Source of the DNA: Fusobacteriota bacterium
GTDB taxonomy: Bacteria; Bacillota; TC1
Reading direction: 5' to 3'
NCBI GenBank assembly: GCA_009773805.1
Contig: WTXA01000001.1
Coordinates: 124,001 to 188,000 of the forward strand
DNA length: 64,000 nt
Positions within the stretch are counted from its first letter, which is position 1. The number at the start of each line of letters is the position of its first letter. This document shows, piece after piece, positions 1 through 64,000 of the stretch. The notes under the pieces were generated by a model. It saw nothing but the letters and a program-made list of their open reading frames with translations, was not told the origin of the DNA and ran no database searches. Position numbers and translations under genes: made by a program.

Positions 1-425
1 CAGGTGATCTTCAAGAAAAAATACAACCATACATAAGACCCCTTTATGATAGTTTATTCTTTTTATTAGGTTTTGAACAAGTTGAAAAACTTCTAGAACG
101 TAAGGTGATTGAAATAGCGCCTTTAGCCTATATGCGAGGGAGAACTTTAGATGATGCGTTCATCATACTTGATGAAGGTCAAAATGCCACTGTAGAACAA
201 ATGAAAATGTTTCTAACTAGATTTGGATTTAACTCAAAAGTTGTTGTTACTGGAGATCCTTCACAAAATGACTTGAAAAAGGGAGAAGTTTCAGGTTTAT
301 TACATAGTGTTGAACTTTTAAGAGGTATTAAAGGTATTAAAATTATAAAATTATATAAAAATGATGTTTTCAGACATCATTTGGTAAAAGAAATTATTGA
401 AGCATATGAAAAGGGAGGTATCTAA
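1..425 (+). CDS. phoH: PhoH family ATPase, 3' part (5' end outside window)
   Basis: The reading frame is open from the first complete codon at base 3 and ends at TAA 423-425. The visible part matches the C-terminal half of PhoH-like P-loop ATPases: an RPLYD segment near the start, the LAYMRGRTLDDAF region, DEGQNAT (Walker B-type) and VVTGDPSQND. PhoH proteins are cytoplasmic nucleotide-binding proteins linked to RNA metabolism; the exact role is not settled. The Walker A motif lies before the window. A GTG at 105 is internal and is not the true start. The stop overlaps the start of ybeY by one base, the usual phoH-ybeY pairing, so the two are cotranscribed. Confidence 0.93.
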   Translation, partial: GDLQEKIQPYIRPLYDSLFFLLGFEQVEKLLERKVIEIAPLAYMRGRTLDDAFIILDEGQNATVEQMKMFLTRFGFNSKVVVTGDPSQNDLKKGEVSGLLHSVELLRGIKGIKIIKLYKNDVFRHHLVKEIIEAYEKGGI

Positions 426-901
426 TGGATATTATAATTGCAAATGAACAGGACAAGGTAATTATTGATGATAGTCTTTATGAGAAATTAGAACAAGTTG
501 GAATACTTGCTTTAACTGAAGCAGGAAGTGTTGAAAATTACGAAGTTTCAGTATTATTAACAGATAATACAGAAATTAGAAGTTTAAATAAAAAATATAG
601 AAATGTTGATACTGACACAGATGTTCTTAGTTTTCCACTTTTTGAGGAAAATGCAGATAGTGACGAGCCATTGTTCTTTAATGAAACAGAAGAAATAATT
701 TTAGGTGATATTATCATTTCAGCTGAAAAAGCCTTAGAACAAAGTGAAGATTTTGGACATTCATTTCTTAGGGAATTAAGTTATTTGCTGGTTCATGGCG
801 TTTTACATCTTTTAGGATATGACCACCAAACAGTGGAGGATAAAAAAAACATGCGCAATATGGAAGAAAAAATCTTAATGAAATTGGAGATTGGCAGATG
901 A
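425..901 (+). CDS. ybeY: Endoribonuclease YbeY (rRNA maturation)
   Basis: This 158-residue protein is a zinc-dependent single-strand endoribonuclease needed in 16S rRNA processing and ribosome quality control. The metal site is plain: HGVLHLLGYDH gives H124, H128 and H134. The DTDVLSFPLF motif of the family is near residue 65. ATG 425 follows GGGAGG closely and overlaps the phoH stop. The end overlaps cdd by four bases (ATGA). The order phoH-ybeY-cdd-era-recO is common in Firmicutes and supports translational coupling in one operon. The length is normal. Confidence 0.95.
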   Translation: MDIIIANEQDKVIIDDSLYEKLEQVGILALTEAGSVENYEVSVLLTDNTEIRSLNKKYRNVDTDTDVLSFPLFEENADSDEPLFFNETEEIILGDIIISAEKALEQSEDFGHSFLRELSYLLVHGVLHLLGYDHQTVEDKKNMRNMEEKILMKLEIGR

Positions 902-1281
902 TTACAGATTTAGATTTAAAAAAAGCTGCTGAGAAGGTTATTAGTTATGCCTATAGTCCTTATTCAAATGTCAGTGTAGCTGCGGCCGTATTAACAAAGA
1001 ATGGTAATGTATACACTGGAGTTAATATTGAAAATAGTAGTTATGGTTTGACTGTATGTGCTGAAAGAAATGCAATAGCATCAGCCATATCAGCTGGTGA
1101 AAAAGATTTTACAAGAATGACTATAGTTACTAATAGTAAAATGGTGAATTCCCCTTGTGGTTCATGTAGACAGGTTATATTTGAATTTAATAATAATATG
1201 CCAATAGAATTTTTTGGACCAGATGGTTATCATAGAAGTTTTAATAGTGCAGAACTACTGCCTGAAGGGTTTGAACTATAA
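898..1281 (+). CDS. cdd: Cytidine deaminase
   Basis: This 127-residue protein of the small tetrameric class converts cytidine and deoxycytidine to uridine and deoxyuridine for pyrimidine salvage. The zinc site is visible as C54-A-E56 (CAERNAI) and PCGSC with C87 and C90; E56 is the proton-shuttle glutamate. The N-terminal YSPYSN and GVNIENSSYG segments contact the nucleoside. The ATG overlaps the end of ybeY, and the stop overlaps the ATG of era by one base, so it is inside the operon. It is the only pyrimidine salvage enzyme seen here; the de novo genes are at 38.7-44.4 kb. Confidence 0.96.
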   Translation: MITDLDLKKAAEKVISYAYSPYSNVSVAAAVLTKNGNVYTGVNIENSSYGLTVCAERNAIASAISAGEKDFTRMTIVTNSKMVNSPCGSCRQVIFEFNNNMPIEFFGPDGYHRSFNSAELLPEGFEL

Positions 1282-2174
1282 TGGAAAAATTTAAATCAGG
1301 TTTTATATCAATTATAGGCAGACCAAATGTTGGTAAATCAACTTTATTAAATACTATGGTAGGCAAAAAGATTGCTATTATGTCCGATAAGCCTCAAACA
1401 ACTAGAAATGAAGTGCTGGGTATTCTAACAAAAGAAGACTATCAATTAGTTTTCATTGATACACCGGGTATCCACAAACCAAAGACCAATCTAGGTGAAT
1501 ATATGATGGATATGGTCAAGAAAAACTTAAGAAATATTGATTTGATACTATATATTGTCGATAGTAGTAAAGAAATAGGCAAGGGTGAAGAATATATTAT
1601 TGAGATGTTGTCTAAGACCAAGACACCAATAATACTAGTTATCAATAAAATCGATCTAGACAACAAGGAATCAGTCTTACCAATAATTGAAAAATATAAT
1701 GAACTAATTAAAGTTGAAAATATAATACCTATTTCAGCCTTAAAAAATCAGAATTTAGATGAATTACTTACTAAAATCCTTGAAAATATTGAAGAAGGTC
1801 CTATGTATTTTCCTGCAGAAGATACTTCTAATGTCAGTGAGGCATTTCTTGTAAGTGAGATTATTAGAGAAAAAATCTTACGTTTGACTGAAGAAGAAGT
1901 CCCCCATTCATCAGCTGTACTTATCGATTTGATTGAAGAAGATGGTGAACTTATAAATGTCTACGCCTCAATATATGTTGAAAGAAAATCACAAAAAGGC
2001 ATAATGATTGGGAAGGGAGCTTCTATGTTAAAGAAGATTGGTAGACTATCAAGAATAGAGCTTGAAAAAATGTGGGGTATGAAGGTATATTTGAATATCC
2101 AAGTTAAAGTCAAGGATAGCTGGAGAAAAAAAGATTTTGACATGAGAAACTTCGGTTATAAAAGGGAGAAATAG
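1281..2174 (+). CDS. era: GTPase Era
   Basis: Era is a 297-residue GTPase that binds the 3' end of 16S rRNA and helps 30S assembly. The G1 motif GRPNVGKST is near residue 14, followed by the switch region, DTPG near 60 and NKID near 122. The last ~100 residues form the KH RNA-binding domain with the expected GKGASMLKKIG segment. Length and domain order are normal. It starts at ATG 1281, overlapping the cdd stop, and its stop overlaps the GTG start of recO. No odd residues were seen in the nucleotide motifs. Confidence 0.97.
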   Translation: MEKFKSGFISIIGRPNVGKSTLLNTMVGKKIAIMSDKPQTTRNEVLGILTKEDYQLVFIDTPGIHKPKTNLGEYMMDMVKKNLRNIDLILYIVDSSKEIGKGEEYIIEMLSKTKTPIILVINKIDLDNKESVLPIIEKYNELIKVENIIPISALKNQNLDELLTKILENIEEGPMYFPAEDTSNVSEAFLVSEIIREKILRLTEEEVPHSSAVLIDLIEEDGELINVYASIYVERKSQKGIMIGKGASMLKKIGRLSRIELEKMWGMKVYLNIQVKVKDSWRKKDFDMRNFGYKREK

Positions 2175-2920
2175 TGACTAGTAAAAATACACTTTCTGTG
2201 GAAGGGATTGTAATTTTAAGTCGAGATTATAAAGATGCTGATAAGTCTTTAGTTATATTTACTAAAGATAGAGGACGTTTGTCTTTTGTCGCTAAGGGTG
2301 TCAGGAAATTAAACAGTAAAAATAGAAGTTCTACAGACTTACTTGTTCTTGGTGAGTATCACTTAAGTCGAGGAAAGGCTTACTTCATTCTTAATCAAGG
2401 CCAGGTATTAGAAGGTTTTATGAATATCAGGAAAGACTTATTAAAAACTACTGTTGCAATGACTATAACTGTTTTTTTAAATGATGTTCTTGTTGATAAT
2501 ATGTCACAAGGTGAAGTTTATGAATTGCTTATTTGGACATTAAGAAGATTAGAAACAACTAAAGATCCAAAATTTTTATTAAGATATTTCTTAATAAAAA
2601 GCATTTTATTTCTTGGGCACCAACCAAATCTTGATTTTTGTAGTTTATGTGAGAAAAATAATAGAGATTATTTCTTTCAATTTTCAGAAGGCAACTTGGT
2701 TTGTGGTGATTGTACCAAAGAAGGTTTTTATTTAGATTCAAACTTAATACAAATATATAAAATTCTAGAAACAGACAGTTTCAATCAATTAAAGGATTTT
2801 GACATGTCCAAAGCTGTATTGGAAAAGCTGGATTATTTTTTAGAAAAAATGATTGAGCATATTACTGATAAGAGATTTACGGGATTTGATTATTTGAAAA
2901 AATTAACTTTTGAGGTTTAA
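2174..2920 (+). CDS. recO: DNA repair protein RecO
   Basis: RecO anneals SSB-coated single strands and, with RecR, loads RecA in recombinational repair. This 248-residue copy has the N-terminal OB-fold (EGIVILSRDYKDADKSL) and a C-terminal zinc site with C156, C159, C177 and C180. The start is GTG 2174, which overlaps the era TAG; no in-frame ATG lies nearby and the OB-fold begins a few residues in. The following gene starts directly at the next base, so transcription almost certainly continues into it. Confidence 0.93.
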   Translation: MTSKNTLSVEGIVILSRDYKDADKSLVIFTKDRGRLSFVAKGVRKLNSKNRSSTDLLVLGEYHLSRGKAYFILNQGQVLEGFMNIRKDLLKTTVAMTITVFLNDVLVDNMSQGEVYELLIWTLRRLETTKDPKFLLRYFLIKSILFLGHQPNLDFCSLCEKNNRDYFFQFSEGNLVCGDCTKEGFYLDSNLIQIYKILETDSFNQLKDFDMSKAVLEKLDYFLEKMIEHITDKRFTGFDYLKKLTFEV

Positions 2921-4753
2921 ATGTTTATTGTTGATAAAATTATTACTAAGGTAGAGGAAAAAGAAATAGAAAGTCTATATGACCGTCTTGGCGGCCAATT
3001 TCTTGATGTTATTGCGGATATAATTCTTCTTTCATATACAAAGGATGTTATGCAAGAACTTGTTGGGGTTAGTAATACAAAAAAAGAAACTTTTTTAAAA
3101 ATGGCTGAAAAAATTATACCTCTTGATTTTGCAGAGAGTACTTATCAAGGGTACACTGATATTTATAAGAGGAAATGGAATTATCTTTCATACTTAGATG
3201 ATAAAAATAGTGGTTACGAAAGTATTGCTTTTTATAAAGACGATGTTTTGATTATTGCTATAGCCGGTTCTGATAATGGTAAGGAAGACTGGATTGACAA
3301 TGATGCAAGATTGTTAATACCAAAAGGAAATTTAGTGCCTTCTCAATTTAAGATAGTAGGCTCTAAAATAAAGAAAAATATTAAACAATATAGGGAAAAA
3401 AATGATGGAAAACTCCCCAAAGAAATCATAATAACTGGCAATTCCCTTGGTGGAGCTGTAACAGTTGTTGCTTATAGTGAAAATTATCATTATGCAATTG
3501 AAAATGGGATAAAAATATCAGCCTTAACCTACAACAGTGCCCCAGTCCGTATTGATTTTATAGAAGAACTATTACAAAAAAAATGTGATGAATATGAACA
3601 TATACTAAGTGAAAATGAATTAGCCAACTATTTCAACGGTTTAATTAATTTGATTAATGAAGATGATCTGCTTAATAATATGTTGTATGTATTTATAAAA
3701 AATATGGATAATTTTGGTCATTTAGGAAAGTACTTAATAATAGAGAACAAGGGTAGGTTAAAAGATAAAGATATTATACACTATGTAATGGAACATATAA
3801 ATGTTGATCCTATTAGAGAATTAACTTTGTCTAAAATTCAAGTGATTGAATATCATTCTCGTAATATGTTTGATGAATCAGCCAAATTAATCAAGAATAA
3901 TATCAAAGGGAAAGTTTCACATAAAGTAGAAGAGTTTAATGAATCGGTTTGTTTGCTTGATAAAGTTCGCGGCGGAATGTTAGGAACTGCTATTTCTGAT
4001 TATGTTGGCAATGGGAAAGTAAAGGTTACAGATGGTACCAAGTTGACTTTTGCAGTTGCTAAAGGTTTATTAAAAGCTCCTGAAAACCCATTAGTGACGA
4101 TAGGTGATGAAATTATCGAGTGGAGAGCTATAGATGGTGAATATCTAGGGAAGACCACTAAGATTGCTATTGAATATGCATTGAAAACTGGTAGTTTTCC
4201 AACAGGTGCAAAAAAAGCTCATCAAATACTAGATGGCAGGACAGCAGGGAATTGTTCTTTGAAGCGATGCCTACCTATAGCCTTAGCCTATGATCAACTT
4301 GATATAGTTATAACCTTAGCAGGTCTTCAATCAAATATGACTCATTTTGATTCTAGAGTAAAGGAAGCTTGCCAGCTTTATTCTTGGTTAGTATATGATT
4401 TACTTAATGGAAAATCAAAAAAACAAGCACTTCAAGAAGTATTTGGTAGTCATCTATACTATGGACAATATAATAAGATAAAGCTTATGGATGTAGTAGG
4501 TAGCAGCTATGTGGTAGACTCACTATTAAATAGTCTGATTCTATTTTACAACTATGATAATTTTGATAATTTTGTTACTAGGTTAAGTAAGATTGAAAAT
4601 GTTCAAGAAATAGCGAGTATAAGTGGTGGCTTACTTGGTATAGAACTAGGGATGAAGTCAATTAGCTATGATTTAAGAGATGAACTGGAAAATAGAATAG
4701 AGATTTTAAGCCTAGCAGGAAATTTATTTGATGAAAGGATGCGAAAACATTAA
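2921..4753 (+). CDS. Serine-hydrolase domain fused to a degenerate ADP-ribosylglycohydrolase-like domain
   Basis: This 610-residue protein has two recognisable parts. Residues ~20-270 resemble lipase class 3 / Mbeg1-type alpha/beta hydrolases, with nucleophile elbow GNSLGG (S175). Residues ~347-610 follow the ADP-ribosylglycohydrolase (ARH/DraG) plan: [17 protein letters not shown] (370-373) for [18 protein letters not shown] for the AGNGSLMR-type motif, [14 protein letters not shown] and [11 protein letters not shown]. The usual D-x-D-T metal motif before the last segment is absent and the first metal motif has Gly for Asp, so hydrolase activity of this half is doubtful. No signal peptide is seen, so it is likely cytoplasmic. 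It is wedged between recO and glyQ without gaps. Domain calls are by motif; I do not know a function for the fusion. Confidence 0.72.
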
Positions 4754-4754
4754 T

Positions 4755-5636
4755 ATGCTAACATTTCAAGATATGATTATGAAATTAAATGAATTTTGGG
4801 GACATCAAGGATGCATTATACAAATGCCATATGATATAGAAAAGGGTGCAGGTACAATGAATCCCAATACTTTTTTAAAAGCAATTGGTCCTGAACCATT
4901 TGCTACAGCCTATATAGAACCTTGTAGAAGACCTACTGATGGCAGATATGGTGAAAATCCAAATAGATTACAACACTATTTTCAATATCAAGTTTTAATA
5001 AAACCTAGCCCTGATAATATACAAGAACTATATTTAGCAAGTCTTGAAGAATTGGGGATAGATCCATTAGAGCATGATATTAGATTTGTTGAAGATAACT
5101 GGGAATCACCAACACTTGGAGCTTGGGGACTTGGTTGGGAAGTATGGCTTGATGGTCAAGAGATTTCTCAATTCACCTATTTCCAACAATGTGGGGGACT
5201 AGAGTGCAAACCTGTATCTGTTGAAATAACTTATGGCTTGGAGCGTATCGCTACTTATGTTCAAGAAAAGGATAGTGTTTACGACATTGTCTATACTGAC
5301 GGTGTTAAATATGGAGATATATATTTAAATAATGAAGTGGAATTTTCAACCTATAACTTTGAAGTTTCAAACAAGGAAAATCTACTACAACTTTTCAATA
5401 TTTATGAAAAGGAAGCAGAAATATGTCTTGATGCTAATTTAGAGTTACCAGGGTATGATTATGTTCTTAAATGTTCACATGCATTTAATCTATTGGATGC
5501 TAGAGGAGCAATCAGTGTAACTGAGAGAACAAATTATATTACAAGAATCAGAAACTTAGCAAAAAGATGTGGTGTTACCTATTTAGAAAAAAGAGAAAGT
5601 CTTGGCTTTCCATTATTAAAAAAGGAGAGTATATAG
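4755..5636 (+). CDS. glyQ: Glycyl-tRNA synthetase alpha subunit
   Basis: This is the catalytic subunit of bacterial alpha2beta2 glycyl-tRNA synthetase, which forms glycyl-adenylate and charges tRNA-Gly. Strongly conserved blocks are present: [25 protein letters not shown], the [12 protein letters not shown] segment and the GLECKPV / ITYGLER regions. I prefer ATG 4755 (293 residues, product beginning MLTFQD), which matches the family N-terminus. ATG 4728 and ATG 4731 in the same frame would add up to nine residues and overlap the upstream gene. The stop is followed at once by glyS. No T-box precedes it, so control is through the upstream operon. Confidence 0.96.
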
Positions 5637-7682
5637 ATGGCTGATTATTTATTGGAAATTGGTCTTGAAGAGGTGCCAGCTGGAAAGATAGATGATGTTA
5701 TTAGTCAATTAAGCAACAAAATGGTAGCTATATTGACACAAAATAGAATCGCTTATGAGTCAATCAAAACTTTTGGTACACCAAGGCGTATAGGAATGAG
5801 AATTATTGGATTAGCCTTAAAAGGAGAGTCCATCACCATAGAGATCAAAGGACCTAGTGTAAAAGCAGGTTATAAGGATGAACAACCTACCAAGGCTTTA
5901 GAAGGATTTTGTAGAGGACAGGGTATTGACCCTACTAAATTAGTAGTAAAAAAGCTGAATAATGATGAATATCTATATGCCATTAAGGAAACTCAAGGCA
6001 TAGATGTAAAAAATGAAATAGCCAGTTTTGTAGTAACAGCTATAAGTAGTATAAATTTTAGCAAGCCAATGTATTGGGGAGAAGGTGTGATTCAATTTAT
6101 CAGACCAATCAGAACTTTGATTTCTCTTTGGAATGATGAAATTTTACCTTTAGAATATGGTGGTATTAAAGCTGATCGAAAAAGCAGGGGTCATAGATTT
6201 CTTTTTGATGGTGAAATTGAAGTGGCTAAGGCAGCTGATTACGAGTCTACATTAGAGAGTGCTTTTGTTATTGTTGATAAAGAAGTTAGAAAGAAATTAG
6301 TTTTAGAGGGTATTGCTAAGAAAGAACAAGAATTAAATTGCAAAGTTATCGTAACAGACAATCTGTTACAAGAGGTGCTTTACCTAGTTGAATATCCTAC
6401 AGTTTTTGTGGGTACTTTTACTAAAGAATATTTAAAATTACCAAAGGAAGTAATCACTACTACTATGGTAAACAATCAAAAATATTTCCCGGTTACAAAT
6501 GAAACTGGCAATGTTATGCCATTTTTCATTGGTGTTAGATGTGGGAATGATTATAGTATTGATAAAGTTATTTCAGGTAATGAAAAAGTCCTAAAAGCAA
6601 GACTAGAGGATGCCAGGTTTTTCTTTGAAGAAGATAAGAAGGTACCTTTGCTTGAATTGAGAACTAAGTTAGATAAGGTTATATATCAGAAACAACTTGG
6701 TACTATTGGGGATAAGATAGATAGGATTGTTAATATATCCAAATATTTAGGAAAGATACTAGGCTATGAAGGTAATGATTTGTTGATAGCTGCTAAAATA
6801 ACCAAGATGGATCTTGCTAGTCATATGGTTTATGAGTTTCCTGAGCTTCAAGGTATTATGGGTTACTATTATAGTTTACTTGAAGGTTATAATGAAAATA
6901 TTGCAATCAGCATCAAGGAACACTATATGCCAATCAATGCCGGTGATGATGTTCCTCGTTCTAAGGAAGGTATAATTGTTGGGCTTGCGGATAAAATTGA
7001 TTCTATAACTTCAATTTTTAAGGCTGGTCTGATACCTAGTGGCAGTCAGGACCCATATGCACTAAGAAGAATGGCTCTTGGTATTATTAGAACTATCATT
7101 GAAAATGAGATTTCAATATCAATCAAGGATTTGTTGACCTATAGTCAGGAACAAACTAATGGTCTTGAAAATCTAGATTTAAATGTTTATTTAGATTTCT
7201 TTAAGACTAGATTCAAGTCCTATTTAGAAAAAGAAGGTTACAAATTCGATGTTATTGATAGTATTTTTGCATTGGAATTTGATGATATCCTTGATCTGTT
7301 CAAGAAAGCATCTGCTTTAAAAAAATATTCCGAAAATGAGAATTTCAATGTGGTTGTTGGCTTGTTGGTTAGAATAAATAATATTGTAAAAAATAATCTT
7401 GGTGAGGACTATGATAAGAACTTATTACAAGATGATTATGAAATAAAATTGGCAAATGAACTAGGAAATATTATAGTTTCATTTGAAGAAAATCTGAAAA
7501 ATGGCAACTATCTTGACTGCTATAAGCAGTTGGAAGTTTTAAAGGTACCATTGGATCAGTTTTTCTTAAATGTTATGGTGATGGTGGAAGATGAAGATAT
7601 TAGAAATAATAGAATTAATCTACTGATCAGCATTAAAAAATTAGGAGATCAATTGTTTAGTGCCAATAAAATCGTAAGTTAA
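5637..7682 (+). CDS. glyS: Glycyl-tRNA synthetase beta subunit
   Basis: This 681-residue beta subunit, which has the tRNA-recognition and anticodon-binding parts of the heterotetrameric enzyme, opens with the family signature LLEIGLEEVPA. It carries TFGTPRR near residue 43, the central HD-like region (LASHMVYEFPELQG) and a C-terminal anticodon-binding DALR-like part. Length is close to the usual ~690. ATG 5637 abuts the glyQ stop, and a ribosome site (AAGGAG) lies in the end of glyQ. An AAGGAGG site after its stop serves the RNase J gene, which is probably in the same transcript. Confidence 0.97.
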   Translation: MADYLLEIGLEEVPAGKIDDVISQLSNKMVAILTQNRIAYESIKTFGTPRRIGMRIIGLALKGESITIEIKGPSVKAGYKDEQPTKALEGFCRGQGIDPTKLVVKKLNNDEYLYAIKETQGIDVKNEIASFVVTAISSINFSKPMYWGEGVIQFIRPIRTLISLWNDEILPLEYGGIKADRKSRGHRFLFDGEIEVAKAADYESTLESAFVIVDKEVRKKLVLEGIAKKEQELNCKVIVTDNLLQEVLYLVEYPTVFVGTFTKEYLKLPKEVITTTMVNNQKYFPVTNETGNVMPFFIGVRCGNDYSIDKVISGNEKVLKARLEDARFFFEEDKKVPLLELRTKLDKVIYQKQLGTIGDKIDRIVNISKYLGKILGYEGNDLLIAAKITKMDLASHMVYEFPELQGIMGYYYSLLEGYNENIAISIKEHYMPINAGDDVPRSKEGIIVGLADKIDSITSIFKAGLIPSGSQDPYALRRMALGIIRTIIENEISISIKDLLTYSQEQTNGLENLDLNVYLDFFKTRFKSYLEKEGYKFDVIDSIFALEFDDILDLFKKASALKKYSENENFNVVVGLLVRINNIVKNNLGEDYDKNLLQDDYEIKLANELGNIIVSFEENLKNGNYLDCYKQLEVLKVPLDQFFLNVMVMVEDEDIRNNRINLLISIKKLGDQLFSANKIVS

Positions 7683-7705
7683 AATAAAAGGAGGAAAAGA
7701 ACCCT

Positions 7706-9376
7706 ATGGGAAAAACAGAATTACAAAATATGGTCGAAATAATACCCTTAGGTGGTTTAGGAGAGGTAGGGAAGAACCTTACAGCTATTAGATATAATCA
7801 TCAAATGATCATTGTCGATGCTGGAATGACTATGCCTCAAGATGAAATGCTTGGGATAGACATTGTTATACCAGATATTACCTTTATTAAGGATAATATT
7901 CATCAACTACGAGGAGTTTTAATAACTCATGGACATGAAGATCATATTGGTGCATTACCATATATAATAGATGATCTTAATGTACCTATATACGGAACAA
8001 GATTAACAATTGGTCTTATCAATAGGAAATTGAAAGAAAGAAAGTTAGTTAATAAACCTAAATTGAATGTTATTGCTCCAAGAGGAGAAGTTAAGCTCGG
8101 ACCTTTTAAAGTAACCTTTATTAAAGTAAGTCACAGTATACCTGATGCTGTAGCTTTTGCGATAGAAACACCTATTGGAACGATAGTTATGACTGGAGAT
8201 TTTAAAATTGATTTTACTCCTATTGATGGCCAAGTAACAGATTTCTATACTTTGGCAGCGCTTGGAGAAAAAGGTGTTTTAGCTATGTTATCTGATAGTA
8301 CGAATGCTGAGAAAAAAGGTTATACCAAGTCTGAAAAATCAGTTGGTAAGAATGTTGAAGATATCTTTATGGAGACAAAATCTAGAATAATTGTTGCTAG
8401 TTTTGCTTCAAATGTACATAGAGTACAGCAAATATTTGATGCAGCTAGAAAATCAGGAAGAAAAGTTGCTGTTCTTGGTAGAAGTATGGAGAATATTACT
8501 GCTGTTGCTATACAACTAGGATATTTGAAAGTAGCTAAAGGCCAGTTGGTGGACATAAATACAATTCTTAAACTACCAAAAGAAAAGGTATGTATCATTT
8601 CAACCGGTAGCCAAGGTGAGCCTATGAGTGCTCTTTCAAGAATTGCTACTAAAGTTCATAACAAGATTGAAATAGCACCTGATGATACAGTAATGATCTC
8701 AGCAATGGCAATACCTGGTAATGAAAAGTATATTTCAAAACTAATAGATCACTTAATGAAACTTGGTGCTAATGTTGTTTATGGTAAAGCTTTTGATATA
8801 CACGTTTCAGGTCATGCTAGTGAAGAAGATTTAAAATTGATGATAAGTCTATTAAAGCCTAAATTCTTTATACCGGTTCATGGTGAGTATAGGATGTTGG
8901 TAGCCCATAAGAACATTGCTATGGAAATGGGTATTCCAAAATCTAATATCGTAATACCAGAAACTGGTGTGGTTATTGGCCTAAATGAAGAGAGATGTGC
9001 TCCTATGGGCAAAGTTAAATCAGGGCTTGTGTTCATTGATGGACTTGGTGTTGGTGATGTTAGTAATATAGTTCTTAAAGACAGAAAAATCTTGTCAGAA
9101 AATGGTATGATTATTGTTGTTTTATCTATGAATAAACAGGGACAAATAGTAAGAGACCCTGATATAGTTTCTAGAGGCTTTGTTTATGTAAGACAGTCTG
9201 AAATATTACTAGATGAGATTACTCTTGAGGCTAAAAAGATTGTTGAAAAAATTAAAAAAGATAAAATTAGGGATTGGTCAACAATTAAAGGTCGTTTAAG
9301 AGATGATCTTGATACTTTTGTTTATGTTAAAACACAGAGAAAACCTATGGTGATAACAATTATTGTAGAGGTATAA
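7706..9376 (+). CDS. rnj: Ribonuclease J
   Basis: This 556-residue metallo-beta-lactamase/beta-CASP nuclease has 5'-3' exonuclease and endonuclease activity in mRNA decay and rRNA processing in Firmicutes. The first metal motif HGHEDHIGALPY gives H75, H77, D79 and H80. The later metal ligands SHSIPDA and TGDFK, and beta-CASP blocks such as STGSQGEP and SGHAS, are all present. ATG 7706 follows AAGGAGG with good spacing. Whether it is the J1 or J2 type cannot be decided here because no second copy is visible. One base separates it from the next gene. Confidence 0.95.
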   Translation: MGKTELQNMVEIIPLGGLGEVGKNLTAIRYNHQMIIVDAGMTMPQDEMLGIDIVIPDITFIKDNIHQLRGVLITHGHEDHIGALPYIIDDLNVPIYGTRLTIGLINRKLKERKLVNKPKLNVIAPRGEVKLGPFKVTFIKVSHSIPDAVAFAIETPIGTIVMTGDFKIDFTPIDGQVTDFYTLAALGEKGVLAMLSDSTNAEKKGYTKSEKSVGKNVEDIFMETKSRIIVASFASNVHRVQQIFDAARKSGRKVAVLGRSMENITAVAIQLGYLKVAKGQLVDINTILKLPKEKVCIISTGSQGEPMSALSRIATKVHNKIEIAPDDTVMISAMAIPGNEKYISKLIDHLMKLGANVVYGKAFDIHVSGHASEEDLKLMISLLKPKFFIPVHGEYRMLVAHKNIAMEMGIPKSNIVIPETGVVIGLNEERCAPMGKVKSGLVFIDGLGVGDVSNIVLKDRKILSENGMIIVVLSMNKQGQIVRDPDIVSRGFVYVRQSEILLDEITLEAKKIVEKIKKDKIRDWSTIKGRLRDDLDTFVYVKTQRKPMVITIIVEV

Positions 9377-9377
9377 T

Positions 9378-10058
9378 ATGATTTTTGGAATATCGGATCT
9401 ACATTTATCCTTAACTCAGGATAAACCTATGGATATTTTTGGTGAGAACTGGAAAGATCATCATTTAAAGATTGCCGAGGACTGGAAAAGTCGAGTAGGT
9501 GATGATGATTTAGTTCTGATTCCAGGTGATGTTTCCTGGGCTATGAAGTTTGATGATGCCTATAAGGATTTGGAGTTTATAGCAAATCTTCCTGGGAAGA
9601 AAGTTATAATCAAGGGGAATCATGATTTATGGTGGTCTAGTGTCAGTAAGCTCCGAGAGCTCAAATTAAGTGGTATGTATTTCATTCAAAATGATTCTAT
9701 CGAGTATGAAGGGATTAGTATTTGTGGATCTAGGGGTTGGCTTATTCCTGAAGATGGTGAGTTAAGTGAAGATGATGAAAAAATATATAAACGAGAGTTA
9801 TTAAGGTTGGAGAGTTCTTTAAAAAGTGCTGTTTGTGATAGAAAAATAGTACTATTACACCATCCTCCTATGGGAAAAGATGGCAAAATTAGTAAATTTA
9901 TTGATATAATGGAAAAGTATGGTGTTGAAAGATGCGTTTATGGCCATTTGCATAATCGTTTTGACAACAGGACATTTATCGATGGAAAAATAGGCAATAT
10001 TGAATTTAACCTATTGTCCTGCGATTATTTGAATTTCGGTCTATTAAAATTACTATAG
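9378..10058 (+). CDS. Calcineurin-like metallophosphoesterase
   Basis: This 226-residue protein has all blocks of a two-metal phosphoesterase: SDLHLS (D7, H9), PGDVSWAM near residue 50, KGNHDLWW near 75, LLHHPPM near 160 and YGHLHNR near 193. The family includes nucleotide, phosphoprotein and cyclic-nucleotide phosphatases; the substrate is unknown. No signal peptide or membrane segment is seen, so it should be cytoplasmic. It starts two bases after the RNase J stop, suggesting coexpression, and a GAGGAGG site 13 bases ahead of the next ATG leads into lpd. Confidence 0.85.
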   Translation: MIFGISDLHLSLTQDKPMDIFGENWKDHHLKIAEDWKSRVGDDDLVLIPGDVSWAMKFDDAYKDLEFIANLPGKKVIIKGNHDLWWSSVSKLRELKLSGMYFIQNDSIEYEGISICGSRGWLIPEDGELSEDDEKIYKRELLRLESSLKSAVCDRKIVLLHHPPMGKDGKISKFIDIMEKYGVERCVYGHLHNRFDNRTFIDGKIGNIEFNLLSCDYLNFGLLKLL

Positions 10059-10071
10059 AGGAGGTTTTAAA

Positions 10072-11451
10072 ATGTTTGACATTGTGATTATCGGAGGTGG
10101 CCCAGGCGGATACGTCGCGGCTATTAGGGGAGCGCAACTTGGCGGCAAGATTGCTCTGATAGAGAAAGACACAGTTGGTGGAACCTGTTTAAACAGAGGT
10201 TGCATCCCAACAAAGGCTATGCTAGCTAGTGCTGACGTTTACAATAAAGTAAAGGAAGCAGCAGATTTTGGTATTAGCGTAGAAAACTATAGCGTTAGTT
10301 TAGAAAAGATAGTTGAAAGAAAGGACGCTATTGTTAAACAATTGACTGGTGGTGTTTCTTCACTGCTAGCCTATCACAAAGTAACTGTATTTAATGGTAA
10401 TGGAGTTATTAAGGATAATAATTCAGTTGAAGTTACTAAAGCAGATGGTTCTGTGGAATTGGTAGAGGCTAAGAATATTGTTATTGCAACTGGTTCGGAG
10501 GCTGCTACTATTGCTGCTCTTGGTTATGATGGTGTAAATGTTATGACTAGTACTGAACTACTTAACCTTAAGGAACAACCTAAATCATTATTGATTATTG
10601 GTGCTGGTGTTATTGGTTGTGAGTTTGCTAGTGTGTTTTCTTCACTTGGAACTCAAGTTACTTTGGTGGAGGCTCTTGATAGGGTGCTACCTATGGTGGA
10701 TGAGGAAATTAGTAAAAGATTTACTATGTTTTTGAAAAAGAAGAAGATAGGTGTTAATACTGGTGTTATGGTTGAGAAGGTTGTCAAGGGTTCAGATGGC
10801 ATGGTAGTTTCTCTTAATAACGGTAAAGAGCTGGTTGCTGATAAGGTCTTAATTGGTATTGGTAGAACCTATAATAGCAAGGGTATTGGGCTAGAGAATG
10901 TTGGCGTTGAGGTTGGTAAAAGAGGAGATATTCTAACTGATACTAAAATGAAGACTAATGTGGAGAATATTTATGCTATTGGTGATGTTAATGGTAAGAT
11001 GTTGTTAGCGCATGCTGCTAGTGCCCAAGGTAATACAGTTGTTGAGAATATTTTAAAGGGAAAAGATGAGGATGCTGATGTGACTTTTGTTCCTAGTGCA
11101 GTTTATACTTTTCCAGAGATTTCTTTTATTGGTCTTAATGAGCAAGAGGCTAGGGAAAAGTATGATGTGAAGATTGGTAAGTTTCCGTTTACTGCTAGTG
11201 GTAAGGCTTTGTGTATTGGTGAGAAGGATGGCTTTATAAAGGTTATTGCTGAGGCTGGTACTGATAAGATTCTTGGTGTTCAGATTATGGGGCCTCATGC
11301 TACTGATTTGATTTGTGAGGCTGTTTTGGCCATTAGAAAAGGTCTGTCAGTTGAGGATGTTGCTAAGACAATTCATGCTCATCCGACTATTTCTGAGAGT
11401 ATGATGGAGGCCTTTGAAGCAGTTCATGGCCTTGCTATTCATTCTATTTAA
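10072..11451 (+). CDS. lpdA: Dihydrolipoyl dehydrogenase
   Basis: This 459-residue FAD flavoprotein should reoxidise protein-bound dihydrolipoamide with NAD+. The FAD-binding GGGPGGY motif is near residue 8. The redox disulfide is GGTCLNRGC (C39, C44). The NAD-binding GAGVIGCEFAS segment is mid-protein, and the C-terminal HAHPTISE carries the catalytic His. It has no N-terminal lipoyl domain, and no 2-oxoacid dehydrogenase or glycine cleavage gene is nearby, so its partner is elsewhere or it has another disulfide substrate. ATG 10072 follows GAGGAGG. Its base use is richer in G and T on this strand than that of later genes. Confidence 0.93.
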   Translation: MFDIVIIGGGPGGYVAAIRGAQLGGKIALIEKDTVGGTCLNRGCIPTKAMLASADVYNKVKEAADFGISVENYSVSLEKIVERKDAIVKQLTGGVSSLLAYHKVTVFNGNGVIKDNNSVEVTKADGSVELVEAKNIVIATGSEAATIAALGYDGVNVMTSTELLNLKEQPKSLLIIGAGVIGCEFASVFSSLGTQVTLVEALDRVLPMVDEEISKRFTMFLKKKKIGVNTGVMVEKVVKGSDGMVVSLNNGKELVADKVLIGIGRTYNSKGIGLENVGVEVGKRGDILTDTKMKTNVENIYAIGDVNGKMLLAHAASAQGNTVVENILKGKDEDADVTFVPSAVYTFPEISFIGLNEQEAREKYDVKIGKFPFTASGKALCIGEKDGFIKVIAEAGTDKILGVQIMGPHATDLICEAVLAIRKGLSVEDVAKTIHAHPTISESMMEAFEAVHGLAIHSI

Positions 11452-11453
11452 TT

Positions 11454-12515
11454 ATGGAAAAATTAATCGTTACTCCTATCAATTTTCTTGATGGGGTGGT
11501 TACTATTCTTGATCAGACTAAACTACCAATTGAGATAGTTTATCTTGAAATGAAAACAGTAGAAGATGTATATGTTGCGATTAAGGAACTTAAGGTTCGT
11601 GGTGCACCTGCAATTGGTATTGCTGGTGCCTACGGCCTTTTTATTATTGCTCGTAATAGTATTACAAAAACACCAAAAGAACTTATATATGAAGTAAAGG
11701 AAATTGGTGAGTATTTGATTAGTTCTAGACCTACTGCTGTAAATTTGGAGTGGGCTATTAGGCGGATAATTAGTAGGATTGATATACTAATTGAAAAAGT
11801 TGATGAGATTAAAAGAGAATCTATAATTAATTTCATTCTTAATGAGGCTCAAATGATTCATAAGGAAGATGAAGTTACATGTTATAGGATTGGTGAGTAT
11901 GGGGCTACACTTCTTGAAGGAGTAGATAGTGTTTTAACTCATTGTAATGCTGGTAGTATTGCTACTTCTAAATATGGGACTGCTCTTTCTCCAATTTATT
12001 ATCTTCATGATAGAGGTAAGAAGATTCATGTGTATGCTGATGAAACTAGACCTTTGTTGCAGGGTGCTCGTTTGACTGCTTGGGAGTTGATGGAGGCTGG
12101 TGTTGAGGTGACTTTAATTACTGATAGTATGGCTGGTTTTGTTATGGCTAATAAGGGGATTGGGGCTGTAATTGTTGGTGCTGATAGGATTGCGAGTAAT
12201 GGTGATGTGGCTAATAAGATTGGTACTTATGGTGTAGCTATTTTAGCTAAGGAGCATGGTATTCCTTTTTATGTTGCTGCTCCTTTTAGCACTTTTGATC
12301 TTACTTTAGAGGACGGGAATGGTATTCCTATTGAGGAAAGATCAGGTGATGAGGTCACTGTTATAGGTGGTAGGCGTTTTGCTCCTTTGGGAGTTGATGT
12401 TTTTAATCCTGCATTTGATATGACTCCTTGTAAGTATATTACGGCTATTATTACTGAGAAGGGTATTATTAGGCCACCTTTTAGGAAAAATATTAGAAAA
12501 CTATTTGAGTTTTAG
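11454..12515 (+). CDS. mtnA: S-methyl-5-thioribose-1-phosphate isomerase
   Basis: This 353-residue enzyme isomerises methylthioribose-1-phosphate to methylthioribulose-1-phosphate in methylthioadenosine salvage. The typical marks are RGAPAIGIAGAYG near residue 49, LTHCNAG with the catalytic Cys near 160, and GADRIASNGDVANKIGTYG with the catalytic Asp near 240. It belongs to the eIF2B-related isomerase fold, but these motifs favour MtnA over eIF2B-like relatives. It lies two bases after lpd. No other mtn gene is in the window. A promiscuous role on 5-deoxyribose-1-phosphate is known for some MtnA proteins and is possible here. Confidence 0.92.
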   Translation: MEKLIVTPINFLDGVVTILDQTKLPIEIVYLEMKTVEDVYVAIKELKVRGAPAIGIAGAYGLFIIARNSITKTPKELIYEVKEIGEYLISSRPTAVNLEWAIRRIISRIDILIEKVDEIKRESIINFILNEAQMIHKEDEVTCYRIGEYGATLLEGVDSVLTHCNAGSIATSKYGTALSPIYYLHDRGKKIHVYADETRPLLQGARLTAWELMEAGVEVTLITDSMAGFVMANKGIGAVIVGADRIASNGDVANKIGTYGVAILAKEHGIPFYVAAPFSTFDLTLEDGNGIPIEERSGDEVTVIGGRRFAPLGVDVFNPAFDMTPCKYITAIITEKGIIRPPFRKNIRKLFEF

Positions 12516-12520
12516 GTAAT

Positions 12521-12556
12521 ATGAGTTCTGCTTTTTTGTAGAACTCATTTATTTTG
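12521..12556 (+). terminator. Probable terminator after mtnA
   Basis: ATGAGTTCT (12521-12529) pairs with AGAACTCAT (12540-12548) around a ten-base T-rich loop and is followed by TTATTTTG. The stem is short with a large loop, so termination may be partial. It closes the long operon starting before the window. Confidence 0.5.
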
Positions 12557-12565
12557 TAGTACTCA

Positions 12566-12595
12566 TTGTATGTTATGAACTATATTTGTTATAAT
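12566..12595 (+). promoter_or_regulatory. Probable sigma-A promoter for the small membrane gene
   Basis: TTGTAT at 12566-12571 and a perfect TATAAT at 12590-12595 are separated by 18 bases, about 44 bases before the ATG at 12639. It sits just after the mtnA terminator. Confidence 0.5.
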
Positions 12596-12638
12596 GTTGG
12601 TATATAAATTACAGTAAATATGAAATGAAAGGAAAGAC

Positions 12639-13157
12639 ATGGATAAGAATCGAAAAAAAAGAATCTTAAATACAAGTATTTTGTCCGGGTTATTCTCTTT
12701 CATAATCCTATATTTGTTAAAGGATATTTTGGAGATACCTTTTGAATATACCATTATGTTTCCACTTATATATGCTATTGCACTATGGGTGGTAATGCCT
12801 TTTGTTATTCAATTTGAGAAAAGGAAATATATTGGATTTGAAAAGAAGTTTACTAACAAAGCTATATATATGACTGATGGTGTTTTGATGCTAGAGAAGG
12901 GTTTTCTAAATGGGAGGCTTTATGTTTTTCCTGGAAAACTTATTTTCTATTCTGCTGAAGTCAAACCTAATATAGATTTAGAGATATTTGGTATTGATAT
13001 TAGGTATATTCAATTATTAGATGATTTGGAGCTTGCTATTATATTAGAGTCTGATGATCCTATTGAAAAAAAAATTAGGTTTCGTCTTGTAGAGGCAAAG
13101 ATGCTTATGGATAATGTTAAAAGAGAAGTATGGTTACAAAAAAGTGTAGGTTTGTAA
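12639..13157 (+). CDS. Small membrane protein with PH-like C-terminal domain
   Basis: I do not recognise a named family. The 172-residue product has a basic N-terminus (KNRKKR), then two hydrophobic segments at about residues 11-30 and 36-60, which should form a hairpin in the membrane. A ~100-residue soluble part follows, whose pattern of short beta strands ending in a helix resembles PH/GRAM-like domains found behind two membrane segments in other bacterial proteins. ATG 12639 has AAAGGAAAG ahead of it. It is a single-gene unit with its own promoter and no informative neighbour. The function is unknown; expression as a real protein is likely from codon pattern and the ribosome site. Confidence 0.65.
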   Translation: MDKNRKKRILNTSILSGLFSFIILYLLKDILEIPFEYTIMFPLIYAIALWVVMPFVIQFEKRKYIGFEKKFTNKAIYMTDGVLMLEKGFLNGRLYVFPGKLIFYSAEVKPNIDLEIFGIDIRYIQLLDDLELAIILESDDPIEKKIRFRLVEAKMLMDNVKREVWLQKSVGL

Positions 13158-13285
13158 TAATTTAGAGTTATGACTAGTATATTAAAATAAAGCTTTGTGA
13201 TTAAGTCACAGAAAATTGGTAGATATGAGCTATACTATATGTTATATGTAAGTTTAATTTATCTAATGAATGGAGATTTGTTATT

Positions 13286-13807
13286 ATGGCTAAATACTTA
13301 ATTGGAGCATTAATTGGTGGGGGTTTAGGTTATTTTGTGATATATAGGATAATTGGTTGTTCTACTGGGAGTTGTTCTATTACAGCTAATCCTTATTTAG
13401 CAACTCTTTTTGGAGTTATATTTGGGGTTCTTCTTACTGGAATTATTGTACCTACAACTAACCCAGTTGGGCCTGTTGATAATAACGGTACAGTTATAGA
13501 GTATAGAAAAATTACACCTCAGGAAGCTAAGGTTAGAATGGATAGTGGTGATGAATTAATCATTGTAGATGTTCGTACTGAAGCGGAGTTTAAGTCAGGA
13601 CATATTGCTAATGCTATTTTGATTCCTAATGAATCAATTGGTAAAACAAGGCCTGTTCTATTACCTGATTTGGATGCTGAGATTTTAGTTTATTGTCGTT
13701 CTGGTAATCGTAGTGCTCAGGCTGCTAAGAAGTTGATAGCCTTGGGTTATACTAAGGTTTATGATTTTGGTGGGATTACTAGTTGGCCTTATGAAGTTGT
13801 AAAGTAG
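13286..13807 (+). CDS. Membrane-anchored rhodanese domain protein
   Basis: This 173-residue protein begins with two hydrophobic stretches at about residues 4-20 and 36-55, with a cysteine pair (GCSTGSC) between them. A single rhodanese domain (about 75-173) follows, with DVRTEAEFKSGHI and active-site loop CRSGNRS. Rhodaneses move sulfane sulfur through a cysteine persulfide; the substrate here is unknown. A weak hairpin follows at the end of the intergenic region. It lies upstream of csoR, but that regulator has the copper-type ligand set, so I do not infer persulfide control. No convincing promoter was found in the 128 bases before it. Confidence 0.82.
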   Translation: MAKYLIGALIGGGLGYFVIYRIIGCSTGSCSITANPYLATLFGVIFGVLLTGIIVPTTNPVGPVDNNGTVIEYRKITPQEAKVRMDSGDELIIVDVRTEAEFKSGHIANAILIPNESIGKTRPVLLPDLDAEILVYCRSGNRSAQAAKKLIALGYTKVYDFGGITSWPYEVVK

Positions 13808-13896
13808 GGATATTACAAGTTTACTTCTATGTTGTCTTAAAGGAAGTATATCTAATCGGAAAACTGAAATCAGTTGATAGATATTTAAATATGTAT

Positions 13897-13935
13897 GAGG
13901 ACTTGATTTTAGAAAATCATGTCCTCTATTTTTAT
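13897..13935 (+). terminator. Terminator after the rhodanese gene
   Basis: GAGGAC (13897-13902) plus TGATTTT pairs with AAATCA plus GTCCTC (13921-13926) with one mismatch, followed by TATTTTTAT. It separates the rhodanese gene from the copper operon. Confidence 0.7.
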
Positions 13936-13946
13936 ACAAGAAGAAT

Positions 13947-13975
13947 TTGACATAATTCTTTATAGGGTATATAAT
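13947..13975 (+). promoter_or_regulatory. Consensus promoter of the csoR-copA operon
   Basis: TTGACA at 13947-13952 and TATAAT at 13970-13975 are separated by exactly 17 bases, a perfect sigma-A promoter. The -10 box lies between the two halves of the CsoR-like operator, so bound repressor would block polymerase. Confidence 0.88.
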
Positions 13976-13998
13976 TAAGATACCCTATGGGGGTATAT
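13962..13998 (+). promoter_or_regulatory. CsoR-type operator
   Basis: Two overlapping symmetric elements are visible. ATAGGGTAT (13962-13970) and ATACCCTAT (13980-13988) form an inverted repeat with a nine-base centre across the -10 box. TACCCTATGGGGGTATA (13981-13997) has the G/C-tract dyad typical of CsoR sites. The regulator gene is immediately downstream, so autoregulation relieved by Cu(I) is the likely mode. Confidence 0.78.
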
Positions 13999-14017
13999 GA
14001 TGATAAGGAGAATAAGG

Positions 14018-14299
14018 ATGAACAAAACTACCAATAGAGAAGAAGAACTAAAAAAGAAAATAGTAAACAGACTAAATAAAATAGAAGGTCAAATAAGAGG
14101 TCTTAAAAACATGATAGTAGAAGACAGCTACTGTGACGATATACTAACACAAATATCAGCCTCCAAAGGAGCACTTAACGGAGTCAGTAAGCTAGTCCTG
14201 GAGAACCATTTGAAAAACTGCTTAGTAAGGGATATTAGAGATGATAAAGAAGAAACAATAGATGAACTGCTAATAACTATAGAAAGGATTCTTAAATAA
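14018..14299 (+). CDS. csoR: Copper-sensing repressor CsoR
   Basis: This is a 93-residue all-helical DUF156 family repressor. The N-terminal RLNKIEGQIRGL helix is characteristic. The Cu(I) ligands are all present: C39 (DSYC), H64 and C68 (ENHLKNC), which is the CsoR rather than the CstR or nickel/formaldehyde sensor pattern. I chose ATG 14018 because AAGGAG lies seven bases before it; ATGs at 13997 and 14000 fall inside the operator and lack a ribosome site. The copper ATPase starts one base after its stop. It should repress its own operon until copper binds. Confidence 0.92.
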   Translation: MNKTTNREEELKKKIVNRLNKIEGQIRGLKNMIVEDSYCDDILTQISASKGALNGVSKLVLENHLKNCLVRDIRDDKEETIDELLITIERILK

Positions 14300-14300
14300 A

Positions 14301-16760
14301 ATGATCATAAAAAAAACATACAACATTGAAGGAATGCACTGCGCATCATGTGCCAGAAACATAGAAAAAGAACTAGAAGGACTTGAAGGTGTCAGTAAAG
14401 GTCTAGTGAACCTTGCAAACGAGAAATTAGTATTAGAATTTGATGATAAATTTGTTAGTGAAGACAAGATAATTGAAGTTATTGCTGGAATTGGATTTAA
14501 GATACAAGAAGAATCCACAGTCCTAAAACTAAAAATTGAAGGAATGCATTGCGCATCATGCTCCGCAAATATAGAAAAAACACTTAAGGAAACTGAAGGT
14601 GTTTTACAATGCGTTGTAAACTTAACAACAGAAACAGCAAAAGTTGTTTATAATAGTAAGGTGATAAGTGCTAGTAGCATCATCAAGATAATATCTTCAC
14701 TAGGATTTACAGCAATCGTTACAGACAAAGGTGGAAATTTTGACAAAAAAGAAAAAGAAATAAAAAAACAAGGAATACAATTAGCAATTCTAATAATTTG
14801 CACGGTTCCTTTACTTTATATAGCCATGGCTCCAATGATAACTTGGCTTAATCTACCAATGCCGTATATTATTGATCATATGCATAATTTGGTAAATAAC
14901 GCACTGATACAATTGGTGCTTCTGTTACCAATAGTTGTTATAGCTAGGAAAATGTTCTTCCTAGGTTTTAAACTCCTATTTAAAGGAAAACCTAACATGG
15001 ATACACTAATAGCTGTTGGAACCTCTAGTGCTATAATCTATAGCTTATACAACTTTTTTATTTTAATATATAATCCTTATGCTAATAATATGGATGATCT
15101 ATACTTTGAAACAGCCGGAGTAATCATTACTTTGATTTTCCTAGGTAAGTACCTTGAAAATAGAGCTAAATTAAAAACCACTAATAATTTGAAAAAACTA
15201 TATGAAGTAGCACCAAAAACAGCACTGAAAGTTGTTGACGGTAATGAAACAGAAGTATTTATTGAAGATATAGAAATTGGAGACATACTACTGGTAAAAC
15301 CAGGTTCTAAAGTGCCAATCGACGGCAGAGTAGTAAGGGGGAATTCCTACATTGATGAATCAATGCTCACTGGTGAAAGTATGCCGGTTAAGAAAGAAAT
15401 CGATGGAGAAGTTTTTGGAGGCACACAAAACAAGGAAGGTTCCTTGGAAATAATTGTGACTAAAGATAGTGAAAACACTGCAATAGCCAATATTATACGG
15501 TTCATAGAGGATGCACAAAGCACTAAGGCACCTATAGCCAAATTGGCTGATATTGTTGCTGGATATTTTGTACCAGTCGTAATTGTGATTGCTACAATTG
15601 CCATGATTCTATGGCTTATATTCTCTGGAGATTTTCAATTTGCACTAAGAATATTCATAGCAATACTAGTTATAGCATGCCCATGTGCTTTGGGACTAGC
15701 AACACCAACTGCTATTATGGTAGCTACAGGAAAAGGTGCTGAACTAGGAATTCTAATAAAAGGCGGTGAAGCACTAGAAGCTGCTCACAAAATTACAGGG
15801 ATAGTCTTTGATAAAACAGGGACCTTAACCATTGGAAAACCAATAGTAACTGATATAGTTTCTGATGATAATAATATTGGTAATGAAATTTCTATAGCAA
15901 TACAATATGCCGCAAGTCTAGAGAAAGCTTCAGAACACCCCTTGAAAGATGCTTTCATTGCTAAAGTTATTGAAGATGGCCTAGAATTATTAGAATATCA
16001 AGAATTCAATTCAATACCAGGACAAGGGATTACAGGAAAAGTTGCCCAAAAATTAGTTCTGGTTGGTAACAAACTATTAATGACTAATAATGAAATAGAA
16101 ATGAAAACTTGGGAAGATAAAGCAGATATATTAAATCAAGATGGAAAAACAGCAGTCTATGTAGCTATCGACAGAGTAATAAAAGCAGTAGTAGGTATAG
16201 CGGATACGCTTAAACCTGAAAGTATGGAAGTAGTAGCTAGACTTAAAGGTCTTGGAATTAAGACTTTCATGATTACAGGTGATAACCAAAAAACAGCAGA
16301 GGTAATAGGTGGAAAAGTTGGAATTGAAAGGATATATGCTAATATCCTACCAACTGGAAAAGCAGATATAGTCAAGGATATCCAAGCTGAAGGTTACATA
16401 GTAGCTATGGTAGGAGATGGGATAAACGATGCACCAGCCCTAGTTCAAAGTGATGTAGGAATAGCAGTAGGAAACGGAACAGATATTGCCATTGAATCAG
16501 CAGATATTGTATTAGTTAAAGAAAACTTAGGAGATATTGTTAATGCAATAACTTTAAGTAAAAAAACCATAGTCAATATAAAACAAAATCTATTTTGGGC
16601 ATTTATCTATAACATAATAGGTATACCACTTGCAGCTGGTATAGTATATATATTTGGTGGTCCACTTTTAAACCCAATATTTGCAGCAATGGCCATGAGT
16701 CTAAGCTCAGTTTCAGTAGTAACTAATGCACTAAGACTAAAGAGATTTAAAATACGTTAA
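14301..16760 (+). CDS. copA: Copper-exporting P1B-type ATPase
   Basis: This 819-residue membrane pump exports Cu(I) at the cost of ATP. Two N-terminal heavy-metal domains each carry GMHCASC (near residues 11 and 81). The transmembrane metal site ACPCALG is in the sixth helix. TGES is the actuator loop, DKTGTLT the phosphorylation site, EKASEHPL holds the class-specific HP motif, and GDGINDAPAL is the hinge. The C-terminal helices have the NIIGIPLAAG and MSLSSVSVV segments of Cu(I) pumps. It is cotranscribed with csoR. On this strand its codons are A-rich compared with the T-rich lpd and mtnA genes. Confidence 0.96.
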   Translation: MIIKKTYNIEGMHCASCARNIEKELEGLEGVSKGLVNLANEKLVLEFDDKFVSEDKIIEVIAGIGFKIQEESTVLKLKIEGMHCASCSANIEKTLKETEGVLQCVVNLTTETAKVVYNSKVISASSIIKIISSLGFTAIVTDKGGNFDKKEKEIKKQGIQLAILIICTVPLLYIAMAPMITWLNLPMPYIIDHMHNLVNNALIQLVLLLPIVVIARKMFFLGFKLLFKGKPNMDTLIAVGTSSAIIYSLYNFFILIYNPYANNMDDLYFETAGVIITLIFLGKYLENRAKLKTTNNLKKLYEVAPKTALKVVDGNETEVFIEDIEIGDILLVKPGSKVPIDGRVVRGNSYIDESMLTGESMPVKKEIDGEVFGGTQNKEGSLEIIVTKDSENTAIANIIRFIEDAQSTKAPIAKLADIVAGYFVPVVIVIATIAMILWLIFSGDFQFALRIFIAILVIACPCALGLATPTAIMVATGKGAELGILIKGGEALEAAHKITGIVFDKTGTLTIGKPIVTDIVSDDNNIGNEISIAIQYAASLEKASEHPLKDAFIAKVIEDGLELLEYQEFNSIPGQGITGKVAQKLVLVGNKLLMTNNEIEMKTWEDKADILNQDGKTAVYVAIDRVIKAVVGIADTLKPESMEVVARLKGLGIKTFMITGDNQKTAEVIGGKVGIERIYANILPTGKADIVKDIQAEGYIVAMVGDGINDAPALVQSDVGIAVGNGTDIAIESADIVLVKENLGDIVNAITLSKKTIVNIKQNLFWAFIYNIIGIPLAAGIVYIFGGPLLNPIFAAMAMSLSSVSVVTNALRLKRFKIR

Positions 16761-16781
16761 TACTTAATTATTAATACATAA

Positions 16782-16817
16782 AACAAAGCTAATATTAACT
16801 TTAATATTAGCTTTGTT
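16782..16817 (+). terminator. Hairpin after copA
   Basis: A 17-base arm (16782-16798) pairs perfectly with 16801-16817 across a two-base centre. The stem is AT-rich and the downstream T-run is poor, so it may act as a terminator or as an mRNA 3' stabiliser. Confidence 0.6.
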
Positions 16818-16880
16818 ATTAAATTTTCTATAAAAAAATGATATAATATTATTTGGTAAAACAATTAGGAGGAAGTAACA

Positions 16881-17531
16881 TTGATTCAACAAGTTATTAA
16901 AAAAATCAACTGTCCACATTGTAATGAAGAAAATGAAGTTATATTATGGGAAAAAGTAAATGTTGACATGAACCCTGACCTTAAAGAAAAGTTGTTTACA
17001 GAAACTATCAACAATATGAAATGTAAAAGCTGCAATTATCTTAGTAGAATAGATATCCCTCTTTACTATAACGATACAAAGAGAAAATTCTTCATTTATC
17101 TAGTACCAGATTTTCCAATAGATAAAAATGAAGAAGACAAATTACTATCCAACTTGAAAACAGAAACCCTTAATATCTTGGATAATGGATATGATAATAA
17201 GAAAAGAGCAGTTTTTGAATACTACAATCTCCTAGAAAAGATCTTGATATTCGATGCTGAACTTGATGATAGAGTTGTAGAAGGTTGTAAGATACTAGCA
17301 AGAACACAACTTAAGTTAATGGAAGGCAGAGCTGCCTTTGCTGGGACAGAAAATGATGAAATTACTTTTAATTTCTTTGAAAAAGAAGCCAAGGAAGCAA
17401 CAAAATTATTCTCCGTACCAAAAGCTATGTATGATGAAATCGCTACAATTATTAGAGAAAAAGATAATGAACCTGCTGATGAATTTAAGAATATAGATGT
17501 TAAGTATGCAGTAAGAATGTTTATGAATTAA
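16881..17531 (+). CDS. CpXC domain protein
   Basis: This 216-residue protein starts at TTG 16881 behind AGGAGG. The first ~65 residues have two Cys pairs (CPHC and CKSC), fitting the CpXC zinc-ribbon-like domain; the rest is mixed helix and strand without membrane segments. A helical region about 90-130 and an acidic tail follow. CpXC proteins are of unknown function. It has a TATAAT-like -10 at 16842-16847 but no clear -35. It lies just before the pheS T-box leader and ends eight bases before that region, with no obvious link to aminoacylation. Confidence 0.75.
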   Translation: MIQQVIKKINCPHCNEENEVILWEKVNVDMNPDLKEKLFTETINNMKCKSCNYLSRIDIPLYYNDTKRKFFIYLVPDFPIDKNEEDKLLSNLKTETLNILDNGYDNKKRAVFEYYNLLEKILIFDAELDDRVVEGCKILARTQLKLMEGRAAFAGTENDEITFNFFEKEAKEATKLFSVPKAMYDEIATIIREKDNEPADEFKNIDVKYAVRMFMN

Positions 17532-17544
17532 TTGAATAAATCAA

Positions 17545-17775
17545 AGGCTATGAAAAGAACAAGTAACTTGGAAATGGTAATCCAGGGAGGGAAGATCTTG
17601 ACTGAAAGTCTTCCTATTATACACTCAAGTAAAATTCATCTTGGAGCTGCAACCTGAAAGTAAAGTAGGGAAGACGTTTTTCGCGTTAAGAAATTTAAGA
17701 TAAGCCTTTGGCTTAATTAGGGTGGTACCACGAAATACTTTCGTCCCTTGGGATGAAAGTATTTATTTTTTTGGA
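17545..17775 (+). ncRNA. T-box riboswitch, tRNA-Phe specific, before pheS
   Basis: The leader has the expected T-box parts: an AGTA-like motif in Stem I (17562-17565), a probable specifier TTC (Phe) at 17635-17637 before a conserved-looking TTGGAGCTG stretch, and the T-box core AGGGTGGTACCACG at 17719-17732. UGGU in the core fits the ACCA end of tRNA-Phe. A terminator follows: AAATACTTTC pairs with GAAAGTATTT, then a T-run ends near 17772. Uncharged tRNA-Phe should stabilise the antiterminator and switch pheST on. Confidence 0.93.
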
Positions 17776-17783
17776 GGTGTAGA

Positions 17784-18875
17784 ATGTTAGAAAAGATAAA
17801 AAAGTTTTTTGAAAATTTAGAAACAGATTCATTAGAGAAACAAAGCAATTTTTTAAAAAATTTGCTAAATCAGGCCAAAGAAGAAGGCAAAGCTGATATA
17901 GCTAAAGGAAATACAGTTGATGACTTAAAAACGGTACAAACTAAATATTTTGGAAAAAAAGGCTTAGTACCTGATTTAATGAGATATATGGGTAAAGTTA
18001 GCAACAAAGATAAACCATTACTAGGTAAGATTATACATGAATTTAAAACAGATCTTGAAAATCACTTAAATCAGATAATAGCAGACATAGAAAAAGCTGA
18101 AAATAATGCAAAACTAGAGGCCGAAAAAATAGATATAACTTTACCAGGGACAAATACAAAAATTGGACACAAACATCCATTAACAATTGTAGAAGATCAG
18201 ATAAAGGAAATATTTACTAATATAGGCTATACAGTAGTTGAAGGATATGAAATAGAAGAAGACTACTATAACTTTGAAAGATTGAATATCCCAAAAGATC
18301 ACCCTGCTCGAGAAATGCAAGATACCTTCTATCTAAATGAAGATGTGGTATTAAGAACCCACACATCACCTGTACAAGCAAGAATCATGGACAAACTTTG
18401 TCCAACACTACCTGTAAAAGTTATTGCTCCAGGAAAAGTATTTAGAAGAGATGATGATGCTACCCATTCACCTATGTTTCATCAAATTGAAGGACTCATT
18501 GTTGACAAGAATATAACCTTTGCTGATTTAAAAGGTACTCTACTGCACCTTGTTCAATCAGTATTTGGAGAAGAACGTGAAATTAGACTACGTCCAAGTT
18601 TCTTCCCTTTCACGGAACCAAGTGCTGAAGTCGACGTTTCTTGTGGCAATTGTAATCAAGAAGGATGTAGAGTATGTGGTTATACTGGCTGGTTAGAAAT
18701 ACTTGGAAGTGGTATGGTCCATCCTAAGGTTCTTGAGATGGCAGGCTATGATCCAAAGGAAGTAAGTGGTTTTGCCTTTGGTCTTGGTATAGAACGTATT
18801 GCCATGTTGAAATATGGTATAGATGATATGCGACTGTTATTTGATAATGATTTAAGATTCTTGGAACAGTTTTAG
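17784..18875 (+). CDS. pheS: Phenylalanyl-tRNA synthetase alpha subunit
   Basis: This is the catalytic alpha subunit of heterotetrameric PheRS, which charges tRNA-Phe. The N-terminal coiled coil is about residues 1-95. The class II core follows, with GHKHPLT, the motif-2 region containing FRRDDDATHSPMFHQIEG, and motif 3 GFAFGLGIERIAML. A CGNCNQEGCRVCGYTGW stretch may bind metal. At 363 residues it is slightly longer than the common ~340, mostly at the N-terminus. ATG 17784 follows GGAGGTG directly after the T-box terminator. Confidence 0.97.
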   Translation: MLEKIKKFFENLETDSLEKQSNFLKNLLNQAKEEGKADIAKGNTVDDLKTVQTKYFGKKGLVPDLMRYMGKVSNKDKPLLGKIIHEFKTDLENHLNQIIADIEKAENNAKLEAEKIDITLPGTNTKIGHKHPLTIVEDQIKEIFTNIGYTVVEGYEIEEDYYNFERLNIPKDHPAREMQDTFYLNEDVVLRTHTSPVQARIMDKLCPTLPVKVIAPGKVFRRDDDATHSPMFHQIEGLIVDKNITFADLKGTLLHLVQSVFGEEREIRLRPSFFPFTEPSAEVDVSCGNCNQEGCRVCGYTGWLEILGSGMVHPKVLEMAGYDPKEVSGFAFGLGIERIAMLKYGIDDMRLLFDNDLRFLEQF

Positions 18876-18884
18876 GAGGATGAG

Positions 18885-21281
18885 ATGAAAGTTACTTTAA
18901 AATGGTTGGAATACTACTTCAAAGAAAAACTTGATGGTAAAGAAATAGAAAATATATTGACCAAATTAGGATTAGAAGTCGAAAATAGAGAAAGACTTGA
19001 TGCAAAATTTTCAAAAATTGTTGTAGGTAGAATTGAAAGTCTAGAAAAACACCTCGATGCTGATAAATTACAAATTTGTGTGATTAATGTAGGTCAAAGT
19101 GAAAATCTACAAATAGTTACAGGTGCTCAAAATGTATTTGAAGGAATGTATGTTCCTGTAGCTCTAGTAGGAGCATCAATTGTAGGTGGAGAAATAAGTG
19201 AATCTAAACTACGAGGAGTACCATCTTATGGTATGCTTTGTTCTGGAACTGAGTTGGGGATAGACAACAGTCTATTGTCAGATAAAGAAAAAGATGGTAT
19301 TTTACCGCTTTCTGCTGAACTGGAATTAGGTATGGAGGTAAGTAAAGTATTTTCTATGAATGATGAAATACTAGAACTTGGACTTACTCCAAATAGAGCA
19401 GACTGTTATGGTATTTATAATGTTGCCAAAGAAATAGTTCTTAAAAAAGACTATAATTTGATGGAATTAGAATATCTTGAAGGTAAAAGAGGCAGTGATG
19501 GCTTTTCTGTAGAAATTAAAAGCCCAGAACTCTGTCACAGATATATAGCTAGGATTGTAAAGAATGTTAAAATTGAAACATCACCATTATGGTTTGCAAA
19601 TTTACTAAGAAACGTTGGAGTCAGACCTATCAACAATATTGTTGATATTACTAATTATGTTATGTTTGAACTAGGTCATCCAATGCATGCCTTTGATTAT
19701 GATAAACTAGAAGGAAGTAAAATAGTTGTTGAATTAGCAGTTGATGGAGATAATTTTAAAACTTTAGATGAACAAGATAGAAAACTTGATTCTGATATGT
19801 TACTAATTAAAGACGGTGTAAAAGATGTAGCCTTAGCTGGTGTTATGGGAGGTTTCAACTCAGAAGTTGATGGAAATACAAAAAATATACTTTTTGAAGC
19901 AGCTCATTTTAATAGTGCAAGTATTAGAAGAACTAGTAGGAAATTAGGACTGCGTTCTGAAGCTTCAGGCAGATTCGAACGTGGTTTATCAGAAGATAAT
20001 GTTCTTAAGGCGATGAATAGAGCCATGTATCTTGTTGAACTATTAGGTGCGGGTGAAGTTGATGAATTATATTATGATTCTTATCCTGTCGTACAAACCA
20101 TACCAACAATTAAGTCATCAGTTAGAAGAGTTAATTCTTTACTAGGAATGGATATTCCTAAAGATGAAATAGTTAGTATCTATAAGAAGTTAAAATTTAA
20201 GATTGAAGAAGAAGCAGATAGTGATACTTTATTAGTTACCCCTGAAGCTCATAGAATTGATGTCCAGTCAGAAATTGACTTGGTGGAGGAAATTGTAAGG
20301 ATATATGGATATGAAAATATACCAGCTACCTTACCAGTTAGCACTACCAATACATTAAAAGTTGACTATAATATTAAATTAGTATCTCAAATTAAATCAT
20401 ATCTAGCAGATAATGGCTTTAATGAAATCATCAGCTATAGTTTTATTGATAAAGAAAGTTACAAAAAATGCGGCTATGATTTTGAAGGTGATGTTAGATT
20501 AAAGGTGATGAATCCCTTAAGTGAAACACAATCATATATGAGAGAAAAACTTTTACCTGGTATAATTGAAATAGCTAGTAGGAATTACAAGCGACAAAGA
20601 CGAAATATTAATATATTTGAAATCGGGAGAGTTTACTCAGGTACAGATGAAAGTTTACCAATAGAAAATCTACAATTGGGTATTTTTATATTAGAAAATG
20701 AGCTCAAGGAATGGTATGGAAAAACTAAAAATGATTTCTATAATTTAAAAGGCATTTTAGAAAGACTAGTAGCAGTAATATCTAATAAAGCATTAAGGTT
20801 TGAAAAGCAAAATGACATGCAGACCTTGCATCCAGGGAGATCAGCAGTTATATTAGCTGATAATGAGCCAGTTGGTAGTATAGGAGAAATACATCCTGAA
20901 GTCCTAGCTATGTATGACATCAAAGAAAAGGCTTATTATCTTGAACTTGATCTTAGAGCATTTTCGGAACCTAAAATAAAACAATATGCAGGTTTGCCTA
21001 AATATCCTTCAATAGAAAGAGATATGGCAGTAATATTGCCAAAGGAAATGGAATATGGGAATATTTATAAAGTGATTAAAGATGCTTCAAACAACATGGT
21101 GGTAGGTTTTAGAATCTTTGATATTTTCGAAGGTATACAAATAGGTAATAATGTTAAAAGTGTTGCCTTATCACTTACTTATCAAAATCCTGAAAAAACA
21201 ATGACAGATGAAGAAGTTAGTCAAATACATAACAGCATTGTTGACCAATTGGTAGACAAGCTAGGAGCGAGATTAAGATAA
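18885..21281 (+). CDS. pheT: Phenylalanyl-tRNA synthetase beta subunit
   Basis: This 798-residue beta subunit recognises tRNA-Phe and edits mischarged tyrosine. Domains in order are the N-terminal EMAP/OB tRNA-binding domain (~40-150), the B3/B4 editing region (with RPINNIVDITNYVMFELG near 245), the B5 domain, the catalytic-like core (FEIGRVY near 583) and the C-terminal ferredoxin-fold anticodon-binding domain (YPSIERDMAV near 705). Length is normal. ATG 18885 follows AGGAGG closely. The stop overlaps the zapA start, so the cell-division gene is coupled to it. Confidence 0.97.
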   Translation: MKVTLKWLEYYFKEKLDGKEIENILTKLGLEVENRERLDAKFSKIVVGRIESLEKHLDADKLQICVINVGQSENLQIVTGAQNVFEGMYVPVALVGASIVGGEISESKLRGVPSYGMLCSGTELGIDNSLLSDKEKDGILPLSAELELGMEVSKVFSMNDEILELGLTPNRADCYGIYNVAKEIVLKKDYNLMELEYLEGKRGSDGFSVEIKSPELCHRYIARIVKNVKIETSPLWFANLLRNVGVRPINNIVDITNYVMFELGHPMHAFDYDKLEGSKIVVELAVDGDNFKTLDEQDRKLDSDMLLIKDGVKDVALAGVMGGFNSEVDGNTKNILFEAAHFNSASIRRTSRKLGLRSEASGRFERGLSEDNVLKAMNRAMYLVELLGAGEVDELYYDSYPVVQTIPTIKSSVRRVNSLLGMDIPKDEIVSIYKKLKFKIEEEADSDTLLVTPEAHRIDVQSEIDLVEEIVRIYGYENIPATLPVSTTNTLKVDYNIKLVSQIKSYLADNGFNEIISYSFIDKESYKKCGYDFEGDVRLKVMNPLSETQSYMREKLLPGIIEIASRNYKRQRRNINIFEIGRVYSGTDESLPIENLQLGIFILENELKEWYGKTKNDFYNLKGILERLVAVISNKALRFEKQNDMQTLHPGRSAVILADNEPVGSIGEIHPEVLAMYDIKEKAYYLELDLRAFSEPKIKQYAGLPKYPSIERDMAVILPKEMEYGNIYKVIKDASNNMVVGFRIFDIFEGIQIGNNVKSVALSLTYQNPEKTMTDEEVSQIHNSIVDQLVDKLGARLR

Positions 21282-21553
21282 TGGGAAAAGATTTTAAAAA
21301 TGTTGAAGTTATAATATTCGACAGGAAATATCTTTTGAGAACAACAGAAGACGACACATATTTAAAAAAATTAGCTATGGATTTAAATAAAAGAATAGAA
21401 GAAAGTGGAAGTATAGAAGGTAAGCATTCTGATATTCAAGTATTATCCTTAGTAGCTTTACAAATTCTAGACGAAAAAATTAAAATTGAAAAAGAATATA
21501 CTCAACTTAAAAACTTAGCCAAGATGATGGAACTTGGCAGTAACAAGGTATAG
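21281..21553 (+). CDS. zapA: Cell division protein ZapA
   Basis: This 90-residue protein belongs to the ZapA family, which bundles FtsZ filaments at mid-cell. The N-terminal beta-hairpin part (VIIFDRKYLLRTTEDDTYLKKLA) and the C-terminal coiled coil (LVALQILDEKIKIEKEY) are both visible. ATG 21281 overlaps the pheT stop by one base. pheT-zapA adjacency is common in Firmicutes. The next gene has its own AGGAGG eight bases ahead of its start. Confidence 0.88.
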   Translation: MGKDFKNVEVIIFDRKYLLRTTEDDTYLKKLAMDLNKRIEESGSIEGKHSDIQVLSLVALQILDEKIKIEKEYTQLKNLAKMMELGSNKV

Positions 21554-21561
21554 GAGGATTC

Positions 21562-21813
21562 ATGTTAGTTTTATTTTTTACCCTTATACTACTCATTATG
21601 ATGATAGTCCTTAGTCAATTAAATCCTGGTGTCATAACTGTAAATTTTTTTGGTCTATTAGTAAAAAATATTCCAATAAGTTTATTTATGTTGTTATTTA
21701 TCATTATCGGAATAATTTGGACGATAAGTATTTTTGGAATAAAATACTTTAATTTAAGGAAACAACATAAGGAACTGATAGATTCCCTATGTGAAAAAAG
21801 AACGGAAGATTAA
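21562..21813 (+). CDS. LapA-domain small membrane protein
   Basis: This 83-residue protein has two transmembrane helices (about 2-20 and 38-58) linked by NPGVITVNFFGLLVKNIPIS, the pattern of the LapA/DUF1049 family, then a basic, helical cytoplasmic tail. In Gram-negative bacteria LapA-type proteins take part in envelope lipid regulation; in this kind of organism the role is unknown. ATG 21562 follows AGGAGG. Its stop lies one base before the recD2 start, so it is translationally close to that gene. Confidence 0.72.
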   Translation: MLVLFFTLILLIMMIVLSQLNPGVITVNFFGLLVKNIPISLFMLLFIIIGIIWTISIFGIKYFNLRKQHKELIDSLCEKRTED

Positions 21814-21814
21814 T

Positions 21815-23956
21815 ATGGAAAAAATTGCTGGAGTGGTTGAAAGAATAGTTTATAGAAATATTAGTAATGATTTTACTATATTTCGTTTTCGCTCTGATAA
21901 TGACAAACAGTATACAGTTAAAGGTAAATTTTTTAATATTCATCCTGGCATGAGTCTTGAAATTTCCGGCAATAATAGTTTAAATAAATATGGTGAACAA
22001 TTTGAGGCGGTTAATTATAGTGAGAGACCGCCTCTTACTTTAAGTAATATTGAAAAATACCTAGCAAGTGGCTTAATTAAGGGCATAGGACCAGTCTATG
22101 CCAAGAAGATAGTCAAAAAATTTAAAGAAAACACTCTTGATATATTAGAATTTAATGCTAAAAGACTACAAGAAATACCAGGTATTGGTGAAAAACGTAT
22201 AGAGGCTATAATTGAGTCTGTTGAAAAACAAAGAGATATTAAAGAGGTTATGTTATTTTTAAGTGGTTTTGGAATCTCATCAAATTATGCACTAAAAATC
22301 TACAGACAATATGGTAAGGAAAGCATAGACTTAGTATCTAAAAACCCTTATCAACTTGCTGAAGATATCGTTGGTATTGGGTTTATTATAGCTGATCAAA
22401 TTGCACTAAAGATAGGCTTTGATGAAAACTCCATATCAAGATCTAAAGCAGCTATATTCTATGCTTTAAGAGAAAAAAGTAGAGCAGGCCATGTCTTTGT
22501 GTATAGAGATGAATTAGAATCCTATGTAGGAAAGCTAGTTAATATCGACCATGAACAAATTAGCTATGCCTTAGATATGTTAATTAAGGAAAACAAGGTA
22601 ATACTTTCAAATGAAGAAGGGCTAGATAGAATATATTTAACCTACCTATATCAGGCAGAAACTGGAGTTGTTAGGGAATTATTAAGATTAAAGGACACTG
22701 ACATTAAAAAAGATACTAAGCAAATAGACGAGATTATCAATGAGCTGGTGGAAGTAAATAAAATATTATATAATGATGCGCAAATAGAGGCCATTAGACT
22801 TAGTTACCTTAGTAAAATTCTGGTTTTAACTGGTGGACCTGGAACTGGCAAGACAACAACTGTTATAGGTATAATTGAAATGTTGAAAAAAATGAATTTA
22901 TCTATTGTGTTAGCTGCCCCAACTGGAAGAGCTGCAAAAAGGTTATCTGAGGTCACTAGATGTGAGGCCCAGACTATTCATAGACTACTAGAATACAACA
23001 TGGAAATTGGTTTTCAAAGAAATAGGGATAATCAATTAATAGGTAATGTATTTATTCTTGATGAATGTTCTATGATTGATATAAATCTTCTTAATAGTTT
23101 TTTACAAGCTCTACCTGATAAGGCATCTGTTATCTTTGCTGGTGATGTTGATCAGTTACCCTCAGTTGGACCAGGCAGTATCTTAAGGGATATTATAGAT
23201 TCTAAGGTTGTACCTGTAGTATATTTAAAAGAAATTTTCAGACAAGCTAAAGAAAGTAAAATTATCAGAAACGCACACCTAATAAACAAGAAACAATTAC
23301 CAGATTTATCGAATAGTAATGATAGTGACTTCTTTTATATACGTGAACCTAAGGTTGAAAAGGCTGTAGAATTGTTGGTAGAACTTTGTTCTGTTAGGCT
23401 TCCTGAAAAATATGGTGTTGATCCTATCAAGGATATTCAGGTTCTGGTGCCAATGAAAAAGGGCTTACATGGAAGTGTTAATCTTAATAAGGTTCTTCAA
23501 GAAGTTCTTAATCCAATTGGAAAATCTTTAGTTTATGGTGATAACATTTTTCGTATAGGCGATAAGGTTATGCAAATTAGAAATAATTATGAGAAAAGAA
23601 TTTTTAATGGAGATATAGGTGAGATTGTAGATATTGATGAGGATAATTTGTTATTAGTTGATTTTGATGGTGAACACGTTCCTTATGAACAAAGTGAATT
23701 AGATGAATTATTACTAGGTTATTCTGTGACTATTCATAAGAGTCAAGGTAGTGAATATGAGGTGGTGGTTATTTTATTGTCTAATCAACATTATATAATG
23801 CTTGAAAAAAACCTTTTGTATACTGCTGTAACAAGGGCAAAGAGGTTATTAGTACTTATTTCTACAGATGAGGTAATCAAAGCTACTATAAAAAGAGAAA
23901 ATGTTTTAAAAAGAAATAGCTATTTATGTGATAGATTATCTTTAAATTTAGTATGA
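21815..23956 (+). CDS. recD2: RecD-like DNA helicase
   Basis: This superfamily 1B 5'-3' helicase lacks RecBC partners in most Firmicutes and acts in replication-linked repair. The N-terminal region has an OB-like start and helix-hairpin-helix repeats (IKGIGPVYAKKI, IPGIGEKR). The helicase core has Walker A GGPGTGKTTT near residue 345, DECSMID, GDVDQLPSVGPG, and motif VI-type SVTIHKSQGSEY near 640. I chose ATG 21815, giving 713 residues, because GGAAG precedes it. GTG 21791 would add eight residues and overlap the previous gene. Confidence 0.94.
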   Translation: MEKIAGVVERIVYRNISNDFTIFRFRSDNDKQYTVKGKFFNIHPGMSLEISGNNSLNKYGEQFEAVNYSERPPLTLSNIEKYLASGLIKGIGPVYAKKIVKKFKENTLDILEFNAKRLQEIPGIGEKRIEAIIESVEKQRDIKEVMLFLSGFGISSNYALKIYRQYGKESIDLVSKNPYQLAEDIVGIGFIIADQIALKIGFDENSISRSKAAIFYALREKSRAGHVFVYRDELESYVGKLVNIDHEQISYALDMLIKENKVILSNEEGLDRIYLTYLYQAETGVVRELLRLKDTDIKKDTKQIDEIINELVEVNKILYNDAQIEAIRLSYLSKILVLTGGPGTGKTTTVIGIIEMLKKMNLSIVLAAPTGRAAKRLSEVTRCEAQTIHRLLEYNMEIGFQRNRDNQLIGNVFILDECSMIDINLLNSFLQALPDKASVIFAGDVDQLPSVGPGSILRDIIDSKVVPVVYLKEIFRQAKESKIIRNAHLINKKQLPDLSNSNDSDFFYIREPKVEKAVELLVELCSVRLPEKYGVDPIKDIQVLVPMKKGLHGSVNLNKVLQEVLNPIGKSLVYGDNIFRIGDKVMQIRNNYEKRIFNGDIGEIVDIDEDNLLLVDFDGEHVPYEQSELDELLLGYSVTIHKSQGSEYEVVVILLSNQHYIMLEKNLLYTAVTRAKRLLVLISTDEVIKATIKRENVLKRNSYLCDRLSLNLV

Positions 23957-24022
23957 AATTATAATAATTACTATTTTGTACAAAGTATGTTAACAAAAAT
24001 CATATAAATTTCTGATAACATA

Positions 24023-24050
24023 TTGACTATACTTCTAGAAAAAGTAATAA
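24023..24050 (+). promoter_or_regulatory. Probable promoter of the pilin gene
   Basis: TTGACT (24023-24028) is followed after 16 bases by TAATAA (24045-24050). The region is AT-rich and alternative -10 boxes a few bases downstream are possible. It would drive the pilin as a short transcript. Confidence 0.5.
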
Positions 24051-24106
24051 TATAAGCATACAAGGGATAATATTAATTATCATAAAAATTAAAGGGGGAC
24101 ATGGAA

Positions 24107-24283
24107 ATGAAATTATTACAAAGATTATGGAAAGAGGAAAGTGGACAAGGCTTGGTTGAGTATGGTCTACTTGTAGCGTTGATTGTAGTTATAGTAATTG
24201 CGGTATTAGTTATATTTAGTGATAGTCTAACTGCTTTATTCACTAATATTGGCAATGATATAGCACCACCAGCAGCACCTTAA
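24107..24283 (+). CDS. flp: Flp-type (class IVb) major pilin
   Basis: This 58-residue preprotein has a short basic leader ending EESG, then QGLVEYGLL, matching the Flp cleavage pattern G|xxxxEY (cleavage after G13, Glu at mature +5). One hydrophobic helix covers about residues 16-38, and a short proline/alanine tail ends the protein. It should be cut by the prepilin peptidase downstream and assembled into Tad pili for adhesion. ATG 24107 has AAAGGGGG at the best distance; ATG 24101 in frame is too close to it. It stands alone between its own promoter and a strong terminator. Confidence 0.9.
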   Translation: MKLLQRLWKEESGQGLVEYGLLVALIVVIVIAVLVIFSDSLTALFTNIGNDIAPPAAP

Positions 24284-24305
24284 AACTATTGTGAATTAGA
24301 ATTTA

Positions 24306-24333
24306 AAAAAGCCTCCACAATGGAGGCTTTTTA
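24306..24333 (+). terminator. Strong intrinsic terminator after the pilin gene
   Basis: GCCTCCA (24311-24317) pairs with TGGAGGC (24321-24327) around a three-base loop, flanked by A and T tracts. This is the most GC-rich stem in the region and should end most pilin transcripts, allowing more pilin than machinery mRNA. Confidence 0.9.
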
Positions 24334-24404
24334 ATTTCATAAGCAAAGAATGTAGTATAAGAACAATTACAATATTATATACCTTATATATTTTGATAAT
24401 TAGA

Positions 24405-24433
24405 TTGACTAAAGGTATGAAAAAAGTGATAAT
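24405..24433 (+). promoter_or_regulatory. Probable promoter of the Tad assembly operon
   Basis: TTGACT (24405-24410) and GATAAT (24428-24433) are 17 bases apart, about 40 bases before the peptidase ATG. The same -35 hexamer is used before the pilin gene. Confidence 0.6.
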
Positions 24434-24475
24434 TAAATTAGGAAAAGAGTTTGTTGAAAGCTTATTAGGGGGTTT

Positions 24476-25057
24476 ATGTTTTATATGATTTTAAATATAG
24501 TTGTTGATTTGGTACTAGTTATTTTGCTTTTGTTATGTGGTTTTGAGGATATTAAGAATAAATTAATTCCTAACAAATATACTATACCTGCGTTAATAGC
24601 GGGATTTGTATTGATGACTATGAACTATGGACTAGATGGATTGAAAAATAGTTTTTTAGGTTTTCTCTTAGGATTATTTATATTTTTCCTCCCATTCATT
24701 TTTGGATTAATGGGTGCAGGAGATGTGAAGCTAATGGCTGCTATAGGAGCACTTAAAGGATTTGCCTTTACAGTATATGCCTTATTTGCAATAGGAATAG
24801 CAGGTGGTATAATGGTTATCATTTACGCTATCTATAAGAAACAAATGCTTAAAACCATAATTAATATGTTTGGAATAATCTTAAGACCTTTAGCTAAAAT
24901 GATATATTTAAACTCAAGTAATAAGTTTGCAGGGAAGATATATAATTTTTTTGAAAAGGTTAAACAAGAGCATAGTGAACTATATATTCCCTATGCTATA
25001 CCAATTACAGTTGGAACAATTGGTGTATTAGTAAGTAGTATATTTAATCTACTCTAG
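24476..25057 (+). CDS. tadV: Prepilin peptidase (TadV/CpaA, A24 family)
   Basis: This 193-residue polytopic membrane aspartic protease cleaves Flp and TadE-type leaders. The first catalytic Asp is in GFEDIKNKLIPN (near residue 26), and the second is in the GxGD motif MGAGDVKLM (near 82). It has about six hydrophobic segments and no N-terminal methylase domain, as is usual for Tad systems. A C-terminal ~60-residue extension with one more membrane segment is present. ATG 24476 follows TAGGGGG. It opens the assembly operon. Confidence 0.92.
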   Translation: MFYMILNIVVDLVLVILLLLCGFEDIKNKLIPNKYTIPALIAGFVLMTMNYGLDGLKNSFLGFLLGLFIFFLPFIFGLMGAGDVKLMAAIGALKGFAFTVYALFAIGIAGGIMVIIYAIYKKQMLKTIINMFGIILRPLAKMIYLNSSNKFAGKIYNFFEKVKQEHSELYIPYAIPITVGTIGVLVSSIFNLL

Positions 25058-25077
25058 ATAATGGAGAGGTGTTAAAA

Positions 25078-25497
25078 ATGAAGATTTTAAAATCATTACT
25101 TGGAATGAAGAGTGAAAGTGGGCAATCTTTAGTTGAGTTTGCTTTAGTTATACCTGTACTACTATTATTCATTATGGGTATATTAGAATTTGGTTGGCTA
25201 TTAAATGCTAAAATTACCTTAACTGGTGGAGCAAGGGAAGGTGCAAGAGCAGCAGTAGTTTCCACAGTAAATAGAGAGACAAGAGCATTTAATGCAGCAA
25301 AAGAATCAGTTGAAGGAGTAAGTGGCATAACCTTGATAAATGATAGCAATCATTACAGTTATTATGAAGTAGAAGATACAGTTAATAATGTTAGAAATGC
25401 AGTGGTTGAAATAACTGGAAATGTCAAACCACTTATTGGGATATTTGTAAGTGATCCATTTCAAATAGAGGCTAAGGCAGTAATGCGAATTGAATAA
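25078..25497 (+). CDS. tadE: TadE-like pseudopilin
   Basis: This 139-residue protein has a basic start, then the cleavage motif SESG|QSLVEF (Glu at +5) and a single hydrophobic helix (~19-40), followed by the TadE block LTGGAREGARAAV. TadE proteins are minor pseudopilins processed by the same peptidase. I chose ATG 25078 with GGAGAGGTG ahead of it; the in-frame GTG at 25069 lies inside that site. It overlaps nothing, and the next gene starts 13 bases after it. Confidence 0.9.
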   Translation: MKILKSLLGMKSESGQSLVEFALVIPVLLLFIMGILEFGWLLNAKITLTGGAREGARAAVVSTVNRETRAFNAAKESVEGVSGITLINDSNHYSYYEVEDTVNNVRNAVVEITGNVKPLIGIFVSDPFQIEAKAVMRIE

Positions 25498-25510
25498 GGA
25501 GGGGGAAATT

Positions 25511-26626
25511 ATGAAAAAGAGTATTATTATGGATAATAGAGGAGCTGCAAGTATATTTACAATACTTGTGTTGCTTTTTGGTTTATTTGCATTTGCAGCA
25601 GTTGTTATTGATGTAGGCTTTATTTATAGTACTAGAAGGCAGATGGTTACGGCCTCAGATGCCGCAGCTTTAGCCGGTGCAAAAGAAATGGAAAAGACAT
25701 TGGGTTCCGACAGTGCTTACGCTATTACTCAATTGAAAGCCAAGGCTATAGCAATAGCTAAGAACACAGCCATTCAAAATGGTGCTGAAGGAGAACCTAT
25801 TGTTACAATTGAGAAGATGAATGTCAAATTAGCTAATGGTTCAACTGATTATAGGGATGTTATTAAAGTTAAAGCAGTATCAGATGAAAAAATGATATTC
25901 TTTAGATTTATAAATCAATTTAATATGGAAGTAAGTGGAAGTGCGGTTGCTACTTGGGGTTTTGTTACTAAAGTAACAGCTGGTCAGCTTTTACCTTTAT
26001 ATACAACTCCAGAGCTTTTTATAGAAAGTAATACTCTTCATTCTGGTAAAATGAGCTTTAATGATGCTCTATATCCAAATCAAAGAGGCTTTATATACCT
26101 TGATCCACAATGGAATGGACAGAATATAATCAACAATGCTATTGAAGGGATTCCTACAAAAATAACTTTAGGCTTAGATACACTTTTTGAAGGTAAATCA
26201 GGTGCTTCACTGTCAGTAATAAGTGCAGTAGAAGCTAGGATGAAAAAAGCCCAGTCATTAGCTAATGCTGAGGATAGAAGGGCATATATGTATGGTTTGA
26301 TTCCTATAGCAGAGTTTAATAATAGCCAAGGTGGCCAAACTTTCTTTCAAATTAATTCCTTTGCAGTTTATGAAATAATAGATGTTATGACTAATACAAA
26401 CAAAGGATCACCAGAGGCTTTATTGGGAACCAACTATACAAGATTGGGTTCTAGTAAAACATATAGTTCAGCCGATAATAATGGGGCAGATTTAGAAAAA
26501 GGTACTATCTACGGCAAATTTACTGGTGAGGTAAGAGAAATTGAAGTTGTTATTGAACAAGGAGATCAACAAGGGAATTTCTTGACAATCACAAGTGGTG
26601 CAAGATACAGCAAATTAATACAATAA
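25511..26626 (+). CDS. TadG-like pilus-associated protein
   Basis: This 371-residue protein has an N-terminal membrane anchor (about 13-38) with RGAASIFTILVLLFGL, then TRRQMVTASDAAALAGAKEM, the Tad/TadG-like block. The rest is extracellular, with a Ser/Thr/Asn-rich, strand-forming composition and no cysteines or clear von Willebrand domain. It is likely a minor pilus component or surface part of the Tad apparatus. ATG 25511 lies behind an AAGGAGGGGG tract. Upstream non-ATG starts in the frame overlap tadE and are less likely. Confidence 0.82.
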   Translation: MKKSIIMDNRGAASIFTILVLLFGLFAFAAVVIDVGFIYSTRRQMVTASDAAALAGAKEMEKTLGSDSAYAITQLKAKAIAIAKNTAIQNGAEGEPIVTIEKMNVKLANGSTDYRDVIKVKAVSDEKMIFFRFINQFNMEVSGSAVATWGFVTKVTAGQLLPLYTTPELFIESNTLHSGKMSFNDALYPNQRGFIYLDPQWNGQNIINNAIEGIPTKITLGLDTLFEGKSGASLSVISAVEARMKKAQSLANAEDRRAYMYGLIPIAEFNNSQGGQTFFQINSFAVYEIIDVMTNTNKGSPEALLGTNYTRLGSSKTYSSADNNGADLEKGTIYGKFTGEVREIEVVIEQGDQQGNFLTITSGARYSKLIQ

Positions 26627-26649
26627 CATAAGGGAAGGATGAAAGCCTA

Positions 26650-27369
26650 ATGAAAATTAAAAAAAGAATAATTATCCTAGCAGTAATTGCAGGACTTGTA
26701 ACAGCATTATTAACAATTTCCTATATAAATAACAGCAAAAATCAAATTCCAGCAGGTATGAAAACTACTGAGGTTGTAGTAGCAACAGTAGATATTGAAG
26801 CAAACGTAGCAATTACTGGTGAAATGGTAGAAATCAAGGAAATTCCAGCGAATAGTATACATACAAAGTCAATAAGAAGTCTAAATGATGTAGTTGGACA
26901 GATAACAAGTGAAAAGATAGTTGCTGGAGAACAAATAATTAAAGATAGACTTGCAATAGGACAAACAGATACCTCAATATCATTTACAATTCCTGAAAAT
27001 ATGAGAGCTATGGCTATACCTATAAATGAAACAACTGGTGTAGCTGGATTTATATCAGTAGGAGATAAAATTGACATTATGATTGAGGATGTAATTGCAG
27101 GTAAAACTATAACTTCTACAAAACTACAAAATGTCATTGTTCTACAAAAAGGACAAAATGCAGCTGATAATTTTGAATTACAAGGTGCTAACAAAGGATT
27201 AACAGCTTCGTTGACAATTTTAGTAACTCCATCACAAGCAGAAGTTATTGGATATGCTTTAAATATTGGTAGTCCTATAGCTGTTTCACTCCGTAACCCT
27301 GCAGATAATGTTAAAGTACCACTATCAGAATATGGACAAAATAATTTGGATAGTTGGAGAGGAAGGTAA
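26650..27369 (+). CDS. cpaB: Pilus assembly protein CpaB (SAF domain)
   Basis: This 239-residue protein has one N-terminal membrane helix (~6-24), followed by a SAF-type domain (VVVATVDIEANVAITGEMV) and the RcpC/CpaB block (RAMAIPINETTGVAGFISVGD). In Gram-negative Tad systems CpaB/RcpC links to the outer-membrane secretin. No secretin is present here, so in this organism it probably acts on the outer face of the membrane or in the wall. ATG 26650 follows AAGGATGAAAG. Confidence 0.9.
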   Translation: MKIKKRIIILAVIAGLVTALLTISYINNSKNQIPAGMKTTEVVVATVDIEANVAITGEMVEIKEIPANSIHTKSIRSLNDVVGQITSEKIVAGEQIIKDRLAIGQTDTSISFTIPENMRAMAIPINETTGVAGFISVGDKIDIMIEDVIAGKTITSTKLQNVIVLQKGQNAADNFELQGANKGLTASLTILVTPSQAEVIGYALNIGSPIAVSLRNPADNVKVPLSEYGQNNLDSWRGR

Positions 27370-27375
27370 TTTTCA

Positions 27376-28536
27376 ATGGATAAAATTAAAGTTATTGTAC
27401 TAGATAATAATCTTGAAGAAAGATTTGATATTGAAAATTCATTAGCTAATGTAGATTATATTGAAATGGCAAGAACACCAGACGATTTTGAGGAAGCGCA
27501 GGCCATAATTGATTCAGATTTAGTTGATGTAATCTTAATATCGGGAAATTTTGATGGTGATGGTTATGAGGTAGCTGAAAAACTATCTACAGAATTCATA
27601 GACAAAGCAACCATAATGATTGAAAAAGAAATAAATGAAGACACAATGTACAAGGCTATCTTTTCAGGAGCAAAAGACGTAGTTATTATGCCTGTAAAAC
27701 CTAATAAACTTGTTGATTCTATATATAAGGCAAATAAATTAACAAAAAAACGCTTGGAAAGTCAAAGGAAATCTAATGTGACTAAGAAGAAGAAAAGTGG
27801 TTATGGGCAGATATTTACAGTGTTTAGTACAAAAGGTGGATCTGGAAAAACATTTTTTGCAACTAATTTAGCTTTATCATTATTAAAAAATACTAATAAG
27901 AAAGTAGCCTTATTAGATTTTGATCTTGATTATGGAAATGTTACCTTGGCTTTAGATATTGTACCTAAGTTTACAATAAATGATATAATCGATGACATAA
28001 AAAGCATAGATTCAGACTATATTGAAACATTTCTGACAAATCATGAATCAGGACTTAAAGTTTTGGCTTCTAGTAAAGAGCCTAACAATAATGATTTTGT
28101 AAATGGAGAACATATACAAATTATTTTAAAAGCTTTACAATCTGCATATGACTATGTCGTTATTGATATGTCATCAAGGTTCTATGATGCGACAAACCCA
28201 GCTTTTATTTTTTCAGAAAAATTATTCCTTATAACAACACCAGAAATTATGTCTGTAAAAAATATCAAAGGAGCTATCACTACATTGACAGATTTTAACT
28301 ATCCAAAAAATAAAATTAATATAGTATTGAATAAAATCTCAAAAAGTAGTGATATAAGGTCCAATGATATAGAAAAAATATTAGGCTATGACATTTTATA
28401 TAAAGTTCCAGAAGACTATCAAAAAGTCACTGCTTCATTAAATCAAGGTATACCCTATGTTCAAAAATATCCAAGAAGTGAAATAGGTAAAAGCTTTAGT
28501 GGTATTGTTAGTAATATAGTAGGTAATGATAAATAA
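27376..28536 (+). CDS. cpaE: CpaE/TadZ-like localisation ATPase with pseudo-receiver domain
   Basis: The first ~120 residues have a response-receiver fold, but the phosphate-accepting Asp position reads LISG, so phosphorylation is unlikely. Residues ~145-386 form a ParA/MinD-type ATPase with deviant Walker A STKGGSGKTFFATN and LLDFDLDYGN. CpaE/TadZ proteins place the pilus machine, often at a pole. The 386-residue length is normal. ATG 27376 is seven bases after cpaB. Together the genes suggest localised assembly of the pilus. Confidence 0.9.
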   Translation: MDKIKVIVLDNNLEERFDIENSLANVDYIEMARTPDDFEEAQAIIDSDLVDVILISGNFDGDGYEVAEKLSTEFIDKATIMIEKEINEDTMYKAIFSGAKDVVIMPVKPNKLVDSIYKANKLTKKRLESQRKSNVTKKKKSGYGQIFTVFSTKGGSGKTFFATNLALSLLKNTNKKVALLDFDLDYGNVTLALDIVPKFTINDIIDDIKSIDSDYIETFLTNHESGLKVLASSKEPNNNDFVNGEHIQIILKALQSAYDYVVIDMSSRFYDATNPAFIFSEKLFLITTPEIMSVKNIKGAITTLTDFNYPKNKINIVLNKISKSSDIRSNDIEKILGYDILYKVPEDYQKVTASLNQGIPYVQKYPRSEIGKSFSGIVSNIVGNDK

Positions 28537-28556
28537 GTACAAGAGAGGAAGAATTT

Positions 28557-29912
28557 ATGAACTTTATAAATTTTGGGCCAAATCAAAATGAAATAATCAA
28601 TGAAGAAAAAAAACCTTCAGATGAGTTGCAAGAGAAAAGAAAAAAAGAGCTTGAAGATTTTGCAATTTTAGTACTAGAAGGTGTTATTGATGATTTGACT
28701 TTTACACCAGATAAGAAAAACCATGAAGATATAAAGATTCTTGACGAACAAATTCATGAAACAATGAATAATATCGCTTTAAAAAACAGTAAACACTTAC
28801 TGCCAGGCGATAAACAAAAAGTTTCCAAGCTTGTAACTGATGAAATATTGTCTTATGGTCCAATAACTTCACTTCTAGAAGATCCAACTGTAACTGAGGT
28901 TATGGTAAATGGACCAGATAAGGTATATATTGAAAGAGCTGGTAAAATTGAAAAAACAGATAAAGTTTTTAGAAATAATCAACATGTTCTGCATACAATC
29001 GATAAAATTGTTGCGCCTATTGGTAGAAGAGTTGATGAAAGTAGTCCTATGGTTGACGCAAGACTGCCTGATGGATCACGTGTAAATATAATTATTCCAC
29101 CACTGGCAATTAAAGGCCCTACAATAACAATAAGAAAATTTTCTACAGATCCTTTTGGACTTGAAGATTTGATTTCTTTTGGCTCTTTAAATATGAATAT
29201 GGCCAAATTTCTGCGCTCATGTGTTAGAGGCAGATTAAATATTATTGTATCTGGAGGAACAGGTAGTGGTAAAACCACATTAATGAATGTAATATCTGGT
29301 TTTATTTCACATGATGAACGTATTGTTACTATAGAGGATGCTGCTGAAGTTCAACTACAACAAGAACATGTGGTCACCTTGGAAAGCAGAAGCGCCAATA
29401 TTGAAGGTAAAGGTAAAGTATCAATTAGAGATTTAGTAGTCAATTCATTGCGTATGAGACCTGATAGAATAATTGTTGGTGAGGTAAGAAGCGGTGAGGC
29501 ATTAGATATGCTACAAGCTATGAATACTGGCCATGATGGTTCAATAACTACTGTTCACGCAAATACACCAAGGGATGCATTATCTAGGCTAGAAACTATG
29601 GTTTTGATGGCTGGTATGGATTTACCCTCAAAAGCGATTAGAGAACAAATATCTGCAGCACTCGATTTGATAATTCAAATATCAAGATTTAATGATGGCA
29701 CAAGGAAAGTAACTAAAATTTCAGAAGTTACCGGCATGGAAAATGATACTATTACCTTACAAGATATTTTTTATTACAAACAAGATGGTTTTGATGAAAC
29801 CAATAGAGTAATAGGAAAATACACTCCAACAGGTGTAGTACCTTCTTTTATGGAAAAACTTAGAGCACATGGAGAAAATGTGCAATCTTCAATATTTAAA
29901 AATGGAGAGTAA
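28557..29912 (+). CDS. cpaF: Tad secretion ATPase CpaF/TadA
   Basis: This 451-residue hexameric secretion ATPase powers Flp pilus assembly. Walker A SGGTGSGKTTL (near residue 238), the Asp box, Walker B RIIVGEVRSGEA and the His box HDGSITTVHANT are all present. The N-terminal ~100 residues form the helical domain with LLEDPTVTEVMVNGPDKVY. ATG 28557 follows AGAGAGGAAG. It is followed after 28 bases by the first platform protein, whose start is TTG. Confidence 0.95.
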   Translation: MNFINFGPNQNEIINEEKKPSDELQEKRKKELEDFAILVLEGVIDDLTFTPDKKNHEDIKILDEQIHETMNNIALKNSKHLLPGDKQKVSKLVTDEILSYGPITSLLEDPTVTEVMVNGPDKVYIERAGKIEKTDKVFRNNQHVLHTIDKIVAPIGRRVDESSPMVDARLPDGSRVNIIIPPLAIKGPTITIRKFSTDPFGLEDLISFGSLNMNMAKFLRSCVRGRLNIIVSGGTGSGKTTLMNVISGFISHDERIVTIEDAAEVQLQQEHVVTLESRSANIEGKGKVSIRDLVVNSLRMRPDRIIVGEVRSGEALDMLQAMNTGHDGSITTVHANTPRDALSRLETMVLMAGMDLPSKAIREQISAALDLIIQISRFNDGTRKVTKISEVTGMENDTITLQDIFYYKQDGFDETNRVIGKYTPTGVVPSFMEKLRAHGENVQSSIFKNGE

Positions 29913-29940
29913 TAATTAGTTGGTTTGGAGGTGAGCCCCT

Positions 29941-30906
29941 TTGTATATATTATTCATTGCAATAACTATATTTGTATCACTATTATTTATATTGATATAT
30001 TTATTGTTTTTTGAAAAGAAAGTGAAAATTAGAAATAGATTAGAAACCTACACATCGAATATTGTTAAATCAGAATATAAAGAAGTCGACGTAAAAATTG
30101 GTAGTAAAAAAGAAAAGTTCACAATCTTAGGATTAATAGGAAAGATATTACCTCTTGAAAACTACTTTCAAAAAAAGAAAGTTCTTTTAACCCAAGCTAG
30201 ACTACTAATTAAACCAGAAGAATTTTTTGGAATTTGTTTAATAGTAGGTTTTATCTTTACTTTAATATTCTTTCTATTATTTGATCATTTTATTTTTGCT
30301 ATAATAGGCTTTGTGATAGGATTTAAAATACCAGGTATATATGTAAAGAGCATCAAAAAATCTAGAGCAAAAAAACTAAACAATCAATTGCCCGAAGCTC
30401 TAAGTATAATAGCTAATGGACTTAGAGCAGGTTTAAGTTTTAATCAAGCATTAATGATAGCAGGTAAAGAAATGGACGCCCCTATTGCTGAAGACTTTAA
30501 CAGAATTGTACACGAAAATGTATTAGGCAAAGAGATGGAAGAAGCGTTAAAGGACTTTGCTGAAAGAACAGCTGATGATGATGTAGAAATATTAGTGACA
30601 GCAGTTTTAATTCAAAGACAAGTAGGTGGAAATTTATCAGAGATACTTGACACCATTTCTAATACCATCAGAGAAAGGGTAAAACTTAAAGGTGATATCA
30701 GCACTATGACAGCTCAAGCTAAATTATCTGCTGTTATAATTGGTTTGATTCCTCCAATTATTTTTGCAATTTTATATGCTTTGAATAAGGAATTTATGTT
30801 GCCATTATTTACCACTTTACTTGGTAATATTATGATTATAGCTGCAGTTACTATGCAAGCAATTGGCGTTTTCATATTAGTTAAAATGCTAGATTTAAAA
30901 GTGTAG
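29941..30906 (+). CDS. tadB: Tad platform protein TadB (T2SS F family)
   Basis: This 321-residue inner-membrane protein has an N-terminal helix, two helices in the middle (about 94-130), the T2SSF cytoplasmic domain (LPEALSIIANGLRAGLSFNQ) and two C-terminal helices. It should anchor the ATPase and extrude the pilus. The start is TTG 29941, with GGAGGTGAG ten bases ahead and no suitable ATG nearby. TadC follows after 14 bases, the usual pair. Confidence 0.92.
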   Translation: MYILFIAITIFVSLLFILIYLLFFEKKVKIRNRLETYTSNIVKSEYKEVDVKIGSKKEKFTILGLIGKILPLENYFQKKKVLLTQARLLIKPEEFFGICLIVGFIFTLIFFLLFDHFIFAIIGFVIGFKIPGIYVKSIKKSRAKKLNNQLPEALSIIANGLRAGLSFNQALMIAGKEMDAPIAEDFNRIVHENVLGKEMEEALKDFAERTADDDVEILVTAVLIQRQVGGNLSEILDTISNTIRERVKLKGDISTMTAQAKLSAVIIGLIPPIIFAILYALNKEFMLPLFTTLLGNIMIIAAVTMQAIGVFILVKMLDLKV

Positions 30907-30920
30907 AAAGAAGGGTAATA

Positions 30921-31838
30921 ATGGAATTACTAATAGCCATCACTGCAGGTATCTTCATCACCTTATTAGTTATAATAATAAATCAATTAGTATTTTCCCG
31001 TAAGAATATGATTGAACGTAGGTTAGAAACAATTAAACCTTTAGTTGGTGCCAATATTGAAGAAGATGAATTCAGAAAATCTTTTTTAGACAGAGTTGGA
31101 ACTCCTATATATCAAAAGTTTTTATCTCTGCTAGCGATTATGACTCCTCAATCAATAAAAGACTATTACGATACTATTATTTATAAATCAGGGAATTATA
31201 AAAAGAAAACACCAAGTAATATACTTGCTTTGCAATTCATATATTCCGTAATTTTAATGATTATTATTGGGGTTCTATTTAGTATATCTGGAAAAAATGG
31301 TACATTTTTTGTTATAATAGCTGGATTAATAGGTTTTGTTCTACCTATGCTTCAAGTTCGAACAAAAGCGAATAACAGATCAACAGAAATTCAGAATAAA
31401 TTGCCTGACATATTAGATTTACTTTATGTTTCAGTAGAAGCTGGACTCGGTTTTGATATGGCTTTGAAAAAATCAACAGAAAAAATTAAAGGTGAGTTGA
31501 GTAATGAACTTAAATGGGCCTTGGATGACATTGCAAAAGGTAGAGATAGAGTAGAGGCTTTAAGGGCAATTGTCAAAAGAACAGGGGTAGATGACTTGAA
31601 TAGTTTTATTACTGCAGTTATTCAAGCAGAACAGTTAGGTTCTAATATTGCGAATATGTTACGTATACAATCAAGGACTATGAAACAAAAAAGAAAGCAA
31701 AGAGCTGAAGAAAAATCCATGAAATTACCAGTTAAAATGATTTTTCCATTGCTATTTTTCATGTTCCCAGCTATATTTATTGTTGTACTAGGTCCTGCGG
31801 CCTTAAGTGCTATGGATAGTTTAAGAGGAATATTATAA
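30921..31838 (+). CDS. tadC: Tad platform protein TadC (T2SS F family)
   Basis: This 305-residue companion of TadB has the same plan: an N-terminal helix, a central helix pair (~105-140), the F-domain signature LPDILDLLYVSVEAGLGFDMAL, and a C-terminal membrane segment (PLLFFMFPAIFIVVLGPAAL). TadB and TadC probably form a heteromeric platform. ATG 30921 follows AAGGG. The lectin-domain gene starts 16 bases after its stop in the same direction, so it belongs to the same transcript. Confidence 0.93.
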   Translation: MELLIAITAGIFITLLVIIINQLVFSRKNMIERRLETIKPLVGANIEEDEFRKSFLDRVGTPIYQKFLSLLAIMTPQSIKDYYDTIIYKSGNYKKKTPSNILALQFIYSVILMIIIGVLFSISGKNGTFFVIIAGLIGFVLPMLQVRTKANNRSTEIQNKLPDILDLLYVSVEAGLGFDMALKKSTEKIKGELSNELKWALDDIAKGRDRVEALRAIVKRTGVDDLNSFITAVIQAEQLGSNIANMLRIQSRTMKQKRKQRAEEKSMKLPVKMIFPLLFFMFPAIFIVVLGPAALSAMDSLRGIL

Positions 31839-31854
31839 CCGAAAGGATGAGAAT

Positions 31855-32988
31855 ATGAAACATACTTTAAAAATTATAATTATGCTAGCCTTCTCATTAT
31901 TAATGGTTGGTTCATATTTTTATGTAGGAAATAATACAGTTAAAGCTGAAACAGAAGTAATTGATAATGGTTTGTACCGCATTAAGAATGCTTATAGTGG
32001 ATTGTATCTAGACATACAAGATGGAAGTAATGCTGATGGGTCTTTAAGTATCCAGGCCCAAAGGGCTGAAAATACTAGTCAAATATTTAGAATTAGCAAA
32101 GAAAATACTTTGAGATATGTTATTAGTGTTGAAAAAAATCTTAAGGTTTTAGAAATATTAGAATTGCCTGATGAGAAAATAATTACACCTATTCAACAAT
32201 CTGACTATTTGAAAAAAGCAAACCAAGAATGGATAATTAGACAACTAAGTGACGGAACTATTGTAATATTAAATTATTTATCAGAAGAAGCCATGAGTGT
32301 AACTGAGGGAGATTTAAACGATGGGGGACTAGTTGTAGCTCTACCCTATATTGGTACTAACAATCAAAAATGGACTTTGGAACCAACTGAAAGAGAAAAA
32401 AATATTATAACTGGACCGATAAATAATAATGAAAAAACAGTTGATAATAAGGATACAAAAGCTGGACTTCAATTTGCTTTCATTTTAGATTCTTTAAATA
32501 ATGCAACAATTATTGAAATGGCTATTGTTGGTATTTTTGTATTAATCATTTTATTTATAGTTCTAGGATATTTATTATATGCTTTTCGTGTTAAACCAAG
32601 ATTCTTTATAAAAGGAAGATTATATTACAAACCTGTTAGTAGAGAAGAGGAAAAATTTGTAAACTATATGGATTTTAAAAGAAAACACAAAAAGAAAATC
32701 ATAATTAGTTTTGATCAAGCTATTAAGAAAGCTGACTTTTTTTTAGGAAGTGGTGCATATGACTATCAAATAGTTATTGAAAATGTAACAGAGCTGAACT
32801 TGCCGAATTTTCTTGAAGGCTATAGATCCTTTAATTTAGATAAAAATCCAATCAAGTTAAGAGCATCTGCGACAGAACCAGGTATTTTAAGTTTTGGAGA
32901 ATTTGTCTATAGCAAACACTTCATAGTTGATGGTAGTAAATTTGAATCTGGGGATATTCTATTTAGATATGTTGAAGATGAAAAATAG
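31855..32988 (+). CDS. Membrane-anchored ricin-type beta-trefoil protein in the Tad operon
   Basis: This 377-residue protein has a signal sequence (residues ~1-28), an extracellular ricin-B-like beta-trefoil (about 37-178), a linker, a transmembrane helix (~221-245) and a ~130-residue cytoplasmic domain without a family name that I recognise. Trefoil marks include GLYRIKNAYSGLYLDI near the start, NQEW in the second repeat and NQKWTL in the third. Such domains usually bind sugars. Operon position suggests a role in Tad pilus attachment, anchoring or sensing; this is inference. ATG 31855 follows AAAGGATGAG. The end overlaps the next gene. Confidence 0.75.
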   Translation: MKHTLKIIIMLAFSLLMVGSYFYVGNNTVKAETEVIDNGLYRIKNAYSGLYLDIQDGSNADGSLSIQAQRAENTSQIFRISKENTLRYVISVEKNLKVLEILELPDEKIITPIQQSDYLKKANQEWIIRQLSDGTIVILNYLSEEAMSVTEGDLNDGGLVVALPYIGTNNQKWTLEPTEREKNIITGPINNNEKTVDNKDTKAGLQFAFILDSLNNATIIEMAIVGIFVLIILFIVLGYLLYAFRVKPRFFIKGRLYYKPVSREEEKFVNYMDFKRKHKKKIIISFDQAIKKADFFLGSGAYDYQIVIENVTELNLPNFLEGYRSFNLDKNPIKLRASATEPGILSFGEFVYSKHFIVDGSKFESGDILFRYVEDEK

Positions 32989-33340
32989 AGTACAGTTGAC
33001 TAGGCTACTAACAATGAAAAATGAGGTTATACTTGAAAACATCAGGCTAGCAGACACTTTTTTAAAAAGATTAATTGGATTGATGGGTAAAAGCAAACTC
33101 AATAGCGATGAAGGTCTAATAATAAGACCTTGTAATAGCATTCATACTTTCTTCATGAAATTCAATATTGATGTTGTTTTTATAGATAGTGATTTTAAAA
33201 TAGTAGATATATATATTGATTTGGCTCCTTGGAAAATTTCGAAAATTTACAAAAATGCTAAATTTGTAATAGAAGGAAAAGCTGGAAGTTTAGCAAAGCT
33301 AAAAAAAGGTAATCAAATAAAAATAGTAAAAAAAGTCTGA
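32978..33340 (+). CDS. DUF192 family protein
   Basis: The core (about residues 15-115) carries the DUF192 pattern, with RLIGLMGK, EGLIIRPCNSIHTFFMKFNIDVVF and a C-terminal FVIEGKAGS segment. The function of the family is unknown. The start is uncertain: ATG 32978 overlaps the lectin gene by 11 bases, and ATG 33014 would give a shorter product starting MKNEVILE. Neither has a strong ribosome site, which fits translational coupling. The stop lies inside the terminator hairpin, closing the Tad operon. No signal peptide is visible with these starts. Confidence 0.75.
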   Translation: MKNRVQLTRLLTMKNEVILENIRLADTFLKRLIGLMGKSKLNSDEGLIIRPCNSIHTFFMKFNIDVVFIDSDFKIVDIYIDLAPWKISKIYKNAKFVIEGKAGSLAKLKKGNQIKIVKKV

Positions 33341-33363
33341 CTAATATTAGTCAGGCTTTTTTC
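33331..33363 (+). terminator. Terminator of the Tad operon
   Basis: A perfect palindrome (33337-33354, half-site CTGACTAAT) is flanked by A and T tracts, and the T-run ends at 33362. The stop codon of the DUF192 gene lies in its left arm. Confidence 0.88.
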
Positions 33364-33392
33364 ATATTAAAAGGTATTTTATCACTTATTTG

Positions 33393-33401
33393 TGGTATAA
33401 T
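33393..33401 (+). promoter_or_regulatory. Extended -10 promoter before yicC
   Basis: TGGTATAAT is an extended -10 element. No good -35 is present 17 bases upstream, which is common for extended -10 promoters. It follows the Tad terminator and lies about 42 bases before the yicC ATG. Confidence 0.6.
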
Positions 33402-33442
33402 TGTTAAAATATATCAAAATATTTATAAGGGGAAATGAAAAC

Positions 33443-34318
33443 ATGTTTAGTATGACTGGCTATGGTAAAGGGATTAAAGAAACAAAAGAAAGAATATATA
33501 CATTAGAACTAAGAGCTGTTAATCATAGATTTCTTGAAGTGAAATATAGACTGCCTAAAGGAATGCTATTTGTTGAAGAAAAAATAGATAAATTTTTAAA
33601 GGCGAATTTCAATAGAGGTTCTTTTTCTGTGTTTTTAAATATTGAGAACAATAAGGAATATAAACAAGATTTTAACATAGATTTTAAATTAGCAGAGGCA
33701 TATTTCAAAGCTGGTCAAAATATAAAAGAACATTTTAAACTTTCATATGATTTATCGTTACAAGACATTATAAGGTATCCTGAAGTTATTTCTTCAAATG
33801 ATAAAGAACTTGATGATGAAGTAATTTGGAACGATATAAAAGAGGCCTTGGAAACTGCCTGTGAGAATGTAAAAGTCATGAGAAAAAATGAAGGTGAAAA
33901 ACTTAAAGGCTTTTTCCAAGAAAGTCTAGAAATAATAATTACTAACATTGAAGAGGTAGACAAATATGCTGACTTTGTTGTAGGAGAATATAAGGCGAAA
34001 CTTCAAGATAGAATCAAGACATTACTCGATGCAGTTCCTGTCAATGAAGATAGAATAGCTTATGAAGTAGCAGCCTTTGCAGACAAGAGCAATATAACAG
34101 AAGAAATAACAAGACTTAACATACATATGACACATTTCAAGGACTATTTTGAAATTGATGAACCAATAGGCAGAAAAATGGATTTTCTAATTCAAGAAAT
34201 GAATAGAGAAATCAACACAATAGGATCAAAATCCAGTTCAACTGATATAGCTGTAATTATAGTTACAGTTAAAAGTGAACTAGAAAAAATAAGAGAACAA
34301 GTACAAAACATTGAATAG
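33443..34318 (+). CDS. yicC: YicC family endoribonuclease
   Basis: This 291-residue protein opens with MFSMTGYGKG, the conserved YicC N-terminus, followed by ELRAVNHRFLEVKYRLP. The C-terminal half has the DUF1732 block with DFLIQEMNREINTIGSKS. YicC proteins are cytoplasmic endoribonucleases involved in RNA turnover. I chose ATG 33443 behind AAGGGG; an upstream TTG at 33401 overlaps the -10 box. Position before gmk and rpoZ is standard in Firmicutes. Confidence 0.93.
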   Translation: MFSMTGYGKGIKETKERIYTLELRAVNHRFLEVKYRLPKGMLFVEEKIDKFLKANFNRGSFSVFLNIENNKEYKQDFNIDFKLAEAYFKAGQNIKEHFKLSYDLSLQDIIRYPEVISSNDKELDDEVIWNDIKEALETACENVKVMRKNEGEKLKGFFQESLEIIITNIEEVDKYADFVVGEYKAKLQDRIKTLLDAVPVNEDRIAYEVAAFADKSNITEEITRLNIHMTHFKDYFEIDEPIGRKMDFLIQEMNREINTIGSKSSSTDIAVIIVTVKSELEKIREQVQNIE

Positions 34319-34332
34319 GAGGTTATGAAATA

Positions 34333-34947
34333 ATGAATGAAAGAAACTTGCTTTTAGTTATCTCAGGACCTTCAGGAGCAGGTAAAGGAACAATCTGTAA
34401 AGCTTTAGTAGAAAAACATCAAAATAATCTTCAATGCTCAATATCAGCGACTAGCAGAGAGGTCCGACCTGGAGAATTTGTTGATAAAACTTATTATTAT
34501 ATAGGAAAAAATAAGTTTTTAGAAAATATAGAAAATGACCAATTTTTAGAATTTGCTGAAGTATATGGTAATTACTATGGAACCTTGATTGAAGAAGTTC
34601 AAAGACTTTTCAAGATGAATGCTGATGTTATTTTAGAAATTGAAATGCAAGGTGCTTTACAAATACGTGAAAAATCTGAGGACGCAGTACTGATTTTTAT
34701 AATGCCACCATCATTTAAGGAATTAAGAGACCGACTCCATAAAAGGAATAGAGATAGAAAAGAAGACATACAAAATAGACTTGATAAAGTATCAAGTGAA
34801 TTAAAATACATAAAAGATTACGATTATATTGTAGTTAATGATAGATTAGAGGATGCTGTAGCGAAAATAGAAGCAATAATAATAGCAGAGAAATGTAAGA
34901 TGAATGAAAAAACTTTTGATATTGGAACATTTATTAAAGATATTTAA
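34333..34947 (+). CDS. gmk: Guanylate kinase
   Basis: Gmk phosphorylates GMP to GDP. The P-loop SGPSGAGKGTI is near residue 11, and the GMP-binding segment SATSREVRPGE near 38 is followed by DKTYYYI. EIEMQGALQI is the family block near 98. At 204 residues the length is normal. ATG 34333 lies behind AGGAGG. The rpoZ gene follows at 34994; a frame extension of rpoZ into gmk exists but is not used. Confidence 0.96.
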   Translation: MNERNLLLVISGPSGAGKGTICKALVEKHQNNLQCSISATSREVRPGEFVDKTYYYIGKNKFLENIENDQFLEFAEVYGNYYGTLIEEVQRLFKMNADVILEIEMQGALQIREKSEDAVLIFIMPPSFKELRDRLHKRNRDRKEDIQNRLDKVSSELKYIKDYDYIVVNDRLEDAVAKIEAIIIAEKCKMNEKTFDIGTFIKDI

Positions 34948-34993
34948 AAGTAACTATGCTATAATTAAAAGACGAATTAAAAGGAGTGTTTTG

Positions 34994-35281
34994 ATGACTG
35001 AAAAACTTATAAACATAAGCAAAATTGTAGAAAAAGTAAATAGTAAGTATCTTTTGGTTATGATTGCCGCAAAAAGATCTAGGCAACTATCCTTATTGGA
35101 ACAAAAGGACAAGATTCTTAAAGAAGAACCAGATAAATTAAAGGCTAGAACAGATTTAGATAACGTTGGTTTATTGTCAGAAGAGGAGAAACTAGCTCTG
35201 AAGAGTCACAAACCGATTATAGTAGCACTTGATGAGTTGATGGATGACAAGATTACCTACAGTTTTAAAGAGGAAGAATAA
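34994..35281 (+). CDS. rpoZ: RNA polymerase omega subunit
   Basis: This 95-residue omega subunit stabilises the beta' subunit of RNA polymerase. The conserved block is KYLLVMIAAKRSRQL, followed by a short acidic linker and KPIIVALDELMDDKITY. I chose ATG 34994 with AAGGAG eight bases ahead. The upstream ATG at 34904 overlaps gmk and would add 30 basic residues not typical of omega. It ends two bases before the coaBC-like gene, the normal gmk-rpoZ-coaBC order. Confidence 0.93.
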   Translation: MTEKLINISKIVEKVNSKYLLVMIAAKRSRQLSLLEQKDKILKEEPDKLKARTDLDNVGLLSEEEKLALKSHKPIIVALDELMDDKITYSFKEEE

Positions 35282-35283
35282 AA

Positions 35284-36264
35284 ATGAATGGCCAGAAGAT
35301 CCTTTTAGGTATCGTAGAGGATAAAGAAGCCTTTCTTATGGTGCAATTAGCCTATAGACTTAGAGAAATAGGTTATGATGCATACATTTTCAGGACTGAA
35401 ATTAGTGATAACTATATACCATTAGCCTATATGGAAGATTTATTAACATATAAAATAAATGGTTGGGATTTGATTGTTATTGGTCCTGGAAATGAAGACA
35501 TATTTAGATACAATTCAGATATAGGGTTAAAGAACTTAGTTGAATCAACTGATATAGAAGTGATTTTCGTTGAAGAACTTGATAATCTGGAATTAATAAT
35601 AGAAAAAATCCAAGTTAAAACAAAAGGATACGTTATGCAAGAGTATTCTTTTTTATTTACACTTGGGTATTTTAATGAGCATTTAACTAATAATCATTTT
35701 ATAGGAACCTACAGGAATGATAAACTAATATATGGACTAATAAAGACTTTAGTTTTATCAGGTGCAAACGTAAGCATAATTGCTTCTGATAATATTGGAA
35801 GAGTAAGTTATGCAGAGGACGTAATATATGTTAAGAATCAAAATGAACTAGAAATCGTACTTAATTCTAAATTTTTTAAATATGATTTTGTTATAAATGC
35901 TATAAACATACCAAGATTTGGACTAACCAAAGGTGAAAGATTTAAAATTGAGTATCAGAGATATTTTGCTGAATTCGATGAAAAATTTCTTCCTTTCGTT
36001 GATGTTGGACTATCATCTAATAACCAATTAATAATTGAAGTTATAAATGGTAGTATTGATAATGAAGATGCAATTAAATATTTATTTGAAAATTCATGTG
36101 TGAATTTAGTTATGTTAAGTGAAATAGATAAATCAAACAATGATTTCAAACCATTCGTAAAATTGATAAATAGAGATGGTAGTGCTGATATTATTGCTTT
36201 TAAAGATAATAAAATAATGTATAAAGAGCTTATAAATGAACTTAAAGCTAAAATAGAAGGATAG
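35284..36264 (+). CDS. Degenerate CoaBC-like protein
   Basis: This 326-residue protein sits exactly where coaBC normally follows gmk-rpoZ. Its outline matches CoaBC: an N-terminal flavoprotein-like Rossmann part (KILLGIVEDKEAFLMVQLAYRL; DLIVIGPGNEDIF where the PASANT-type motif should be) and a second part (LVLSGANVSIIAS; VIYVKNQNELEIVL; VINAINIPRF where AAVADF is expected; NLVMLSEIDKSNNDF where the NDV motif lies). It is shorter than the usual ~400 and lacks the catalytic His and Lys contexts. Either it no longer makes coenzyme A precursors or it is a very divergent enzyme. ATG 35284 is clear from spacing. The homology is by motif order only. Confidence 0.6.
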   Translation: MNGQKILLGIVEDKEAFLMVQLAYRLREIGYDAYIFRTEISDNYIPLAYMEDLLTYKINGWDLIVIGPGNEDIFRYNSDIGLKNLVESTDIEVIFVEELDNLELIIEKIQVKTKGYVMQEYSFLFTLGYFNEHLTNNHFIGTYRNDKLIYGLIKTLVLSGANVSIIASDNIGRVSYAEDVIYVKNQNELEIVLNSKFFKYDFVINAINIPRFGLTKGERFKIEYQRYFAEFDEKFLPFVDVGLSSNNQLIIEVINGSIDNEDAIKYLFENSCVNLVMLSEIDKSNNDFKPFVKLINRDGSADIIAFKDNKIMYKELINELKAKIEG

Positions 36265-36276
36265 GAGAATTGCATA

Positions 36277-37455
36277 ATGAGAAAATTTTTTACTTCAGAA
36301 TCAGTAACGGAGGGACATCCAGATAAGATATGTGATCAAATTTCTGATGCTGTTTTAGATGCTATTTTAAAAGAAGATCCAAATGGAAGAGTTGCCTGCG
36401 AAACTTTTGTAACAACAGGATTAGTTGTAGTTGCAGGAGAAATTTCTACAAAATGCTACATTGATATTCAAAAAATTGTTAGAGATACAGTGAGAAATAT
36501 TGGATACACAAGAGCAAAATATGGTTTTGATGCTGATACTTGTGGCGTTATGGTAGCTTTAGATGAACAATCAGCGGATATAGCTCTTGGTGTTGATGTT
36601 TCAGAAGAGGGTAAAAAGGGTGAATACAGCCTTGAAGATGCAATCGGAGCTGGTGACCAAGGTATGATGTTTGGATATGCAACAAATGAAACAAAAGAAC
36701 TTATGCCGGCACCAATTATGTACGCCCATAAGCTAGCCAAAAAATTAGCTGAAGTTAGAAAAGATGGCACAGTAAATTACCTTAGACCTGATGGTAAAAC
36801 TCAAGTAACTTTTGAATACGAAGACCATAAACCTATTAGAATTGAAGCTATAGTTATTTCAACCCAACATAATCCAGAAACAACTCAAGAAACTATCTAT
36901 AATGATATGATTGAGAAAGTAATAAAAGCAGTAATTCCAAATGAATTATTAGATGAAAATACAAAGTATCATATTAATCCAACAGGTAGATTTGTAATTG
37001 GAGGTCCATTAGGAGATACAGGTTTAACTGGTCGTAAAATAATAGTAGATACATATGGTGGAGCTGCTGCTCATGGTGGTGGTGCTTTTAGTGGAAAAGA
37101 CCCAACTAAAGTAGATAGATCAGCTGCTTATGCTGCTAGATATATTGCTAAAAACATAGTAGCCGCTGGCCTTGCTGATAGATGTGAAATTCAACTATCC
37201 TACGCTATTGGTATTGCTAAACCTATATCAGTATTTGTTGATACTTATGAAACCGGTAAGATTCCAGATGATAAGCTTTGTGATATAGTAAATGAGAATT
37301 TTGATTTAAAACCTGCTGCAATAATTAGACATTTTGATCTAAGAAGACCAATCTATAGAAATATAGCTGCTTATGGTCATTTTGGAAGAACTGAATTAGA
37401 CTTACCATGGGAAAAAACTGATAAAGCAGAAGAGTTAGCTAAGTACTTAAACTAA
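36277..37455 (+). CDS. metK: S-adenosylmethionine synthetase
   Basis: MetK makes S-adenosylmethionine from methionine and ATP. The conserved blocks [53 protein letters not shown] and [16 protein letters not shown] are intact. At 392 residues length and motifs are normal. ATG 36277 follows AGGAG. Only twelve bases separate it from the upstream gene, so no SAM riboswitch can lie here; its regulation is at the level of the upstream transcript. Confidence 0.97.
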
Positions 37456-37459
37456 TGAG

Positions 37460-38200
37460 GTGATTCAAATTAGATATCAAGGTAGAAACATTTTTACAAA
37501 TTCTCTATCTACAACCAAATATCAACTTGTAGGACAAGAAATATCTGTAAGGTCAGGACTTGGAAAATATGATAAGGAAATCATATTACCATTTTATTTG
37601 GTTAAAGAAAGAATAATGACTTCTTTATCGGAAATAATATTAGTTGGTGCTGACAGGCCATATTATGGTGTGGTCAATATTTTTACTGAAGATATAAATT
37701 CCGCTCAAGAGTTAGTGAGATGTATGAAAAGTGTTGGAGCAGAATTGGAATTGGAGCTAGATTATTCAATTGCATTAGTTAAGAATTCTTCAACTTCCTT
37801 CATTATCAATTTGTATAGTACAGTAAATAAAGAAAAGTTGAAAGTGCAAACAGCAAGAGAAAGTATATGGATATACTTTCTAAGTCTTCGAGAAGATAGT
37901 CTTGGTATAGCTAAAGATAATTTTTTTAACTTAGAATTTATTAAGGATATAGCTGAATCACAGGGTATTTTGGAAAGTTATCTTCTAAAAGACGAGAGTT
38001 TTTCTCAAGGGATATCTAACATGTTAGTTGGTACAAATACTTTTCATGTAGAAAGAAATCATAATTTAGACGTTTTAAAGAAGTATAGAAGAGGCTCAGG
38101 AATGATTGTACTTACACCCTTTAAGTTAAGTAAAATAGATGAAAAAAATGTAGAAATACATGAGATGGGAAGTTTATTTACAAAAAGTTTCAAATATTAA
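37460..38200 (+). CDS. Unknown protein, possibly AIR-synthase-like
   Basis: I do not recognise a firm family for this 246-residue product. The segment around residues 40-80 (EIILPFYLVKERI; GADRPYYGVVNIF) resembles the strand-helix pattern of AIR synthase-fold proteins such as HypE or ThiL, and GSGMIVLTPF near 215 fits their C-terminal domain, but the ATP-binding Asp and Gly motifs are missing. The start is unusual: GTG 37460 overlaps the GAGGTGA ribosome site, while ATT 37469 sits at the normal distance from it. No membrane segment is seen. It is four bases after metK and ends at a bidirectional terminator. Confidence 0.55.
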   Translation: MIQIRYQGRNIFTNSLSTTKYQLVGQEISVRSGLGKYDKEIILPFYLVKERIMTSLSEIILVGADRPYYGVVNIFTEDINSAQELVRCMKSVGAELELELDYSIALVKNSSTSFIINLYSTVNKEKLKVQTARESIWIYFLSLREDSLGIAKDNFFNLEFIKDIAESQGILESYLLKDESFSQGISNMLVGTNTFHVERNHNLDVLKKYRRGSGMIVLTPFKLSKIDEKNVEIHEMGSLFTKSFKY

Positions 38201-38230
38201 AAAGAGGAAGAATTCTTCCTCTTTTTAATA
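38195..38230. terminator. Bidirectional terminator between converging genes
   Basis: A perfect 36-base palindrome centred at 38212/38213 (half-site AAAGAGGAAGAA with flanking TATTAA) has A-runs on the left and T-runs on the right, so it can stop transcription from both directions. Confidence 0.9.
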
Positions 38231-38443
38231 TTACCAGTCTATTATTTTACTACCATTTTTATCTTCAAAACTACCTGCAATTATCATAACTAAATCTATT
38301 ATATAGCCAATACCTAAAAAACCACCAGTAATCAACCACAATAAACCCGTCCAAATTTTTCCGACATAGAATCTATGTACTCCAAATTCACCTAAAAAAA
38401 GACATAATAGAAAAGTTGCTAATCTTGATTTATTTGAATACAT
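38231..38443 (-). CDS. TM2 domain membrane protein
   Basis: This 70-residue protein has two hydrophobic helices with the TM2 family pattern: LFLGEFGVHRFYVGK between helix 1 and the loop, then TGLLWLITGGFLGIGYIIDLVMI in two pieces, and a short charged tail. The start is the ATG at 38443 on this strand with TAGGAG at good distance; an in-frame upstream ATG at 38461 is less likely. The family function is unknown in bacteria. It is the only - strand gene between 24 and 50 kb and converges on the orphan gene after metK. Confidence 0.82.
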   Translation of the reverse strand: MYSNKSRLATFLLCLFLGEFGVHRFYVGKIWTGLLWLITGGFLGIGYIIDLVMIIAGSFEDKNGSKIIDW

Positions 38444-38510
38444 AATATCACTCCTATCCAAATAATATTAACCTAAATAAAAAATAAATTCAATATAATC
38501 CTTTTGATAA

Positions 38511-38539
38511 TTGACAAAAGCAGACAATAATAGTAATAT
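38511..38539 (+). promoter_or_regulatory. Promoter of the pyr operon
   Basis: TTGACA (38511-38516) and TAATAT (38534-38539) are 17 bases apart, upstream of the leader with attenuator. Confidence 0.8.
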
Positions 38540-38560
38540 TAATACAGTAATCTTTAATTT

Positions 38561-38670
38561 GGTACGAGAGACTAGAAAGATATAAGAATATAATATTTTA
38601 ATGGAACTATGATTCGCGATTTATGAAATACTATAGTCTATCTGATTTAGTCAGATAGACTATTTTTTTT
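38561..38670 (+). promoter_or_regulatory. Probable PyrR-type transcription attenuator
   Basis: The leader ends in a strong terminator: ATAGTCTATCTGA (38633-38645) pairs with TCAGATAGACTAT (38651-38663), loop TTTAG, then seven T. The left terminator arm can instead pair TAGTCT (38634-38639) with AGACTA (38569-38574), giving an antiterminator. A GAGAGACTA segment near 38566 resembles part of the PyrR-binding loop. With pyrR as the first gene, UMP-dependent PyrR binding probably promotes termination; the exact loop is not proven. Confidence 0.72.
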
Positions 38671-38672
38671 AG

Positions 38673-39242
<570 letters not shown>

Positions 39243-40178
39243 ATGATAAAAGAAAAAGACCTGTTAGGTCTTAGAAATATTAGTACCGATGAGATTGATG
39301 AAATCTTAAGAAATGCTGTTCCAATGAAAGATATAATAATGCGTGACATAAAGAAAGTTCCAACTTTACGTGGTAAATCAATGGCAACATTATTCTTCGA
39401 AAATAGCACTAGAACAAAAAGTTCTTTTGAAATTGCAGCTAAGTACCTTAGTGCAGATTGTACCAATCTAGCAGTTAGTACAAGTAGTGTGCAAAAAGGC
39501 GAAACTCTTATTGATACCGCAATTACATTAGAAGTTATGGGTATAGAACTTTTCGTTATGAGACATGGAGCCAGTGGTGCACCACATTTTCTAGGCAGAA
39601 ATACTAAGGCTAGAATTATCAATGCTGGAGATGGCATGAATGAACACCCAACTCAAGGCTTACTTGATATGTATACCATGAAAGACAAAAAAGGAGATTT
39701 GGGGAATCTAACAGTTACAATTCTAGGTGACGTAGCTCATAGTAGAGTTGCTAGAAGCAATATCTGGGGACTAGTTAAGTACGGTACAAAGGTTAGAGTT
39801 GTTGCGCCTGAAACATTAATACCAGTTGAACTACAAAGAATGGGTGTGGAAGTATACACCGATGTTGATAAAGCTCTTAAAGGAGCGGATGTTGTCAATG
39901 TTTTAAGACTACAAAAGGAAAGACAATCAAGTGGACTTTTGCCTAGTTTAGTTGAGTATAATAAATTTTGGGGCTTAACCTCAAAAAGAGTTGAACTATT
40001 AAAAGATGATGCAATTATTATGCATCCAGGACCGATGAACAGAGGTGTAGAAATAATGCCTGATGTTTATGAACATCCTCGCTGTGTTGTTGACGAGCAG
40101 GTTACTAATGGTGTAGCTGTAAGAATGGCACTATTATTCATGATGTTAGGAGGTAAAAGTGGAGATGATATTAATTAA
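39243..40178 (+). CDS. pyrB: Aspartate carbamoyltransferase catalytic subunit
   Basis: PyrB joins carbamoyl phosphate to aspartate. The carbamoyl phosphate motif STRTK (near residue 52), HPTQGLLDMYT near 140 and HPGPMNRGVEI near 261 are all present. At 311 residues it is a normal catalytic chain; no regulatory pyrI gene is seen. ATG 39243 directly follows the pyrR stop, with GGAGGAT as its ribosome site. Its end overlaps pyrC. Confidence 0.97.
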   Translation: MIKEKDLLGLRNISTDEIDEILRNAVPMKDIIMRDIKKVPTLRGKSMATLFFENSTRTKSSFEIAAKYLSADCTNLAVSTSSVQKGETLIDTAITLEVMGIELFVMRHGASGAPHFLGRNTKARIINAGDGMNEHPTQGLLDMYTMKDKKGDLGNLTVTILGDVAHSRVARSNIWGLVKYGTKVRVVAPETLIPVELQRMGVEVYTDVDKALKGADVVNVLRLQKERQSSGLLPSLVEYNKFWGLTSKRVELLKDDAIIMHPGPMNRGVEIMPDVYEHPRCVVDEQVTNGVAVRMALLFMMLGGKSGDDIN

Positions 40179-41445
40179 AGGTGGTCATGTAGTTGACCCT
40201 AAGAATAAAATTGATGGCATTATGGATATTCTTGTTGAGGGAGAAACAATTAACAAAATAGATAAAAATATAGAAACTAAATCAGAGTATGAAGTTGTTG
40301 ATGCAACTAACTTAATGGTTTTTCCAGGTCTTATTGATATGCACGTCCATTTAAGAGAACCAGGTTTTGAACACAAAGAAACTATTCAAACTGGTTTGGC
40401 AGCAGCTGCAAAAGGTGGTTTCACTACTGTTGCTTGTATGCCTAATACCAAGCCAGCAATTGATGATAGAACAATCGTAGAATCAATTGAAAGAAAAACT
40501 AGAGGTGCCAAGGTTAATTTAAAAATCATTGGTGCAGCTACTAAGAATATTGACACAGATCAGCTAACTGAAATGGGAGATATGAAAGAAGCCGGTATTG
40601 TTGCTATAAGTAATGATGGCAAACCTGTAAAGAATGCTTACATAACAAGAAGAGTTCTAGAATATGCTAAACAATTTGACCTTATTCTTATTGAACACTG
40701 TGAAGATGAAAGCATGGCGAACGGTGGATTTATTCACGAAGGTTATTATTCTACAATTTTAGGCTTGAAAGGAATTCCAAGAGAAGCAGAAGATTTAATT
40801 GTAGCAAGAGACATCGCCTTAGTTAAAATGACTGGCGGTAAGGTACATATAGCGCATATCAGTAGTAAAAACTCTGTTGATCTTGTTAGAGAGGCAAAAA
40901 AACAAGGTTTGAATGTAACAGCTGAGGTAACACCTCAACATTTAGTGTTAACAGATGCTGCTGTTGAATCCTTTGATACTTCAACAAAAATCAATCCTCC
41001 ATTAAGAAGTGAAGAGGATAGACAAGCATTAGTAGAAGGACTTATTGACGGAACAATTGATATGATTGCAACTGATCATGCTCCTCATGCCAGATGGGAA
41101 AAAGAAGTTGAATATGCCTATGCACCTTTTGGAGCAGTAGGACTTGAAACAGCTGTTGCCTTAATAAACACAAAATTAGTTAAAACTGGGCTAATAACTT
41201 ATAGTCAATTAGTTGAAAAAATGGCTAATAATCCAGGTACAGTATTTAAACTTGGAGGTGAATTAAAATTAGGAAACTATGCAGATATAACTATCTTTGA
41301 TCCAAATAAAAAATGGACTGTAATTCCTGAAGAGTTTTATTCAATGGGAAGAAACACACCATTTAAAGGCTGGGAGCTAGAAGGCGAAGTTGTTCATACT
41401 ATAGTTAAAGGGGAATTTGCAATAAAAGACGGTAAGGTGATTTAA
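40165..41445 (+). CDS. pyrC: Dihydroorotase
   Basis: This is a class I (long) dihydroorotase. The metal ligands DMHVHLREPG, the HCED segment around residue 175 and ATDHAPHA (near 303) are present, as are the VHIAHIS and TAEVTPQHL blocks. I favour ATG 40165, giving MILIKGG, which matches the family start; GTG 40159, two codons earlier, is closer to the AGGAGG and remains possible. It overlaps the pyrB end by 14 bases, so translation is coupled. Residue counts differ by two between the starts. Confidence 0.96.
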   Translation: MILIKGGHVVDPKNKIDGIMDILVEGETINKIDKNIETKSEYEVVDATNLMVFPGLIDMHVHLREPGFEHKETIQTGLAAAAKGGFTTVACMPNTKPAIDDRTIVESIERKTRGAKVNLKIIGAATKNIDTDQLTEMGDMKEAGIVAISNDGKPVKNAYITRRVLEYAKQFDLILIEHCEDESMANGGFIHEGYYSTILGLKGIPREAEDLIVARDIALVKMTGGKVHIAHISSKNSVDLVREAKKQGLNVTAEVTPQHLVLTDAAVESFDTSTKINPPLRSEEDRQALVEGLIDGTIDMIATDHAPHARWEKEVEYAYAPFGAVGLETAVALINTKLVKTGLITYSQLVEKMANNPGTVFKLGGELKLGNYADITIFDPNKKWTVIPEEFYSMGRNTPFKGWELEGEVVHTIVKGEFAIKDGKVI

Positions 41446-41447
41446 CA

Positions 41448-42215
41448 ATGATTTATAAATGTGATGGAATAGTCATAGATAACGAACCATTAATCAAAGA
41501 TTTTATATATTTAATGAAAATTAAAGAAACAAAAATTGCAGAATATGCAAAACCAGGCCAGTTTTTAGAAATTAAAACTGGAACACTTCCTTTATTGAGA
41601 AAACCTATTAGTATTTTTGCTGTAGATAAGGTAGAAGGAACAATTTCCATACTTTATCAAGTAAAAGGTCAAGGCACAAAAAATCTATCTCAATTTAAAA
41701 TAGGGCAGTCAATTGACTTGATGGGTCCTCTTGGAAATGGGTTCGCTGTTGAAAAATTCAATAAAAAATGTCTTCTAATTGGTGGAGGTATCGGAGTTGC
41801 TCCTTTGTATGATTTAGGTCTAAGGTTAAAAGAAGTTGGTAATGAAGTGGAATTTATACTTGGATTCAGCAGTAAAGAGACATCATATGCAATAGAATAT
41901 TTCAAAGAATTAGGTCCTGTAAAGATTGCTACAATCGATGGTAGTGTTGGTGTAAAAGGGACTGTAGGTGCAATATTAGAAGACTATGATTTGACTGATA
42001 TTTCAAAAGCCTATGGTTGTGGACCTGAACCAATGCTTAAATACTTAAAGACTATTGAAGATGAGGTTGATTTGGAATTATCTTTAGAAGCTTATATGGG
42101 TTGTGGTCTAGGAGCTTGTTTAAGTTGTGTATGTAAAATGAATGATGGAGACTACAAAAGAGTATGTAAGGAAGGTCCTGTCTTTAAAGCAAAGGAGGTA
42201 TCCTTTGATGAGTAA
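41448..42215 (+). CDS. pyrK: Dihydroorotate dehydrogenase electron-transfer subunit
   Basis: This 255-residue iron-sulfur flavoprotein subunit passes electrons from dihydroorotate dehydrogenase 1B to NAD+. RKPISIF is the FAD-binding segment near 48. GGGIGVAPLY (near residue 109) belongs to the NAD domain. The C-terminal Cys-rich part GCGLGACLSCVC with a later Cys (KRVCKEGP) forms the [2Fe-2S] site. ATG 41448 lies two bases after pyrC. The last eight bases overlap pyrD. Confidence 0.95.
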   Translation: MIYKCDGIVIDNEPLIKDFIYLMKIKETKIAEYAKPGQFLEIKTGTLPLLRKPISIFAVDKVEGTISILYQVKGQGTKNLSQFKIGQSIDLMGPLGNGFAVEKFNKKCLLIGGGIGVAPLYDLGLRLKEVGNEVEFILGFSSKETSYAIEYFKELGPVKIATIDGSVGVKGTVGAILEDYDLTDISKAYGCGPEPMLKYLKTIEDEVDLELSLEAYMGCGLGACLSCVCKMNDGDYKRVCKEGPVFKAKEVSFDE

Positions 42216-43116
42216 ATTAGAATGTCAACTTGGCAAATTATTATTGAAAAACCCAGTGACAGTTGCATCTGGTACTTTTGGTTCAGGCAAAGAATTTAAA
42301 GATTTTTATGATCTTTCACTACTGGGTGGAATTATGGTTAAAGGAACTACACCAGAAAAAAGAGTTGGTAATAAACCACAACGATTAGTTGAAACAAGTG
42401 GTGGAGTTATTAACTCAATAGGTTTAGCCAATGGTGGTATTGATGATTTTATATTTAATATCTTACCAGAAGCAAAGACATACGGTACAGAAATAATTGT
42501 TAATATTTCAGGTGGTTGTATTGAGGAATATGGAATCATGGCTCATAAGCTTGATTTAGAAGGTGTTGGTGCCGTAGAGGTTAATATTTCTTGCCCTAAT
42601 GTAAAAGAAGGCGGGATAACCTTTGGAACTGATCCAGAAATGGCTTATGATGTTACTAAGATTGTTAAGGCAAATACCTCAAAGCCGGTAATAATGAAGC
42701 TTTCACCTAATGTTACTAATATAGCTATAATGGCGAAGGCCGTTGAAAGTGGCGGAGCAGATATTATCTCTATGATTAATACTTTAATAGGTATGTCTAT
42801 AGATGTTGAAAAAAGAAAACCAATTATAAACAATGTAATTGGAGGCTATTCTGGACCTCCTATTAAACCTGTTGCTTTAAGGATGGTGTATGAGGTTTAT
42901 AAGGCTGTAAACATACCAATAATCGGTATGGGTGGTATAATGAATACAACAGATGCCTTGGAATTTTTAATGGCAGGAGCATCAGCAATAAGTGTTGGAA
43001 CAGGTAATTTTGTTGATCCATATATTCCAATAAATATAATAAAAGGTTTAGAAGAATATGTTGAAAAGAATGGATTATTATCATACAAAGAAATTATAGG
43101 TGCAGTACATAGATAA
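42208..43116 (+). CDS. pyrD: Dihydroorotate dehydrogenase 1B, catalytic subunit
   Basis: PyrD oxidises dihydroorotate to orotate with FMN, in complex with PyrK. The class 1 catalytic Cys is in NISCPNVKEGG (near residue 130), and the FMN motif GMGGIMNTTDALEFLMAGA is near 243. I chose ATG 42208 behind AAAGGAGG, giving 302 residues; the longer frame from 42142 lies inside pyrK. Pairing with pyrK confirms the NAD-linked 1B type, fitting an anaerobe. Confidence 0.96.
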   Translation: MSKLECQLGKLLLKNPVTVASGTFGSGKEFKDFYDLSLLGGIMVKGTTPEKRVGNKPQRLVETSGGVINSIGLANGGIDDFIFNILPEAKTYGTEIIVNISGGCIEEYGIMAHKLDLEGVGAVEVNISCPNVKEGGITFGTDPEMAYDVTKIVKANTSKPVIMKLSPNVTNIAIMAKAVESGGADIISMINTLIGMSIDVEKRKPIINNVIGGYSGPPIKPVALRMVYEVYKAVNIPIIGMGGIMNTTDALEFLMAGASAISVGTGNFVDPYIPINIIKGLEEYVEKNGLLSYKEIIGAVHR

Positions 43117-43128
43117 AGGAGTTGTAAA

Positions 43129-43845
43129 ATGAAGGCAAAGGATAGATTAATTGTTGCTTTAGATGTAGATACAAAAGAAGAAGTAGAATATCTTGTAAAT
43201 GAATTAAAAGATGATATAGGGATGTTCAAAGTAGGTCTTCAACTATATACCAGTATGGGTAGTGAAATTATTACCTATATAAAAAATAGAGGCGGCAAGG
43301 TGTTTTTAGATTTAAAATTACATGATATACCTAACACCGTAAGTGAAACAGTAAGAGTATTGACAAAATCCGGTGTCGATATGATGAATGTACATAGTCA
43401 AGGTGGACATGCCATGATGAAACTTGCTAAGGAAACCAGTGTAAAGACTGCTGCAGAGCTAGGTATTGAAGCACCCCTTTTAATAGCAGTAACTATTCTA
43501 ACAAGTCTAGGTGATTCTGAAGTAGCAGAAATTGGCTACACTAAAAGCGCTAAAGAAATGGTAGAACATTTAGGAATACTAACAGATAAAGCTGGATTAG
43601 ATGGAGTAGTATGCTCACCTCTAGAAGCAGGTATTATAAATAACTCTTGTAGTGAAGGCTTCATTACTGTAACGCCAGGTGTTAGACCTGCTGGTGAAGT
43701 AGTTGGAGATCAAAAAAGAATTACAACTCCAGGACAAGCAATACAAGGTGGATCAACATATATTGTAGTTGGAAGACCAATTACGAAAGCTGAAAATGTA
43801 AAAGAAGCTGCAAAAAAAATTGTAGCTGAAATGGAAGGAATATAG
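43129..43845 (+). CDS. pyrF: Orotidine 5'-phosphate decarboxylase
   Basis: This 238-residue TIM-barrel enzyme turns OMP into UMP, the last step of the pathway. The catalytic D-K-D array is in LDLKLHDIPNTV (near residue 61), and phosphate-binding VVGRPIT lies near the C-terminus. ATG 43129 follows AAAGGAG. The pyrE gene starts nine bases after its stop. No fusion or truncation is seen. Confidence 0.96.
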   Translation: MKAKDRLIVALDVDTKEEVEYLVNELKDDIGMFKVGLQLYTSMGSEIITYIKNRGGKVFLDLKLHDIPNTVSETVRVLTKSGVDMMNVHSQGGHAMMKLAKETSVKTAAELGIEAPLLIAVTILTSLGDSEVAEIGYTKSAKEMVEHLGILTDKAGLDGVVCSPLEAGIINNSCSEGFITVTPGVRPAGEVVGDQKRITTPGQAIQGGSTYIVVGRPITKAENVKEAAKKIVAEMEGI

Positions 43846-43854
43846 GAGGATACA

Positions 43855-44433
43855 ATGAAATTATCAACTGAAGAAATTAAGAAAATATTTATCGATTCTG
43901 GTGCTTTACTAGAAGGTCATTTTAGACTAACCTCAGGAAGACATAGCGATAGATATATTCAATGTGCTAGAGTTTTGATGGAACCTAATTATACTGCAGC
44001 TCTATGCGGACACCTTGCTGAAGCTTTTAAGGAAGATGCAGTAGATGTTGTGGTGGGACCTGCTATGGGAGGAATAGTAATATCTTATGAAATGGCAAGA
44101 CAACTTGGTGTTCCTTCATTGTTTACTGAAAGAGTTGATGGTAAAATGACACTTCGTAGAAACTTTACAATTGAACCAGGTCAAAAAGTTTTAGTTGTTG
44201 AAGACGTTGTGACAACTGGTGGTAGCGTAAAGGAAGTTATAGATATCGTTAGAGAAAATGGTGGTAAAGTTGTTGGTGTCGCACTATTAGTAGATCGTAG
44301 CAATGGCAAGGTTGATCTTGGTGCTAGAGTAGAAGCTTGTTTATCAATGGATGTAAAATCTTATGAAGCTGAAGAATGTCCATTATGTAAAGCTGGCTTA
44401 CCAATAATCAAACCTGGTAGTAGAGCCAACTAA
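43855..44433 (+). CDS. pyrE: Orotate phosphoribosyltransferase
   Basis: PyrE adds PRPP to orotate to form OMP. The PRPP-binding loop VLVVEDVVTTGGS is near residue 114, and TSGRHSDRYIQC near residue 23 fits the family. At 192 residues it is of the shorter Firmicutes type, with a C-terminal CPLCKAG segment. ATG 43855 follows AGGAGG. It closes the pyr operon. There is no strong terminator before moeA, so partial read-through into the formate dehydrogenase cluster is possible. Confidence 0.95.
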   Translation: MKLSTEEIKKIFIDSGALLEGHFRLTSGRHSDRYIQCARVLMEPNYTAALCGHLAEAFKEDAVDVVVGPAMGGIVISYEMARQLGVPSLFTERVDGKMTLRRNFTIEPGQKVLVVEDVVTTGGSVKEVIDIVRENGGKVVGVALLVDRSNGKVDLGARVEACLSMDVKSYEAEECPLCKAGLPIIKPGSRAN

Positions 44434-44461
44434 TAATATATAAGGTTAATTGTGGGTAAAT

Positions 44462-45682
44462 ATGGAAAAATTTATTGATATTGATAGAGCAATAGAGCTT
44501 ATCTTATCTAATTGTAAAATAATGAATACACAAATCGTTAAGCTAGAAGACTCATATAATAGGATTCTAGCTTCTGATGTTTATAGTAAAATACCAATTC
44601 CTAATTTTAGAAAATCACCATTTGATGGATATTGCTTAAAAAATTATTTATCCAAAGGTGCAACTAAAGAAAAACCGGTTATTCTAGAAATAAGCGGTGT
44701 CATTAAAGCTGGGGATGATATTAGTGGGTTGGTTGATGGAGTTTACAAGATAATGACCGGTGCAGAAGTACCAGGATTTTGTGATTTAGTTATCAAGAAT
44801 GAAGATACAGATTGTGGATCTTTAAAAGTTGCGATTTATAAAGAAGGTGAATCAGGAGAAAACATCATAAAAATAGGGGAAGATGTTGGAGCTGGAATAA
44901 AAATAGTCGATAAGGGCATTAAAATCAAGCCTGGTTTAGTTGCAATGTTGGCTTCTATAGGTATGGCTGAAGTGGAAGTTTATAAAGTGCCAAGAGTAGG
45001 AATTATGACTTCTGGTGATGAGGTGATTGAACTTAATCAAGAATTACTACCAGGTAAAATCTATAATAGTAATAAATATGCACTTATGGCTTTTATCAAT
45101 GATATAGGTATAAAAGCTATAGATTATGGAGTTGCAGAAGATACCTTAGATGACTTGAAAGACAAAATCCAGTTATCATTATCAGAAAATGATGTTATAA
45201 TAACTACCGGGGGAGTTTCTGTTGGGGATTTTGACTTCATAGAAGAAGCGTATGATATGTTAAATATAAAAAAACTCTTCTGGTCTGTTAAAATGAAACC
45301 AGGAACACCTATTATGGCAGGAGTATTTGGTGACAAAATTATTATATCGTTACCGGGATCACCCGCTGCTAGTTTAATCACCTATGAAGTAATAGCTAAG
45401 CCTATTTTAAAGTATATGATGGGATTATCTAACTTTAAACCAAAAAAATATATTGGTATAATGAAAGATAATTTTAAGAAAACCAGCAATATTACTAGAT
45501 TTCTAAGAGTGTTAGTTAAAACAGGGCATGAAGGATATGAAATATCCTTGTCTGGTAAACAAAACGCAGGTATTTTACATTCTATGATTAATTTTAATGC
45601 TTTAGTTGAAGTGATTAATCCTGATAAGCCGGTAATGATAGGCGATAAGGTGCAGTTTTCTTTTATAAATGAGGATCTTTAA
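44462..45682 (+). CDS. moeA: Molybdopterin molybdenumtransferase
   Basis: MoeA inserts molybdate (or tungstate) into adenylylated molybdopterin. This 406-residue protein has SPFDGYCL where SAMDGYA-like motifs are usual, MTGAEVPG near residue 100, TTGGVSVGDFDF (near 248) and LPGSPAASL (near 300). I chose ATG 44462; an in-frame TTG at 44450 would add four residues. The ribosome site is weak. It opens a cofactor-enzyme cluster with mobB and fdhA, so its product probably serves that enzyme. No other moa genes are in the window. Confidence 0.93.
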   Translation: MEKFIDIDRAIELILSNCKIMNTQIVKLEDSYNRILASDVYSKIPIPNFRKSPFDGYCLKNYLSKGATKEKPVILEISGVIKAGDDISGLVDGVYKIMTGAEVPGFCDLVIKNEDTDCGSLKVAIYKEGESGENIIKIGEDVGAGIKIVDKGIKIKPGLVAMLASIGMAEVEVYKVPRVGIMTSGDEVIELNQELLPGKIYNSNKYALMAFINDIGIKAIDYGVAEDTLDDLKDKIQLSLSENDVIITTGGVSVGDFDFIEEAYDMLNIKKLFWSVKMKPGTPIMAGVFGDKIIISLPGSPAASLITYEVIAKPILKYMMGLSNFKPKKYIGIMKDNFKKTSNITRFLRVLVKTGHEGYEISLSGKQNAGILHSMINFNALVEVINPDKPVMIGDKVQFSFINEDL

Positions 45683-46159
45683 ATGAATAAGATACCTATT
45701 GTTTCTTTTGTAGGTTATTCGAATTCTGGTAAAACTACAATGATAAGGAAGATTTTAGAGAAACTAAGTCAAGAATATAAAATAGGAGTCATTAAGCACC
45801 ATGGTCATATTAATGAAAAAAATACCAGTGCTAAGAAAAAGGATACTGATATTTTCATTTTAGCCGGTGCTAAAGAAACCAAATTACTTATAGGTGATAT
45901 GAATCCTGATGATATCATAGAAGAATATAAAAATTTAGAGCTAGATTTAATTATTATCGAAGGTTTTAAGAAACTAAATTATCCTAAATTTTATATCAAA
46001 AGAGAAAATATAAAGGAAATATATTATAATGAAGATAAGTTGCTTGGAATAATATCTGATGATATTGCAGATTCTAGTAAACATAAGATTTGGTTCAATA
46101 TTAATGATGTTGATAACATTGTTGATTTTATAAAAAATAGATTTTTGAAAGGAGATTAA
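45683..46159 (+). CDS. mobB: Molybdopterin-guanine dinucleotide biosynthesis protein MobB
   Basis: This 158-residue P-loop protein has VGYSNSGKTTMI near residue 10, KHHGHI near 37 and EGFKK near 92, the MobB pattern. MobB is a GTP-binding accessory protein for attaching GMP to the molybdenum cofactor. ATG 45683 directly follows the moeA stop. Six bases later the formate dehydrogenase starts, so the three are one unit. MobA is not seen here. Confidence 0.92.
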   Translation: MNKIPIVSFVGYSNSGKTTMIRKILEKLSQEYKIGVIKHHGHINEKNTSAKKKDTDIFILAGAKETKLLIGDMNPDDIIEEYKNLELDLIIIEGFKKLNYPKFYIKRENIKEIYYNEDKLLGIISDDIADSSKHKIWFNINDVDNIVDFIKNRFLKGD

Positions 46160-46164
46160 TATTT

Positions 46165-48840
46165 ATGGTTTCAATTACACTAAACGGCCAGAAGATGGAA
46201 GTGTCTGCTGATAAGACTCTGCTGGAAATCGCTAGAGAAAATGGTATTGATATACCAACTCTTTGCTATAATAAAAAATTGAAAACATTTGCCGGATGCA
46301 GAATGTGCATTGTTGAGATTACAGGCAGAAAAACTTTGGCATCATCATGTTCTACTAGACCTTTGGAGGGAATGATTGTTCAAACAAATTCCGACAAGGT
46401 ATTAAAATCAAGGAAAGAAATTTTAGATTTACTAATTTCTAACCATCCTGAAGATTTATTCTCACAAGTTAAAGTAGGGAATAATAAGTTTCAAGAATAT
46501 GCTAAAGAATATGAAGTTAGTAAGGGTTCCTATGATGGGGAAAAGAATAATTACGAAATAGATGATGTTAATGCTGTATATATTCGTGATTTAAGCAAAT
46601 GTATTCTATGTGGACAATGTGTAAACTCTTGTGACCAAATTCAAATATCACACACAATTGACTTCTTAGGTAAAGGTTTTAATACAAAAGTTGGAACAGC
46701 TTTTGATTTGCCAATTAGTATAGATAATTGTCGCTTATGCGGACAGTGTGTAAGTGTTTGTCCTACAGGTGCATTAATTCACAAACAACTTGCAAATGTA
46801 GAACCTTCAACAATAAAAAAAGTTAGAACTACATGTCCTTTCTGTGGAACTGGTTGTAATTTTGATTTGAATGTCGTAGATGGAAAAGTTGTCGGTGTTA
46901 CTCCTCTTGAAGAAGCAACTGTAAATAGCACTGCTTTATGTGTAAAAGGAAGATACCATACAGATATGTTAAATAGTGATAGAAGATTAACTACACCTTT
47001 AATAAAAAAAGATGGCGTATTTGTTGAAGCTACTTATGATGAAGCTTTCGACTACATTTCTAAAAAAGTTAGCGAAATTAAAGAAAAATATGGACCGGAA
47101 TCACTAGCTGGATTATCTTCAGCACGTTGTGTGAATGAGGATAATTACATATTTCAAAAATTATTCAGAGTTGGCTTTGGAAATAATAACATTGACCATT
47201 GCGCCAGAACCTGACACGCACCTACAGTTGCAGGTCTTGCAACTACATTAGGTAGTGGAGCCATGACAAATTCCATTGGAGAAATTGAAGATAATGATGT
47301 TCTTTTCATAATTGGTTCAAACGCCACTGAAGCTCATCCTATTATTGGTAATAAAATGAAGAAAGCAGCACAGAAAGGTTCTAAACTAATTGTAATTGAT
47401 CCTAGAAAAACTGAGTTGGCTACTTTAGCTAAATATCACTTGAGTATAAAGTCTGGTACAGATGCGGCCTTAATCAATGGACTGATGCATATTATTATCA
47501 GAGAAAATTGGCAAGATGAAGACTATATAGAAGAAAGATGTACTGGTTTTGAAAGTTTGAAAGCAAATGTTGCTAACTATCCACCAGAACTTGTTGAAGA
47601 GATTACTGGTATTAGTCAGGATATGCTGTATAAAGCAGCCAAATTATATGCAAAAACTAAAAAAGCTGGAATATTCTATACACTAGGTATTACTGAACAT
47701 ACTACAGGTACAGACAATGTTATGAACCTAGCTAACCTAGGTATGTTAACAGGTCATATTGGTTTTGAAAATGCAGGGATAAATCCATTAAGAGGCCAAA
47801 ACAACGTTCAAGGTGCTTGCGATATGGCAGCTTTGCCAAACTATTTTCCTGGATATAAACAATGTGATAATAAAGAGAATATAGAAGTTTTTGAAAAATT
47901 TTGGGGAGTTAAATTAAATGGCAAAATAGGACTAAGAATACCAGAAATGTTAGATGGAATAATTGATGGTGATGTTAAAGGTATGTATGTTATGGGTGAA
48001 GATCCAGTGCTAACAGATCCTGATGCTAATCATGTAAGAAAAGCTATGTCATCCTTAGAGTTATTAGTTGTTCAAAATATTTTCTTGACTGAAACAGCTA
48101 AGTTAGCAGATGTAGTTCTTCCAGCAACAGCTTATGCGGAAAAAGATGGTACTTTCACAAATACTGAAAGAAGAGTACAAAGAGTAAGAAAAGCTGTTAA
48201 TGGTCCAAATGATGTGATGGAAGATTGGAAGATAGTAGCTTCAATAGCGAAGAAACTAGGATATAAAGGATTTGACTATAATTCGGCTGAAGAGATCTTT
48301 GAAGAAATAAGAAAGGCTATACCATCATATGCAGGTATTACTTATAACAGAATCGATAAAGATGGATTACAGTGGGGTTGCCCTACTTTAGACAGCCCAG
48401 GAAGTAAATATTTACACTCAGGTGAATTTACAAGAGGTAAGGGATTAATGTTACCTATTGAATATTTACCACCAGCTGAGCTTGTTGATGCAGATTTCCC
48501 TGTGTTGATGAATACTGGAAGAATGCTATATCACTATAATGTATCAACAAGAATTTCAGATACATTAGAAGCTATTGCACCAGTTGAAAGAGTTGAGATC
48601 CATCCAGATGATGCTAAGAGTTATGATCTAAATAAAGATAGTATTGTAAGAGTAACGTCTAGAAGAGGAACTATGACCGCTAATGTGCGAATTACAAAAC
48701 GCGTTCAACCTGGAACTATATTTTCCACTTTCCACTTCCATGAATCTCCAGTTAATGAACTAACAAACTCTGCATATGACCCAGTAACCAAAACTGCTGA
48801 ATATAAAGTAACTGCAGTAAAATTAGCAAAGGAGGCCTAA
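46165..48840 (+). CDS. fdhA: Selenocysteine-containing formate dehydrogenase, catalytic subunit
   Basis: One 891-residue protein is read through TGA 47212-47214 as selenocysteine (residue 350): the context ARTUHAPTVAGL is the formate dehydrogenase active site, and the same frame stays open for 525 further codons. A SECIS hairpin follows. Domains in order are a [2Fe-2S] domain (C34, C45, C48, C62), two [4Fe-4S] motifs (CILCGQC; CRLCGQCVSVCP, ~143-200), CPFCGTGC binding the cluster next to the cofactor (~222), then the molybdopterin core. The His-Cys3 motif expected near residue 94 (HPEDLFSQ) has lost its cysteines. It should oxidise formate or reduce CO2 with the next gene's product. The start is ATG 46165 behind AAAGGAG. 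Confidence 0.93.
47212..47250 (+). promoter_or_regulatory. Selenocysteine TGA codon and SECIS hairpin
   Basis: Twelve bases after the TGA, GTTGCA (47227-47232) pairs with TGCAAC (47238-47243) around loop GGTCT. The loop and its distance from the TGA match the known E. coli fdhF element, so SelB would bind here during translation. Confidence 0.92.
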
Positions 48841-48841
48841 G

Positions 48842-50515
48842 ATGTTTGATATAGATAATAATAAAATAGTTGTTGAAAATTTAGTATCATATATGAATGA
48901 AAATAGAGAAGCAAAAGGCGTCTTAATGGCTACTTTGTTAAAGACACAAGAGATGATAGGCTATATTCCTAACGAAATTGTTTTACTTATTGACGATGTT
49001 TTAGGAGTACCTGCCTCAAGAATAGATAGTGTTATTAACTTCTATTCATTTCTAACTGATTACCCTGTTGCTTATGTAGAGAAAACTGAAGCCTATAAAT
49101 CAACAATTAATAAGAAGTATTCAGTTTCAAGGTTAGAAGAAGTGAAGGAAATAAACATTCCATCTTTAGGTAAATTTAGCAATATTGAAGATTATATTTC
49201 AAATGGAGGTTTTCAAGCATTGGCTAAAGCTTTAGCTCAATATAGTACTAATGTAGTTCAGACTGTCAAGGAATCTGGCTTTAAAGGCAGAGGAGATGGT
49301 GGTTTTGTTGCTGGTATTAAATGGGAATTTGTTGCAAATATAATTGAACTAAATAATAAAGGTGTTATTTGCAATGCTGATATTATTAACAATGTCTTAG
49401 ATGAAAAAATCATCAAAGATAATCCGTTTAAATTAATTGAAGGCATGATTATCTCCGGATATTCTGTTGGAGCCAGTAAGGGTTATATTTATACTTCTTT
49501 TACCAAAGACATAGAAAAAGCTGTTAAAGATGCCTATAGTGCGGGTATTCTAGGTGATAAAGTGCTAGGTAAGGATTTTGCTTTTGATATTGAAGTTCGT
49601 TTCTCTAATGATAATTTTATCAGTCCAAGAGAAGTTGAAACTAATGAATTTATTGAAAGAGATTTAAATATTCACCGTGACAAAAAATATAATGACAGAT
49701 CATTTGGTGTTAACGGCAAACCTTTAGAATACTATATAACAGAGAAGTGCATAGGCTGTACAAAATGTGCTAAGAACTGTCCTGTTTCATGTATAGAAAG
49801 TGCACCTAAGGTAAAACATATAATTGATCCTAATATTTGTATAAAATGTGGTATTTGTATGTCAGTTTGTCCTGTAGCAGCAATTATTTATACAAATTTA
49901 GTTGCCAATGTTGAAACTTTAGTAAATATACCTGATATATTAAATCTAGGTGTTGAGGCCTATAAGTCAATTGGTGCTGAGAAGAACCCAGGTATGAAGA
50001 TAATTTCACTTGAAGGTGATGTAAAAACAAATGGAATTATTGAAGTGCCAACGAATATGTCTATTAAAGATATCATAGAAAGTTATTCAGGTGGTACTAT
50101 AGGTGATTTGCAAGGTGTAAGAATTGGTGGTCCTATCGGCCCTATTCTAACAGTAGACAAGTTGGGAAAACCAGTAGATTTAGACACACCTTTAAAATAT
50201 GGTTTGATTTCAGGTGTAATGGAAGGTGTTAGTATTTATGTAGTTGCTGGTCAAACTTCTATGCTGGATTTAGCTAAGGAATCTATGGCTTATGCTGTTC
50301 AGGAATCATGTGGTAAATGTGTTCCTTGTAGAGAAGGTACAAAAAGAGCTGCTGAACTACTTGAAAAGATGAGCAATAGTGATAAAAATGAAGTTGATTA
50401 TGAAAAATTGGCTAAATTAGCTGATTTAATGGAAACTTCATCCTTATGTTCATTAGGACAATTAGCTCCTTTAACATTAAATAGTATACTTACAAATTAT
50501 AAAGATCTATTATAA
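48842..50515 (+). CDS. NuoF-like iron-sulfur partner of formate dehydrogenase, FMN/NADH motifs eroded
   Basis: The 557-residue protein starts with a NuoE-like helical domain (~1-80) but has no thioredoxin-like [2Fe-2S] part. A NuoF-like Rossmann region follows: GRGDGGFVAGIKWEF (149-163) and CNAD (177-180) remain, but the second motif lacks the acidic DEGDPG-type run, and the GAGAYxCGEETAL motif expected near 255 is unrecognisable. At 303-343 lies a two-cluster ferredoxin (CIGCTKCAKNC; CIKCGICMSVC), placed before the NVETL segment. Then come an SLBB-like region and the NuoF C-terminal [4Fe-4S] site (C490, C493, C496, C536). It is probably an electron-wiring subunit for FdhA; NADH use is doubtful. 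ATG 48842 is one base after fdhA. Confidence 0.8.
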   Translation: MFDIDNNKIVVENLVSYMNENREAKGVLMATLLKTQEMIGYIPNEIVLLIDDVLGVPASRIDSVINFYSFLTDYPVAYVEKTEAYKSTINKKYSVSRLEEVKEINIPSLGKFSNIEDYISNGGFQALAKALAQYSTNVVQTVKESGFKGRGDGGFVAGIKWEFVANIIELNNKGVICNADIINNVLDEKIIKDNPFKLIEGMIISGYSVGASKGYIYTSFTKDIEKAVKDAYSAGILGDKVLGKDFAFDIEVRFSNDNFISPREVETNEFIERDLNIHRDKKYNDRSFGVNGKPLEYYITEKCIGCTKCAKNCPVSCIESAPKVKHIIDPNICIKCGICMSVCPVAAIIYTNLVANVETLVNIPDILNLGVEAYKSIGAEKNPGMKIISLEGDVKTNGIIEVPTNMSIKDIIESYSGGTIGDLQGVRIGGPIGPILTVDKLGKPVDLDTPLKYGLISGVMEGVSIYVVAGQTSMLDLAKESMAYAVQESCGKCVPCREGTKRAAELLEKMSNSDKNEVDYEKLAKLADLMETSSLCSLGQLAPLTLNSILTNYKDLL

Positions 50516-50551
50516 AATAATTCAATTAAAATAATTAAAAACAATAAAAGT

Positions 50552-50593
50552 ATATAAAGAAACCAGAATCTTAAGATTCTGGTTTCTTTATAT
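50552..50593. terminator. Bidirectional terminator, fdh operon and ThrE genes
   Basis: A perfect palindrome with 21-base arms is centred at 50572/50573 (inner half-site ACCAGAATCTT). It overlaps the stop codon of the - strand exporter gene and faces the end of the formate dehydrogenase operon. Confidence 0.9.
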
Positions 50594-51020
50594 TAAATTG
50601 TAATCGTTTCAATAATTTAGTTATAGAAGAGGCAAAGACGATACTTAAAACAATTATAGCTAGTATTTGGATGGTAAGATTGGCATTTTCAAATATTGCT
50701 GTATTATCTTGGTTAACAAATCCGAAGACCATTTTAAATATATTTAAACCAGGTAAAAGAGGAATAATACCGGCTATTAAATATATCTGGAGAGGTTTCC
50801 CTCTTTTTCTAGTTAAATATATGGCTAAGAATGATATTAAGAAGGAAGCTAGGAAAGTTGCTAACATATTATTATTAGAAATTTGAAATACATATAGATA
50901 GGTTGCAAAACATATGGATCCAAGCAAAGCATTTATTGGTAAGTCTTCTTTGCTTGCCTCTAGGGCAATGCTTACAAAGCCAGTTCCAAGACCAATCATT
51001 ATAATTTTTAAAATGTCCAT
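50571..51020 (-). CDS. yjjB: Threonine/serine exporter-like protein, small subunit (YjjB type)
   Basis: This 149-residue protein has about four hydrophobic segments and belongs to the ThrE_2/YjjB type (DUF3815), the half-size partner of YjjP. It begins MDILKIIMIGLGTGF; the LPGLNIF segment is near residue 89. The pair together equals one full ThrE-like carrier; related pairs export small acids or amino acids, and the substrate here is not known. Its start overlaps the end of the upstream yjjP-like gene by 13 bases. The 3' end lies in the shared terminator. Confidence 0.8.
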   Translation of the reverse strand: MDILKIIMIGLGTGFVSIALEASKEDLPINALLGSICFATYLYVFQISNNNMLATFLASFLISFLAIYLTRKRGKPLQIYLIAGIIPLLPGLNIFKMVFGFVNQDNTAIFENANLTIQILAIIVLSIVFASSITKLLKRLQFNIKKPES

Positions 51021-51781
51021 ACTGTACCTCCTGTGAAGAACACATACAAGGCAAAAATAAATCCAACACCTATACTAAGGCCAGTCGCAGATAATAGTGC
51101 CTCCATTCCTCTACTAGCACCAGTTATGAAATCACCGTTAACAACATCTCTGATGGCTGTTACAGCCATAATACCAGGTGTTAGGATGATAATAGCACTG
51201 GCTATCATCTTATCATATTGTAAAAGTGGGTTTAGATTAAATGCTATTAAACTAAATATACTGATTAGAGCACCAGCTAATATATTTGAAATAAAATATG
51301 GTACATTTTTCTTGAAAAAAAGTTGTATGAAATATGCTGGTATGATAGTAATTAAAAACATTGTTATAGCACCAGTCAGAGTACCACCATAACCTAAGGT
51401 AAAGGAAAAAGTACCTAGACTTGTACATAGAACTTTCAACCAAAAGGAATAGGTAGTAGTGTTGTCTATTTTTTCTAATTTTTCCATAACTTCGTTTAAG
51501 TTTATTCTATTATTTGCATAATCATCTACAACTCTAGTTACTAATGATAATTTTTGTAGATTGTTTTTTCTTCTTGTTATACTTCTTGAAAGAGTAATTG
51601 GATGGCCGTCTTTAAGTTCTATTGTAGCAATCATTGCGGTTCCAATAACTATAACGTCTTTATTAATTATATTTTTATTAATTAACATCTTTTTGATTAT
51701 ATACTGTACTCGGAAAGTCTCCGAACCATTTCTTAACATAATTTCTCCTGCTTTCAAAGCAGCCTTTAATTCTTCATACAT
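51008..51781 (-). CDS. yjjP: Threonine/serine exporter-like protein, large subunit (YjjP type)
   Basis: This 257-residue protein has a cytoplasmic N-terminus with AGEIMLRNGSETFRV (near residue 11), the block of the ThrE/DUF1212 family, and about five membrane helices in the second half. It pairs with the small subunit that follows. The ATG at 51781 lies behind AAGGAGGGG on this strand. Its promoter faces the pab operon. Comparable pairs are known as succinate or threonine exporters; no substrate can be assigned from the sequence. Confidence 0.83.
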   Translation of the reverse strand: MYEELKAALKAGEIMLRNGSETFRVQYIIKKMLINKNIINKDVIVIGTAMIATIELKDGHPITLSRSITRRKNNLQKLSLVTRVVDDYANNRINLNEVMEKLEKIDNTTTYSFWLKVLCTSLGTFSFTLGYGGTLTGAITMFLITIIPAYFIQLFFKKNVPYFISNILAGALISIFSLIAFNLNPLLQYDKMIASAIIILTPGIMAVTAIRDVVNGDFITGASRGMEALLSATGLSIGVGFIFALYVFFTGGTVWTF

Positions 51782-51803
51782 TTTACCCCTCCTTATAAAC
51801 TAC

Positions 51804-51859
51804 ATTATATATTATCTTTTGTAGTTTTGCTCTATTTTAGGTTTTTTTTATGATATAAT
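51804..51859. promoter_or_regulatory. Divergent promoters, yjjP (-) and pab operon (+)
   Basis: For the + strand, TGATATAAT (51851-51859) is an extended -10 some 20 bases before the pabA ATG. For the - strand, the complement of 51804-51809 reads TATAAT, upstream of yjjP. Clear -35 boxes are lacking on both sides. Confidence 0.6.
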
Positions 51860-51879
51860 CTTGAAGGAGAGGTAACAAT

Positions 51880-52458
51880 ATGGTGCTTTTAGTTGATAAT
51901 TATGATTCATTTACATTTAATATTTATGAATATCTAAAAATATTAAAACAGGAAGTGATTGTTAAAAATAATGATGATGATAGTATATTTAAACTCGATT
52001 TCGAGGTAATTAGTCATATCATAATTTCTCCAGGTCCAAAAAGGCCAGAGAATGCTGGTTACTCTTTAGATATAATTAGAAAGTATGAAGGTATTATACC
52101 TATTTTAGGTGTTTGTCTGGGATACCAATGTATTAATTACCTTCATGGAGGAACTCTGCAAAAAGGTCATCCAGTTCATGGTATTGTAGAAAAGTTAAAT
52201 CATAGTAGTGATGGGATTTATGAGAATATAAAGAACCCATTAAAGGTGACTAGATATCATTCTTTATCTATTTATGAAAATAATCTAGATAATCAATTTA
52301 CGATAACTTCTAGGTTAAAGGATGGAACAATTATGAGCATAGAAAATAAAGCTAAAATGGTCTATGGTGTTCAATATCATCCTGAAGCTATATTGACCGA
52401 ACAGGGCTTAGACCTGTTTAGAAATTTTTTAAGGATAAACAATGGAAAAAAGAATTGA
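51880..52458 (+). CDS. pabA: Aminodeoxychorismate/anthranilate synthase, glutamine amidotransferase component
   Basis: This 192-residue class I amidotransferase supplies ammonia to PabB. The nucleophile Cys is in GVCLGYQC (near residue 79), and the His-Glu pair is in QYHPEAIL (near 169); the SPGPKRPENAG segment follows the family. Sequence alone does not separate PabA from TrpG, but pabB, pabC and folate genes downstream decide for folate. ATG 51880 follows AGGAGAGG. Its end overlaps pabB by 17 bases. Confidence 0.93.
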   Translation: MVLLVDNYDSFTFNIYEYLKILKQEVIVKNNDDDSIFKLDFEVISHIIISPGPKRPENAGYSLDIIRKYEGIIPILGVCLGYQCINYLHGGTLQKGHPVHGIVEKLNHSSDGIYENIKNPLKVTRYHSLSIYENNLDNQFTITSRLKDGTIMSIENKAKMVYGVQYHPEAILTEQGLDLFRNFLRINNGKKN

Positions 52459-53758
52459 TTTAAGAAGCAGTATTACAACAGAAGATATAGTTAAATTATT
52501 CAAGAGTGAAGAATATTTCTTTATGTTAGAAAGTAATAGAGCAAATGATATGCAAAGTTGTTTTACTTATATAGGAATTAGACCTCAAGATTATGTAATT
52601 GCTAATGCTGTAGGTACTGAACTAATAGAAGAGTTTAACGATTTTTATTATAAGTATAGGAAAGGTGAAAAAAATCTCACCTTTCCTTGTTTTTTTTCTT
52701 TCTTAACTTATGATTTAGGCATGTCCTTTTTAAATGTTAAAAGCAAATTTGAATATAACTCTAATATACCTCAAGGTTATCTTGGATATTATCCAGTAGT
52801 TATAGAATTAGACGAAAGAAGCAACAAGGCTACTATTTGTTATGATACAGATTGGGAAAGTAGTGCGATTTTATTAAAACAGAAAATTGATAATTATATA
52901 AAAGGAATTCCCAAATTACTAGTAAGATACCATGAGTTTACTTATACTGAGAATTTTGAGAGTTATGCTAATAAAATAGATATTATTAAGAATTATATTT
53001 ATGAAGGTGACGTTTACCAGATAAACTATACTAGAAGGTTTAACGGCTTTATAGAAAAAGCAGATTATAATGATATGTACTTAAAATTAAAAAGAACAAA
53101 CCCAGCTCCTTTTTCTGCCTTTATAAGGCACAGTGATTGGGCAATAATTTCTAGTTCCCCAGAAAGGTTGATAAAATCAACAAAAGGTATTTTAGAAACC
53201 AGACCAATAAAGGGTACTATTGAACGAGGTAACAATTTCTTAACTGAATTTATTAACAAAATTAAACTTAAAAACAGTGAAAAAGATAAAAGTGAGTTAT
53301 TAATGATTGTGGATCTAGAAAGAAATGACTTAAGTAGAGTTAGTGAAAGTGGCAGTGTAAGGGTAGATGAATTATTTAAAATTGAGACTTATGAGACTAT
53401 TCATCATCTCGTAAGTACAATTAGAAGTAGAATTAAAAGTGATTTAACACCATTTGATGTTCTATATAGACTTTTTCCAGGAGGTTCAATTACAGGAACA
53501 CCAAAGAAGAGAGCTATAGAAATAATTGATGAATTAGAAGATTTTTCTCGAGGAATATATACTGGTACCATTGGCTATATTAAAGAAAATGGAGATTTTG
53601 ACTTTAATATTGCAATAAGAACAATTGTAATTGAAGGTAATGAGTTTAACTATAATGTTGGTGGTGGCATAACTTGGAAATCAGAAACAGAGGCTGAGTA
53701 CATGGAGACAGAGCATAAAGGTCTTGGTCTTAAAAGGAGTTTGAACTTTGAATTATGA
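52442..53758 (+). CDS. pabB: Aminodeoxychorismate synthase component I
   Basis: PabB converts chorismate and ammonia to aminodeoxychorismate. This 438-residue chorismate-binding enzyme has the TRPIKGTIERG motif (near residue 257) with the Lys expected of PabB, SELLMIVDLERNDL near 280, FPGGSITGTPK near 342 and GGGITWKSE near 407. It overlaps pabA, and the pabC start overlaps its end, so the three are coupled. ATG 52442 is the natural start; no better site was found. Confidence 0.94.
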   Translation: MEKRIDLRSSITTEDIVKLFKSEEYFFMLESNRANDMQSCFTYIGIRPQDYVIANAVGTELIEEFNDFYYKYRKGEKNLTFPCFFSFLTYDLGMSFLNVKSKFEYNSNIPQGYLGYYPVVIELDERSNKATICYDTDWESSAILLKQKIDNYIKGIPKLLVRYHEFTYTENFESYANKIDIIKNYIYEGDVYQINYTRRFNGFIEKADYNDMYLKLKRTNPAPFSAFIRHSDWAIISSSPERLIKSTKGILETRPIKGTIERGNNFLTEFINKIKLKNSEKDKSELLMIVDLERNDLSRVSESGSVRVDELFKIETYETIHHLVSTIRSRIKSDLTPFDVLYRLFPGGSITGTPKKRAIEIIDELEDFSRGIYTGTIGYIKENGDFDFNIAIRTIVIEGNEFNYNVGGGITWKSETEAEYMETEHKGLGLKRSLNFEL

Positions 53759-54491
53759 AGTTTGTGAATACAAAAGTATTATTGAATATAAAAAAAGTAT
53801 CTTTGAAACTATTCTAGTAGAGGATGGACATCCCTATTTTTTAGATGAACATTTATTGCGTTTAGAAAAAGCTGGACTTGAAGTTTTAGGACTTAGTTTA
53901 TCAATTGATAAGATTAAGCTGTTTATTTATAAATGTTTACCAAAAATTGGTGGTTTTGCTTTAAGAGTAGTTTGCAATATTAATAGTTGTATTTTATCTT
54001 TAAGAGTTGTAGAATATAAAGGGTCCGGTTTTTTAAAAATTTCTTCATTTATTAGAGATAGCAATGATATAAAGTACAGATATAAAACTAGTGATTATAG
54101 CGAAAGATTACAAGAGTTGGCTGATGTTCAAAAACTAGGGTTTTTAGACGCTGTTTATCTTAATGAAAATTCTTTTGTGACAAGTTGTTCTATTGCAAAT
54201 GTATTTTTTATCAAAAAAGGTAAGTTATTTACCCCGGCAATTGAAACTGGAGTGCTTAATGGAATAGTCAGAGAAATTGTATTAGAGAATAGTGAATGTA
54301 TAGAAGGTGAGTTTAATCTTTCTGATTTTCTTGCATCAGATGGTATTTTTATTACAAATTCTGTTATAGGAATTATAAAAGTAACAGGTTTAAATGATCA
54401 GGTAGTTGCTTGTGATGAAAAGATATTTAATCAAATAAGTAATAAATATAGAATGAGAATGGATTTTGATAGGAGGAAATGTTGTGGATAA
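53748..54491 (+). CDS. pabC: Aminodeoxychorismate lyase
   Basis: This 247-residue fold-type IV PLP enzyme removes pyruvate from aminodeoxychorismate to give 4-aminobenzoate. The likely PLP Lys is in RYKTSDYSERL (near residue 109). The AVYLNENSFVTSCSIANVFF and TGVLNGIVRE segments fit PabC or branched-chain aminotransferase-like enzymes; the operon decides for PabC. The start is TTG 53748 with AAGGAG eight bases ahead. The end overlaps folBK. Confidence 0.9.
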   Translation: MNYEVCEYKSIIEYKKSIFETILVEDGHPYFLDEHLLRLEKAGLEVLGLSLSIDKIKLFIYKCLPKIGGFALRVVCNINSCILSLRVVEYKGSGFLKISSFIRDSNDIKYRYKTSDYSERLQELADVQKLGFLDAVYLNENSFVTSCSIANVFFIKKGKLFTPAIETGVLNGIVREIVLENSECIEGEFNLSDFLASDGIFITNSVIGIIKVTGLNDQVVACDEKIFNQISNKYRMRMDFDRRKCCG

Positions 54492-55335
54492 AATAGTGTT
54501 GAAAAACCTTGAATTTTATGGCTACCATGGGTATTTTCCAGAGGAAAATGTTTTAGGTCAAAGATTTAAAGTTACTATTGAGGCTTACGGTGAGTTAAGT
54601 TTGTCACATACAAGTGGCGATTTAGATGATTCAGTAAGTTATGTTGATATTTATGAAGTTGTTAAGGAAGTTTTTTTTAGTAAAAAATACAAGATTCTTG
54701 AACAGTTGGGATATGATATTGGAAAAGCTATTATTGGTAAGTTTTTTAGAATCAAATCAGTTCAAGTTTTCGTAATGAAACCTGAAGTTCCTATTCCTGT
54801 TACTTGTGACTATTTTGGTATCCAACAGGAAATCAAAAGAGAATCAATTGCTTATCTTGGAATAGGTGGTAATCTTGGTGATAGAGAAGGGTATTTGAAT
54901 TCAGCTATTCATCAACTTGATTTTCATAAGGAAATAGAAGTTACAAAGACTAGCAAGGTTTATGAGACTGATCCATATGGTTATATGGATCAAGGTATGT
55001 TTCTTAATATGGTTGTTGAGGTCAAAACTAGCCTTAGTCCAAGAGCTTTGTTGAAGTATTGTAATCATATAGAGAGCAATTTGTTGAGACAAAGGGATGT
55101 GAAATGGGGTCCTAGGACCATTGATGTGGATATTTTAACTTATGAAGATTATACCTCAGATGAGGAAATATTGACGTTGCCACATCCTGGTGTAACTCAA
55201 AGAGCTTTTGTACTTCTACCACTTAAAGATGTAGCTATGCCAAGTTTAGAAATTAAGGGCATGAGCATCGATGAAATGATATCGAAGGTAGATCAATCTA
55301 GTGTGAGACTTTTTAAAGAAAGTTTAGACAAGTAA
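54484..55335 (+). CDS. folBK: Dihydroneopterin aldolase / HPPK fusion (FolB-FolK)
   Basis: This 283-residue bifunctional protein works in folate synthesis. Residues 1-~118 are FolB (FYGYHGYFPEEN near 11, VSYVDIYEVV near 54, KPEVPIPV near 101), which cleaves dihydroneopterin. Residues ~122-283 are HPPK (YLGIGGNLGDREGYL, then KWGPRTIDVDIL and LPHPGV), which pyrophosphorylates the product. I chose GTG 54484 behind AGGAGG; a TTG at 54466 lies before that site. It closes the pab operon. The pterin step to dihydropteroate (folP) is not in the window. Confidence 0.94.
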   Translation: MDKIVLKNLEFYGYHGYFPEENVLGQRFKVTIEAYGELSLSHTSGDLDDSVSYVDIYEVVKEVFFSKKYKILEQLGYDIGKAIIGKFFRIKSVQVFVMKPEVPIPVTCDYFGIQQEIKRESIAYLGIGGNLGDREGYLNSAIHQLDFHKEIEVTKTSKVYETDPYGYMDQGMFLNMVVEVKTSLSPRALLKYCNHIESNLLRQRDVKWGPRTIDVDILTYEDYTSDEEILTLPHPGVTQRAFVLLPLKDVAMPSLEIKGMSIDEMISKVDQSSVRLFKESLDK

Positions 55336-55364
55336 ATTTTAATAAATTAATTTTTATGAATATA

Positions 55365-55402
55365 ACAATAGACAAGTATGAGTACTTGTCTATTGTTTTT
55401 TA
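55365..55402. terminator. Terminator between folBK and rqcH
   Basis: ACAATAGACAAGTA (55365-55378) pairs with TACTTGTCTATTGT (55383-55396) around a four-base loop, then a T-run. An A-rich left side makes it usable for the converging - strand gene as well. Confidence 0.9.
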
Positions 55403-55407
55403 ATTAA

Positions 55408-57042
55408 TTAATTAAAAATATTCCTTTTTATGAAAATACTAGTGAAGTCAGTGTAGATGGCTAATCCAAGTTTTTGTGAAGGATGTCTTTTAACATTACG
55501 GACTATTGTATAGTCTACAGTAACTCCATCTAAGCTTTCATCACTACCTGAATAACCAGCATGCCTGGCAGCAAGTTCAATGCTTTCTAGGGTAGGTTCT
55601 GCTACAGATTTTAGTATAACATGAGCCCCAGGATAATCCTGGCGATGAAACCACAAATCTTTGTTACTAGCAAACTTAAAAGTTAGATAATCATTTTGTT
55701 TGTTGTTCTTACCAACATAAATCATATCACCATTCTCTAATTCGAATTTCAAATAATTAAGATTTTTATTAACTTTCTTAGACTTTGGATTCTTTGGAAT
55801 CAAGCCTAACACTTGAAGTTCATCATTAATTTCCATTAAATCTTCAATAGCTGTACAATTATTGATACTTACTTCAATAGAATTGAAGTAAGTTAATTCA
55901 TTATTAACTTCTAATAATAAATTTTCGCTCTGCTTTTTACCTTCTTTAACTTTGTGATATTTTTTGAAGTAATGCTTTACATTCATAGTAGGAGATAGGG
56001 CTTCATTAAGCTCAATGTGAATTAATGGCATTTCTGGATCATAATAGTTTTCTAAATCAATAAATGGTAGTTTTTTATTTATACGATAGAGATTGGCTGA
56101 CAGTAGTTCTCCCTTGATTCTTAATAGACCACTGTCTTTATCCTGACTTATTTTATCTCTATATATATATGCTTTTTTCTCTAATTTTTTAATTTGCTTC
56201 TTGACTATAGATAGAAGTTTTTGTTTTCTAGCTACAATTTCCTTGTTAAAATAGAATTTATTAAATAAGGAATCAGTTTGATGGACAAGATCAAGATTCT
56301 TAGTATTTAAGGAATTCCTATATTTTTCTAAACCGGATTTCAGTTCTATAATATGCTCTTCATTAAGGTCAGCTAATATAAGATCCTTGAAACCTATACT
56401 AAGTAACAAATCATTCATTGATTTATTGCTAAAACCTTGAAGATACTTTTGCAGATAATTAGATAAGGATAAGTCTTGAGATTGCTCTTTCTTAATTTGA
56501 ATAATTAATTGTTCAATATTTTTTTGATCCAATGTTAGCTTATCATTAAGTGGTGGAAGAATATATTTCCTTTTTGGCAATATTTCTCTAAACCCATTTA
56601 CACCTATAGGATATTTATAGATGGCGTCTGTTATGATTTCATTCTCTGTCAAAATGACATTAGAATATTTACCCATTAATTCGATTTGTAGTGTTTTTTT
56701 TGTTTTCATCCCAAGTTCATTATAGGATTCTATCGTAAGTTCAATAATTCTTTCATAACCAAGTTGAGAAATATTAGTTATTATCCCACTTTCAAGATGC
56801 TTTCGTAATAACATACAAAAACTTGTTGGTTGATCAGGATTTAATAAGCTTATTGAAGAAAGATGAATAGAACAAAAATTTGGATCAATGCTAATAACTA
56901 ATTTATTTAGTTCAAGCTTTGTTCCCTTTATCTTGAATATTAATAGTTTTTCTTTTGGATGATAAATCTTTTCTATCCTTGAACCAATTAAATCATCTTT
57001 CATACTTTGGATTAATCTATATAAATATATACCATCTATCAT
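55408..57042 (-). CDS. rqcH: Ribosome quality control factor RqcH (NFACT family)
   Basis: RqcH binds 50S subunits with stalled peptidyl-tRNA and adds C-terminal alanine tails. This 544-residue protein has the N-terminal NFACT part beginning MIDGIYLYRLI, LLRKHLESG near residue 79, HhH-like and coiled-coil regions (about 250-420), and the C-terminal NFACT-R domain with DLWFHRQDYPGAHVIL. It is slightly shorter than common ~570-residue homologs. The ATG at 57042 is preceded by GAGGTG on this strand. Older names FbpA or Fnr-binding adhesin apply to the same family. Confidence 0.92.
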   Translation of the reverse strand: MIDGIYLYRLIQSMKDDLIGSRIEKIYHPKEKLLIFKIKGTKLELNKLVISIDPNFCSIHLSSISLLNPDQPTSFCMLLRKHLESGIITNISQLGYERIIELTIESYNELGMKTKKTLQIELMGKYSNVILTENEIITDAIYKYPIGVNGFREILPKRKYILPPLNDKLTLDQKNIEQLIIQIKKEQSQDLSLSNYLQKYLQGFSNKSMNDLLLSIGFKDLILADLNEEHIIELKSGLEKYRNSLNTKNLDLVHQTDSLFNKFYFNKEIVARKQKLLSIVKKQIKKLEKKAYIYRDKISQDKDSGLLRIKGELLSANLYRINKKLPFIDLENYYDPEMPLIHIELNEALSPTMNVKHYFKKYHKVKEGKKQSENLLLEVNNELTYFNSIEVSINNCTAIEDLMEINDELQVLGLIPKNPKSKKVNKNLNYLKFELENGDMIYVGKNNKQNDYLTFKFASNKDLWFHRQDYPGAHVILKSVAEPTLESIELAARHAGYSGSDESLDGVTVDYTIVRNVKRHPSQKLGLAIYTDFTSIFIKRNIFN

Positions 57043-57085
57043 TATTTCACCTCTTTTTATATTTTAACATATTAGTCAAAAGATG

Positions 57086-57114
57086 TTGAAAAAACATGTG
57101 TTAGAATATATAAT
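57086..57114 (+). promoter_or_regulatory. Promoter of the ATP synthase operon
   Basis: TTGAAA (57086-57091) and a perfect TATAAT (57109-57114) are 17 bases apart, 20 bases before the first ATG of the operon. Confidence 0.85.
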
Positions 57115-57133
57115 AAGTTGGTAGGTATAACAA

Positions 57134-57373
57134 ATGAATAAAAAAAATTTAGAAAATAAAGAAAATAATAGAATATCAATGGCCAAAGCATTTGCTTTTG
57201 CAACCTCTAGTGTTTTTATGATTATCTCATTTTTATTAATAGGATATTTCATAGGGAATATATGGGGAGAAACAAGCGCTGGTATAGGTATTTTAATAGG
57301 GGGATTATTAGGAATAATCTCCCTTTTTAAAGATATTGGGTATTTTTTTAAAAACGATAAAGAAGGTAAGTAA
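57134..57373 (+). CDS. atpZ: AtpZ/AtpI-family protein
   Basis: This 79-residue protein has two membrane helices with the AtpZ/AtpI plan: FLLIGYFIGNIWG, then IGILIGGLLGIISLFKD, and a basic tail. It may aid Mg2+ supply or c-ring assembly for the ATP synthase; its role is not shown by sequence. ATG 57134 has a weak site (TAGGTATAA). The stop overlaps the atpB start (TAATG), which is typical of the first gene of atp operons. Confidence 0.85.
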   Translation: MNKKNLENKENNRISMAKAFAFATSSVFMIISFLLIGYFIGNIWGETSAGIGILIGGLLGIISLFKDIGYFFKNDKEGK

Positions 57374-58080
57374 TGGAAATAATTGCAAACTATTTTAAAG
57401 GCATGCTCGAAGAACTGCCACATTTGTTAGATACGACTAAGCCAGTCGTTTTCTTTCAAGAAGGATATTTTAGGATTTCATCAACTGTTACAACCACTTG
57501 GTTTATTATGCTGATGATTGTAATATTTGTTCTTATAATTACAAGTAAATTAGAAAAAATTCCTACCACAAGACGACAATCTATAGCTGAATGGATTACC
57601 ATGTTCATATATGATTTCGTTTATAGTATTTGCGGAGAAAAAACAAAAAAATTATATGGTACCTTTGGTGGTATATTTATAACAATATTAGTGATGAACT
57701 TTATTTGGGTGATTCCGATTTTTACAACACCGACTGCTAGCTATAGCACTACGTTAGCATTAGCTTTGATAGGTAATTCATATGTGCAATTTGCTATAAT
57801 AAGAGAAAAAAATATATTTGGATACTTAAAAGGATATTTCGAACCGAATGCATTTATGATAATCGGTAATGTAATTGGGATTTTTGCAGTTCCTTTATCA
57901 TTATCAATGCGTCTATTTGGCAATATGTTTTCGGGCAAGATACTAGATTCGATAGTTATGATAGCATTACCATTTTTAGTTCCAATAGTTTTCAGTTTGC
58001 TAAGTATACTATCGGCTATAATACAAGCGTATGTTTTTACTTTGCTGTTAACAATGTTTACTGGCGAAGGTATAGAATAA
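57373..58080 (+). CDS. atpB: ATP synthase Fo subunit a
   Basis: This 235-residue membrane subunit guides ions to the c-ring. The essential Arg lies in LSMRLFGNMFSG (near residue 180). About five hydrophobic segments are present, ending in FTLLLTMFTGEG. The start is ATG 57373, overlapping atpZ. The ion specificity cannot be fixed from this subunit alone; the c subunit suggests Na+. Confidence 0.95.
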   Translation: MEIIANYFKGMLEELPHLLDTTKPVVFFQEGYFRISSTVTTTWFIMLMIVIFVLIITSKLEKIPTTRRQSIAEWITMFIYDFVYSICGEKTKKLYGTFGGIFITILVMNFIWVIPIFTTPTASYSTTLALALIGNSYVQFAIIREKNIFGYLKGYFEPNAFMIIGNVIGIFAVPLSLSMRLFGNMFSGKILDSIVMIALPFLVPIVFSLLSILSAIIQAYVFTLLLTMFTGEGIE

Positions 58081-58104
58081 TAAAATATTTAAGGAGGAAA
58101 AATT

Positions 58105-58314
58105 ATGGGTTTAGAATTTTTAGGACTAGGTTTTGCAATTGGAATTGGTACATTTGGAGAGGCATACGTTGTAAAATCAGTAATTGAATCAGTAACTAGA
58201 CAACCTGAAATATCAAACACTCTGAGGACTTTTATGATCATTGGTGTTGCTTTGGTAGAGACTGGAATTATCTATTCATTTATCCTAGGCATTTTGCTAT
58301 GGATCAAGATGTAG
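58105..58314 (+). CDS. atpE: ATP synthase Fo subunit c (two-carboxylate type)
   Basis: This 69-residue hairpin of two helices (about 2-28 and 42-67) forms the rotor ring. The RQPE loop (32-35) anchors alignment. In helix 2 the ion-binding VETGIIY has E52, T53 and Y57. In helix 1 the position equal to Gln32 of Ilyobacter tartaricus is Glu19 (FGEAY). Two carboxylates with Thr and Tyr match the known Na+-type two-carboxylate c-rings (for example Fusobacterium). It is shorter than many c subunits, but AGGAGG before ATG 58105 confirms the start. Confidence 0.94.
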   Translation: MGLEFLGLGFAIGIGTFGEAYVVKSVIESVTRQPEISNTLRTFMIIGVALVETGIIYSFILGILLWIKM

Positions 58315-58329
58315 TCAGGAGCCGTTGAA

Positions 58330-58839
58330 ATGAAAGAAATGTTTGATTTGCTCAACCTTGATATAGCAGACTTCATATTTCAAATTATTAATATTAGCAT
58401 TTTGATATATTTTCTAAAGAAATATTTATTTCATAAAGTCAAAGCTGTTATTGATGAAAGAAATGTTGAAGTTAACAACATCTATAAGGATATAGATGAT
58501 GCTTGGGTTGAAATTAAGCATAAGGAAAATAAATATGACAATCTGATTGTTAATATCAAGGAAGAGAAAAGTGCTATCTTTAATAAAGCTATTGAAGAAG
58601 CAAAGATACAAAAGGATTTAATCGAAGGCGAAGCCAGAATGAAAGCTGAAGAAGAACTTTTAAGAGCTAGAATTTCCATTGATAATGAAAAAAATATGGC
58701 TTTACAAGAGATTAAAAACAATATTTCAGAACTTGTTGTTCTTGGTGCCGAAGCTGTTGTGAAAAAAGAAATAGAAGGCGAAAAATACAACACTATGATT
58801 AATGAACTTGTTGATAATCTAGGAGAAAAGAATGAGTAG
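58330..58839 (+). CDS. atpF: ATP synthase subunit b
   Basis: This 169-residue stalk protein has one N-terminal membrane helix (about 14-30) followed by a long charged coiled coil (about 35-150) with many Lys, Glu and Asn, the usual b layout. It links Fo to the delta subunit. ATG 58330 lies 15 bases after atpE; a weak AGGAG lies 10 to 15 bases ahead. The end overlaps atpH by eight bases. Confidence 0.92.
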   Translation: MKEMFDLLNLDIADFIFQIINISILIYFLKKYLFHKVKAVIDERNVEVNNIYKDIDDAWVEIKHKENKYDNLIVNIKEEKSAIFNKAIEEAKIQKDLIEGEARMKAEEELLRARISIDNEKNMALQEIKNNISELVVLGAEAVVKKEIEGEKYNTMINELVDNLGEKNE

Positions 58840-59377
58840 CCTAATTGTAGTTGAGAGATATATAGCAACATTATTCGAAGTTGCCAAAGAAAAAGGACTA
58901 ACGGAGATAATTAAGGATGACCTATTTAAAATAGACGATACTTTTAAAAAATCCGAAGACCTTAAGTTTTTTTATGAATCAAGATCAATACCCGCCGATG
59001 AAAAAAAGAATCTTCTATTAAGAATCATGGCAGGTCTTGAACTTAATGAATATACTCAGAACTACTTTCTGCTCGTTTTGGAAAACCACAGATTCAAATA
59101 TGAAGTTACTCATTTAAGTTTTGTAACATTCAATAACTTTTATAAGAAAAGCATAGGTATAAAACAAGGAATCCTTTATTTATCTAAAGTTATAAGTTTA
59201 GATGAACAAAATAAACTTGCTCAACAATTGAGTGAAAAACTAGGATACAAGTTAGAATTGGAATTCAAATATGATCCGACTTTTATAGATGGATCATATT
59301 TAGAAATTGATGGCATGGTATATGAAGACAACCTTAAAATGCGATTAGCAAATCTAAAGAATTGGATGAAGGTATAA
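58832..59377 (+). CDS. atpH: ATP synthase subunit delta
   Basis: This 181-residue peripheral stalk protein has the N-terminal helical domain (ERYIATLFEVAKEKG) and the C-terminal part with LGYKLELEFKYDPTFIDG, the OSCP/delta pattern. ATG 58832 lies inside the end of atpF behind AGGAGAA. Three bases separate it from atpA. Length is normal. Confidence 0.93.
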   Translation: MSSLIVVERYIATLFEVAKEKGLTEIIKDDLFKIDDTFKKSEDLKFFYESRSIPADEKKNLLLRIMAGLELNEYTQNYFLLVLENHRFKYEVTHLSFVTFNNFYKKSIGIKQGILYLSKVISLDEQNKLAQQLSEKLGYKLELEFKYDPTFIDGSYLEIDGMVYEDNLKMRLANLKNWMKV

Positions 59378-60892
<1,515 letters not shown>

Positions 60893-60893
60893 A

Positions 60894-63168
<2,275 letters not shown>

Positions 63169-63169
63169 A

Positions 63170-63586
63170 ATGGGAGATTTATTACTTGAAGTTTTATCAC
63201 ACCATGGACAAATTTTAAAAGCAGATGGAGTTGAAATGGTTGATGTACCTACTTTAATGGGCCCAACTACTATTTTAAAGAATCATGCTTCATATATTAG
63301 CCAACTAGAAATTGGTGTATTAAAGTATAAAAAAGATGGGATTATAAAAAAAGTTGCTCTTGGGACACACGGTATAATTGAAGTATACAAGAATCACGTA
63401 TCTGTTTTTGTACATACAGCAGAAAATGAAGAAGACATTGATGTTGCTAGAGCTAAACGTGCCAAAGAACTAGCTGAGGGTCTTCTAGCTCAAGGTATTG
63501 ATGAAATTGAATCTGGTTTTCGTGCGGAATTAGCCTTGAAAAAAGCTTTAGTAAGATTGTCATTAGGTAAGTCAAATGAAGATTGA
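63170..63586 (+). CDS. atpC: ATP synthase F1 subunit epsilon
   Basis: This 138-residue subunit has the N-terminal beta-sandwich with LLEVLSHHGQILKADGVEMV and PTLMGPTTILKNHASYIS, then a C-terminal helical hairpin (ARAKRAKELAEGLL) that can inhibit ATP hydrolysis. ATG 63170 follows the atpD stop by one base, with a GGGAG site inside atpD. It ends 11 bases into the next gene. This completes all eight structural subunits of the complex. Confidence 0.95.
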   Translation: MGDLLLEVLSHHGQILKADGVEMVDVPTLMGPTTILKNHASYISQLEIGVLKYKKDGIIKKVALGTHGIIEVYKNHVSVFVHTAENEEDIDVARAKRAKELAEGLLAQGIDEIESGFRAELALKKALVRLSLGKSNED

Positions 63587-64000
63587 TTTACATTGCCATA
63601 GTCATTTTTCTGATGGCTCAGCATCCTTTGAGCAAATAATATTATTGTTGACTAAAGAAAATATTAAGCATTTTAGTATAACCGACCATGATTATTATGG
63701 AGGGGAGCTTAATGCTTTTTTCTTGCCTCAAAATTTAACTTACTATAAAGGTATAGAAATATCAGCAAAAGACTATAAAACTAATAAGAAGGTACACCTC
63801 CTAGGATATGGATTTGATCACCAACATAAAAGATTAAAAGAATATACTGATCACTACTACAATATCAGGAAAGAAAATAGTAAGAATATAATTAACAGTC
63901 TAATTAAAGAAGGCTATAAAATACAAATGGAGGATTTCAACTATAGATTAGAAAACAATCTCCCAATATACAAGCAACATATAATGGTAAAATTAGTTGA
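63576..64000 (+). CDS. PHP-domain phosphoesterase, 5' part (3' end outside window)
   Basis: The frame starts at ATG 63576 inside atpC and is open to the window end. It begins MKIDLHCHSHFSDGSASFEQ, the first PHP metal motif (HxHxxxSDG), and has the second motif ITDHDYYGG near residue 36. PHP proteins of this length and start are often nucleoside 3',5'-bisphosphate or oligoribonucleotide phosphatases; the substrate cannot be decided from a fragment. AGGTAAG lies ahead of it, so it may be translated from the atp transcript. Confidence 0.85.
   Translation, partial: MKIDLHCHSHFSDGSASFEQIILLLTKENIKHFSITDHDYYGGELNAFFLPQNLTYYKGIEISAKDYKTNKKVHLLGYGFDHQHKRLKEYTDHYYNIRKENSKNIINSLIKEGYKIQMEDFNYRLENNLPIYKQHIMVKLV

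Follow-up and report, generated by a model that had tools for sequence, protein, structure and literature searches.

A CoaBC-like protein lacking the catalytic residues of CoaBC is conserved between rpoZ and metK in a family of Bacillota

We consider it likely that the gene between rpoZ and metK in the window, the whole stretch of 64,000 nucleotides analysed here, from the genome labelled G000, encodes a catalytically dead and neofunctionalized descendant of CoaBC, turned to ligand binding or regulation. An earlier note on this DNA had described the order yicC-gmk-rpoZ-coaBC with an odd fourth gene, and the window does read yicC-gmk-rpoZ-X-metK, where X, the gene in the position between rpoZ and metK (the slot), is an intact open reading frame with an ATG start, placed 2 bp after the end of rpoZ (35281) and 12 bp before the start of metK (36277). 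The other peculiarities listed in that note are equally real: the slot protein is short (326 aa vs about 390-415 aa in canonical CoaBC of the same class), and in place of PASANT- and AAVADF-like motifs it carries IGPGNEDIF (residues 66-74, where CoaC has PA(S/T)ANT) and NAINIPRF (residues 205-212). The features of the locus are as follows, all on the forward strand.

33440..34318, +, yicC (endoribonuclease YicC-like), context; start placed at MFSMTG
34333..34947, +, gmk (guanylate kinase), context
34994..35281, +, rpoZ (RNA polymerase omega), context; start placed at MTEKL
35284..36264, +, CoaBC-like slot protein, 326 aa; CoaC-like half truncated (about residues 1-112), CoaB-like half full-length (about residues 116-326), catalytic residues lost
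35482..35508, +, GPGNEDIFR, residues 67-75, at the place of CoaC PA(S/T)ANT; Pro68 kept, other residues changed
35695..35697, +, His138, at the CoaB arginine column (Arg204 of the G008 protein, by correspondence Arg207 in M. smegmatis); invariant in the six slot proteins
35896..35919, +, NAINIPRF, residues 205-212, at the CoaB AAAVADF motif; metal-coordinating Asp replaced by the invariant Arg211
35950..35997, +, EYQRYFAEFDEKFLPF, residues 223-238; best-conserved segment of the slot family, located where CoaB has its CTP-binding K-X-K-K loop, exact register uncertain
36277..37455, +, metK (S-adenosylmethionine synthetase), context; follows coaBC in the sister family f2 as well

Position and homology of the slot protein

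The window's class is represented in our collection by 10 genomes in two families, f1, to which the window belongs, and its sister f2; f1 comprises six genomes, G000 and G002 to G005 from one genus and G001 from another. The slot gene is intact between rpoZ and metK in all six, with 34-71% identity among the proteins. In f2 the same slot, in the order yicC-remA-gmk-(rpoZ)-coaBC-metK, holds a full canonical CoaBC; thus the slot proteins, which lie after rpoZ as CoaBC does, are positional orthologues of CoaBC. Among 398 Bacillota genomes sampled over the phylum we found no member of the slot family outside f1, the few weak matches there being ordinary CoaBCs of 408-460 aa.

Direct sequence comparison recovers little of this relationship. 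No Pfam model matches the slot protein, DFP (PF04127) and Flavoprotein (PF02441) included, and the curated CoaBC model of NCBIfam (TIGR00521) gives 14.3 bits (E 0.015), far below its cut-off of 219.7. BLASTP of the slot protein against the CoaBC encoded elsewhere in G000 yields E=2e-4 for the pair. The profile comparison with CoaB and CoaC that the earlier note had called for is more telling: with hhalign, a profile of the six orthologues matches CoaBC over both halves at 96.2% (E 2e-9), and 35 canonical CoaBC sequences at 97.4% (E 1.4e-11), 315-320 columns of the slot profile being aligned, and its CoaB half matches the CoaB structure 5int at E 0.009. The profile matches, together with same-place orthologues in every f1 genome, put homology between slot protein and CoaBC beyond chance, though it is remote. 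An AlphaFold model built from two input sequences (pLDDT 42) has an uninformative fold. In the tree, the slot branch measures about five changes per column and leaves the family unplaceable, so that orthology to CoaBC rests on gene order. With CoaBC (Dfp; TIGR00521 / PF02441 + PF04127) the slot protein therefore shares the two-half architecture, the overall fold as read from profile alignment and the rpoZ-metK position; it departs from CoaBC in a CoaC half some 60-75 residues shorter and in the residues considered below.

Loss of the catalytic residues

As reference we took 76 columns, each at least 95% conserved in canonical CoaBC and numbered from the G008 protein. In the slot proteins 15 of these columns are deleted, 47 are changed and 14 are kept, the last consisting largely of Gly, Thr, Pro and Asp with structural roles. 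The deleted columns include H73, P120, M122, N123, L154, A155, C156 and G157; the segments missing from the CoaC half hold its catalytic residues, namely the His (H73), the PAMN (PXMN) motif (P120, M122, N123) and the substrate-clamp Cys (C156, in LACG). The CoaB half is altered by substitution: R204 is replaced by His138, N208 by Thr142 and D277 by Arg211, and the SSGK and GFAAE loops are changed. In the K-X-K-K loop K287 is deleted and K289 replaced by R215, with K290 aligned to K216 in an uncertain register. In M. smegmatis CoaB, Arg207 and Asp281 (the equivalents of R204 and D277) and the K-X-K-K loop have been tied to the second reaction step, the metal and CTP (PMC7794376). With the CoaC residues deleted and the CTP and metal residues of CoaB replaced, both activities should be gone from the slot protein, and the same columns lend support to the earlier proposal that CoaBC activity has been lost at this locus.

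CoaBC and CoaX elsewhere in the family

Another CoaBC was one of the outlets proposed in the earlier note for a cell with such a locus, and a search of the genome finds one. A canonical CoaBC (438 bits) lies at C1:564151-565314 of G000, in a cluster coaBC-panB-panC-panD-coaX that adds a second coaX and is placed between pdxT/nrdDG and ribH; the window's cell is therefore not CoaBC-deficient. G004 has the same cluster. In the tree, the pan-cluster CoaBC of f1 stands apart from the CoaBC of f2, with no firm support for placement elsewhere.

Two relatives have no CoaBC. In G005 (98% complete, all 1.588 Mb read) coaBC, panB, panC and panD are absent from the whole genome; the pdxT-nrdG-nrdD-ribH locus lies inside one 462-kb contig, and the cluster has been deleted from it, leaving as a scar (C15:113800-115100) a stub of the second coaX, its C-terminal 77 residues, between nrdD and ribH. 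In G003 (94% complete; about half was read, and the remainder was covered by HMM searches) some 0.8 kb separates pdxT from ribH within a 144-kb contig, this interval holds no recognisable trace of the cluster, and whole-genome HMM searches gave no CoaBC or DFP match. Both genomes have retained CoaD and CoaE together with a single CoaX-like kinase. A 198-aa flavoprotein of G005 and G000 was considered as a stand-alone CoaC and rejected, being UbiX beside UbiD; no other CoaC-like flavoprotein was found in G005. G001, where a coaX-coaBC pair with several breaks looked pseudogene-like, was not counted as a loss, because its assembly also breaks mutS2 and other genes and the breaks resemble indels, with neighbouring frames coding. 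Numerous genes on contig C1 of that genome are in fragments (mutS2 in five pieces, coaBC, the second coaX, ABC genes), a state that may reflect indel errors of the assembly or a decaying genome, and the broken coaBC may itself be an assembly error. Beyond f1, 13 of the 119 sampled Bacillota have no CoaBC over the cut-off (G018, G024, G026, G028, G038, G069, G070, G076, G079, G080, G107, G108 and G115), nine of them being without CoaX as well.

A gene set of PanK, CoaD and CoaE without CoaBC corresponds to the predicted pantetheine-auxotroph (Apn) variant (PMC6593275). G005 and G003, with one CoaX-like kinase, CoaD, CoaE and no CoaBC, have precisely that set, unlike G000 with its full second CoaBC. 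Relatives without the coaBC-pan cluster must obtain 4'-phosphopantetheine by salvage, and their gene content suggests that pantetheine is salvaged by way of an altered type III kinase: it would probably be imported, phosphorylated by the CoaX-like protein and passed on to CoaD and CoaE. Thus, of the pantetheine uptake raised in the earlier note, the part that stands concerns G005 and G003, where it is the likely state; it does not fit G000, which makes its CoA with the canonical CoaBC of the panBCD-coaX cluster.

The kinase in question, CoaX#1 (PF03309; C4:63751-64359 in G000), is a full-length PanK-III homologue common to all six f1 genomes, and in the three of them whose context was read it adjoins a gene for an ECF S-component (PF12822). 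The Arg that follows the second Asp in PanK-III has a role in pantothenate binding. In all six CoaX#1 proteins Leu110 replaces this Arg and Asn129 replaces Asp129, so that the three Asp and the Arg of PanK-III are incompletely present, though the first Asp and Asp109 are kept; these two substitutions set CoaX#1 apart from type III pantothenate kinases (CoaX, PF03309). The Asp-Arg pair, on the other hand, is kept in the CoaX of f2, in the second CoaX of f1 and in all seven CoaX compared from CoaBC-positive Bacillota. Four of the 13 other CoaBC-less Bacillota have CoaX: in this small sample Asp-Leu recurs in G026 and in one of the two copies of G108, each beside an ECF S-component-like gene, and the pair reads Asn-Ile in G076 and Asp-Arg in G080. 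The CoaX#1 proteins of f1 group weakly with the G026 and G108 forms (53/78), which leaves room for one or two origins of Asp-Leu; the ECF neighbour is not specific, since an ECF S-component also adjoins normal CoaX in G015 and G034.

Use of pantetheine is known for CoaA, and the CoaX of B. subtilis and of P. aeruginosa are unable to use pantetheine/pantethine (PMC11487621, PMC12570885); no way of phosphorylating pantetheine is known for bacteria that lack CoaBC and have a type III kinase alone. The pantetheine shunt as known runs through CoaA (PanK-I), whereas the kinase found in the f1 relatives is a changed CoaX. Searches for CoaA gave no match above the cut-off in any f1 genome, a CoaA-like match in G005 having been rejected as a uridine-kinase-like protein, and CoaX#1 is the sole candidate pantetheine kinase found in G005 and G003 by searches for CoaA and CoaX. 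The Asp-Leu CoaX-like kinases of f1, G026 and G108 are candidate pantetheine kinases, and a change from Asp-Arg to Asp-Leu at one position, found in f1 and in two other CoaBC-less genomes, makes them directly testable. The change of Asp129 to Asn could mean that CoaX#1 is inactive rather than re-specified.

Conservation and possible role of the slot protein

The slot gene is not decaying but is under purifying selection. Among the four closest species its dN/dS is 0.12-0.23 at a dS of 0.8-1.2, and it evolves faster than its neighbours gmk, yicC and metK (0.03-0.12). Invariant throughout the family are His138, Pro210-Arg211-Phe212, Glu223-Tyr224, Glu230 and Leu236-Pro237-Phe238, and the family has conserved motifs of its own, IPRF and EYQ.Y.AE.EE.YLPF. 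Its most conserved part (EYQRYFAEFDEKFLPF) is the region equivalent to the CTP-binding flap of CoaB, and this former flap looks like a new binding site. Across the protein, the invariant columns show no significant excess of active-site-equivalent ones (Fisher p=0.17), and a rebuilt pocket is thus only suggested, by single residues such as His138 and Arg211.

Conservation and purifying selection across six species, in a protein devoid of the catalytic residues, are best accounted for by neofunctionalization, one of the outcomes foreseen in the earlier note. A special case of it would have the slot protein act as a non-catalytic subunit or regulator of CoaX#1, CoaD or the second CoaBC. Yeast Hal3 offers an analogy, as this relative of PPCDC regulates the phosphatase Ppz1 (PMC6168597) and would likewise be a homologue of CoA biosynthesis recruited to a non-enzymatic role; however, Hal3 is a eukaryotic, CoaC-type regulator of Ppz1, whereas the slot protein has both halves and it is mainly the CoaB half that is intact. 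All six f1 genomes carry the slot protein together with the altered CoaX#1, which would suit such a partnership, but the slot gene is adjacent to neither coaX nor coaD, and in G005 and G003 there is no CoaBC to serve as partner; we regard this narrower version as unlikely.

If the slot protein were a divergent enzyme that had kept CoaBC or CoaB activity, this would account for the survival of G005 and G003, which lack a canonical CoaBC yet have retained CoaX, CoaD and CoaE; the full length of the CoaB half agrees with this reading. Nevertheless, it is very improbable: the CoaC residues are deleted and G005 offers UbiX as its only CoaC-like protein, the Arg, Asn and Asp, the SSGK loop and GFAAE of CoaB are changed and at least one lysine of K-X-K-K is lost, and the slot gene has diverged to the same degree in G000 and G004, both of which have a normal CoaBC. 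That another CoaBC-like gene of different descent replaced the native one in the same position would agree with the failure of the tree to place the long slot branch; we give this little credence, because exchange of the native gene in the rpoZ-metK slot for a remote paralogue takes more events than divergence in place and the 398 Bacillota hold no closer relative. Least credible of all is a decaying pseudogene whose reading frame survives solely through its place in the operon, for the lost catalytic residues and the rate above that of the neighbours are set against a gene intact in six of six genomes and two genera, a dN/dS that already disfavours decay, and motifs of its own.

Overall, we suggest that the slot gene descends, by position, from the lineage's native coaBC and has been retained for a non-catalytic role. 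In the ancestor of f1 the phosphopantothenoylcysteine synthetase (CoaB) and decarboxylase (CoaC) activities would have been lost at the slot, as the CoaC half was cut by some 60-75 residues, catalytic His, PAMN and substrate-clamp Cys among them, and the CoaB half retained its fold with a rewritten CTP and metal site. The gene would then have been kept as an intact, selected member of the operon. The putative role of its product in ligand binding or regulation would stem from the nucleotide/phosphopantothenate site of CoaB, and the protein possibly couples the nucleotide and SAM operon (gmk-rpoZ-metK) to CoA-precursor status. If so, an essential enzyme found almost universally has lost its chemistry without leaving its locus and has been retained family-wide for another purpose, a clean natural case of neofunctionalization missed by sequence annotation. 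A wider proposal, which we advance tentatively and do not favour, is that both native early-CoA enzymes were re-specified in f1, CoaBC giving rise to a regulator without catalysis whose CoaB pocket has been rebuilt, and CoaX turning into a pantetheine kinase via the loss of the Arg after its catalytic Asp; were it true, type III pantetheine kinases would have their missing signature in the Arg-to-Leu change, which recurs in two other CoaBC-less Bacillota.

Two further genes of the window deserve mention. The gene 3' of metK (37460-38200, 246 aa) has no Pfam or NCBIfam match; degeneration was considered here too and rejected, as the f2 counterpart (L091:7804-8532, 23% identity) also matches no family, which points to an uncharacterised shared gene linked to metK. 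Upstream of yicC, at 31855-33340, a 377-aa gene that overlaps a 137-aa open reading frame shows ricin-type-like repeats by eye and a membrane segment; it lies downstream of tad/type II secretion-like genes and is conserved in L002.
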